This document shows positions 1-38,332 of a DNA stretch of 38,332 bases, in pieces. Source of the stretch: an uncultured Selenomonadales bacterium (lineage in GTDB: Bacteria > Bacillota > Negativicutes > Selenomonadales > Selenomonadaceae); the NCBI GenBank assembly GCA_947165295.1, contig CAMUZU010000020.1, forward strand, positions 1 to 38,332. The letters run 5' to 3'. The position numbers and the translations under genes were made by a program. Below the pieces are notes generated by a model. That model was given only the letters and a program-made list of their open reading frames with translations, did not search any database and was not told where the DNA came from. The number at the start of each line of letters is the position of its first letter. Position 1 is the stretch's first letter.

Positions 1-31
1 AAGTTTGTCCGCCGTCAAGCACATTTGGCGA
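1..31 (-). repeat. Duplicate of the folP 3' coding tail, cut by the window edge
   Basis: Positions 1-31 are identical to 105-135, which lie inside folP and encode its last residues (around MCLTADKLR). The copy sits beyond the folP stop codon, on the far side of a palindrome. Because the window starts here, its full length is unknown; it probably continues outside. The same tail-element-tail arrangement occurs at trmD and at 34643-34742. Confidence 0.85.
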
Positions 32-89
32 CCCGCTTTAAAAGCGGGAGAACTGTTGGTGTGACCCGCAACCGCCCGACAAGCCGCAG
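32..89 (-). mobile_element. Palindrome-ended small element at the folP 3' end
   Basis: On the minus strand this stretch ends with a 17-base palindrome (arms CCCGCTTT and AAAGCGGG around one base; plus strand 32-48), preceded by a CAGTTCTCCC block. The copies at trmD and 34656-34729 also have 8+1+8 palindromes preceded by GTTC. The 5' boundary cannot be set because the duplicated tail runs off the window; part of the folP stop region could belong to the element. The first half is much less similar to the other two copies than the last 25 bases. It may also act as a weak terminator for folP. Confidence 0.6.
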
Positions 90-914
90 TCAAAAATCGC
101 CACGAAGTTTGTCCGCCGTCAAGCACATTTGGCGAATCAGTTTGACGTTGTGAACGCGCATGATGTCGACGCCTTTTGTCGCCGCGAAGACACACAGCGC
201 ACCCGTCGCTGCGTCGCGGTCGTCAAGCTCAAGCCCCGTCGCCCAACCGATAAAACTTTTGCGACTAACGCCGAGCAACAACGAAAGTTCGCGGCCGTCC
301 AAAGTTTTCAGTTCGTCAAGCCGGCGAATCAAAGTCAAACTTTCTTCGTGCGACTTGCCGAAGCCGATACCGGGGTCAAAAATAATTTTCGCCGCGTCGA
401 AGTTGCGAGCCGCGCAGTGTGAAATTGTCCGCCGAAAAAATTTCTGCATGTCCACAATGATGTCGCCGTCGGAACATTTTTCGTTGTGCACGGCAACGGC
501 GGGCGCGTCGAACTTTTTGGCAACGTCAATCATGCGCGAATCTTCCAGCCCGTGAACGTCGTTAATGATGTCCGCGCCGAGTTCCAAAGCTTTGGCGGCG
601 ACTTCGGGCTTGTACGTGTCGACGGAGATTGGCACGTTGAAATCTTTCAGCGCGGGCAAAATCTTTTCAAGACGAGCGAATTCCTCTTCGGCGGTGACGG
701 GCACGGCGTCGGGGCGCGTTGATTCGGCACCGATGTCCAAAATGTCTGCGCCGTTGTCGACAAGTTTTTTCGCGTGAGCAACGGCCGCTTCGGGCGAAAA
801 AAATTTCCCGCCGTCGGAGAACGAATCGGGCGTGACGTTGACGATACCCATGACCAAAGTTTTGCCGCCGATTGAAAGCGTCTTGCCTGCGCGCAGTTCA
901 AAAAATTTTTTCAA
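90..914 (-). CDS. folP: Dihydropteroate synthase
   Basis: FolP condenses 6-hydroxymethyl-7,8-dihydropterin diphosphate with p-aminobenzoate to give dihydropteroate in folate synthesis; it is cytosolic. The signature loop VMGIVNVTPDSFSDGG lies at residues 21-36, followed by DIGAESTRPDA, the INDV strand, DPGIGFGKS and the SRKSF phosphate-binding motif. The last strand reads MRVHNV, where families usually have VRVHDV. The frame is open from a TTG at 938, but that codon lies inside the -10 box of the only good promoter. The TTG at 914 has GGGGGAG 9 bases upstream and gives 274 residues, the usual size. No other folate genes are visible. The 3' end is duplicated beyond the stop codon (1-31). Confidence 0.95.
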   Translation of the reverse strand: MKKFFELRAGKTLSIGGKTLVMGIVNVTPDSFSDGGKFFSPEAAVAHAKKLVDNGADILDIGAESTRPDAVPVTAEEEFARLEKILPALKDFNVPISVDTYKPEVAAKALELGADIINDVHGLEDSRMIDVAKKFDAPAVAVHNEKCSDGDIIVDMQKFFRRTISHCAARNFDAAKIIFDPGIGFGKSHEESLTLIRRLDELKTLDGRELSLLLGVSRKSFIGWATGLELDDRDAATGALCVFAATKGVDIMRVHNVKLIRQMCLTADKLRGDF

Positions 915-937
915 AAGTTTCAACTCCCCCGCAAGCA

Positions 938-966
938 ATTATAGCGCATTGCCGTAGCAAGTTCAA
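938..966 (-). promoter_or_regulatory. folP promoter
   Basis: On the minus strand, TTGAAC (961-966) is followed 17 bases later by a perfect TATAAT (938-943). Transcription would start near 931, leaving a leader of about 17 bases and excluding the upstream TTG at 938 as a start codon. Its -35 box abuts that of the divergent promoter. Confidence 0.7.
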
Positions 967-967
967 A

Positions 968-996
968 TTGACATTTCACCTGCCACACCTTAAAAT
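968..996 (+). promoter_or_regulatory. Promoter of the efflux/transport operon
   Basis: A perfect TTGACA (968-973) and TAAAAT (991-996) are separated by 17 bases, about 35 bases before the adaptor gene start. It is back to back with the folP promoter, with only one base between the two -35 boxes, so the two could compete for polymerase. Confidence 0.8.
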
Positions 997-1031
997 TCTT
1001 AGACAATTCACATGAAACGGGAGGGGTCGAA

Positions 1032-2309
1032 GTGGTTTTATCGAGAGCCAAAGTGACGGCGGCGGCAATTTTCGTCGCGTCTTCGATACTTTTGAGCGGC
1101 TGCGGCGGTCAAGACGAACAAAAGCAAGCTCAGGCACCGAAAGCACAAGTCAAAGCCATGAAAGTCATTCAGCGCGACACACCGCTTGCCAGCGAATACG
1201 CGGGTCACTTGGTCGGCACGGAGGAAGTCAAAGTTCAGTCGAAAGTTTCGGGCAACGTCGTCGAAAAGTTCGTTCGCGGCGGTCAATACGTCGAGGCGGG
1301 TCAGCTGTTGTATCGGATTGATTCGCGCCAATACGAATCGGCGGTTCTTCGTGCGCAGGCAGACCTTGCTCAGGCCAAAGCCGTGCTTGAACAGTCCGTG
1401 GCGACTTACAACAATTCGTTGACGGATTTGCGCCGCGACGAAGAACTGTTTAAAGAGGCCGCCATTGCCGAACAAGTCGTTGCAACTCAAGCCGCCAAAG
1501 TTCGTGCGGACGAGGCGACCTGCGCGGCAAACGACGCGGCGATTTACGCGTGTGAAGCGGCGTTGAAGACTGCACGCGAAAATCTTGCCGACACCGAAAT
1601 TTACGCGCCGATATCGGGCAAGCTCGGCGTCGACGACGTGGCGATTGGTACGTTCGTTTCGGCGGGACAGACGAATCTTGTAACCGTCGGCACGCCCGAC
1701 CCGATCTTTGCGCAATTTTCAATCAGCGAATCAGATTACCTGCATTTCATGACGGTTCAAGGTATGCAGTCCGAACACAATCCGATTTCGGTTTCGATAA
1801 CTTTGGCGGACGGCAAAGAATATCCGTTCGAGGGACGAATCGTCGAGGTTGACCGCGAACTCGGCAACTCCACGGGTTCATTAATCATGAAAGCACTTTT
1901 CCCGAATCCCAGCGGGCTTTTAATGCCGGGCATGTTCGCACGAATCAAATTGAGCGGCGAAGTCATTCCGCGTGCAATTTTGGTTCCGCAACGTTCCGTT
2001 CAGCAACTGTTGGGCAAGGCGTTCGTCATGGTTGTCGGCAAAGACAACAAGTCCGAAGCACGCACGGTTGAGCTTGGTGACCAGGTCGGCAGTTATTTTG
2101 TCGTCACAAGCGGCATCAACACGGACGATACGGTTGTCGTCGAAGGCTTGACGAACTTGCGCGAAGGCGTCGAGCTTGACGTTAAGACAGTCACGGCGGG
2201 CGAAATGGGCTTCACGCTCACCAACGTCACCAGCACTTACAACGCGGACGCGGGCTTAAACGCACCGTCGACGAATCCCAATGCGCCCGACAATCTTCGC
2301 GGCAACTGA
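1032..2309 (+). CDS. RND efflux periplasmic adaptor (AcrA/MexA-type lipoprotein)
   Basis: Membrane fusion protein that would link the inner-membrane RND pump encoded at 7136 to an outer-membrane channel. It starts with a lipoprotein signal: hydrophobic residues to 23, then lipobox LSGC with the lipidated cysteine at about residue 24. The family layout follows: a lipoyl half (VSGNVVEKFVRGGQYVEAGQ), a long alpha-helical hairpin rich in Ala and Gln (about residues 95-185), the second lipoyl half (IYAPISGKLG), a beta-barrel (MPGMFARIKL) and a membrane-proximal domain. The 425-residue length is somewhat above usual because of an acidic, Asn-rich tail. The GTG start has GGGAGGGG upstream. It is the first gene of the operon; the pump follows three intervening genes later and no TolC-type channel is in view. 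Confidence 0.93.
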   Translation: MVLSRAKVTAAAIFVASSILLSGCGGQDEQKQAQAPKAQVKAMKVIQRDTPLASEYAGHLVGTEEVKVQSKVSGNVVEKFVRGGQYVEAGQLLYRIDSRQYESAVLRAQADLAQAKAVLEQSVATYNNSLTDLRRDEELFKEAAIAEQVVATQAAKVRADEATCAANDAAIYACEAALKTARENLADTEIYAPISGKLGVDDVAIGTFVSAGQTNLVTVGTPDPIFAQFSISESDYLHFMTVQGMQSEHNPISVSITLADGKEYPFEGRIVEVDRELGNSTGSLIMKALFPNPSGLLMPGMFARIKLSGEVIPRAILVPQRSVQQLLGKAFVMVVGKDNKSEARTVELGDQVGSYFVVTSGINTDDTVVVEGLTNLREGVELDVKTVTAGEMGFTLTNVTSTYNADAGLNAPSTNPNAPDNLRGN

Positions 2310-2324
2310 TTGGAGGCGGCGTTG

Positions 2325-3860
2325 ATGAACTTGCGAGCAAAACTTGTTCGCCTGATGATTATGTCGTTCGTGATTTTTTCGGCGACTCAAGTTCACGCGA
2401 AAGAACTTGTCAAGCCGACCGTCACAAATGCGCGTTGGTATCCGAGTTATCACATTGCCGCGCCTTCGGGCTGGATAAACGACCCGAACGGTTTTTGCGT
2501 GTTCGACGGCGATTATCACGTTTTCTATCAGCATTACCCGTACGACGTGAAATGGGGTCCGATGCATTGGGGTCACGTCACGAGCAAAGATTTGGTTCAT
2601 TGGCAGCGTCAACCCGTTGCCATTGCGCCCGACAAACTTTACGACGCAAGCGGCGGATGTTTTTCGGGCAGCGCACTTGAACACGACGGCAAGTTGTATC
2701 TGATGTACACCGGTCATGTCGACTTGCCCGTCACGACCAAAGACGGCGCGAATCGAATAGAAACGCAGAACATTGCCGTAAGCGACGACGGAATCAACTT
2801 CACGAAGGTTGCCGAAAATCCCGTGCTGTTCGTGCCTGCCGACGAAGGCGACATTTCAATCAACGACTTCCGCGACCCGAAGATGTGGGCGCACGGCGGG
2901 AAGTTTTATGCCGTCGTCGGTTCACGAAACAAGTCCGAAACCGTCGGGCAAGTTTTACTGTTCGAGTCCGACAACTTGATTGATTGGCAGTTCAAAAGCA
3001 TTGCGGCGCGTTCCGAAGGCAACCAAGGCGACATGTGGGAATGCCCGAATTTCGCCGTTGTCGACGGGCGCGACGTTTTAATTCTGTCGCCGATGAATAT
3101 CAAGCCCGAAGGCAAAAAATTTCTCAACCTGCAACAGTCGGGTTACATGCTCGGCGAAATGAATTACGACACGGGCATTTTCACGCACGGCGAATTCGAC
3201 ATGCTTGACGCGGGCTTTGATTTTTACGCGCCGCAAGTCACCGAAACGCCCGACGGTCGCACGATTATGATTGGCTGGCTGGACATGTGGGGAACGCCCA
3301 TGCCCGAACAGGCCGACGGTTGGGCGGGCATGATGTCCGTGCCGCGTGAACTTCACCTGCGCGACGGCAAGATTGTTTCGACGCCCGTTCGTGAACTTGA
3401 ACTTCTGCGCGGCGACAAAGTTTCGTATGACAAGCTTTCGCTTGCGAAGGCGACCAAACTCAACGGCGTGCGCGGAAATGTCGGCGAACTTTTGGCGACC
3501 GTCGACTTGACGCAAAGCGAAAATTTTTCGATTGAACTTCGCAGTTCCGGCAGCGAGAAAACTGTTCTGACTTTCGACAAGGCGTCGCGAATTCTCAAAC
3601 TCAACCGCGACAAGTCCGGCGAAGCTTTGTCGGGCGAACGCGAAATTACACTTGCGCCCGCCGACGAAATGAATTTGCGGATTTTCATTGACCGTTCGTC
3701 GCTGGAGATTTTCGTCAACGACGGCGAGGCGGTTTTGTCGACGCGGCTTTACCCGAAACAAAATTCCGACGGCATTGTTTTCGTCCCGACGAAAGGCGCG
3801 CTCAACTTGAAGCAAGTAACTTTCTTCGCGTTGAATGCGGGCATTGAGCAACCGAAGTAA
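2325..3860 (+). CDS. Exported GH32 beta-fructosidase (levanase/invertase type)
   Basis: Glycoside hydrolase family 32 enzyme releasing fructose from sucrose or fructans. The catalytic signatures are visible: WINDPNG near residue 50 (Asp nucleophile), FRDPK near 183 (transition-state stabiliser) and WECPNF near 238 (Glu acid/base). A C-terminal beta-sandwich ends with IFIDRSSLEIFVNDGE. The first ~25 residues form a Sec signal peptide (hydrophobic run, then VHA before KE), so it acts in the periplasm or outside, unlike cytosolic sucrose-6-phosphate hydrolases. The frame is open from TTG 2310, but GGAGG at 2312-2316 makes ATG 2325 the start (511 residues). It begins 15 bases after the adaptor stop. 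No sugar transporter or sugar regulator is nearby. Substrate preference cannot be read from sequence. Confidence 0.93.
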   Translation: MNLRAKLVRLMIMSFVIFSATQVHAKELVKPTVTNARWYPSYHIAAPSGWINDPNGFCVFDGDYHVFYQHYPYDVKWGPMHWGHVTSKDLVHWQRQPVAIAPDKLYDASGGCFSGSALEHDGKLYLMYTGHVDLPVTTKDGANRIETQNIAVSDDGINFTKVAENPVLFVPADEGDISINDFRDPKMWAHGGKFYAVVGSRNKSETVGQVLLFESDNLIDWQFKSIAARSEGNQGDMWECPNFAVVDGRDVLILSPMNIKPEGKKFLNLQQSGYMLGEMNYDTGIFTHGEFDMLDAGFDFYAPQVTETPDGRTIMIGWLDMWGTPMPEQADGWAGMMSVPRELHLRDGKIVSTPVRELELLRGDKVSYDKLSLAKATKLNGVRGNVGELLATVDLTQSENFSIELRSSGSEKTVLTFDKASRILKLNRDKSGEALSGEREITLAPADEMNLRIFIDRSSLEIFVNDGEAVLSTRLYPKQNSDGIVFVPTKGALNLKQVTFFALNAGIEQPK

Positions 3861-3871
3861 GAGGTACGAAC

Positions 3872-5488
3872 GTGGCAAAATTTTTTACGCTGAATCGGGA
3901 AAACCTGTCCGACGCGCAAGCCGAAATTGAGCAGCGGCTGTCGCAGTTGAAAATCGAACGCAAAGACATTTTGCGTGCGCAACTTTTGGTTGAAGAAATT
4001 TTTCTGCGCATGGTCAACAATGCCGACGTCGAGCAGGCGTCAATTCAAATCGTCAAAAATTTTTTCGGCAACGTTCAAATTAAAATGTCGGCGACGGGCG
4101 CGCCTTACGACCCGCTTGTCGAAGTTTTCGATCTCGACGAGGACGACGACGAATATTACCGCACGTTGATTCTTAAAGCCAATCGTCAAAAGATGAGCTG
4201 GCTTCACGAAAAAAATCAAAACGTCGTCACAATCAACGTCCAAAGCGAAACGAATTTTCAGATGAAGTTGACTTTGGGCGGCATGTTCGGCGGTTTGCTG
4301 TGCGGCGTCTTCATGAAAGAATTTCTGTCGCTCGAAACAATCAAGCTTTTCAACGACAGCCTGATAACTCCGCTGAACACGATGTTTCTTGACGCACTCA
4401 ATTTGGTTATCGCGCCGGTGATTTTTTTCAGCGTGCTTTGCGGCGTGACCGGCATGGGTGCGGGCGCGGGCATCGGTCGTGCCGGCTCCAAACTGATTGG
4501 ATTGTACGGCTCAACCAGCGTGATTGCCGCGATTGTCGGGCTGTTTATCGCGGAAAAATTTTTCAGCGGTGACGTGCCGCAAGTCGGGACAATCTCCGTC
4601 GCGCAAAACACCGAGGCGTACGAATTCTCCATGACGAAATTTATCGTCGACATAATTCCTTCAAACCTGGTCAACCCGATTGCCGACAGAAATTTGTTGC
4701 AGGTGATTTTTATCGCCGTGTTTTTCGGGCTTGCATTGAACGCGCTCGGCAACAAAGTCAAACTGCTTCAAGACTTCGCGAATGTCTGTAACGAATTTTT
4801 CACGAAGTTGGTCGGCATGATAGTTTTCTTCGTGCCGCTGATTGCTTTTTTCGCGATGATGTCACTGGCAAGCGATACGGATTTCACGATGATTTTGACG
4901 ATGGGCAAGCTTGTTGTCGGGCTGTTAATCTGTTGTTTCGCAATGCTTGTCGTGTACGCGATTTTGATTCGGTTCGTCGGGAAAATTTCTCCGCTGCCGT
5001 TCCTGAAAAAAATTCCGTCGCTGTGGCCGATACCTTTTGCGACGAGTTCAAGCGCGGTGACAATGCCGTTTACCATGAACTTCTGCACGAAAAAACTTGG
5101 CGTCGCGGAAAAAATTTCGTCGTTTTCAATTCCGATCGGCACAACAGTAAACATGAACGGCGGTTGCTTTTACTTGCCGATTGTGGTGATTATGTTCCTG
5201 AAAATGTACGACGTCGAAATCGACCTCAACGCGATTATCATAATTTTGACGATGACTTTGTCGCTGTCGGTGGCGGGTCCTGCCGTGCCGAATGCGTCCG
5301 TCATTGGGATTTTGACAATCACCTCGACTTTCGGCGTGCCGAATGACATTGCCGGATTGTTGTTTTGTATCGCAACCGTTTGCGAAAGAATCGTTACTTG
5401 CTTCAACGTGACGGGCGACGTTGCGGCGGCTGTAACTTTGGCGCGCCTGGAAAATTTGACCGACGAGAAAATTTACTTCGCGGACTAG
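3872..5488 (+). CDS. SLC1/DAACS-type symporter fused to a degenerate GHKL-like domain
   Basis: Residues from about 130 to 538 form a cation-coupled amino acid or dicarboxylate symporter. Visible are the serine-rich hairpin (TSSSAVTMP, near 391), a TM7 NMNGG in place of NMDGT, and NVTGD in TM8. The position equal to Arg397 of GltPh is Val, as in neutral amino acid carriers such as SstT, so a substrate without a second carboxylate is more likely (inference). Residues 1-125 are extra. The stretch EEIFLRMVNNA (41-51) followed by ATGAPYDPL (74-82) matches the pattern of RsbW-type ATPases (EExxxNxxxxA and DxGxPFDP). The N-box Asn is Arg46 and the Asp before the glycine is lost, so ATP binding is doubtful. 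GTG start with GAGG upstream, 11 bases after the GH32 stop. Confidence 0.88.
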   Translation: MAKFFTLNRENLSDAQAEIEQRLSQLKIERKDILRAQLLVEEIFLRMVNNADVEQASIQIVKNFFGNVQIKMSATGAPYDPLVEVFDLDEDDDEYYRTLILKANRQKMSWLHEKNQNVVTINVQSETNFQMKLTLGGMFGGLLCGVFMKEFLSLETIKLFNDSLITPLNTMFLDALNLVIAPVIFFSVLCGVTGMGAGAGIGRAGSKLIGLYGSTSVIAAIVGLFIAEKFFSGDVPQVGTISVAQNTEAYEFSMTKFIVDIIPSNLVNPIADRNLLQVIFIAVFFGLALNALGNKVKLLQDFANVCNEFFTKLVGMIVFFVPLIAFFAMMSLASDTDFTMILTMGKLVVGLLICCFAMLVVYAILIRFVGKISPLPFLKKIPSLWPIPFATSSSAVTMPFTMNFCTKKLGVAEKISSFSIPIGTTVNMNGGCFYLPIVVIMFLKMYDVEIDLNAIIIILTMTLSLSVAGPAVPNASVIGILTITSTFGVPNDIAGLLFCIATVCERIVTCFNVTGDVAAAVTLARLENLTDEKIYFAD

Positions 5489-5500
5489 GAGTCGTTGCTC

Positions 5501-7111
5501 ATGCCAAAATTATTCTTCATGAACGCGGACAACTTTTCCGACGTGCGCGGATGTCTCGGCTCGCAACTGTCGCAGTTGAAAGTCGAACAAAAAGACATTT
5601 TGCGCACGCAGTTGTTGCTTGAAGAAATTTTTCTGCGCATGATTAACAAAGGCAACGCCGCGCAAGTCAACGTTCAAGTCACGAAAAGTCTTTTCGGCAA
5701 AGTTCAAGTTCGGGTGTCGTCCGAAGGCGTGTCTTACAATCCGCTCGTCGAAGTTTCCGATTGGCAGGACAACGACGAAGACGAAAATTATTTCAGCATG
5801 ATGATTCTTAACGCGCACCGTGACAGTTTGAATTGGCGTCGCAAGCAAAATCTCAACGTCGTCACGATTAACGTTCCCGGCAAGAGCGGTGTCGAAAAAT
5901 TTTTGATTGCAGCTTGTGTCGTCGGCGGAATTGTCTGCGGCGTCCTCATGAAAGAATTTTTGTCGCCCGAAACGATTTCGCTCGTCAAAAAAGATTTAAT
6001 CGTGCCGACGTAAACAATGTTCCTCAACGCGCTGAATTTGCTTATCGCGCCCGTGATTTTTTTCAGCATCGTCAGCGGCTTGACGGGCATAAGCACAAGC
6101 ACCGGCATGAACAAAATCGGCCTGAAGTGGATGTGTCGGTCGTTGTGCCTGATGACAGTTGCCGTAGTCTTGGCGTACTGCGTGGCGTGGATTTTTTTCG
6201 GCGGTGACGTGCCGCAGATACATACACTTCACGCCGCAGAAGTTTCCGCCGACGCAAAAACTTTTTCCGTGATACAGTTCATCGTCGACATAATCCCCGC
6301 CGATTTCGTCAGCCCCGTCGCGGACGGGAAGGTTCTGCAGATTCTGTTTATCGCAATATTTTTCGGAACGGCGTTGAATTCGCTCGGCGACAAAGTCATT
6401 CACTTGAAAGCGTTGCTCGACGACCTGAACGAAATTTTTTTCAAGATGCTGTCGTTGCTGATGTTCTTCATGCCGCCGATTGTTTTCTTCGCAATGGTGA
6501 GCTTGACACTTGACACCGCCGCCGAAACCGTAATGCTCCTGTCGAAACTGCTTGTCGCGGAAATAATCGTTGCGGCGTTGGTGACGGTCTTTTGTCCGAT
6601 TTTCATTCGGCATGTCGGAAAAATATCGCCGAAGCCGTTTCTGAAAAAAGTTCCCGCACTTATGCCGACGGCTTTTGCAACCGCAAGTTCGGGCGCGGTC
6701 ATGCCGTCGATGATGGAATTGTGCACCGAAAGGCTTGGCATTGCGCCGAAAATTTCTTCGTTCTCCGTGCCGCTGAGCGTGACGTTCAACACGGCGGGTT
6801 CACTGATTTGCATAATCGCGACAAGCTTCATGTTTTTGAAGATGTACGACGTTGAGCTTGCCTTGCACGACCTCGCGCTGATTGCTTTTTTGGCAATGAT
6901 GTTTTCGTTCGGGGCACCGGACTTCATTTCAATCACGACGATTACCGCGCACTTCGGTGTTCCGATGGAAGTTGCGACGTTGGTGTTTTGTATTGACGCT
7001 TTGAGCGACAGGCTCGGTACCTGCGTAAATGTCTTGAGCAACATGACTGCGACGTTGACATTGGCTCGCACCGAAAACCTGCTCGACGAAGAAATATATT
7101 TCAGTAGCTAG
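5501..7111 (+). pseudogene. Second GHKL-like/SLC1 symporter, interrupted by an in-frame stop
   Basis: Paralogue of the preceding gene over its whole length. The N-terminal domain keeps EEIFLRM and a GVSYNPL version of the PYDPL loop. The frame is broken by TAA at 6011-6013, exactly where the neighbour reads PLNTMFL; here it reads PT-stop-TMFL. The downstream frame continues in phase to 7111. Transport residues have also drifted: TM7 reads NTAGS and the TM8 motif reads NVLSN, losing the Asp of NVTGD that binds sodium in the family. An ATG at 6017 could restart translation but has no ribosome binding site. UAA is not recoded by selenocysteine or pyrrolysine. Decay after tandem duplication is the simplest reading; a sequencing error at one codon would not explain the other losses. 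Confidence 0.8.
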
Positions 7112-7135
7112 TTACAAACTAAGGAGTCGTTGCTT

Positions 7136-10100
7136 ATGGCAAAATTTTTTATCCACCGACCGATATTCGCAATAGTTATCGCGCTGATAATTACGCTTGT
7201 CGGTATCCTCGCGGGAATGCAACTGCCAATCGCGCAGTATCCGCAAATTTCCCCGCCGACAATTTCGGTCAGCACAACTTACACGGGCGCAAATGCCTCC
7301 GTCGTCAACGAGACTATCGCGCAGGTTATCGAGCAACAGGTCAACGGCACCGACGGCATGGATTACATGAGTTCAAACTCAGACGACACCGGCCGTTACA
7401 GTTTGAGCGTCGTCTTTGAAGTCGGCACCGACGGCGACATGGACTCCGTCAAAGTTCAAAACAACGTCGCCATTGCAAATTCAAGCTTGCCCGCCGACGT
7501 TCAGCGTCAAGGCGTCACCACGCGCAAGGCGTCGAACGAAATGGCTTTGTTTCTGGCAATGTATTCGCCCGACGGAACTTACGACCGTGCGTTCATGAAG
7601 AATTACTCGGATATTTACTTGATGGACGAGATCAAGCGCGTTGACGGCGTCGGCGACGTTCAAATCTTTGGCTCCGATTACTCAATGCGCATTTGGCTCA
7701 ACCCCGACAAGTTGGCGGAACTTGACTTGACGGTTGCCGAAGTTTCCGCCGCGATTAACGAACAGAACTTGCAGGCAGCCGCGGGCACAATCGGTTCAAT
7801 GCCGCTTGCTCAAGGTCAAGAGAAACAGTACACCGGCAAAGTTCAAGGCCGCCTGTCCGAAATTGAAGAGTTCGGCAACATCATCTTGAAGGCAAACACC
7901 GACGGCACGTTTGTTTACATGAAGGACGTCGCACGAATCGAATCGGGTCAAAAGGCCAACAACATCGTCGCGAAGTTCAACGGTTATCCTTCCGTCGGCT
8001 TCGGCATTCAGTTGACTTCGGACGCCAACGCAATGACGACTGTTCGCAACGTGCAGGCGATTATCGAACGCCAACGCCCGAACTTGCCGCCGCAACTTTT
8101 CATCAGCGAAATTTTCGACAGCACCGATTATATCCGTGCGTCAATCAACGAAGTTGCGCACACGTTCGTTGAGGCACTGTTACTTGTCGTGTTCGTCATC
8201 TTCGTGTTCCTGCAAAGTTGGCGTGCGACGTTAATTCCGCTTTTGGCCGTGCCCGTGTCGCTTATCGGGACGTTCGCGGCGTTTATCGTGCTGGGCTTTT
8301 CGATTAACACGTTGACGCTTTTTGCAATGGTTTTGGCAATCGGCTTGGTCGTCGACGACGCGATTGTCGTTATCGAAAACGTCGAACACCACATGGAAAG
8401 CGGCTTGTCGCCCGTCGACGCAACCGAACGCGCAATGGACGAAGTTCAAGGCCCCGTCGTGGCAATCGCGTTTGTATTGGCGGCTGTGTTCGTGCCCGTC
8501 GCGTTCCTCGGCGGCATGATGGGTGTTTTGTATCGGCAGTTCGCGTTGACAATCGCAATTTCAATGGGCTTGTCGGCATTTATCGCGTTGACGTTGACGC
8601 CCGCACTTTGCGCAATGATTTTGAAACCGAAAGACCCGAACGCGAAGAAAAGCATCTTCGACAAGTTCTTTGACGGCTTTAACAACTGGTTTGACCGCAC
8701 GAAGAATTCTTACGTCGGCATTGTCGCGAAATTTATCGAACGGTCGAAGCTGGCGATTGTCTTCCTCGTGATTGTCTGCGGCTTGACGTGGATGATTTAT
8801 CAGCGGCTCCCGTCGACGTTCGTGCCCGAAGAAGATCAAGGTTATTTCTTCACGTCGATAAGCTTGCCCGAAGGCACGTCCATGAATCACACCGTCGCGA
8901 CGATTGACAAACTCGGCAAGGCGGTCATGAAGGACATGCCCGGCTTGAAAAACTGCATGATGATAACCGGCTTCGACATACTTTCGTTCGGCTCCAAACC
9001 AAACGCGGGCATTATCGTCTGCGGCTTGGAAGATTGGACTAAGCGCGGCGAAAATGCCTCCGTCAACGCGTGTATCGGGACGATGTTCCGACTCGGCGCA
9101 ATGACGGTTCCCGAAGCGCAAGTTATCGCGTTCAACCCGCCGGCACTTCCCGGTTTGGGCAACGTCGGCGGCTGGTCACTGCAACTTCAAGACATGGCGG
9201 GTCACACGGACGTTGAGCTTGACGAAATCACGAAACGGATTGTCGCCAAAGCGAATCAGCGTCCCGAAATGCAAGGCGTGCGCACGACGTTTAATATCGC
9301 CACGCCGACGGTTGAATACGAAATCGACCGCGAAAAAGTCAAACTCCTCGGCGTGAAATTGTCCGACGTGTTTAGTGCTCTGCAAGTCAACTTCGGCGGC
9401 ATGCAAGTCAACGACTTCAACAAGTTCGGGCGCACATATAAAGTCATGCTTCAATCGGACGTGCTTTATCGCTCGGAGGCGGAATGTGCGCGCTTCGTCT
9501 TCGTCAAAGGTGCCGACGGTCAACGAATTCCGCTCGACACTTTGGTCAAGCCGAAGTACTCGACGGGTCCCACGCAAATTTCACGCTTCAACGCGGCTCG
9601 CGCAGTGACGATTCAAGGCAACGCGGGCGCAGGTTACTCGTCGGGTCAAGCAATGGCGGCGATTGAGCAGATCGTCAACGAAGAGGCGGGCGTCGGCTTC
9701 AATATCGAATGGTCGGGTCAATCTCGCGAAGAAAAGAAAGCCGCCAGCTCCACCGCGCAAGTCTTGGCGTTGGCGTTGGTGTTCGTCTTCTTGATGCTCG
9801 CCGCGCTGTACGAAAGTTGGTCTGTGCCTTACGCCGTGCTGTTGAGCGTGCCGACGGGACTTTTCGGCGCGATTTTCTCCGAATACTTCCTTGCTTGGGC
9901 TTCGGCGGCAATGCACAACGGTCAAGCGAACGCGGGTCTTCAAAATAGCGTTTATATGCAGATTGGCGTCATTATGATCATCGGGCTTGCGGCGAAGAAC
10001 GCGATACTGATTGTCGAGTTCGCAAAAGTTCGCGTCGACCGAGGAATGCCTCCGATTAAGGCGGCGTTGGAAGCGGCGGGCTTGCGTCTGCGGCCAATCC

Positions 10101-10330
10101 TCATGACTTCGTTCGCGTTCATAATCGGTTGCTTGCCGCTTGCAATGGCGACGGGCGCAGGTTCGGCGGCTCGCAACTCAATGGGCGTCGCGGTTGTCGG
10201 CGGAATGCTCTTCGCCACAACGCTGGGGGTATTTATCATACCCGTGCTTTTCGTTTTGACGGAATACGTCGCGAAGAAGTTCGGGTTCATGCACCAGGAG
10301 AAAAAGAAGTCTTCAATCGATTACATGTAA
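7136..10330 (+). CDS. RND multidrug efflux pump, AcrB/HAE1 type
   Basis: Inner-membrane proton-driven pump, 1064 residues, the normal size. It begins FFIHRPIFAIVIAL (first helix), then the porter domain (QLPIAQYPQISPPTISVS), the TM4 proton relay with paired aspartates (GLVVDDAIVVIENVEH, about 406-407), a second porter repeat, and the TM10 lysine in GLAAKNAILIVEFAKV (about 953). The second large loop contains PPALPGLGNVGGWSLQLQD, typical of drug-exporting HAE1 pumps. The frame opens at TTG 7130, but AAGGAG is 9 bases from ATG 7136, which is taken as start. The leader GGAGTCGTTGCT is nearly identical to the one before the broken symporter. Partner adaptor is at 1032; the outer-membrane channel must be encoded elsewhere. 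Confidence 0.96.
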   Translation: MAKFFIHRPIFAIVIALIITLVGILAGMQLPIAQYPQISPPTISVSTTYTGANASVVNETIAQVIEQQVNGTDGMDYMSSNSDDTGRYSLSVVFEVGTDGDMDSVKVQNNVAIANSSLPADVQRQGVTTRKASNEMALFLAMYSPDGTYDRAFMKNYSDIYLMDEIKRVDGVGDVQIFGSDYSMRIWLNPDKLAELDLTVAEVSAAINEQNLQAAAGTIGSMPLAQGQEKQYTGKVQGRLSEIEEFGNIILKANTDGTFVYMKDVARIESGQKANNIVAKFNGYPSVGFGIQLTSDANAMTTVRNVQAIIERQRPNLPPQLFISEIFDSTDYIRASINEVAHTFVEALLLVVFVIFVFLQSWRATLIPLLAVPVSLIGTFAAFIVLGFSINTLTLFAMVLAIGLVVDDAIVVIENVEHHMESGLSPVDATERAMDEVQGPVVAIAFVLAAVFVPVAFLGGMMGVLYRQFALTIAISMGLSAFIALTLTPALCAMILKPKDPNAKKSIFDKFFDGFNNWFDRTKNSYVGIVAKFIERSKLAIVFLVIVCGLTWMIYQRLPSTFVPEEDQGYFFTSISLPEGTSMNHTVATIDKLGKAVMKDMPGLKNCMMITGFDILSFGSKPNAGIIVCGLEDWTKRGENASVNACIGTMFRLGAMTVPEAQVIAFNPPALPGLGNVGGWSLQLQDMAGHTDVELDEITKRIVAKANQRPEMQGVRTTFNIATPTVEYEIDREKVKLLGVKLSDVFSALQVNFGGMQVNDFNKFGRTYKVMLQSDVLYRSEAECARFVFVKGADGQRIPLDTLVKPKYSTGPTQISRFNAARAVTIQGNAGAGYSSGQAMAAIEQIVNEEAGVGFNIEWSGQSREEKKAASSTAQVLALALVFVFLMLAALYESWSVPYAVLLSVPTGLFGAIFSEYFLAWASAAMHNGQANAGLQNSVYMQIGVIMIIGLAAKNAILIVEFAKVRVDRGMPPIKAALEAAGLRLRPILMTSFAFIIGCLPLAMATGAGSAARNSMGVAVVGGMLFATTLGVFIIPVLFVLTEYVAKKFGFMHQEKKKSSIDYM

Positions 10331-10342
10331 GGAGCGATTGCG

Positions 10343-10930
10343 TTGGTCAAACATGAATTCGCCGTCGACGCGCTTGTCGAAACCTGCGCGGCTCTGTCGG
10401 GTGACAACGTCGACCGTGCGGCTGAAATTGTTCGCACGAAGTATCCGCACCGCCCGCCGATTGAGAAACGAAAATCCTTCACGAAGAACAAGCAAATCGA
10501 AATTTTCATGCGCGACGGATTCATTGACCGATATTCGGGCGAACGCTTGCTTTATCCCGGCGTGTTGTGTGTCCTGTCGGCGACGTTGCCCGAAGTCTTC
10601 CCGTATCAAACGAACTGGAAAATGACCGACTGCCATCAAGGTTGGTGGAATTTGTTTCCAAGCATTGACCACATTATTTCGCTTGCTTTCGGCGGCACCA
10701 ACGACGATAACAATTTGGTTTGCACGTCCATGAAAAGAAATTTAGCGAAGTCAACTTCCTCGCTCGACGAAATCGGCTGGAAACTTCATCCGCCCGGCAA
10801 GCTTGAAGATTGGGACGGCTTGACGGCGTGGTTCCTGCATTACGTCGACGCGCACCCGCAACTTTTGACAAACAGAGACATCAGCGGCTGGTACGAAACC
10901 GCGAAAAAATTTTTTGACAACAAGCGTTAA
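10343..10930 (+). CDS. HNH endonuclease-like protein
   Basis: A 195-residue protein whose centre reads FPSIDHIISLAFGG, then TNDDNNLVCTSMKRNLAKS. This is the beta-beta-alpha metal layout of HNH nucleases: DH with the general-base His, then Asn in NNL and again in the following helix. The zinc-knuckle CxxC pairs of the two small HNH proteins at 12236 and 14313 are absent, so it belongs to another branch. TTG start, with GGAG just after the pump stop codon, makes it the last gene of the operon. Its role there is unclear; it could be a passenger gene. Residues 1-60 contain a basic helical segment (RPPIEKRKSFTKNKQIEIF) that may bind DNA. Confidence 0.75.
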   Translation: MVKHEFAVDALVETCAALSGDNVDRAAEIVRTKYPHRPPIEKRKSFTKNKQIEIFMRDGFIDRYSGERLLYPGVLCVLSATLPEVFPYQTNWKMTDCHQGWWNLFPSIDHIISLAFGGTNDDNNLVCTSMKRNLAKSTSSLDEIGWKLHPPGKLEDWDGLTAWFLHYVDAHPQLLTNRDISGWYETAKKFFDNKR

Positions 10931-10940
10931 TGCAAACTTC

Positions 10941-10969
10941 GGCTCGACTTCGGTCGTGCCTTTTTTTTT
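10941..10969 (+). terminator. Intrinsic terminator of the efflux operon
   Basis: GGCTCGAC and GTCGTGCC pair (one mismatch) around a TTCG tetraloop, followed by nine T residues. It lies 10 bases after the HNH stop codon. Confidence 0.9.
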
Positions 10970-11012
10970 GTCAACTACGCCTATTCTGTAATGGAGTTCG
11001 ACTGTCAGCCGG

Positions 11013-11041
11013 GCGACATTAGCGACATTACCTGATAGAAT
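11013..11041 (+). promoter_or_regulatory. Possible promoter for the XRE gene cluster
   Basis: GCGACA (11013-11018) and TAGAAT (11036-11041), 17 bases apart, lie about 33 bases before the ATG. The -10 box is good and the -35 weak. A terminator upstream means a promoter is needed in this gap. Confidence 0.45.
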
Positions 11042-11073
11042 TACTGTCAAACGAACATTCGGGAGGTCACCGC

Positions 11074-11463
11074 ATGAAAGAAGATTTTCGCGACGAGATG
11101 CGCTGTATCGGAATGCGCATTGCCGGCTTTCGCAAGTTGCGCCATTTGACGCAGGAAGAACTTGCCGACAAGCTCAACATCAACAAAAATTATCTGTCGC
11201 AGATTGAAACCGCGTCGGGCAACAAAAATATTTCGCTGCCGATGCTCATCAGAATTTCGCGTGCCTTGGACGTGGAACTTGCGCTTTTGACCGACATTGA
11301 CGGCGTGTACAAGTCCGACTTGAAAAGTTTTTGGAGCGACATGAAAGATACGTTCGAGCAAATCAAACAGCTCAACGACGACATGGACAAGATGCTTGAA
11401 CAGTTCGAGCGGGCGGACAAAATCTTTTCAAGCGGCGGCGTTTCCAAAACTTCAGCGAGGTGA
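11074..11463 (+). CDS. XRE-family helix-turn-helix regulator
   Basis: A 129-residue protein with an N-terminal Cro/CI-type DNA-binding domain: RKLRHLTQEELADKLNINKN followed by YLSQIETASG, about residues 18-60, the standard spacing for this fold. The remainder (about 75-125) is charged, predicted helical, with heptad-like Leu/Met spacing (IKQLNDDMDKMLEQFERAD), so probably a coiled-coil dimerisation arm. ATG start with GGGAGG at a good distance. It leads a tight group of three very small genes, the first beginning 5 bases after its stop codon; targets are not known, and no clear palindromic operator was found upstream. Confidence 0.85.
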   Translation: MKEDFRDEMRCIGMRIAGFRKLRHLTQEELADKLNINKNYLSQIETASGNKNISLPMLIRISRALDVELALLTDIDGVYKSDLKSFWSDMKDTFEQIKQLNDDMDKMLEQFERADKIFSSGGVSKTSAR

Positions 11464-11468
11464 TTTAC

Positions 11469-11630
11469 ATGATTACAAAAAGCGTGAACTGTCCGCACTG
11501 CGGGCGCAAACTCAATTCGTACACCGTCGACACTTCAAGCGTTCAGCGCACGAGCGGCACTTGTCCCGCTTGCGGCAAACGTTACGTCGTCGAATACGGC
11601 AAGAACAAAATCAAAATCAGCAAAAGTTAG
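11469..11630 (+). CDS. Small zinc-ribbon protein
   Basis: A 53-residue protein with two cysteine knuckles, CPHCGRK (about residues 8-14) and CPACGKR (about 32-38), spaced as in a single zinc ribbon. A short basic tail (GKNKIKISKS) follows. The start ATG has GAGGTG upstream, which overlaps the stop codon region of the XRE gene, so the two are probably translationally linked. Such ribbons bind nucleic acid or protein; no specific role can be given. Confidence 0.75.
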   Translation: MITKSVNCPHCGRKLNSYTVDTSSVQRTSGTCPACGKRYVVEYGKNKIKISKS

Positions 11631-11640
11631 GGTGTTCGCA

Positions 11641-11841
11641 ATGTTGCAGACAATCGCACTTATAGCGGGCGCGTTGGCTTTGGTTGCATTGGCTCCGCTT
11701 ATCTTGAGATTTCTGATTCCGTTGGTCGGTATTGCGTTGATTTTTTTGCTTATCTTTGGCACGGGCGGCTTAGGCGGAGCGGTCGCGTTGATAATTTTGA
11801 TAGTCTGCTTCTTGGTCGGCAAGTTCAAGGGCGGCGCATAA
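11641..11841 (+). CDS. Small hydrophobic membrane protein
   Basis: A 66-residue protein made almost entirely of membrane segments: about residues 3-22, 24-41 and 45-60, ending in a positive KFKGGA tail. The reading frame is open from GTG 11632, but GGGTG lies just before that codon and ATG 11641 has the better spacing. It starts 10 bases after the zinc-ribbon stop and ends overlapping the AGGAGG site of the next gene. No family recognised. Confidence 0.65.
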   Translation: MLQTIALIAGALALVALAPLILRFLIPLVGIALIFLLIFGTGGLGGAVALIILIVCFLVGKFKGGA

Positions 11842-11854
11842 GGAGGAATTTTTC

Positions 11855-12058
11855 ATGGGATTTTTCAGCAATTTGGGCAGCGCAGTTCTCAACGGCGCCA
11901 AAGAGTGGAGCGAAGAGGCCAACGAGTATTACGAAGAAGCCATGTCCATTTCCGATGTCGACGAATTCAAAGAGGAACTCCGGCGTGTTCGTCGCGGTTC
12001 CAACATGGCAAAGCGTGTCGGCTACGATAAAGCCGCCAAAGACCGCAACATTAATTAA
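11855..12058 (+). CDS. Small acidic/helical hypothetical protein
   Basis: A 67-residue soluble protein, acidic in the first half (EEANEYYEEAMSISDVDEF) and basic in the second (RRVRRGSNMAKRVGYDKAAK). It has an excellent ribosome binding site, AGGAGG overlapping the upstream stop codon, which supports it as real. No family recognised. It closes the small-gene group that follows the XRE regulator. Confidence 0.65.
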   Translation: MGFFSNLGSAVLNGAKEWSEEANEYYEEAMSISDVDEFKEELRRVRRGSNMAKRVGYDKAAKDRNIN

Positions 12059-12235
12059 ATCGGCCGAGAGTTGATGACAACAGCACCGTCGACCGTCCGA
12101 GGTAATTCGGGCAGTTCACGTCGTCGACAAAAAATTTCCCGTCAATCGTTCGTCAAAGCGGCGAAGTAGACTCACGTCGGCAAACACAATCAGCTTGCAA
12201 AAATTTTCGACTGACACGCAAAGGAGGTGACAATC

Positions 12236-12499
12236 ATGGGCTATCGCGATAATTGGTTCAACGACAATGCGTCGAATCACGGCTGGTACACCTGCGCCAA
12301 ATGCGGCCGCAAACTTCGCAAGGGTGACGCGGACATCGATCACATCTTGCCGCAAAGTTACGGCGGCGGCGACGGTTTGGACAACTTGCAGTGCCTGTGC
12401 AAACATTGCAACCGTTCCAAACAAGACAGCTTGCGTGACACGGCGGGCGATTATCTTCGCAACAACGCCGAACGCGCACGGCGAAAACTTTTCGATTGA
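12236..12499 (+). CDS. Small HNH endonuclease, paralogue of the one at 14313
   Basis: An 87-residue stand-alone HNH protein: CAKCGRKL knuckle (about 19-26), DIDHILPQ with the catalytic His, GGDGLDNLQ, then the second knuckle CKHCNRSKQ. It shares the stretches SNHGWYTCA and LCKHCNRSKQ with the HNH protein at 14313. The frame is open from GTG 12227, but AAAGGAGGTG places the start at ATG 12236. It lies immediately upstream of recA in the same direction, though a hairpin terminator and the recA promoter separate them. The gap before it (12059-12235) shows nothing beyond the ribosome binding site. Confidence 0.85.
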   Translation: MGYRDNWFNDNASNHGWYTCAKCGRKLRKGDADIDHILPQSYGGGDGLDNLQCLCKHCNRSKQDSLRDTAGDYLRNNAERARRKLFD

Positions 12500-12540
12500 C
12501 AAAACATTTCGGCTGACGTTCCGGCGACAAAAATTTTTTC

Positions 12541-12571
12541 GGGCAGTTCACGCGGACTGCCTTATTTTGTT
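12541..12571 (+). terminator. Weak terminator between HNH and recA
   Basis: GGCAGT (12542-12547) pairs with ACTGCC (12556-12561) across an 8-base loop, followed by TTATTTTGTTG. The stem is short and the T tract interrupted, so termination may be partial. Confidence 0.5.
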
Positions 12572-12585
12572 GCCGTCGACGCAGT

Positions 12586-12614
12586 TTTACATGCGGGCGA
12601 TTCTCTGATATAAT
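12586..12614 (+). promoter_or_regulatory. recA promoter
   Basis: TTTACA (12586-12591), 17 bases, then TATAAT (12609-12614) preceded by TGA, giving an extended -10. It lies about 35 bases before the recA ATG. No convincing LexA box was seen here. Confidence 0.8.
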
Positions 12615-12649
12615 TCGCGTCTAAAACGAATTTGCAAAGGAGAGCCATC

Positions 12650-13702
12650 ATGGACAAACTTGAAGCGTTGAAAGCGGCTATGAAACAGATCGAAAAAGAT
12701 TTCGGCAAGGGCGCGATAATGCGACTCGGCGACGACACCACGCGCATGGACGTCAAAGCCGTGTCGACGGGCATTCTGCCGCTTGACGTTGCGCTCGGTA
12801 TCGGCGGCTTACCTCGCGGACGAATCATCGAAATTTACGGCCCCGAAGCCGGCGGCAAGACAACCGTCAGCTTGCACATGATAGCCTCCGTTCAACAGCA
12901 GGGCGGCACTGCGGCTTTCATTGACGCCGAACACGCGCTTGACCCCGTGTACGCAAAACGTCTCGGCGTCGACGTGGACAACTTACTTTTGGCGCAACCC
13001 GACACCGGCGAACAGGGCGTTGACATTGCCGAAGCGTTGATTCGTTCCGCCGCGATTGACATTGTGGTTATCGACTCGGTTGCCGCGCTCGTCCCGAAAT
13101 CCGAAATTGAAGGCGAAATGGGCGATGCCAACGTCGGACTTCACGCACGCATGATGAGCAAGGCAATGCGCAAACTTGCGGGCGTCATAAGCAAAACCGA
13201 AACTATCGCCGTGTTTATCAACCAGATTCGCGAAAAGGTCGGCATCATGTTCGGCAACCCCGAAACGACGACGGGCGGTCGTGCGCTGAAATTTTACTCG
13301 TCGATTCGTCTGGAAGTTCGCAAAGGTGAACCGCTCAAACTCGGCACGGAAGTTGTCGGCAACCGCGTCAAAATCAAAGTTGCAAAGAACAAAGTCGCTC
13401 CGCCTTTCCGCACGGCAGAATTCGATCTAATTTACGGCGAAGGTTATTCGCGTTTCGGCTCGATTATAGACATGGGCGTCACCTTCGACATTGTCACGCG
13501 TTCCGGCGCGCATTTCTCGTACAACGACATCAAGCTCGGTCAAGGCCGCGAAAACGCCAAAAAGTTTCTGCAGGAACATCTGGACATTGCCGACGAAATC
13601 GAAGGCAAACTGCGCGAAGCGGTCTTGAAGTCAACCACGCCAATTCAAGCGGAGCCCAACGCTTTCGACGACGAAGAAACTTTCGACGGCGATGAAGATT
13701 AA
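12650..13702 (+). CDS. recA: Recombinase RecA
   Basis: Strand-exchange ATPase of homologous recombination and SOS coprotease. 350 residues, with the full family layout: N-terminal helix ([20 protein letters not shown]), Walker [10 protein letters not shown] (about 64-72), Walker [11 protein letters not shown], loop 1 and the [20 protein letters not shown] signature leading into loop 2, then the C-terminal domain ending in an acidic tail ([12 protein letters not shown]). The frame is open from TTG 12632, but AAAGGAG and family alignment place the start at ATG 12650. It overlaps recX by 11 bases. It is the only SOS-related gene pair in view. Confidence 0.98.
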
Positions 13703-14144
13703 AAAATCCGCGCTCATGAAGGCGGCCGACTTACTGGCTTACCGCGAACACAGCGAGTCCGAACTCAAGCAGAAACTTTTGGCGCGACATTACGAACCCG
13801 CCGAAGTTGACGCGACGATTGACAAGCTCAAGCAACACAATTACCTTGACGACGCGGAACTTTGTCGGCAACAATTCGACGACCTTTGGACGGACGGACG
13901 GCTCAGCGTGCGACAAATTGTCGTCAAGTTGATTCGGCGCGGCTTCGACAAAAACTTTATTGACGAACTCATTCCCGCCGACCGCGACGAACACGAATTG
14001 CAAGCGGCGACATTGGCATTGACGAAGAAGTTCACGACCCGCGACGAAAACTTTCGCGCCAAAGCGTGGCAATTTCTTTCGGGACGCGGCTTCGACGGCG
14101 ACATCATCTCGACTGCGATTGAAAACTTTTCGGCGACAAGTTGA
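13692..14144 (+). CDS. recX: RecA regulator RecX with an altered C-terminus
   Basis: RecX binds RecA filaments and modulates their activity; it is commonly encoded right after recA. The 150 residues contain the usual three-helix repeats: [20 protein letters not shown], then [20 protein letters not shown] and the third repeat [20 protein letters not shown]. The ATG at 13692 overlaps the end of recA, implying translational coupling, though no strong ribosome binding site is present; ATG 13716 is an alternative. The end has been changed by a 163-base tandem duplication: the gene now ends IENFSATS, whereas the second copy ends IENFSEGG next to the following gene's ribosome binding site, so EGG was probably the original ending. 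Confidence 0.92.
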
Positions 14145-14296
14145 CCGCGACGAACACGAATTGCAAGCGGCGACATTGGCATTGACGAAGAAGTTCACGA
14201 CCCGCGACGAAAACTTTCGCGCCAAAGCGTGGCAATTTCTTTCGGGACGCGGCTTTGACGGCGACATCATTTCGACTGCGATTGAAAACTTTTCGG
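13980..14296 (+). repeat. Tandem duplication of the recX 3' end
   Basis: 13980-14133 and 14143-14296 are 154-base copies differing at two positions, separated by nine bases (CGACAAGTT). The period of 163 is not a multiple of three, so the second copy is out of frame with recX and untranslated as RecX. It carries no palindromic element, unlike the duplicated tails of folP and trmD. Confidence 0.95.
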
Positions 14297-14312
14297 AAGG
14301 AGGCTGAACCTT

Positions 14313-14624
14313 TTGGGCAAGAAGTATCGCGAAACGTGGTTTGAAAACAACCCGTCGAATCACGGCTGGTACACCTGCGCACGTTGCGGCAAAAAATTTC
14401 GCAAGGCGGACATGGACGTTGATCACATCATCCCGCAGAAACACGGCGGCCCCGACGCGCTGTTTAACCTGCAGGGCTTGTGCAAACACTGCAACCGCTC
14501 CAAACAAGCCGACGTCAAAGACACCGTGCCCGACCTTATCAGGACGAACGCAGGCCGCGCAGTTCGGCACGTGAAGAACAAAGTTACGTCAATCGTCACG
14601 AAGAAAACTTCCAAGCGCAAATGA
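14313..14624 (+). CDS. Small HNH endonuclease, paralogue of the one at 12236
   Basis: A 103-residue HNH protein with the knuckle CARCGKKF, DVDHIIPQKHGG (catalytic His), FNLQGLCKHCNRSKQ and a long Lys/Arg-rich tail (RHVKNKVTSIVTKKTSKRK) that the paralogue lacks. TTG start, nine bases after AAGGAGG; that ribosome binding site overlaps the ancestral end of recX, so the gene was co-transcribed with recA-recX before and after the tail duplication. A terminator follows directly. Together the two paralogues bracket recA-recX, which suggests local duplication of an HNH gene, or a maintained link with DNA repair (inference). Confidence 0.85.
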   Translation: MGKKYRETWFENNPSNHGWYTCARCGKKFRKADMDVDHIIPQKHGGPDALFNLQGLCKHCNRSKQADVKDTVPDLIRTNAGRAVRHVKNKVTSIVTKKTSKRK

Positions 14625-14626
14625 CA

Positions 14627-14662
14627 AAAAAATTTCCCCGCCAAAGCGACGGGGATTTTTTT
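14627..14662 (+). terminator. Bidirectional terminator
   Basis: CCCCG (14636-14640) pairs with CGGGG (14650-14654), with an A tract before and T tract after, so it can end transcription from both the HNH gene and the convergent gene at 14669. Confidence 0.85.
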
Positions 14663-14668
14663 ATGCGT

Positions 14669-15102
14669 TCAATTCACGTTGCCCAAAAGCGGCGACATTT
14701 CCAATGACTCAAGCAAATCGTTAATCTGCGCGACGCCGTAACGATTTTTCAGCCCGAAAAGAATCACGCTGTCCCAACGGTCGCGCACGTACAAAGCTCC
14801 GTGCCCCGCGTAATGCAAAAGCCGATTGGCATCTTTGGGCGACAACTTCATTGCCGCCGCAATCGACAAAACATTTTCCCGCGAAGTTTTCTTGCGCCCC
14901 GCAAGGACATGATACGCGTAATCGCCGACCATGGAATCTTTGACAACTTGCGCCCGCGACAATTTTTTTCGTCGAGCAGGTGATTGAAATATTCCGCGAG
15001 CGTGAAGCTTTGAAAACTTTGCTCATTCGCCTTCAAGAATTCTTTCACGTCGTCGGCGTCCTGCAATTCGTTTTCGAGCTGAGCGGTGTCTTTGTTCGGC
15101 AT
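14669..15102 (-). pseudogene. Helical DNA-binding-like protein, split by a -1 frameshift at an A7 run
   Basis: Two overlapping frames make one protein. The first starts at ATG 15102 (GGAG 8 bases upstream): MPNKDTAQLE to YFNHLLDEK. The second continues with LSRAQVVKDSMVGDYAYHVL and ends at 14669 with SLEMSPLLGNVN. The switch is at seven consecutive A on the minus strand (plus-strand T run at 14963-14969); one more A, or a -1 slip there, restores about 144 residues. The helical segments (NVLSIAAAMKLSPKDANRLL) look like a Cro/CI-type domain. From memory, proteins of this kind occur beside bacterial Ser/Thr kinases, as here. It may be a recent mutation, a sequencing error, a phase-variable switch or a programmed frameshift; sequence alone does not decide. 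Confidence 0.7.
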
Positions 15103-15128
15103 TGTGTCATCTCCAAAATTTTTATAAG

Positions 15129-15157
15129 ATAATAGCGCAAAAATTTTTTGAAGGCAA
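15129..15157 (-). promoter_or_regulatory. Probable promoter of the frameshifted gene
   Basis: On the minus strand TTGCCT (15152-15157), 17 bases, TATTAT (15129-15134), about 27 bases before the ATG. The same 59-base gap must hold the kinase promoter; a plus-strand GATAAT (15128-15133) is a candidate -10. Confidence 0.5.
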
Positions 15158-15161
15158 GGCG

Positions 15162-16415
15162 ATGCGCGTGAAAAAATCCGTCGAAAGTTTTCTCGACTTC
15201 CGTTACGAAAAAGTCAAACTCCTCAAGCAATCCGTTCGCGGCGAAGTTTGGCTGGCATGCGAACGCCACGGCGACGAATTCGTCATCATCAAGCGCGTGC
15301 GGGCGACGGGGCTGCCTTACGTCAAGTTGCAAAATTCCGCGTTCAAACTTCCCGCCAAAACAATTTACTGCGCGGAGGACGAAGTTGAAACCGTCGTCGT
15401 CGAAGAGTTTCTGCGCGGCGAAAATTTGTCGGCGCGACTTAAACGTAAAAATTTTTTGAGCGAAGCCGAAGCACAAAAAATCCTGTTGCAACTGTGCGAC
15501 GGACTGGGCGAATTGCACGCGCAGAAAATTATTCACCGCGATATCAAACCGTCGAATCTCATCTTGTCGGGCGGACGAATTCGGCTGATTGATTACGATG
15601 CAGCACGGACTTTCAAGCCCGGCAAGACCAACGACACGAAACTTTTGGGCACGGAAGGTTACGCCGCGCCCGAACAGTACGGCGGCAGACAAACCGACGA
15701 ACGCAGCGACATTTATTTGCTCGGCGTCACGATGAAAGTTTTGCTCGGCAAAGGTTACTGCGGGCGGCTGAAAAAATTTTTGGACGTGTGCATGCAGTTT
15801 GACCCGAACAATCGTTTCCAAAGCGTCGGCGAACTCAAGCGCGCAATTCGTCTGAAGAATCTTTCCGACAAGCTCAAAGGCGCGGGAATTTTCGTTTCGC
15901 TCGTCGCCGCAATGTTCGTGTTGCCGCCGAAAATTGACAGCGGAATTGTGCCGCCCGTCGCCGAAGAAATTTTGTCGCACAACGACGAATTTAATCTGTC
16001 GCTCGGTGAACTCAAGCTCGGCGATTCGGTCGAAGTCGTGCAGAAAATTTTCGGCCGCGAAGAAAAAGTTGCGCCCGCAGAAACGCCCAATCACCGCCAC
16101 AGCAAATACAAAAGCGTCGTCGTTACGTTCGCGGGCAATTCGGTCGTCGGAATTGTGTCCAACGGCAACGAACTTCAAACGGAACGCGGACTTCGCGAAG
16201 GCACGCCGCTCGACGAAGTGATTGCCGCTTACGGTCGCTGCGGTGCAGTTTACGAATACGACGGGCTGACGCTGTACGAATATCCTTACGTGTCGGCGGG
16301 CGGGAATTTGGCAGTCATGCGTTTTGCCGTCAAAGATAACGCCGTCGAATACATCAGCTTGCGTCTTGCCAACGAGGAGCGCGAACACATTTTGGCGGAC
16401 GTGACGGACTTTTGA
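15162..16415 (+). CDS. Membrane-anchored Ser/Thr protein kinase
   Basis: Residues about 15-235 form a eukaryotic-type kinase: ATP lysine in VIIKRV (about 44), catalytic loop HRDIKPSN (about 125-132), a metal motif reading DYD instead of DFG (about 145), and GTEGYAAPEQYG in the activation segment. The glycine loop is degenerate (SVRGEVWL). A single hydrophobic segment at about 240-257 would carry the C-terminal ~150 residues across the membrane. That outer domain (GDSVEVVQKIFGREEKV, YEYDGLTLYEYPY, VMRFAVKDNAVEYISLRL) is clearly shared with the zinc-ribbon protein at 17065. The frame opens at TTG 15102 inside the divergent gene; the AAGG before ATG 15162 favours that start (417 residues). Probably a sensor kinase; ligand and substrates unknown. 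Confidence 0.88.
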   Translation: MRVKKSVESFLDFRYEKVKLLKQSVRGEVWLACERHGDEFVIIKRVRATGLPYVKLQNSAFKLPAKTIYCAEDEVETVVVEEFLRGENLSARLKRKNFLSEAEAQKILLQLCDGLGELHAQKIIHRDIKPSNLILSGGRIRLIDYDAARTFKPGKTNDTKLLGTEGYAAPEQYGGRQTDERSDIYLLGVTMKVLLGKGYCGRLKKFLDVCMQFDPNNRFQSVGELKRAIRLKNLSDKLKGAGIFVSLVAAMFVLPPKIDSGIVPPVAEEILSHNDEFNLSLGELKLGDSVEVVQKIFGREEKVAPAETPNHRHSKYKSVVVTFAGNSVVGIVSNGNELQTERGLREGTPLDEVIAAYGRCGAVYEYDGLTLYEYPYVSAGGNLAVMRFAVKDNAVEYISLRLANEEREHILADVTDF

Positions 16416-16434
16416 AGCCGCAATGTCGCGGACA

Positions 16435-16461
16435 ACGGTGCTTGATGCGCCGTTTTTTTTT
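16435..16461 (+). terminator. Terminator of the kinase gene
   Basis: ACGGTGC and GCGCCGT pair (one G-T) around TTGAT, followed by nine T residues, about 20 bases after the kinase stop codon. Confidence 0.8.
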
Positions 16462-16496
16462 GCCGTCTTACCCCGCGGGACAGCAAACTTGAAACG

Positions 16497-16868
16497 TCAT
16501 TTGCTACAATCGCTGTCGGGTAAAGTTGCAACCTTGGGCGATTTGCGTTCGCGTTCGTAAATCGCGTTGAGCATTATGTCGACAATGTCCTTGCCGTCGG
16601 TGCTCAAGCTCAAATATTTTTTAACCTGATTGTGGTCGTGCGGATTGACGGAATTTTGTTCGTCGAGATTTTCGTTTATGCCGAGAATATAATCTGCGCT
16701 GACGCCGAAAAGCGCGGCCAATTCGTTCAACTTTCGGACGGGCTTAATCACGCCGCTTTCGTATTTGTTGTAAGCCGTGCGTGTGATTCCCAAAAAATCG
16801 GCGACCTCTTGTTGCGACATTTTGCTTTCTTCGCGAAGGGCGCGCAGTCGGCAAGCCGTGACATTCAT
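16497..16868 (-). CDS. XRE-family transcriptional regulator
   Basis: A 123-residue regulator with an N-terminal Cro/CI domain (LRALREESKMSQQEVADFLG, then ITRTAYNKYESGVIKPVRKL), about residues 5-62, ending in the family phrase LFGVSADYILG. The C-terminal half is polar and unknown. The frame opens at a GTG at 16877 that lies within the AAGGAG ribosome binding site, so ATG 16868 is taken. It is divergent from the zinc-ribbon gene cluster at 17065, and a perfect 17-base palindrome sits between them next to the cluster's promoter. Repression of that cluster, with possible autoregulation, is the natural inference. Confidence 0.87.
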   Translation of the reverse strand: MNVTACRLRALREESKMSQQEVADFLGITRTAYNKYESGVIKPVRKLNELAALFGVSADYILGINENLDEQNSVNPHDHNQVKKYLSLSTDGKDIVDIMLNAIYERERKSPKVATLPDSDCSK

Positions 16869-16925
16869 TTCGATCACTCCTTGCCGACAATCTTAGCGTG
16901 AAATTTTTCCGTGATAAATCCGTGT

Positions 16926-16942
16926 TTTAAAGTCACTTTAAA
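16926..16942. promoter_or_regulatory. Palindromic operator, probably for the adjacent XRE regulator
   Basis: TTTAAAGT and ACTTTAAA form a perfect inverted repeat around a single C, three bases upstream of the -35 box at 16946. The half-site ACTTTAAA recurs at 16990-16997, just after the -10 box, preceded by an imperfect left arm (ATATAAGT). Two sites flanking the promoter would suit repression. Confidence 0.65.
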
Positions 16943-16945
16943 TTG

Positions 16946-16974
16946 TTGACACGCCAATATGCTTGATTTAAAAT
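16946..16974 (+). promoter_or_regulatory. Promoter of the zinc-ribbon gene cluster
   Basis: Perfect TTGACA (16946-16951), 17 bases, TAAAAT (16969-16974). The leader to the ATG at 17065 is about 85 bases and contains the second operator half-site. Confidence 0.85.
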
Positions 16975-17064
16975 AGAAGATATAAGTAAACTTTAAATCA
17001 CCACTCGACGGCGTTTCAGGCCGAGTCACGACAAAATTTTTTCACGGAAAGGAAGGTGAATCAC

Positions 17065-18480
17065 ATGAGTTTTTTTGACGACGATTCCGCTAACGAAGTT
17101 CCTGCGAACGAAGAACAACCCGTTGTCGAAGATGTCGACGCCGAAAATCCGTCGGAAACGGGCGATTGGCTTTGTTCATGCGGACAAGAAAACGTCGGCG
17201 ATTTTTGCGTCTCTTGCGGAAAGCCCAAACCGTCTGCCGAAAGTCCGTCGACAACGGGCGGTTGGCTTTGTTCATGCGGACAAGAAAACGTCGGCGATTT
17301 TTGCGTCTCCTGCGGAAAGCCCAAACCGTCTGCCGAAAATCCGTCGACAACGGGCGGTTGGCTTTGTTCGTGCGGACAAGAAAACGTCGGCGATTTTTGC
17401 GTCTCTTGCGGAAAGCCCAAACCGTCTGCCGAAAGTCCGTCGCAAAATTCCAACGTCGACGATTTTAACAATCGACCTCAACGCGCCTCATCACGAGTAT
17501 CACAGGAAACATTTCGACAGGAGGAACCGCCTCAACCGCCGCCGCCTCAACCAACGCCACCGCCTCAACCAACGCCACCACATCAACCAACGTCCGAAAA
17601 TGCGCCTTCAAACAGTCCGAACAAAGCTTTAATTGCCGGCGCGATTGCGGGTGTGCTTTTGTTGGCGGGCGGAGGTTTTTTCGCGTTTCAACATTTCAAG
17701 GCGGGCGACGCGCCCAACGACAATTTCGATTTGAACGACAACAAACCCGCCGTCACCGAAACGACCAACGAAAACAATTTGTCGGACAACACGACCGTTA
17801 TCGGGAATTATTACGTCGTGAATTGTCAAACGTCCGTCACGTTGCGGCGCACGCCTTCGACGACTTCAGTTGAGTTGGCGCAGGTTCCGCTCGGTCAAAC
17901 GGTCGGCTTTATCGAAGAGAGCAACGCCGAATTCAGCAAAGTCAACTACAACGGGACAATCGGCTACATCTTGACGCAATATCTTTCCGCACAACCGCCG
18001 GCACAAAATCAGCCGCCTGCACAAAATCCGCCCGCGTCCAACAACGCCGAATCGTTGAGTTTGGGCGGTCTGCGCATGGGTGACACGGTTGACAAGATGC
18101 ATCAGGTTTTGGGACGCGAAGACAGAGTTACCCCGTCGAAAACCGCTTCGAACAGCACGAATTGCGAATATCGCGACATTGTCGTCACCGTCAAAAGCAA
18201 CGAAATAACCGGTCTGGTTTCTTATTCGCCCGCCGTCAAAACCGAACGCAACCTGCACGAAGGCTCGTCGCTAAACGAAGTCATTGCGGCTTACGGTCGG
18301 CGTTGTGCGGTTCAAGATTACGACGGAGCACGGCTTTACGAATATCCCTACGAATCGTCGCGGGGGCTTGTCGTCATGCGTTTTGCGATTAAAAATAACG
18401 TCGTCGACTATATCAGCTTGCGTATCGTGACCGACGGCACCGAGAGGCAAAAAATTCTTTCCATGGTGAAGACCATTTGA
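17065..18480 (+). CDS. Triple zinc-ribbon, SH3b membrane protein sharing the kinase sensor domain
   Basis: 471 residues. After an acidic start come three almost identical 32-residue zinc ribbons (WLCSCGQENVGDFCVSCGKP), then a Pro/Gln-rich linker (PPPPQPTPPPQPTPP), one membrane segment (about 189-209), an SH3b-like domain (about 248-309, YYVVNCQTSVTLRRTPS to GYILTQYL), a second Pro/Gln linker, and a C-terminal domain (about 329-470) matching that of the kinase at 15162. Orientation is inferred as zinc ribbons inside and the SH3b and shared domain outside. SH3b domains often bind peptidoglycan. The frame opens at GTG 17056 but GGAAGG favours ATG 17065. First gene of a cluster with two further zinc-ribbon proteins and a lipoprotein. 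Confidence 0.85.
   Translation: MSFFDDDSANEVPANEEQPVVEDVDAENPSETGDWLCSCGQENVGDFCVSCGKPKPSAESPSTTGGWLCSCGQENVGDFCVSCGKPKPSAENPSTTGGWLCSCGQENVGDFCVSCGKPKPSAESPSQNSNVDDFNNRPQRASSRVSQETFRQEEPPQPPPPQPTPPPQPTPPHQPTSENAPSNSPNKALIAGAIAGVLLLAGGGFFAFQHFKAGDAPNDNFDLNDNKPAVTETTNENNLSDNTTVIGNYYVVNCQTSVTLRRTPSTTSVELAQVPLGQTVGFIEESNAEFSKVNYNGTIGYILTQYLSAQPPAQNQPPAQNPPASNNAESLSLGGLRMGDTVDKMHQVLGREDRVTPSKTASNSTNCEYRDIVVTVKSNEITGLVSYSPAVKTERNLHEGSSLNEVIAAYGRRCAVQDYDGARLYEYPYESSRGLVVMRFAIKNNVVDYISLRIVTDGTERQKILSMVKTI
17166..17442 (+). repeat. Three 96-bp tandem repeats encoding zinc ribbons
   Basis: Units begin at 17166, 17262 and 17358. They differ by only a few silent or near-silent changes, so the expansion is recent and the copy number may vary between strains. 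The period is in frame (32 residues). Confidence 0.95.
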
Positions 18481-18495
18481 CGGAGGGTGATTATT

Positions 18496-18996
18496 TTGGC
18501 AAAAGTTTGTTCCAACTGCGGGGCTCAAATTCAAGACGGCGTGAAGTTCTGCGGCAAGTGCGGGCAAAAAGTTCCCGTCGAAACTTCCGAGCCGAAAGTT
18601 TGTCCCAACTGCGGGGCACCGATTCAAGACGGCGTGAAATTCTGCAACAAGTGCGGTGCGCCCCAAAGCGGTCAACAACCGGCGGCTTCTCCCGTGCCAC
18701 AGACTGCTCCGCCGCCGCAACAACAGCGTTACAACGCTCCGCCGCAAAGTTATCCGCCGCCGCAATACGCGCCGCGTCCCGTAAACCGAAAGGACAAGAC
18801 GACGGCAGGCATTTTGGGCATTGTGCTCGGCGGAATCGGTGCACACAAATTTTATTTGGGCGACACAACAAAGGGCGTCATCTATCTGTTGTTCGTTTGG
18901 ACAGGTATCCCGTGCATTATCGGTCTCGTTGAAGGGATAAAATATCTCACCATGAGCCAAGAAGAATTTGACGCCAAGTACAACAACTTGTATTGA
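18496..18996 (+). CDS. Double zinc-ribbon TM2-domain membrane protein
   Basis: 166 residues: two zinc ribbons (CSNCGAQIQDGVKFCGKCG and CPNCGAPIQDGVKFCNKCG), a Pro/Gln/Tyr-rich linker, then a TM2 domain from about residue 100, with AGILGIVLGGIGAHKFYLGD, the charged turn TTKGVIYL and a second helix ending in IIGLVEGIKYL. TM2 proteins are small two-helix membrane proteins of mostly unknown role. The frame opens at GTG 18487, inside the GGAGGG site; TTG 18496 has correct spacing. It starts 15 bases after the preceding gene and is presumably co-transcribed. Confidence 0.87.
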   Translation: MAKVCSNCGAQIQDGVKFCGKCGQKVPVETSEPKVCPNCGAPIQDGVKFCNKCGAPQSGQQPAASPVPQTAPPPQQQRYNAPPQSYPPPQYAPRPVNRKDKTTAGILGIVLGGIGAHKFYLGDTTKGVIYLLFVWTGIPCIIGLVEGIKYLTMSQEEFDAKYNNLY

Positions 18997-19030
18997 CACG
19001 ATTTGTTGAAAATTGTGGAGGTCACAAGAC

Positions 19031-19879
19031 ATGGCGGATTCAAAAATTTTTCGCATAAGAGGCGAAGTTACAATCGAAGGCATCGGGCGCGAAGTCGAAA
19101 ACTTTCTGCGCAACGAAAAAGAGCTGACGGTCGAAGGTTTCGCCAGCTCGGACGGCTACCTTGTTCAGGCGAAAGAGTCGTCGACGTGGAAGAAGTTCAC
19201 GGGTCTCGGTCAAGCTTTGCAAGTGCAAATTATTCCGAGCGGCGCGTCGGAAGTTTTGGTCAACATCGGCCAAGGCAAGTGGGCGGACAAAGTCGGCGCG
19301 GGCGCGGTCGGATTGTTGGTTTTTGCCCCGCTTGCGATAACGTCGGCGGTCGGCGCGTACAAGCAAAACAAGTTGCCGTCGGAAATTTTCGCGTGCATCG
19401 AAAAGTTCATCATGTCGGGCGGGCAATCCGTTCGCCGAAATGTTTCTTTCGACAGGCTCGATTCGTCGCAGATGAAATGTCCCGCTTGCGGCGCGGTGAA
19501 CTTGAAGGGCACGAAATTTTGTTCGGGTTGCGGCAAGAAGTTGACAAACGCCTGTCCGAACTGCGGCAAGGAAGTAGTTCTCGGCATAAAGTTTTGTCCG
19601 AACTGCGGCACGAACATGGAGGCTAAAACAGTCAACGTGTGTCCGAATTGCGGCAATGAAGTCGCCGAAGGTCAAAAATTCTGCCCGAACTGCGGCACGA
19701 ACATGGACGTCCTCAACAAGGACAAATGCCCGAATTGCGGCGCGTTGGTCGACAAAGGTCAAAAGTTCTGCCCCGAATGCGGCTCGACAATGAGCGGCAA
19801 CAAAATTTGCGACAACTGCGGTGCGGAACTGTCGCCCAACCAAAAATTCTGCAGCAAATGCGGCACACCCGTTTCGTGA
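19031..19879 (+). CDS. Membrane-associated protein with five zinc ribbons
   Basis: 282 residues. The N-terminal ~140 residues (IFRIRGEVTIEGIGREVENF, WKKFTGLGQALQVQIIPSG) resemble no family I can name and include one hydrophobic segment, VGLLVFAPLAITSAVGAY, about 93-110. From about residue 150 there are five CxxCG...FCxxCG ribbons in tandem (for example CPNCGKEVVLGIKFCPNCG), less alike at DNA level than those at 17166, hence older. ATG 19031 has GTGGAGG upstream; a TTG at 19013 in frame overlaps that site. Third member of the zinc-ribbon cluster. No enzymatic motif is present, so a scaffold role is plausible. Confidence 0.82.
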   Translation: MADSKIFRIRGEVTIEGIGREVENFLRNEKELTVEGFASSDGYLVQAKESSTWKKFTGLGQALQVQIIPSGASEVLVNIGQGKWADKVGAGAVGLLVFAPLAITSAVGAYKQNKLPSEIFACIEKFIMSGGQSVRRNVSFDRLDSSQMKCPACGAVNLKGTKFCSGCGKKLTNACPNCGKEVVLGIKFCPNCGTNMEAKTVNVCPNCGNEVAEGQKFCPNCGTNMDVLNKDKCPNCGALVDKGQKFCPECGSTMSGNKICDNCGAELSPNQKFCSKCGTPVS

Positions 19880-19920
19880 CGCCGATTGATTCGCAAACGA
19901 AAGGAGTGTTTTTTATAAAC

Positions 19921-20598
19921 GTGTTGAAAAAATTTTTTGTGACATGTTGCATGGCGGCGATTGTGTTCAGTGTCTTTGGTTGCGGCTCGGAACCCGCCGC
20001 GAATACGAAAATCAACAAACTTTACGGCGCGGATTTGAATATCACACAAGAAGAATTCGTCATGGCGTACAATTATGCTCTCGACGAACTCGGCGGAAAA
20101 GACGGCAAAAATTATGACGCTTGCAAGCTCGACTTAAACAATCCCAAACAATTCAGGCAAGCGGACACCACGCAGCCCCGATTTTATTCCGGCAAGGAAC
20201 GTTGCGCGGTGATACTCATTAAGAACGAGGTAAATCCGTCCCAACTCTGCGGTGTCACGATTGTGCCCAAACCCGGAAAAGAATTCAAACTGTCTGACCT
20301 CACGGCGGAAATGTCATCGGCGATATTTGCTTCCACCAGAGGCTTGTTGAAAACTTCCAAAGCAGATGCCGACAATTTAAATAAGGCCATGGTGAAATTT
20401 ATCATCAGTGCTTTAAAAACCCCCGATAAATCAAAAGCGACTTCTGTCGGCGGTTTGGTGATTTATTACCAAACCATTGGGACGAATTTCCTTGAAATAA
20501 TTGCCGAAGATGCCCCGAATGAAATTCCTCCGGACGGCGAGAGAATGGTTGACTCCATCAAGAATGATGCGAAGAAAAATAATTTCTGGCAAGAATAA
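19921..20598 (+). CDS. Hypothetical lipoprotein
   Basis: 225 residues beginning with a lipoprotein signal: KKFF, hydrophobic stretch, then VFGC as lipobox, followed by a short polar linker. The rest is soluble, with no recognised family; it has alternating Lys/Asp segments and ends before a terminator. The start is uncertain: GTG 19921 is 14 bases from AAGGAG (19901-19906), longer than ideal, and TTG 19924 is further still; no ATG fits. It follows the zinc-ribbon genes in the same direction and closes the cluster, so it is probably an envelope partner of those membrane proteins (inference). Confidence 0.75.
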   Translation: MLKKFFVTCCMAAIVFSVFGCGSEPAANTKINKLYGADLNITQEEFVMAYNYALDELGGKDGKNYDACKLDLNNPKQFRQADTTQPRFYSGKERCAVILIKNEVNPSQLCGVTIVPKPGKEFKLSDLTAEMSSAIFASTRGLLKTSKADADNLNKAMVKFIISALKTPDKSKATSVGGLVIYYQTIGTNFLEIIAEDAPNEIPPDGERMVDSIKNDAKKNNFWQE

Positions 20599-20620
20599 AT
20601 CCTTGTCGTGCTCGAAAAAA

Positions 20621-20653
20621 ATTTCCCCCGACTTCGTGTCGAGGGATTTTTTG
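20621..20653. terminator. Bidirectional terminator
   Basis: CCCCCGAC pairs with GTCGAGGG (one mismatch) around TTCGT, with A-rich sequence before and six T after. It separates the convergent lipoprotein and metalloprotease genes. Confidence 0.8.
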
Positions 20654-20677
20654 TTGCCGAAAACATTGCGCGAAGTT

Positions 20678-22732
20678 TCAAGTTGTCGACCAGATTTTAG
20701 CCGTGCGATTGTATCGAAGCGACGAGCCGTCCGCGAACATGACAGCCGTGTTGTTCGTGCCGACAATCGCCAAAACGTTCGAGCCGACGCCAATCAACAT
20801 GCCGCCTTCGGTTTCCTGCGCGAAAGTTATATCGGCAAGCGTGGCGTTGTGGAAGTTGATTAAGTCGTCGTCGCCCGCGTTGACAATGATGTCGTTGCCT
20901 TCGCCCGCGCCGCAGTGGAAAACGTCGACGCCGTTGCCGCCAATCAAAATGTCGTCCGCAATACCTGAGCCGCCCCAAAGTTGCGAGCCGTTGCCGCCGC
21001 TGTAAATTTCGTTTGAAGCAGTGTCGCCGAACAAAACATTTGAGCCGCCCGAAAAAGCCGCGTTGATGTTTTCGACGCTTGCGAAGTTCGCGTTGTTCAA
21101 GTTGACGGTTGCGCCCGCCGTGAAGACGTTGAGCGTGTCGGACAAGTTGCCGCCGAGGTAATTGACGCCGTCGCCAACGTAAGTGAAATTGTTCGCCGCG
21201 TTCGTGTTGCCGATTTTGAACGAGCTGAAGTTCGCGCCGTCGGTTGACAGATTAATCGCAACGTCAGCCGTCGCGTCGTCGACAACGGTTGTGAACGAGC
21301 CGCCGTCGCTCATTACCGCCGTGACAAAATTTCCGTCGCGCAGGACAACGGCAAGTCCGCCGCCGAGGAAAGTCAACGCGTCGCCCGCCGCAGTGAAATT
21401 CGCCGCAACGTCCTGCCCGCCGCCGAACGTGTACCAGAAGTTGTCGAAACCCGCGCCGCCTTGCAAAGTGTCGTTGCCGCCCGTGCCGCCCCACATTGAC
21501 GAGCCCGCCGTTCCCGCGACGATTGAGTTGTCCAGCGCGTTGCCCGCAAGAAAATGCGCGTCGGTCATCTCCGAAGCGTCAAGGACGACGGCCGCCGCGT
21601 TACCGTAAGGATTCGTTTCGCCCGTCAACGGATTTATGCCGTCAAGCCAAACGTCGGAATTCGTCGCGCCCGTGATTTTCAGCGTCATGCCGTCGAAGCT
21701 CACGCTTGAAGTCGCAACGGTATCGGCAGGAACCGTGTCGGCGGGAACTGTGTCTGCGGGTAACGTGTCGCTCGTGTCGTCGGAAACGGGCTTGACGGGT
21801 GTCGACGGGTCGCGTCCTTCGGAAGCCTGTTTCGCCAGGTAACGAAGCGCAATGTAACCCGCCGCGTAAGAATTGACGCCGCTGCCCGAAGTTGCCGAAT
21901 TCTTCAGCGTTGATGAATTCGTCGACAAATTTTTTATCGTCGCGTAACGTTTATCGTCAATGCCGTGGACAAGTTCCGCAGAGCCTTCTTTGAAAAACGT
22001 CGGCAAGTTCGCGTACCAGTCGACGTTGGCGCTCATGACGGCATGAACCAGTTCGTGCGCAATCGTGCGGTCAAGATAATTCAGCGCGCCCGATGTCGAC
22101 GGAGTGACGCCGTTGGGGTCGGTCGTGTCAATGTTGCCGAAATAATTCAGGTTGATTCGCAGTTGAAGTTCCGAAGACTTTTGCCCGCTGCTGTAAAACG
22201 ACGCCGCCATCTTGCCGTCCGCGCTGTTGTAGAAACTCACCGTCAGCTCCTTGACGGTCGTGCCCGCCTCGGTGAAGCTGTAGCCGAACGACGATTTTAT
22301 CAACGTCAAGCTTGAATCAATCCACCAGCTGTAAAGCGCGCCGACAATCCATTTCGCGCTGTCGGACAAGTTGGTTTGTTCGGGGACGTTGACGGTCAAG
22401 CCTTGAATCGTGAAGCTTGTCGACGTCGGGTAAGTCCACGCGCCGTTTTCGGGAACGATTGAGTCGGCAGTCTTCGTCGATCCGCCGCCCGCGTCCAAGC
22501 CGGTTATCGCGCCCGTGTCCGTGTTGTCGAGAATTATTCCGCAACAGTCCTTCAAAAAACCGTCGCCGTCGGTGCCGTAAGACGCGCAGTCCGCCGCCAT
22601 CGTCGTGACAAGTTCGTTCCAGCTTTTGAACTTTGAGACTTTCGCGACAGCCTCGTCAAGAGCCGACGTGCCTTGTTTGGTCGTCGAGTCAAGCGACGCC
22701 ATGAAATTTTTGATAACGCTTTGAGCAGACAT
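20678..22732 (-). CDS. Secreted zinc metalloprotease-like protein with calcium-binding-type repeats
   Basis: 684 residues. A zinc protease motif HELVHAV stands near residue 225, with a downstream Glu in FKEGSAELVHG that fits gluzincin-type proteases. A Thr/Pro linker contains three PADTV repeats. The C-terminal half is beta-rich with Gly/Asp repeats resembling RTX or hemolysin-type calcium-binding turns (GGTGGNDTLQGGAGFDNF, GGSGIADDILIGGNG, GAGEGNDIIVNAGDDD), ending without cysteines. No Sec signal peptide is seen, so type I-like export is likely (inference). The ATG has GGAGG seven bases upstream, and this overlaps the end of res, only 3 bases away, so the gene is coupled to the restriction operon. 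Substrate unknown. Confidence 0.8.
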   Translation of the reverse strand: MSAQSVIKNFMASLDSTTKQGTSALDEAVAKVSKFKSWNELVTTMAADCASYGTDGDGFLKDCCGIILDNTDTGAITGLDAGGGSTKTADSIVPENGAWTYPTSTSFTIQGLTVNVPEQTNLSDSAKWIVGALYSWWIDSSLTLIKSSFGYSFTEAGTTVKELTVSFYNSADGKMAASFYSSGQKSSELQLRINLNYFGNIDTTDPNGVTPSTSGALNYLDRTIAHELVHAVMSANVDWYANLPTFFKEGSAELVHGIDDKRYATIKNLSTNSSTLKNSATSGSGVNSYAAGYIALRYLAKQASEGRDPSTPVKPVSDDTSDTLPADTVPADTVPADTVATSSVSFDGMTLKITGATNSDVWLDGINPLTGETNPYGNAAAVVLDASEMTDAHFLAGNALDNSIVAGTAGSSMWGGTGGNDTLQGGAGFDNFWYTFGGGQDVAANFTAAGDALTFLGGGLAVVLRDGNFVTAVMSDGGSFTTVVDDATADVAINLSTDGANFSSFKIGNTNAANNFTYVGDGVNYLGGNLSDTLNVFTAGATVNLNNANFASVENINAAFSGGSNVLFGDTASNEIYSGGNGSQLWGGSGIADDILIGGNGVDVFHCGAGEGNDIIVNAGDDDLINFHNATLADITFAQETEGGMLIGVGSNVLAIVGTNNTAVMFADGSSLRYNRTAKIWSTT

Positions 22733-22735
22733 GTT

Positions 22736-25288
22736 TTAACCTCCGATAAAAAATTCGTTGAGCTGTATCGAAACGTCGCGGCCGCAGTCGTCGCACTTGA
22801 CCGCCATGATGAATTTGCAAAGCCCGCCGCTTTCGTTCGCCCAAAGTTCGCCGAGCAACTTTTTTTCGCGTGAATCGTCGTTGGTCTTGTAAACTTCGCC
22901 TTTGTATTCGACGGCGGCAAAAGTCCCGTCTTTGAGCTTGACAACGAAATCGGGATAAAATTTGTCGCTTGAAGTCTGCAACCAAAAAGAATTCTCCGCG
23001 TCGCGTTCAAGGTTGCGAATCCACGTTTCGACGTGCGGATTAATGTCGATGCATTGCGCGCAGAAGGTTTCTTCGGGGTTCATGAAGCCGACTTCGCGAT
23101 AAAAATGTTTGCTGAAGACTTTATCGCCCGTGTAAGGCGTCGCCGGGTGATAATTTTCGTTGTCGAACGTGAAGGCAATGTTTTTGTCGACGCGGGCAAT
23201 CGTCGGGTCACCGAAAAGATTTTTCGTCCAACCGCGCTTGACGGCCGCCGAAATCAACGCGGAAACTTTGTCCTTGAGCAACTTGCCGAGCGTGTACCGA
23301 AGCCGCACCAGTTCCGCAAGCGAAAAATTTTTCTCGCGTTCAAGTTTGTCAAGCGCACGCCGCGTGAATTCCGCAAAGTCCGGCTCCGTGATGCGCTTGT
23401 GACGAAAACTGCGCGACAGGCAGGCGATTAAGTCCGCGTGAGTCCACGTCGTCACGCCGCCGAATAAATCTTGCGCGTTGCCCGAAAGCTGAGACGTCAA
23501 GCGTTCGCCTTGAAAGTTCAGCTCGTAAAAATGCGCGTCGTCGGAAGCGTGACTTATCGGCAAGTCGTAATCGTGCGTGTCGGTGAGCGACCAACCGTCT
23601 TGCGGAAAAAAATCGTCGGCATCTTCTGCGGGAACAATCTTGCCGTCGCCGAAGTCAAGACACAGTTTCGGCACGGAAAACTTAACGCCGCGTTCGGCAG
23701 GAGTTTTGTCTTTGGGCGTCGACTTGAAGTCACCGCGCACGGCACGCAAAAATTTTTCGCGGTCTTCGGGCTTGTCGAAGACGACGTTGCAGTTGTCCGC
23801 CAGTCTGTGAAGTTCGCCTTCGGTTGCGTTGCGGATAATCGTTCGATAACCGCCGTCGACCTGCGTGACTTCAGCTTGAAGCGTCAAATTCACCGCGTTG
23901 AAGTTCGGACGTTCCTCCGTCACAAATTCGACGGGCAAACGCTGTTGCTTGTCGTCGACCATGCGATTGACTTCGTGCTTGTCGAAGCCCATGCCGCGCA
24001 GGTTGTCTTTAATTTGGTTGACTGCCGCCTCCCACGTCGACACGCGCACGAAAGCATAAGCTTTGTTGAGTGCCGCCGCACGACGTTTTGACGCGTAAGG
24101 CATGCGCAAAACTCGACCCAAAAGTTGCTCGGCGTCTTTGGGCGAACGCGTCGTTGCAAGCGAACAGAATACCGACGCGAACGGGCAGTCCCAACCTTCC
24201 TTGAGCGCCTGAACCGTGATGATGTGGCGAATCGGGCAGTCGGGCGACTTCAAGTCCACGCCGTCAAGTTCACGTCGCGTGCCCGTCGCAACCGCAATTT
24301 GTTCGTCGGGAATTTTCGCCACGTCGCGCAGGTAAGTTTCGATGTATTCGACGTTGTACGGGAGATTTTTGTTCTCCGCCTGATAAAGCGCAATCGGACG
24401 CAGGCAAGGCTTTTCGTCGACGGCAAGCTTTTCCAGTTCGGCAAGTTTATGTATCGCAAAGTCAAGCGTCATGTCGGGCGAATTCGACACTTCGCCGAGT
24501 ATCAGCGGGAACTTTATCATCTCTTCGCGTTGCAAATCCTGCGCGGTGACTTTCACAAGCACGTTGGAATTCGTCAGCGAAGGCGTTGCCGTCAATTCAA
24601 TCACTGCCGACGGGCGCAACTGTTCCGTCACGTCGAGGGCAAGCGGCGTCGAATTGTTGTGCGCTTCGTCGACGATCATCAGCGGCCGCAGATACGCAAG
24701 CAAATTCGCGAACGACTCATGTCGCCCGTGTTCGTCGACGTGGAAGAATTCTTCGTGCGGGATGTTGCGGAACAGCGGCGTCAACTCTTCGACCGCCTGA
24801 TAAACTTTCAAACCTTCGCGAGCTTCGCGCTTGATTGATTGAAACGTCGCGACGCAAATGTTCAGCCCGCTCAAGTCGTCGGCGCGCAGGTTGCGGAAGT
24901 CCGACACGTCAAAGATGTTCACGCGGCTGAAAGTCTTGCGCAGAAGTCCGCCGTAAAAGTTTTTCGGGTCACGCAAAACCCGCAACGTCTGTTGACGAAT
25001 TTCGTTTGACGGCACGAGCCACAGCACGAACGGACAATCGCACTGCAAAAAATTTTCCGCCGCAGAATGTATCGCCAAAGTCCCGATTAAAGTTTTGCCG
25101 CCGCCCGTCGGAAGTCGCAGACAAACATACGGCGCGTCCGCAAGATTCGGCAACGGTCGATATGTCGGGTCGTAACCTTCGGCGCGTCGAAATTTGTCAA
25201 ACGCTCTCGACACGCCCAAAAGTTTCGCCGCCGACAAAAAGTTGTCCAACGTGTCAAGCGTCGTCTGCTGATAAGTTTTTAAGTCCAT
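22736..25288 (-). CDS. res: Type III restriction enzyme, Res subunit
   Basis: 850 residues. An SF2 helicase core drives translocation: Walker A LPTGGGKT (about 59-66), a DEAH box in IVDEAHNN (about 203), ELTATPSL, and motif VI QLLGRVLRMPYA. The C-terminus holds the nuclease: YPDFVVKLKDG followed by AAVEYKGE (about 779-800), an intact PD-(D/E)xK site. With Mod it would cut DNA at a distance from two unmethylated sites. ATG start with GAGGAGG overlapping the end of mod, 13 bases away. It is shorter than the ~970-residue EcoP15I enzyme but complete in motifs, so probably active. Confidence 0.93.
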   Translation of the reverse strand: MDLKTYQQTTLDTLDNFLSAAKLLGVSRAFDKFRRAEGYDPTYRPLPNLADAPYVCLRLPTGGGKTLIGTLAIHSAAENFLQCDCPFVLWLVPSNEIRQQTLRVLRDPKNFYGGLLRKTFSRVNIFDVSDFRNLRADDLSGLNICVATFQSIKREAREGLKVYQAVEELTPLFRNIPHEEFFHVDEHGRHESFANLLAYLRPLMIVDEAHNNSTPLALDVTEQLRPSAVIELTATPSLTNSNVLVKVTAQDLQREEMIKFPLILGEVSNSPDMTLDFAIHKLAELEKLAVDEKPCLRPIALYQAENKNLPYNVEYIETYLRDVAKIPDEQIAVATGTRRELDGVDLKSPDCPIRHIITVQALKEGWDCPFASVFCSLATTRSPKDAEQLLGRVLRMPYASKRRAAALNKAYAFVRVSTWEAAVNQIKDNLRGMGFDKHEVNRMVDDKQQRLPVEFVTEERPNFNAVNLTLQAEVTQVDGGYRTIIRNATEGELHRLADNCNVVFDKPEDREKFLRAVRGDFKSTPKDKTPAERGVKFSVPKLCLDFGDGKIVPAEDADDFFPQDGWSLTDTHDYDLPISHASDDAHFYELNFQGERLTSQLSGNAQDLFGGVTTWTHADLIACLSRSFRHKRITEPDFAEFTRRALDKLEREKNFSLAELVRLRYTLGKLLKDKVSALISAAVKRGWTKNLFGDPTIARVDKNIAFTFDNENYHPATPYTGDKVFSKHFYREVGFMNPEETFCAQCIDINPHVETWIRNLERDAENSFWLQTSSDKFYPDFVVKLKDGTFAAVEYKGEVYKTNDDSREKKLLGELWANESGGLCKFIMAVKCDDCGRDVSIQLNEFFIGG

Positions 25289-25301
25289 GCGTCGCGCCTC
25301 C

Positions 25302-26717
25302 TCAAGTCCGTAAATCGTTCGGCACGTGGCGGAATTCGATTTCGTTGTCGCGCAAGAAACGGTCGCTCAACCGACAAGCCGCCGCGTAAACAATCTTCCG
25401 CCCGTTATACGTCGGCAACTTCGCGAATGTTTCACGCGTCAACAGGTCGTCAAGCAGATAAACCGCCGCGCCGTCGCAAATGCCGAGCATCGGGAATTCG
25501 TTTTCGTCGACGAGCACTTGACCCGTCAAGCCGAACCAAATAAATTGCGCCAAAGTCTCGAACGTCAACGCGTGATTGAAGTTGCCCGCCGCGTCGAAAA
25601 TTTCTTCGCCGAGCCGACAAAATTTAAAGCCGCCGCCGTGAGTGCCGACAACTTGTCGCAGGCGCGGGACAACGTGCGTCGTCGCGTGTTCGCCGATTTC
25701 GACGCCGATATATCGACGATTCAGCTTGTGCGCAACCGCCGCCGTCGTGCCGCTGCCGAGGAAACAGTCCATGACCAAATCGCCCGCGTTCGTCGCCAAA
25801 GTCAACACGCGCTCAATCAAACGTTCGGGCTTCGGCGTGTCGAAAACCAAGCCCAAAGCTTTGACTTCGCGTTTCGCTTCCTGGTTGTCGCCGACTTCGT
25901 CACGGAACCAAAGCGTCGTCGGAACAAAGCCGTCTTTCACGTCGGACAGAAATTTTTTGTAACGAGGAACGTTGGTGCCTTTCTTGCCGAACCAGATTCG
26001 ATTGTCACGTTCAAGCGCATCCAAAGATTCATGCGAAAACGCGGGAAATCTTCCCGGCGGCGGTGACCACTTCACACCGTTTGAAAAGACGTGCACGAAG
26101 TTTGCAGTTGACGCGCTTCCGCTTTTTGCTTGCAACGGCAATGACTGCCAGACGCCTCGCGGGTCGTTGTCGGGATTGGAATAATTTTTCAAGCTGCCTT
26201 CCGTGCGCGGCAACAAATTCATGTGGAAACGTTCTTTGTCAAGCGCGTACACCAAAATGAAGTCGTGATTGTCCGAAAACCAACGGGCGTCGTTACTGCG
26301 CGTGCCTTTCTTGTGCCAGACAGCGTTGCCGACAAAATTGTTCCTGCCGAAAATCTCATCGCAGATGACTTTCAGGTAATGGGCTTCGTCGTCGTCAATG
26401 GAAATCCAAATTGAGCCGTCGTCGGACAGCAACTGTTTCATGAGCTTGAGCCGTTGCGACATCATCGACAGCCACAGGTCGTGCTCGAAGTTGTCGTTGT
26501 AGTGCTCGAAGGCGGCACCGGTATTGTACGGCGGATCAATGTAAATGCACTTGACGCGCCCGCGATAAAAGCGCAACAGTGACGTCATCGCCGCAAGGTT
26601 GTCGCCGCGGACGATTAAGTTGTCGCCGTCGCCGCAAGACAAAGCCGCGTCGAAGTCAAGCGCACGCACGGGCACGGGTTGTTCGACGCCTTTGCCGTCC
26701 CAAATTAATTCGGGCAA
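25302..26717 (-). CDS. mod: Type III DNA methyltransferase, Mod subunit
   Basis: 471 residues. A beta-class N6-adenine methyltransferase: catalytic IYIDPPYNTG (DPPY at 61-64) comes before the S-adenosylmethionine motif DCFLGSGTT (about 318), with the target recognition region between (about 120-290). Mod sets the recognition sequence and protects host DNA; it pairs with Res. The frame opens at TTG 26732, inside the GGAGGTGA site, so TTG 26717 with correct spacing is taken. No simple-sequence repeat of the kind causing phase variation is seen in the gene. It is divergent from the tRNA-Cys gene and leads the mod-res-protease operon. The recognition sequence cannot be predicted. Confidence 0.92.
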   Translation of the reverse strand: MPELIWDGKGVEQPVPVRALDFDAALSCGDGDNLIVRGDNLAAMTSLLRFYRGRVKCIYIDPPYNTGAAFEHYNDNFEHDLWLSMMSQRLKLMKQLLSDDGSIWISIDDDEAHYLKVICDEIFGRNNFVGNAVWHKKGTRSNDARWFSDNHDFILVYALDKERFHMNLLPRTEGSLKNYSNPDNDPRGVWQSLPLQAKSGSASTANFVHVFSNGVKWSPPPGRFPAFSHESLDALERDNRIWFGKKGTNVPRYKKFLSDVKDGFVPTTLWFRDEVGDNQEAKREVKALGLVFDTPKPERLIERVLTLATNAGDLVMDCFLGSGTTAAVAHKLNRRYIGVEIGEHATTHVVPRLRQVVGTHGGGFKFCRLGEEIFDAAGNFNHALTFETLAQFIWFGLTGQVLVDENEFPMLGICDGAAVYLLDDLLTRETFAKLPTYNGRKIVYAAACRLSDRFLRDNEIEFRHVPNDLRT

Positions 26718-26756
26718 GTCAATCACCTCCAAAGCGGAAATTTATCACACCAAACG

Positions 26757-26785
26757 ATTATAAGCAACGAAATTAGCGGCACGTA
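26757..26785 (-). promoter_or_regulatory. Possible promoter of the mod-res operon
   Basis: A perfect TATAAT on the minus strand (26757-26762) lies about 40 bases before the mod start. The matching -35 position (26780-26785) reads TACGTG, a poor match. Confidence 0.4.
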
Positions 26786-26793
26786 AGAAATGC

Positions 26794-26822
26794 TTGACTT
26801 GCAAAAAGTTAGCGTTTATAAT
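26794..26822 (+). promoter_or_regulatory. tRNA-Cys promoter
   Basis: TTGACT (26794-26799), 17 bases, perfect TATAAT (26817-26822), about 31 bases before the mature tRNA 5' end. Confidence 0.85.
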
Positions 26823-26852
26823 GCGCTGTGTTGACGGCTTGCACGTCGACGC

Positions 26853-26926
26853 GGCGACATAGCCAAGTGGTAAGGCCGAGGTCTGCAAAACCTCTATCCC
26901 CGGTCCGATTCCGGGTGTCGCCTCCA
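26853..26926 (+). tRNA. tRNA-Cys (anticodon GCA)
   Basis: A complete 74-base cloverleaf with encoded CCA. Acceptor arms GGCGACA and TGTCGCC pair fully; the anticodon stem GAGGT/ACCTC encloses CTGCAAA with anticodon GCA at 26885-26887; the T arm CCGGT...ATTCCGG contains the usual TTC-like loop (CCGATT). The short D loop with GGTAAGG and a small variable loop are typical for cysteine tRNA. Confidence 0.97.
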
Positions 26927-26991
26927 ACCTTGTAAATTGCGGCACTGCCTGCACTGCGGGGGTGCCTATTATTTTCTACAGAGGTCAAGCC

Positions 26992-28446
26992 ATGTTTGAA
27001 GACCTGTCGCAAAACATCCAGGAAGCGTTTCGCAAACTTCGCGGACGCGGCAAACTCACCGACGAAGACATCACCAAAGCGTTAAAAGACGTGCGGCTTG
27101 CTTTGCTGTCGGCGGACGTGAATTACAAAATCGTTCGCGACTTCGAGAAAGCCGTCAAAGAACGCGCAGTCGGCACGGAAGTTTTGAGCAACCTGACGCC
27201 CGCGCAGTCGGTGATAAAAATCGTCGACGAAGAACTTGCCAAACTCATGGGCGGCAAGGCGGCAAAGCTCAACATTTCGTCACACCCGCCGACGATAATT
27301 TTAATGGTCGGACTTCAAGGTTCGGGCAAGACGACATCCGCCGGCAAGCTCGCGTTGCTCATGAAGCGGCAGGGCAAACGTCCCGCGCTGGTTGCGGCAG
27401 ACATTTACCGTCCCGCCGCGATAAAACAGTTGCAGGTCGTCGGTCAACAAGCGGACGTGCCCGTTTTCACCGAAGACATCAAAGACGCCGTTCAAATTGC
27501 CAAAGACTCGTTGACGTTCGCGAACAAACATGCCCGCGACGTTTTGATAATCGACACGGCAGGACGCTTGCAGATTGACGAACGCTTGATGCAGGAACTC
27601 AAAGACATTAAAGCCGCCGTCAATCCGCACGAAATTTTGTTGGTTGTCGACTCGATGATTGGTCAAGAAGCAGTCAACGTCGCGGAAACTTTCCACGGCG
27701 CATTGGGTGTCGACGGCATTGTTTTGACGAAACTCGACGGTGACGCACGCGGCGGCGCGGCACTTTCGATTAAGGCGGCGACGGGTTGCCCGATAAAATT
27801 TGTCGGCATGGGCGAAAAGCTCGAAGCTCTCGAAATTTTCCACCCCGACCGCATGGCGTCACGAATTCTCGGCATGGGCGACGTGCTCAGCCTGATTGAA
27901 AAAGCGCAATCAACAATCGACGCGAAAACCGCCGAAAAGATGGTCAAGAAAATCAAGGCGGACGAATTCACCTTGCAGGACTTCCTTGAACAACTTCAGC
28001 AAGTCAAAAAGCTCGGTTCACTCAACGATTTGCTCGGCATGGTTCCCGGTTTAAGCAGTTTGCGCAAAAAGTTGAGCGGCGTCGACTTAGACCTTGACGG
28101 CAAAGAAGTCAAGCACATGGAAGCGATTATCCTGTCAATGACGCCGAAGGAACGCGCCGACACGTCAATTATCGACGCCAAACGCCGCAAACGAATCGCG
28201 CTTGGTTCGGGCACGAAAGTCGCCGACGTCAACAAACTCCTCAAGCAGTTCGACGAAATGCGCAAGATGATGCGCCGCCTTAAAGTCACGCAAACTCAAG
28301 CCCAACAACAGCAGGCGTCAAAAAAATCCAAAAGCAAAAAAGGAAAAATCAAAAAGGGCAAGAATACTAAAGCCAAAATGCCGACGCTCCCGAACTTAAG
28401 CGGACTTTTGGGCTCATTGGGCTCGAAGTTCCCGTTCGGCAAATAG
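26992..28446 (+). CDS. ffh: Signal recognition particle protein Ffh
   Basis: SRP54 GTPase that binds signal peptides and 4.5S/scRNA and hands ribosomes to FtsY. 484 residues: N domain ([20 protein letters not shown]), G domain with [25 protein letters not shown] and [10 protein letters not shown], then the methionine-rich M domain ([11 protein letters not shown]) that binds RNA and signal peptide. The tail is strongly basic ([19 protein letters not shown]), longer than in many relatives, and ends in a Leu/Gly-rich segment. The frame opens at GTG 26962, but AGAGG and the family start MFEDLS place it at ATG 26992. It follows tRNA-Cys by 65 bases and heads the ribosomal/RNA-modification gene group. 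Confidence 0.97.
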
Positions 28447-28486
28447 TCGGTCAAAATTTCAACCAAACTCGAAAGGTGGTGAGATC

Positions 28487-28768
28487 GTGGTAAAAATCAG
28501 ACTCAATCGAATGGGTGCCAAACGGCAACCGTTCTATCGCATAGTCGTTGCGGACAGTCGTTCGCCGCGTGACGGGCGTTTTATCGAAATCGTCGGCAAT
28601 TATGACCCGACCAAAAACCCCGCCATTGTCAACGTCGACGAAGAAAAAATTATCGACTGGATCAAAAACGGCGCACAACCGACCGATACGGTTCGCTCGC
28701 TCCTCAGCAAGAAAGGCATCATGAAAAAAATCCACGAAGAGCGCAAGGCGGCCAAAGCTGCGAAGTAA
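28487..28768 (+). CDS. rpsP: 30S ribosomal protein S16
   Basis: 93 residues, beginning [20 protein letters not shown], the hallmark of S16, and continuing with [19 protein letters not shown]. It binds 16S rRNA and is needed for 30S assembly. GTG start preceded by AAAGGTGGTGAG. The basic C-terminal tail ([13 protein letters not shown]) is of normal length. In Firmicutes rpsP is followed by khpA, ylqD, rimM and trmD, as here. Confidence 0.98.
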
Positions 28769-28799
28769 ACGTCGAACAATTTAGTTGAGGAAGAGGACC

Positions 28800-29027
28800 A
28801 TGCAAGAACTTGTAACCGTGCTGGCAAAAGCACTTGTCGAAAAACCCGAAGACGTGCAAGTTGAGGCGGTCGAAGAAGAAGACCGCACGGTTTTGAAATT
28901 GCACGTCGCGCAGGAAGATATGGGTCGGGTCATTGGCAAACAGGGGCGAATTGCCAAGGCGATTCGTACCATAGTCAAATCCGCCGCAACACGCGAAAAG
29001 AAAAAAGTTACAGTCGACATCGAGTAA
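28800..29027 (+). CDS. khpA: KH-domain RNA-binding protein KhpA (YlqC family)
   Basis: 75 residues forming one KH domain. The RNA-binding GxxG loop is GKQG in GRVIGKQGRIAKAIRTIV. KhpA proteins act with KhpB on RNA and cell-wall growth in Firmicutes; here only the position after rpsP supports the name. ATG 28800 follows GAGGAAGAGG; an in-frame TTG at 28785 overlaps that site. An intrinsic terminator follows its stop codon. Confidence 0.94.
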   Translation: MQELVTVLAKALVEKPEDVQVEAVEEEDRTVLKLHVAQEDMGRVIGKQGRIAKAIRTIVKSAATREKKKVTVDIE

Positions 29028-29037
29028 AACAATCGGC

Positions 29038-29071
29038 GCGGTGAGCAGTCAAAAGCTTGCCGCCTTTTTTT
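29038..29071 (+). terminator. Intrinsic terminator between khpA and ylqD
   Basis: GCGGTGAGC (29038-29046) pairs with GCTTGCCGC (29055-29063), two wobbles, 8-base loop, then seven T residues. It lies inside the conserved operon and should lower transcription of ylqD-rimM-trmD relative to rpsP-khpA. Confidence 0.75.
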
Positions 29072-29088
29072 GTTGGGAGGTAACAACT

Positions 29089-29484
29089 TTGAACAGCATC
29101 ATCATGACGGTGCCCGTGACCGTCAAAGCGAAATTGACCGAAAAACTTCGCGCCCGTTTGATTGACGAGGCAATCAAAGTCGGCGAACAAATGGAACTTG
29201 AAATCAAGCAGATTAACCTGGACATGCAACGCGAACTTGACCGCTCGCCGGAACACGAAGACCAAATCCGAAACTTTTTCGGCAACGAACTGGCTCCGCG
29301 TCAAGCCCGCCTTGAAGAAGCACATCACCGCAAAGAAACCTTCGAGAAACTTGCCGCAGGTGCCGAAATCATGCAAGGCACGGCCGAACGCCAAGTTGAG
29401 CTGAAAGTCGGCGACAACCTGCGCGAAGCCATGAACGTTGAAATTCTGGTGGAGGACGACAAAATCATTGCAATCCGCGGTTAA
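29089..29484 (+). CDS. ylqD: YlqD-family protein
   Basis: 131 residues: a short beta-strand start (IIMTVPVTVKAKLTEKLR), a long charged helix (about 28-85, IDEAIKVGEQMELEIKQINL), and a C-terminal beta part ending in VEILVEDDKIIAIRG. This matches YlqD, a conserved but uncharacterised protein always found between khpA and rimM. An open frame begins at GTG 29041 within the terminator hairpin, but GGGAGG at 29075-29080 places the start at TTG 29089. It overlaps rimM by 17 bases. Confidence 0.88.
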   Translation: MNSIIMTVPVTVKAKLTEKLRARLIDEAIKVGEQMELEIKQINLDMQRELDRSPEHEDQIRNFFGNELAPRQARLEEAHHRKETFEKLAAGAEIMQGTAERQVELKVGDNLREAMNVEILVEDDKIIAIRG

Positions 29485-29950
29485 TGAAATCATCATCGGT
29501 AAAATCGGCGCGGCTCGCGGGCTTGACGGCACAGTCAAAATCATTGAGCTGACGGACTTCGCGGGACGTTTCGACGGGCTTGAAAAAATTTCCGTCGGCG
29601 GGAAGATTTTCAACGTCGAACAAGTCAAACACATCGGCGGGCAACTTTACATCAAATTCGCGGGCGTGGACAGCCGCGAAGCCGCACGCGCTTTGACGAA
29701 CAAATTTTTGACGGTGGACAGAGCCGACGCCGCGCCGCTTGCCGACGGAGAATTTTACACCTTCGACATAATCGGTTGCGAAGTTTTTGGCGGCGACAAA
29801 AAAATCGGCACGGTTACCGACGTTTTAAAGACCGGCTCAAATGACGTGTTCGAGGTCGACGGCAAAATTCTGATACCCGCGCTGAAATCCGTCGTGCGTT
29901 CGATTGACATTGCCGCGAAAAAAATTCTGGTCGACGAACATGCAAATTGA
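29468..29950 (+). CDS. rimM: Ribosome maturation factor RimM
   Basis: 160 residues. The N-terminal barrel carries IIIGKIGAARGLDGTVKI, the family signature GKIxxxxGLxGxxKI, and the PRC-barrel half contains EFYTFDIIGCEVF and DVFEVDGKILIPAL. RimM helps assemble the 30S head and binds S19. The start is chosen as TTG 29468 (12 bases after GGAGG 29451-29455), inside the end of ylqD; earlier in-frame codons encode unrelated residues. It overlaps trmD by 11 bases, so the three genes are translationally coupled. Confidence 0.93.
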   Translation: MQSAVNEIIIGKIGAARGLDGTVKIIELTDFAGRFDGLEKISVGGKIFNVEQVKHIGGQLYIKFAGVDSREAARALTNKFLTVDRADAAPLADGEFYTFDIIGCEVFGGDKKIGTVTDVLKTGSNDVFEVDGKILIPALKSVVRSIDIAAKKILVDEHAN

Positions 29951-30620
29951 TATCATCACGCTGTTTCCCGAAATGTTCGCGGGCGTCTTCGGCGAAAGCA
30001 TAATCAAGCGCGCCGTCGACAAAAACATTTTGAACGTTCGCTTCACGCAACTTCGCGATTTCGCCTTCGACAAACATCATCACGTTGACGATTCGCCTTT
30101 CGGCGGCGGCGCGGGCATGGTGCTCAAACCCGAACCGGTTTATCGTGCCGTGCGCGACGTGCTGAGCCGCTCCGACGAAAATATTTCGCGCAAAATAATT
30201 CTGCCTGACCCCAGCGGCGAAGTTTTCACGCAAGCAAAGGCCAAAGAACTTGCCGCGCTCGATCAGATTGTTTTCGTGTGCGGACATTACGAAGGCTTCG
30301 ACGCGAGAATTTACGACCTTGCCGACGAACTTATTTCAATCGGCGATTACGTGTTGACGGGCGGCGAACTTCCCGCAATGGTTATCGTCGACGCCGTGGC
30401 GCGCATGTTGCCCGACGTTTTGGGCTCGGCGGAGTCTGCTGAAACTGATTCGTTCTTCGACGGACGACTCGGCTTCCCGCAATACACCAGGCCGCGAGAC
30501 TTCGAGGGCAAACTCGTCCCCGAAGTTTTGTTGTCGGGCAACCACGCCGAAATAAAAAAGTGGCGCGACGAACAATCACTTGCTTTGACGCGCACACGAC
30601 GACCCGACTTGCTGACATGA
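29940..30620 (+). CDS. trmD: tRNA (guanine-37-N1) methyltransferase TrmD
   Basis: 226 residues. TrmD methylates G37 next to the anticodon and prevents frameshifting. It starts QIDIITLFPEMFAGVFGESI; the S-adenosylmethionine-binding trefoil knot is seen in VCGHYEGFDARI and ISIGDYVLTGGELPAMVIVD, and the C-terminal helical part ends in ALTRTRRPDLLT. ATG 29940 overlaps the end of rimM; the ribosome binding site is weak, fitting coupling. Its last 57 bases plus ten beyond the stop are repeated three more times downstream (30564-31062); the duplicates are not attached to any start and leave the working gene intact. Confidence 0.96.
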   Translation: MQIDIITLFPEMFAGVFGESIIKRAVDKNILNVRFTQLRDFAFDKHHHVDDSPFGGGAGMVLKPEPVYRAVRDVLSRSDENISRKIILPDPSGEVFTQAKAKELAALDQIVFVCGHYEGFDARIYDLADELISIGDYVLTGGELPAMVIVDAVARMLPDVLGSAESAETDSFFDGRLGFPQYTRPRDFEGKLVPEVLLSGNHAEIKKWRDEQSLALTRTRRPDLLT

Positions 30621-30630
30621 GTTGCGAAAA

Positions 30631-30707
30631 TTTTCAGTTCGCGGCGAACACGTTTGAACGTCGAAAACGTCACGTCGCGAAAATTGTTCCGCCGCTTTTA
30701 AAGCGGC
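30631..30707 (+). mobile_element. Palindrome-ended small element, trmD copy 1
   Basis: 77 bases, starting TTTTCAGTTCGCGG and ending with arms GCCGCTTT and AAAGCGGC around one T, preceded by TTGTTCC. It carries the same blocks, in the same order, as the minus strand of 34656-34729 (AGTTCGCGG, GAACGT, ACGTCGCGA, TTGTTCCGCC). It is flanked on both sides by the trmD tail. Confidence 0.85.
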
Positions 30708-30774
30708 CGCGACGAACAATCGCTTGCTTTGACGCGCACACGACGACCCGACTTGCTGATATGAGTTACGAAAA

Positions 30775-30851
30775 TTTTCAGTTCGCGGCGAACACGTTTG
30801 AACGTCGAAAACGTCACGTCGCGAAAATTGTTCCGCCGCTTTTAAAGCGGC
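30775..30851 (+). mobile_element. Palindrome-ended small element, trmD copy 2
   Basis: Identical to 30631-30707, amplified together with the trmD tail as part of the 144-base unit. Confidence 0.85.
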
Positions 30852-30918
30852 CGCGACGAACAATCGCTTGCTTTGACGCGCACACGACGACCCGACTTGC
30901 TGATATGAGTTACGAAAA

Positions 30919-30995
30919 TTTTCAGTTCGCGGCGAACACGTTTGAACGTCGAAAACGTCACGTCGCGAAAATTGTTCCGCCGCTTTTAAAGCGGC
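30919..30995 (+). mobile_element. Palindrome-ended small element, trmD copy 3
   Basis: Identical to 30631-30707. It is followed by the last tail copy, after which unique sequence begins at 31063. Confidence 0.85.
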
Positions 30996-31082
30996 CGCGA
31001 CGAACAATCGCTTGCTTTGACGCGCACACGACGACCCGACTTGCTGATATGAGTTACGAAAACGCCAATCGAAGCGAACACA

Positions 31083-31194
31083 CGGCCGCACAGGACGTGC
31101 GGCCGCCCGGCGTACGACGCGTGATGCGTCGTCCGTCGGGTCAAAGTGCTTTTCTTTTGGTTACTTTTCTTTGGCGCCGTCAAAGAAAAGTAAC
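31083..31194 (+). repeat. Three-hairpin intergenic element, copy A
   Basis: Hairpin 1: CGGCCGCAC/GTGCGGCCG with loop AGGAC (31083-31105). Hairpin 2: ACGACGC/GCGTCGT with loop GTGAT (31114-31132), enclosed by CCCG/CGGG. Hairpin 3: GTTACTTTTCTTTG/CAAAGAAAAGTAAC with a 7-base loop (31160-31194). Copy B at 36134-36238 has the same order and the same third hairpin. It ends 12 bases before the next ATG. Confidence 0.85.
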
Positions 31195-31206
31195 GTTCAA
31201 CTTGCC

Positions 31207-32226
31207 ATGAACACGAAAACAATTTTGCTGATAATCGGCGTGCTGTTGATTTTGACGGGCATCGTCGGGCTGGGAACTTTTTACGCGTACAAGCAAATCA
31301 AGTCCGTGCCCGCCAATCCCGTTCGTAGTGCAAGAAACGCCGTCGACAAACACGACATAAACGAGTTCCGAAAATTCGTCGACATGGACGCGCTGATTGA
31401 CGAGGCAGCCAAAGAAATTTTGACCGCGCAGATTAACGCGACGCTTGACCCGACGGCTTACTCAATGGACGAAGTCAATCGCCGCTACGAAAATCAAAAG
31501 GCAGACTTCGTGTCAAGTGCACGCGCCGCCGCCGAAGAATTCATTTCGACGGGCAAGGTGACTTTTCCGCAGGAGTTGACCGCCGCGCAAAAGTTCCTGA
31601 AGAAGTCCGGCGTTGACTCCTGCGAAATTCGCTCCGTCACAAAGCCGCGCTCCGAAGGCGACGTTCAAACCGCGACCGTCACGCTGTACAATCATTACAT
31701 GAAGTTCAGCTTCGAGCTGGAACTTGAACTTTCGCACGCGGACGAAAATCTTTTGCGCGTCACGGCTGCCAAAGGTTTCGACGGCTATTGGGCGGGCTAT
31801 CAACGTTCGCTCAAACGCAAACTCGATTCGCTCAACGCGCCAATCGGCAGGCAGATGGACGAGATTTTTAACGTCAAAGATTTCTCCGTCAAGAACGCGG
31901 GCGGCGACGAGTACGGCTTTTCGCAGAACCTGAACATCGCCATTAAAGCGGACGTGCGCTCGAAGGAACGCCTGTCGAAAATCGTCGGCAACATCATCGT
32001 CGGCAAGGACGAAACCGAAAGTTATTCGCCGTTCGTAATCGACATGTACCAGAAGCCGCAGGGTCTGCAAACGTTCACCGTGACGAAAGTTTTAAATCCG
32101 TTCGTGCGCGCCGACTCCAACGCAATGAAACACGGTTTGCGCAAAAGCGAAATTCACATCGAGGTTACGGAAATAATCTTCGCGGACGGCTCGAAGCTCA
32201 AACTACTTGACGAGTTGCCCGAATAA
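31207..32226 (+). CDS. Membrane-anchored protein of unknown function (DUF2939-like)
   Basis: 339 residues with one N-terminal membrane helix (ILLIIGVLLILTGIVGLGTF, about 5-25), then a soluble, probably extracytoplasmic domain. The start of that domain (NPVRSARNAVDKHDINEFRK, followed by FVDMDALIDEA) resembles DUF2939-type proteins, a loose match from memory. The ATG at 31207 has no visible ribosome binding site: the sequence immediately upstream is the third hairpin of element copy A, which may have replaced the native leader. It is followed 15 bases later by the fusion gene at 32242, suggesting a two-gene unit. No catalytic motif seen. Confidence 0.75.
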   Translation: MNTKTILLIIGVLLILTGIVGLGTFYAYKQIKSVPANPVRSARNAVDKHDINEFRKFVDMDALIDEAAKEILTAQINATLDPTAYSMDEVNRRYENQKADFVSSARAAAEEFISTGKVTFPQELTAAQKFLKKSGVDSCEIRSVTKPRSEGDVQTATVTLYNHYMKFSFELELELSHADENLLRVTAAKGFDGYWAGYQRSLKRKLDSLNAPIGRQMDEIFNVKDFSVKNAGGDEYGFSQNLNIAIKADVRSKERLSKIVGNIIVGKDETESYSPFVIDMYQKPQGLQTFTVTKVLNPFVRADSNAMKHGLRKSEIHIEVTEIIFADGSKLKLLDELPE

Positions 32227-32241
32227 TTTGGAGGTGTCACG

Positions 32242-34650
32242 TTGGAAAAAATTAACGTCGTGCTTGTCCTGCTCAACGCGAACAAACTGCGCGAAGCTCT
32301 GAGTTCGCTCAACTTCAATCGCGCAAACCTTGTCGCAGTCGTCGTCGAAGGCGGCAACGGAAATTTCTTGACCGTCGACAAACGTCGCGTCCCGCTGATT
32401 TCTTTCGCGTCGATTGGTCAACTGTTGAACGCGGGAAAAAATTTCGTTTGGCTGCTCAACGGTCACGTGAACGACGCGGGCGACCTGTGGAGCATGAAAA
32501 AATTTTTGACGGCAAACGGCGTCCCCGAAGACAACATTGTCAACTTTGAACGCTGGCTTACCGCCGAGTGGTTCGCGAATCTGCGTTACGTCGAAAGACA
32601 CGGCGCGGATTTTTTTGCGACGGGCATAAGTTACGCCGAAGTCGGGCTGGACTTGAATTTTATTCCGCACGTGCGCGGACGCGGCGTCAACTTGTCCGGC
32701 TCGAATCAGGACTTGCGGCAGGGTTACTTGACCGCCAAACACATCTTTGAACGCGTCAAGCCCGGCACGATTAAGTTTGTGCTGATTGGACTTGCGCCGT
32801 ATTCGTTCCGCTACGACAACGCCAAAGCTTTCGCCGTCACGTCGCGACATCTGCAGTACATGATTGCACTTGACGCGCCCGCCCGCAACCGCCACGACGA
32901 ATTGTTGACGGCTTTGACGAGCGACGACGTTAAAAAATATTTCGCGACGTTGACCGCCGAACAAGCCGATTTGAACTTCAGCCGCACGAAAAAAAATCTC
33001 AGCCGCGAACTGCCCGTTAAAGCCGTCGTCAACTGGGAGGCGGAGTTGCGCAACTTGACGAAGAAACTTTATCCCGTGACCGTCGAAGAAAATTTCCGCA
33101 TCCTCAAAGCGTACATCAAACTTTGCCGCGACAACGGAGCCAAGCCCGTCGGCGTTGTTCTGCCGTTCGCGCCCGCAATGCACGACAATTACAGCGCGGA
33201 ACTGTTGACGCTCTTTCGGCTTGCGATTCGCGAACTTGAAGAGACGACGGACTTCACCTGCGTTGACCTGTTCGACTTGCGGCTCGGCTACGATTGCTTT
33301 TACAACATGGCGCATTTAAATCTGCGCGGCGCGGCGATTGCAAGTTCACTGTTGGGCGCGAAGTTGCACGAACAAAAACTTTTGCCGACGGAAAATTTCT
33401 GCGGCATGAATTACGAATACTTCAACCTGCTGTCGAACCTGTTGCCCCGCGACGAATACAACGCGCTGATGAATCAAGTTTTCGACAAGTCGGTTGAACC
33501 GCTTCGCCGCAAGGACAAGCTTAAAATCGGCTTCGTGCTGTATGATTCGTCAATGTGGTGCGGCGACGAACTGTATGACTTGTTCGCCCGCGACGAACGA
33601 TTCGAGCCGACGATTTTCCTTTGTCTGCGCACGGACAAAACTCAAGACGAACTTGTCCGCAAAGATTTTGCACACGGCGCGGAGCAGTTCAAGTCACACG
33701 GGCGAAACGTCGTCGCGCTTGTCGAAAAGAATTCGCCCGTCGAGCCGCAGGACGTGCTGATTTATTTGACGCCGTATCTGAACGTGTTGCCCGACGCGTT
33801 CCAACCGTCGAAGTTGACGGCGCGAACACTTGTCGCTTATATCCCGTACGCCTTCAACGCGACGACTTACGAAATTTCGGATTACGCGATCTTTCACACG
33901 GCGTGGAAAGTTTTCTTCGAGTCGAACTTTTCGCTCAAACTCTTCGACGCGCACAGCAAGCTTGGAATGCCTCGCGGACTGCTGAGCGGTTATCCGAAGT
34001 TGGACGCGCTGCTTGACGGGCGGACGGATTTTCACTTCAACTGGAAGACGACACGTCCCGACGCGAAGAAAATCATTTACGCGCCGCATTGGTCGATTAA
34101 CAAAGGCGTCAAGTACTCAACGTTTCACCTCAACGGCAAGTTCATGTACGAGTTTGCACGCAGTCACCCCGAAACGAGCTGGGTCGTCAAGCCGCATCCG
34201 AATTTGCTTTACTCCGCGGTCAAGTCGGGTCTGTTCAAGTCGGCGGCGGACTTTGAAGCTTACCTGCAAGCTTGGAATGAACTTCCGAACGCGCAGGTTG
34301 TCACGGGCGGATATTATCTGGACATCTTCGCCACGAGCGACGGGCTGATTCACGACGGCGGGTCGTTTATCGCCGAATATCAGTTCACGCACAAGCCGTC
34401 AATCTTTTTGACCCGCGACACGCAAAAGTTCAACGAGCTTGGCCGAAAGATTTTGGACGCGTCGTATTTGGTCGACGGTTCCGACACGCAAGCCATTGCC
34501 GAGCTGATAAAAAAAGTTTTCGTCGACGGCGAAGACTTCAAGCGCGACGAGCGACGGAAAGTTTTCGACGAGCTGTTGAATTGGCGGCGCGTCAACGGCA
34601 CGTCGGCAAGCGAATTCATCTTCCGCAACATTGTCGACGCTCTGCAATAA
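32242..34650 (+). CDS. SGNH-like domain fused to a TagB/TagF-type glycerophosphotransferase-like domain
   Basis: 802 residues in two parts. Residues 1 to about 385 look like an SGNH-type hydrolase or acyltransferase of the DltD kind: NLSGSNQDLRQGYLTAKHIF near 150, FVLIGLAPYSFRYD, and a candidate catalytic Asp-His pair in DCFYNMAHLNLRGAA (about 350 and 358). Residues about 425-802 resemble the GT-B fold of CDP-glycerol glycerophosphotransferases: GYPKLDALL, IIYAPHWS (about 613), VVKPHPN (about 651) and SDGLIHDGGSFIAEYQ (about 699). This suggests synthesis or decoration of a surface polymer (inference). TTG start with GGAGGTG nine bases upstream. No other polymer genes are adjacent. The gene ends at a small element insertion. 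Confidence 0.75.
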   Translation: MEKINVVLVLLNANKLREALSSLNFNRANLVAVVVEGGNGNFLTVDKRRVPLISFASIGQLLNAGKNFVWLLNGHVNDAGDLWSMKKFLTANGVPEDNIVNFERWLTAEWFANLRYVERHGADFFATGISYAEVGLDLNFIPHVRGRGVNLSGSNQDLRQGYLTAKHIFERVKPGTIKFVLIGLAPYSFRYDNAKAFAVTSRHLQYMIALDAPARNRHDELLTALTSDDVKKYFATLTAEQADLNFSRTKKNLSRELPVKAVVNWEAELRNLTKKLYPVTVEENFRILKAYIKLCRDNGAKPVGVVLPFAPAMHDNYSAELLTLFRLAIRELEETTDFTCVDLFDLRLGYDCFYNMAHLNLRGAAIASSLLGAKLHEQKLLPTENFCGMNYEYFNLLSNLLPRDEYNALMNQVFDKSVEPLRRKDKLKIGFVLYDSSMWCGDELYDLFARDERFEPTIFLCLRTDKTQDELVRKDFAHGAEQFKSHGRNVVALVEKNSPVEPQDVLIYLTPYLNVLPDAFQPSKLTARTLVAYIPYAFNATTYEISDYAIFHTAWKVFFESNFSLKLFDAHSKLGMPRGLLSGYPKLDALLDGRTDFHFNWKTTRPDAKKIIYAPHWSINKGVKYSTFHLNGKFMYEFARSHPETSWVVKPHPNLLYSAVKSGLFKSAADFEAYLQAWNELPNAQVVTGGYYLDIFATSDGLIHDGGSFIAEYQFTHKPSIFLTRDTQKFNELGRKILDASYLVDGSDTQAIAELIKKVFVDGEDFKRDERRKVFDELLNWRRVNGTSASEFIFRNIVDALQ

Positions 34651-34742
34651 AAAAAGCCACTTTGAAAGTGGCGGAACAACTGTCGCGACGTGTCGTTACC
34701 AACGTTCCAACGGTATCACCGCGAACTAATGCAATAAAAAAA
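34643..34742. repeat. 13-bp direct repeat flanking the small element
   Basis: TGCAATAAAAAAA occurs at 34643-34655, spanning the stop codon of the preceding gene, and again at 34730-34742, abutting the terminator. Removing the element and one copy joins stop codon and terminator directly, which is the expected uninterrupted structure. Confidence 0.85.
34656..34729 (-). mobile_element. Palindrome-ended small element inserted after a stop codon
   Basis: 74 bases. Read on the minus strand it begins TTAGTTCGCGGTGATACCG and ends with arms GCCACTTT and AAAGTGGC around one C, preceded by TTGTTCC. Relative to the trmD copies, G/C pairs in the palindrome are replaced by A/T pairs on both arms, so pairing is kept. 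Its orientation relative to the host gene is opposite to that at folP and trmD. No coding capacity. Confidence 0.85.
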
Positions 34743-34774
34743 TCCCCGTTCACAAGAGCGGGGAAATTTTTTTT
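34736..34774. terminator. Bidirectional terminator
   Basis: CCCCG (34744-34748) and CGGGG (34759-34763) with an A tract before and eight T after. It serves the plus-strand fusion gene and the convergent GltD-like gene. Confidence 0.88.
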
Positions 34775-34789
34775 GCGTGTGTGACGAAC

Positions 34790-36037
34790 TTACTGCGCGT
34801 CGGTCGAAGCGTTGCGTTTGGCGGTCAAATACTCATCCATTGCCACGGCGACGGCTTTGGAATATTTGACGGCGAGCACAACGTTTTTCGCGCCGGCAAC
34901 CACGTCGCCCGAAGCAAAGACGCCTTCGCGAGTCGTGCGGCCGGTTTCGTCGACGACAATCAAGCCGTTCTTGTCGACGGTCAAGTCGTGCGTCGTGTTG
35001 ACGATTTTGTCTTTGGGACCTTGACTTATCGCGATAATCGTCGAGTCGGCGGGCATCAAAACGGGCTCTTCTTCGCGGACAAGGTTGCCTTCTTCGTCGT
35101 AAATGCGCGGCGTGAACACGGGGCCTTTTTCGGTGAATTCGGCAATCGCCATGCCCTGCTGAAGTTCAATGCCGTCAATCGTCGCGTAATCGAGTTCGCG
35201 TTGACTTGCGGCAATTCTTTGACGGCGTGCGTAAAGCGTGACGCGTCGGCTGCCTTGACGAACGACGGTTCGCGCCACGTCGATAGCCGAGTTGCCCGCG
35301 CCGATAATCGCAACCGTGTCGCCCAAGTCGTAAGCGTCGGGGTTCTGCAGGTAGTCAATCGCGTAATGAACGTTGCCGAGCGATTCGCCTTTGACGTGCG
35401 GTCGACGGGGACGCCAAACGCCCGTGCCGATAAAAATCGCGTCGTAGCCGTCGTTGAACAAGTCATCCAAATGCAACGCGCCGCCAATGGACGTGTTCGG
35501 GCGGAAGTGAATGCCCATTTCGCGCAACTTCGTTTGATAGCGGTCGAGAATTACTTTCGGCAGGCGGAACGCGGGAATGCCGTAACGCATCATGCCGCCG
35601 ACTTTGTCCATGCGTTCAAAAATCGTGATTCGGTAACCGAGCGCGGCAAGCTTAATCGCAATCGTGATACCCGCAGGCCCCGAGCCGATAATCGCGACGC
35701 GTTGACCTGTGTCGGGCGCACGTTCCAAGCTGATTTTGTCGAAGTAGAAATCCGAGATGTAGTTTTCGATGTTCGGAATCTGGACGGCGGCGCCTTCCTT
35801 GCGTTTGCCTTGAATGCAGTTGCCTTCGCACTGGTTTTCGTGATCGCAGACGAGCGAACAGACGACGCTGAGCGGATTGTTTTCAAACAACATGCGACCT
35901 GCCTCTTCGGTTTGTCCCGCGAGGAACAGCCGAATCATTTCGGGAATGTTCGTTTGAATCGGGCAGCCTTTGATTCGACACAGCGGCTTTTTGCATTGCA
36001 GACAGCGGCGCGCTTCGTTGATGACGTGTGCAGCCAT
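34790..36037 (-). CDS. GltD-like NAD(P)-dependent flavin oxidoreductase
   Basis: 415 residues. N-terminal iron-sulphur part with Cys12, Cys15, Cys20 and Cys25 (CLQCKKPLCRIKGCP) and a second set in CSLVCDHENQCEGNC. Then an FAD fold (VAIIGSGPAGITIAIKLA), the VGGMMRYGIPAFRLPK segment, an NAD(P) fold (VAIIGAGNSAIDVARTV), and GVFASGDVVAGAKNVVLAV near the end. This is the layout of the glutamate synthase small subunit and relatives such as NfnB and PreT. No large subunit gene (gltB), nfnA or dihydropyrimidine dehydrogenase partner is adjacent, so the electron acceptor is unknown. ATG start with AGGAGGGG upstream. Terminated by the hairpin at 34744-34763. Confidence 0.9.
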   Translation of the reverse strand: MAAHVINEARRCLQCKKPLCRIKGCPIQTNIPEMIRLFLAGQTEEAGRMLFENNPLSVVCSLVCDHENQCEGNCIQGKRKEGAAVQIPNIENYISDFYFDKISLERAPDTGQRVAIIGSGPAGITIAIKLAALGYRITIFERMDKVGGMMRYGIPAFRLPKVILDRYQTKLREMGIHFRPNTSIGGALHLDDLFNDGYDAIFIGTGVWRPRRPHVKGESLGNVHYAIDYLQNPDAYDLGDTVAIIGAGNSAIDVARTVVRQGSRRVTLYARRQRIAASQRELDYATIDGIELQQGMAIAEFTEKGPVFTPRIYDEEGNLVREEEPVLMPADSTIIAISQGPKDKIVNTTHDLTVDKNGLIVVDETGRTTREGVFASGDVVAGAKNVVLAVKYSKAVAVAMDEYLTAKRNASTDAQ

Positions 36038-36133
36038 AAAATTTCCCCTCCTAAAATAAAATCGCTCCGTGACATTTTAGACGAAAACTTTTCAAGCGTC
36101 AAAAACTTTTATCGCCGCCGCGAATGGAATTTC

Positions 36134-36238
36134 CGGCCGTCATGGATGACGGCCGCAACGCTTGCGCGTGATACAGGATGTATCACAGCAAGCGCGGTTT
36201 CTTTTGGTTACTTTTCTTTGCCGTCAAAGAAAAGTAAC
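36134..36238 (+). repeat. Three-hairpin intergenic element, copy B
   Basis: Hairpin 1: GGCCGTCAT/ATGACGGCC with loop GG (36135-36154). Hairpin 2: CGCTTGC/GCAAGCG enclosing GTGATAC/GTATCAC with loop AGGAT (36159-36194). Hairpin 3: GTTACTTTTCTTTG/CAAAGAAAAGTAAC with loop CCGT (36207-36238). It lies between two minus-strand genes; the GGA-containing loops read on the plus strand. The rest of the 36038-36133 gap shows only the ribosome binding site of the GltD-like gene. Confidence 0.85.
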
Positions 36239-36242
36239 ACGC

Positions 36243-37847
36243 TCACAGCAGGTTGTCCTCGAAGAACGGCCGCAGTTGAGCAAGGTTGTCGGCGTTCAAG
36301 TCTTTGTGACAAGTCCAGCCCGACGCGTTGATCTCCATGGTTTGGCGGTCGTCGGCGGAATATTTCTTCCACGCGGGCACAAGTTGAGTCGACGGGTTGC
36401 CCGTCGCCGCAAACGTTGCCCAAGCCGATTGAACTTGCTTAATCAACTTCGCGGACGGCTTCGGGTCAAGCGTTTTGTCGCCAAGCCCGAAGACAAACGG
36501 CAGGTCAATCGAGTGACACGAGCCCAAACCTTCGATGGGTGACTTTTGGCTGAACAAGTAAAAAAACGTGTCGTCGAACGCCGATTGATATTCCGCCGCA
36601 AGCTCCTGCGGAACGCGCCAATCAAGCTGGTTCATGAACTCCAGATAACGTTCGCCGTCGTCAAGCGAATTCAGTTCGGGGTGAAGTTCGCGCCACTTGT
36701 GATAACCGTCGTCGACGCCGGGCAAAAATTTGCCTTCGTACATGTTCGCGATAAATACTTCGTGGAACTGATGAATATTTTTCATCATGTCGGGGAAGTA
36801 CAGCAACCAGTAGCGGAACTCTTCGGTGGTCGTGCCCGTCAACAGCTTGATACCGCGAGCCGCGCCGTCTTTGAGTGCCTTGTACGGATGCAACGGCAAA
36901 AATTTCCCGTCGACAGTCGGTAAGTAGTCGGACTCCCATTCGATAAGCCGCGTATTCATAAGTGCCAGATACGTCTTAATGAGTTCGGCGGCGGGCATGT
37001 TGACAATGTCGCGCATGTCTTTGTAACCGCCAAATGCCATGAACTTTTCGGCAAGTTCGGCGGACTCGTCGAAGGTGTGATAGTAAGCGAGCGTGCCCGA
37101 TTGAGCGATTGCCTTGTGGAAAAGTTTTCGTGCGTCGGGCAAAATCATCTGAAACATGACCGAGCTTGCGCCCGCGCTTTCGCCGAAAATCGTAATGTTT
37201 GACGGGTCGCCGCCGAAACTCAAAATGTTTTCGCGCACCCACTCAAGCGCAAGCCGTTGATCTTTCAAGCCGAGATAGCCGCTGTCCTCGAAACTCGAAT
37301 CAATCGCCGCAAAGTTCATGAAGCCGAAAATGTTCACGCGATAATTTATCGTGACGATGACGACGTCTTGAGCCGCCGCAAAAGTTTCGCAGTTGTAGAT
37401 CGGATTGGTCGTGCCGCCGCCGACGAAGCCGCCGCCGTGAATCCAGACCATCACGGGCAAATTGTTCTTACGTCCGCGTGTCCAAATGTTGAGCGTCAAA
37501 CAATCTTCACTCTGCGGGTGCAACGACGAGGGTTCGACGTTGTCTTCCTCTTGCATTGCGGTAAAGCCAAATTTCGTCGCGTCGAACACGTCGGTTGAAT
37601 CATCCAAAGGTTCGGGCGCACGCCAACGAAGTTTGCCGACGGGCGGTTTTGCATACGGAATGCCCAGCCACGTCTTCACGCCGCGCTTGCCGACAAAGCC
37701 GTTGTAAGTTCCGTGGCGCGTCACGGCCGTGCAAGTCTTCGGTGCGGCAAGAACTTCACCGTCGAAAAAATCCGTCGCCATGAAAGCCAAAGTCGTCAAC
37801 GCGGCGGACTTGACAAATGTCCTGCGCGAAAAAATTTTATCAAACAT
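36243..37847 (-). CDS. Tat-exported type B carboxylesterase
   Basis: 534 residues of the alpha/beta-hydrolase carboxylesterase family (para-nitrobenzyl esterase type), cleaving carboxylic esters. Seen: GIPYAKPPVGKLRWRAPEP, SEDCLTLNIWTRG, the oxyanion motif WIHGGGFVGG (about 139) and the nucleophile elbow GESAGASSVM (Ser about 223). The N-terminus FSRRTFVKSAALTTLAFMA carries a twin-arginine motif (SRRTFVK) and hydrophobic region ending near LAA, so it is likely exported folded. The frame is open far upstream (to 38069), but AAAGGA and the signal peptide place the start at ATG 37847. Physiological substrate unknown; its neighbours give no hint. Confidence is high for family, low for substrate. 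Confidence 0.93.
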   Translation of the reverse strand: MFDKIFSRRTFVKSAALTTLAFMATDFFDGEVLAAPKTCTAVTRHGTYNGFVGKRGVKTWLGIPYAKPPVGKLRWRAPEPLDDSTDVFDATKFGFTAMQEEDNVEPSSLHPQSEDCLTLNIWTRGRKNNLPVMVWIHGGGFVGGGTTNPIYNCETFAAAQDVVIVTINYRVNIFGFMNFAAIDSSFEDSGYLGLKDQRLALEWVRENILSFGGDPSNITIFGESAGASSVMFQMILPDARKLFHKAIAQSGTLAYYHTFDESAELAEKFMAFGGYKDMRDIVNMPAAELIKTYLALMNTRLIEWESDYLPTVDGKFLPLHPYKALKDGAARGIKLLTGTTTEEFRYWLLYFPDMMKNIHQFHEVFIANMYEGKFLPGVDDGYHKWRELHPELNSLDDGERYLEFMNQLDWRVPQELAAEYQSAFDDTFFYLFSQKSPIEGLGSCHSIDLPFVFGLGDKTLDPKPSAKLIKQVQSAWATFAATGNPSTQLVPAWKKYSADDRQTMEINASGWTCHKDLNADNLAQLRPFFEDNLL

Positions 37848-37938
37848 AGTTACCAATCCTTTCGTGAATCTGCATTGAAGTTTATCACAAACGCCGCCGA
37901 AAATCTTCACGTGCGGGAAATTATCCACGGCGTTTTCA

Positions 37939-37967
37939 TTGACGCGACAAGCCAAAGCGTTTAATAT
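37939..37967 (+). promoter_or_regulatory. Promoter of the YggS-family gene
   Basis: TTGACG (37939-37944), 17 bases, TAATAT (37962-37967), about 36 bases before the TTG start. Confidence 0.6.
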
Positions 37968-38003
37968 ATGCGCGTGAAAAATTTTTGCGGAGGTGAGCGA
38001 CAT

Positions 38004-38332
38004 TTGAGCACGGCAGAAAACTTTCTTAACGTGCTTGCCGAAATCAAACAAGCGCGGACGCGAAGACACGTTGCGCTTGACGAAGAAATAATTTTAGTCG
38101 CGGTGACGAAGACTCACGGCGTCGATTTAATGCGCGAAGTTATCGACGCGGGCGCACGTCACATCGGCGAAAATCGCGTGCAGGAGGCGGCCGAAAAGTT
38201 TCCCGCGCTGGATCGCTCCGTCACGCGCCACTTAATCGGGCACCTGCAGACCAATAAAGTCAAAGCGGCGGTAAAACTCTTCGACGTGATTCAATCCGTC
38301 GACAGCGAACACCTTGCGGCGGCTCTCGACAA
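38004..38332 (+). CDS. YggS/PROSC-family pyridoxal phosphate homeostasis protein (partial)
   Basis: The first 109 residues, cut by the window end. The family signatures are clear: ILVAVTKTH (the lysine that holds pyridoxal phosphate), the IGENRVQEAAEKF segment, and LIGHLQTNKVKAAVKLFDVI with a typical HLQTNK. These small proteins buffer free pyridoxal phosphate and amino acid balance. TTG start eight bases after GGAGGTGAG. In many Firmicutes this gene precedes sepF and other cell-division genes, which would lie beyond the window. Confidence 0.93.
   Translation, partial: MSTAENFLNVLAEIKQARTRRHVALDEEIILVAVTKTHGVDLMREVIDAGARHIGENRVQEAAEKFPALDRSVTRHLIGHLQTNKVKAAVKLFDVIQSVDSEHLAAALD

Follow-up and report, generated by a model that had tools for sequence, protein, structure and literature searches.

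Bacterial elements that are moved by a classical transposase make short target duplications of near-constant length. In MITEs, for example, the target duplication has one short, near-fixed length which is set by the transposase. IS91/ISCR elements and Helitrons are built differently, with a single well-defined end, which carries a hairpin, and a second end whose limits are loose, and we know of no target duplication made by them. For SINEs and LINEs, the published model as outlined in PMC2881922 combines a constant 3′ end, a first nick specified by the endonuclease, a target duplication made by a displaced second nick, and frequent 5′ truncation. Here we describe a family of small palindrome-ended repeats in a rumen bacterial genus that has drawn study because it may be connected with low methane emission (PMC9585023). 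We think it probable, though by no means certain, that this is a non-autonomous mobile element family, which spreads by copying, is anchored at one end, and inserts by nick priming via an RNA or single-stranded DNA intermediate.

The first member was noticed in a stretch of 38,332 nucleotides (hereafter the window), which is one entire contig from an uncultured Selenomonadales bacterium (genome G000; assembly of 2.49 Mb in 110 contigs, judged 80% complete). An element of 74 bp occupies positions 34656-34729 of the forward strand, leading with its hairpin end, a 17-bp terminal palindrome GCCACTTTGAAAGTGGC (34656-34672, forward strand) of the type called H1 below. As the preliminary description had reported, it is flanked exactly by two copies of the 13-bp string TGCAATAAAAAAA, at 34643-34655 and 34730-34742 of the same strand. 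The element had also been placed between a stop codon and its terminator. A terminator-like hairpin with a T run, read by eye, does follow at 34743-34774 (no strand assigned) between two convergent genes, but the upstream 802-codon frame already ends within the first repeat, which contains its TAA stop codon. By eye, a similar terminator-like hairpin is found beside the orthologous downstream gene in G016, a relative of the same genus, and in several others, and the H1 hairpin is not near it there.

Exact 13-mers repeated 60-200 bp apart occurred 0.34 times on average and three times at most in 50 dinucleotide shuffles of the window, while the real window contains 637 of them in 97 runs, mostly from one coding repeat at 17140-17442. 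Thus, a 13-bp repeat alone is weak evidence, and it is the family that carries the case. The coding repeat itself consists of 96-bp tandem repeats encoding double-cysteine (zinc-ribbon-like) modules within a 474-residue frame. The H1 end pattern with up to three mismatches was found eight times in the window against 0.04 expected, three of the eight being the trmD palindromes described below, read on the opposite strand. At the gathering score, the single Rfam match of the window is a tRNA elsewhere, and no other match comes close to its gathering score, so that an Rfam RNA identity was rejected. A coding element was also rejected by reading, since the frames left open by some copies are interrupted in others by stops at the same positions, and the variation has no codon rhythm.

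The same element had been noted at trmD, and its palindromic end at folP. Both are correct, and there is more at each place. At trmD, three element copies form a tandem array of 144-bp units, in which copies on the reverse strand (30631-30707, 30775-30851, and 30919-30995) alternate with three copies of a 67-bp duplication of the trmD 3′ end on the forward strand (30564-30630, 30708-30774, and 30852-30918). The trmD stop codon is contained in the first repeat and is present in each of the others. The 144-bp unit is a multiple of three, and open frames of 48-residue repeats are found at 30560-31210, which an annotator could take for a repeat protein. At folP there is a full insertion on the forward strand: a 73-bp element (32-104) with the palindrome CCCGCTTTAAAAGCGGG at 32-48 lies between a first duplication copy of at least 31 bp (1-31, where the contig begins inside the repeat) and a second 31-bp copy at the folP 3′ end (105-135). 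The window contig (C20, at 1-135) and one end of contig C19 (L053) both terminate in this same folP element and repeat; thus, the contigs were probably broken within an array of tandemly repeated element and flank. A different palindromic repeat that is also dispersed, GGTTACTTTCTTT...AAAGAAAGTAACC, frequently accompanied by two more hairpins, was observed at window positions 31120-31203 and at L102:9613-9775. It is absent from G016 at both places, and by a left-flank rule 11 of the 76 distinct element copies of G000 lie inside a composite of it.

Further copies were searched for in the whole genome. BLAST with the element gave 19 matches in G000, the element itself included, and the next five show 76-84% identity over 68-74 of its 74 bases. 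The hairpin-end pattern CCRCTTTNAAAGYGGNNGAAC has 64 exact matches in G000 and, with up to three mismatches, 161 against 89 for a backward control. A covariance model made from 13 copies of the relative G010 found 94 (E up to 0.01; 107 candidates scored). The observation is thereby confirmed as real and the element belongs to a dispersed family; the tens of further copies that the preliminary description had asked for exist, and its interpretation as a mobile element is supported overall, most of the tests that it proposed having been passed. The exact pattern CNCTTTNAAAGNGNNGGAAC matched 15 of 60 genomes, all of the same genus (G000 and 14 of its 36 relatives), and none of the 23 genomes outside the genus; its backward control gave no match. 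The four genomes richest by this pattern are G010 (129 copies), G000 (79), G016 (23), and G023 (17), and 22 of the 36 relatives have zero. With the covariance model, 21 of the 37 genus genomes have matches, led by G010 with at least 107 (a floor, as 107 candidates were scored per genome), and G023 and G035 have 83 and 40, respectively. G003, G006, G013, and G022 are among the genomes free of the element. Among the matches listed, the same end occurs in Quinella sp. 1Q7 and 2Q5 and in uncultured rumen Selenomonadaceae and Selenomonadales, so that the window most likely comes from a rumen bacterium akin to Quinella. In a scan of assembled contigs, at least nine loci from other taxa (one labelled Oscillibacter, from goat) were removed before counting; one of nine pattern sites there is a perfect palindrome among the matches listed, and some chance matches are expected from the length of the pattern. 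A scan of viral contigs with the pattern gave six candidate stretches.

Copies of the family have one end that is always a palindrome and another that is variable. From the palindromic end inward, the order is the H1 palindrome, usually GGAAC, and then a tail. Tails in G000 often finish near CCGCGAACT, and many in G010 extend to a second hairpin followed by CTAG, for about 105 bp in total; tail sequence varies strongly among copies, and the element is usually about 50-120 bp between the repeats. Arm variants of H1 with paired changes include GCCGC, GCCAC, CCCGC, GTCGC, GACGC, and CACGC against their complements. Such paired changes had been taken as a sign that structure is selected. In 20 distinct palindrome forms, a hand-picked set with related rows and with mismatched forms included, 11 cells changed on both sides versus 3.5 when shuffled, and the covariation score was reached by none of 500 shuffles. 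The claim stands in these measures, but not in the number of pairs with a both-sided change, which is three, a value reached by 166 of the 500 shuffles. The palindrome is not fixed in sequence either: two unrelated palindromes, GGTTACTTTTAAAAAGTAACC (H2) and GCAACGTGACGTTGC (H3), lead similar tails, and anchored duplications, as defined below, are present at three of three H2 sites and seven of 22 H3 sites with a tail. Since three unrelated palindromes are found on the same tails, the family is defined by its tail, and the palindrome at the end can be exchanged. At L354 and L110 of G010, copies are nested, with a palindrome and a short tail piece placed immediately ahead of another palindrome with the same tail piece, and it looks as though the tail of the new copy had paired with the resident one.

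For each copy, the sequence up to the palindrome was compared with the sequence past the element. Among 76 distinct copies in G000 (84, with closely overlapping ones merged), 43 have a repeat within three bases of the palindrome, and in 40 of the 43 it ends exactly there. In an unanchored version of the test, 49 of the 76 score above the 95th percentile for mismatched pairs. Copies from relatives, taken as an independent set, gave 47 anchored duplications in 88, 42 of them exact, versus none in 86 mismatched pairs. By a second method, the copies with anchored duplications in G000, G016, and G010 number 43 of 77, 14 of 21, and 18 of 42, respectively; three of its matches, at distances of 1.3-4.3 kb, are only 11-13 bp long and probably due to chance. 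Thus, most duplication-bearing copies are bounded exactly by their palindromic end, and the other end is variable. The duplicated stretch is 11 to about 160 bp of target. Several duplications are perfect across 23-31 bp and are therefore probably recent, and longer perfect ones are found in tandem arrays. The 13 bp noted at the first insertion is at the short end of this range and not a property of the family, and a fixed 13-bp duplication was rejected. No anchored duplication was detectable in 33 of the 76 copies of G000 and in 41 of the 88 in relatives; age, target deletion, or composite copies could explain these. An ordinary MITE moved by the DDE transposase of some insertion sequence would also be small, apparently non-coding, present in many copies, and flanked by target duplications. 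However, the palindrome is at one end only, with no inverted repeats at the two ends, the second end is variable, and the duplications have no fixed length, and we regard this origin as very improbable.

The cut lies at a preferred site. In 71 of 82 copies with a duplication (11 in tandem arrays or near a locus end were removed), the last duplicated base (-1) is a purine in all 71, C is at -2 in 47, and positions +5 and +6 carry T in 41 and 39 of them, respectively. The preferred insertion site is GGCG^NNNNNTT, and it is on the GGCG side of the cut that the target is duplicated. Counted from the cut, the TTT of the H1 palindrome falls in register with the target T's. H3 has no TTT in that register, and its seven anchored copies also follow a purine.

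Sites before insertion can be seen in G016, the closest relative seen, with about 73-90% identity in aligned stretches. The H1 hairpin is absent from the G016 stretches searched at all seven comparable G000 insertion sites. Four of these, trmD, C1:47838, C21:23563, and C1:41353, are clean empty sites with a single flank copy and no element. The other three loci, namely the first insertion, C21:18936, and C21:15526, are rearranged in G016, and at C21:15526 an H3 palindrome occupies the place where H1 is missing. For the pair C1:55843/56109, G016 aligns on one side only. The empty sites that the preliminary description expected in relatives are therefore found at four places, but not at its own locus, because other genes lie between the upstream gene and the terminator in G016. 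The trmD site is also empty in G020 and G021. In G010, the same trmD site bears what seems to be a separate insertion: the hairpin is a different one, and the trmD 3′ end has been duplicated anew, starting at the same GTGGCGCG. Reciprocally, an element copy is present in G016 where G000 has none.

Could such loci have arisen with no transposition enzyme at all? Hairpins and repeats might provoke template switching in replication, which would leave local tandem duplications with element-derived filler. Indeed, G000 has tandem duplications without the hairpin: one of 154 bp with a 9-nt filler at the recX 3′ end (window 13980-14296), and one of 131 bp with a 12-nt filler near a gene end at L103:916-1189, where G016 is single-copy. 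Long duplications thus arise without the element too, and the enzyme-free route keeps some weight because these two gene-end tandem duplications have short fillers alone. The nested copies whose tails share homology also fit it. On the other hand, a precise hairpin boundary with a strong target preference, copies dispersed over many contigs, and empty sites without a trace of an earlier element speak against template switching, and we consider it improbable for the family.

The preliminary description had found all of its copies at gene 3′ ends. In 42 copies of G000, the cut is within a called gene in 30 and in no called gene in 12, the calls being those of a simple home-made caller, trained on 12 window frames and uncurated. 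In 22 of the 30 in-gene cuts, an end of the gene that was cut is inside the duplicated stretch, but these are 14 3′ ends and eight starts, so that confinement to 3′ ends was rejected. For the remaining in-gene cuts, the called frame extends into the element in six and runs further in two. When the gene end is within the duplication, the interrupted gene is made whole again by the second copy of the repeat, which shows how insertions can escape selection. Selection for harmless insertions would explain the gene-end positions, and targeting of stop codons is then unnecessary.

A one-end-anchored, nick-primed insertion would proceed as follows. An enzyme may nick one target strand after GGCG. The intermediate, either RNA or a single-stranded DNA that begins 5′ with the hairpin, would have its hairpin end joined to, or copied from, the freed 3′-OH. 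The other strand would then be broken, or the tail end would re-prime, at a non-specific point 11-160 nt away, and fill-in would duplicate the stretch between the nick and the second break. In-gene insertions would persist if the end of the gene is included in the duplication, so that selection would leave gene-end copies, and tandem arrays could then form through recombination between the duplicated flanks.

This pathway needs a helper, and none of the element copies examined encodes one. The preliminary description had suggested looking for a transposase, reverse transcriptase, or relaxase gene bounded by the same ends; none was found in the loci examined. Flanking repeats were also searched to the locus ends for an autonomous, gene-bearing copy, with no convincing candidate; the three matches of 11-13 bp mentioned above are probably fortuitous. 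By profile search of the 37 genus genomes, RVT_1 is absent from G000, G010, G016, G023, G014, and G020 and present in 11, including the element-bearing G035 and G017. Y1_Tnp (PF01797) is absent from G000, G010, G016, G023, and G035; any match was seen in five of the 37 genomes, and that in the element-bearing G014 is a 27-position fragment. Y2_Tnp exceeded the cut-off in none of the 37, and 14 control genomes gave none either. RVT_1, Y1_Tnp, and Y2_Tnp were therefore rejected as the helper, since none of the four genomes with the most exact-pattern copies has them. The completeness of these four is 80-89%, so each negative is weaker by itself, but it is less likely that chance losses would coincide in several rich genomes.

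Two more specific forms of the nick-primed reading differ in the intermediate. One is target-primed reverse transcription of a small structured RNA, analogous to a SINE, in which the hairpin would be the RNA 3′ end, the nick at GGCG^ would prime cDNA synthesis, the second nick would be non-specific, and the RNA 5′ end would be variably truncated. Its geometry matches the published model as far as PMC2881922 sets it out. Folding of 13 G010 copies favours the sense in which the hairpin is 3′ (-25.7 versus -17.5 kcal/mol), and in this sense they have 17 G-U versus four A-C cells; on the model-fitted alignment, which leans that way, the counts are 118 versus 52, an asymmetry confounded by relatedness and model fitting. 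However, RVT_1 is lacking in the six genomes named above, and H1 is almost wholly Watson-Crick (948 of 968 non-gap cells of the model-fitted alignment, with nine G-U), as a DNA palindrome might be. We regard this form as unlikely when taken alone. The other is a one-ended, rolling-circle-like transposition of single-strand DNA by an HUH-type nickase, in which the 5′ hairpin end would be joined to the target 3′-OH and the loose tail would re-prime on upstream target to yield the duplication. One fixed and one variable end, the fixed one being a palindrome, suit this route, and the shared register of H1 and the target T's is what is expected if one nickase cuts both donor and target. Against it, H3 lacks TTT in register and yet has duplications, Y1_Tnp is missing from the five genomes listed, Y2_Tnp gave nothing over the cut-off (nor did it in the controls), and larger duplications are not known for IS200/IS605 in the account of PMC2817692. 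We regard this form, too, as unlikely when taken alone.

As to earlier reports, transposition, palindromes, mobile elements, and hairpins go unmentioned in the Quinella genome paper (PMC9585023), whose main text was searched by terms. By titles and the beginnings of abstracts, no earlier description fitting such elements was found in the open-access papers searched. Among the known systems, IS91/ISCR elements and Helitrons are similar in the hairpin-defined end and the loose other end, but to our knowledge they lack the target duplication, and no Y2_Tnp match exceeds the cut-off in any of the 37 genus genomes. MITEs differ in having terminal inverted repeats at both ends, instead of one palindromic end and a variable other end, and a near-fixed short duplication instead of 11-160 bp. 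They resemble the family in being small and dispersed, with direct repeats that fade with age, as described for prokaryotes (PMC10969869). REP/REPIN sequences with RAYT (Y1) are likewise high-copy hairpin palindromes with complementary changes and a helper in trans (PMC2817692), and compensatory changes are seen here in the 20 distinct hand-picked forms. Nevertheless, according to the same source, IS200/IS605 members make no larger target duplications, and Y1_Tnp is missing from all four of the genomes that are richest in exact-pattern copies. SINEs and LINEs differ in that the present host is bacterial, that the four genomes richest by the exact pattern have no RVT_1, that there is no poly-A tail, and that the duplications are as long as about 160 bp. 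Should the hairpin be the 3′ end, however, the likeness to the model in PMC2881922 extends to the constant 3′ end, the variable 5′ end, the specific first nick, and the variable duplication, and a constant end, a variable end, and a variable duplication starting at the cut are all observed here. One may tentatively imagine a bacterial counterpart of SINEs, a small, folded nucleic acid with a hairpin terminus that an unrecognised enzyme would copy into nicked DNA, with duplications of up to about 160 bp, and whose hairpin could be exchanged for unrelated palindromes because the enzyme would read structure and not sequence; we would not call this likely, and the RNA route, if true, would be categorically new for bacteria as far as we know. 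The insertion process seeds tandem arrays and gene-end copies and thereby reshapes gene ends in this rumen genus. Taken together, the anchoring at one hairpin end, the preferred nick, and the long, variable duplications (11 to about 160 bp) point to a mechanism unlike those of the bacterial transposons known to us.
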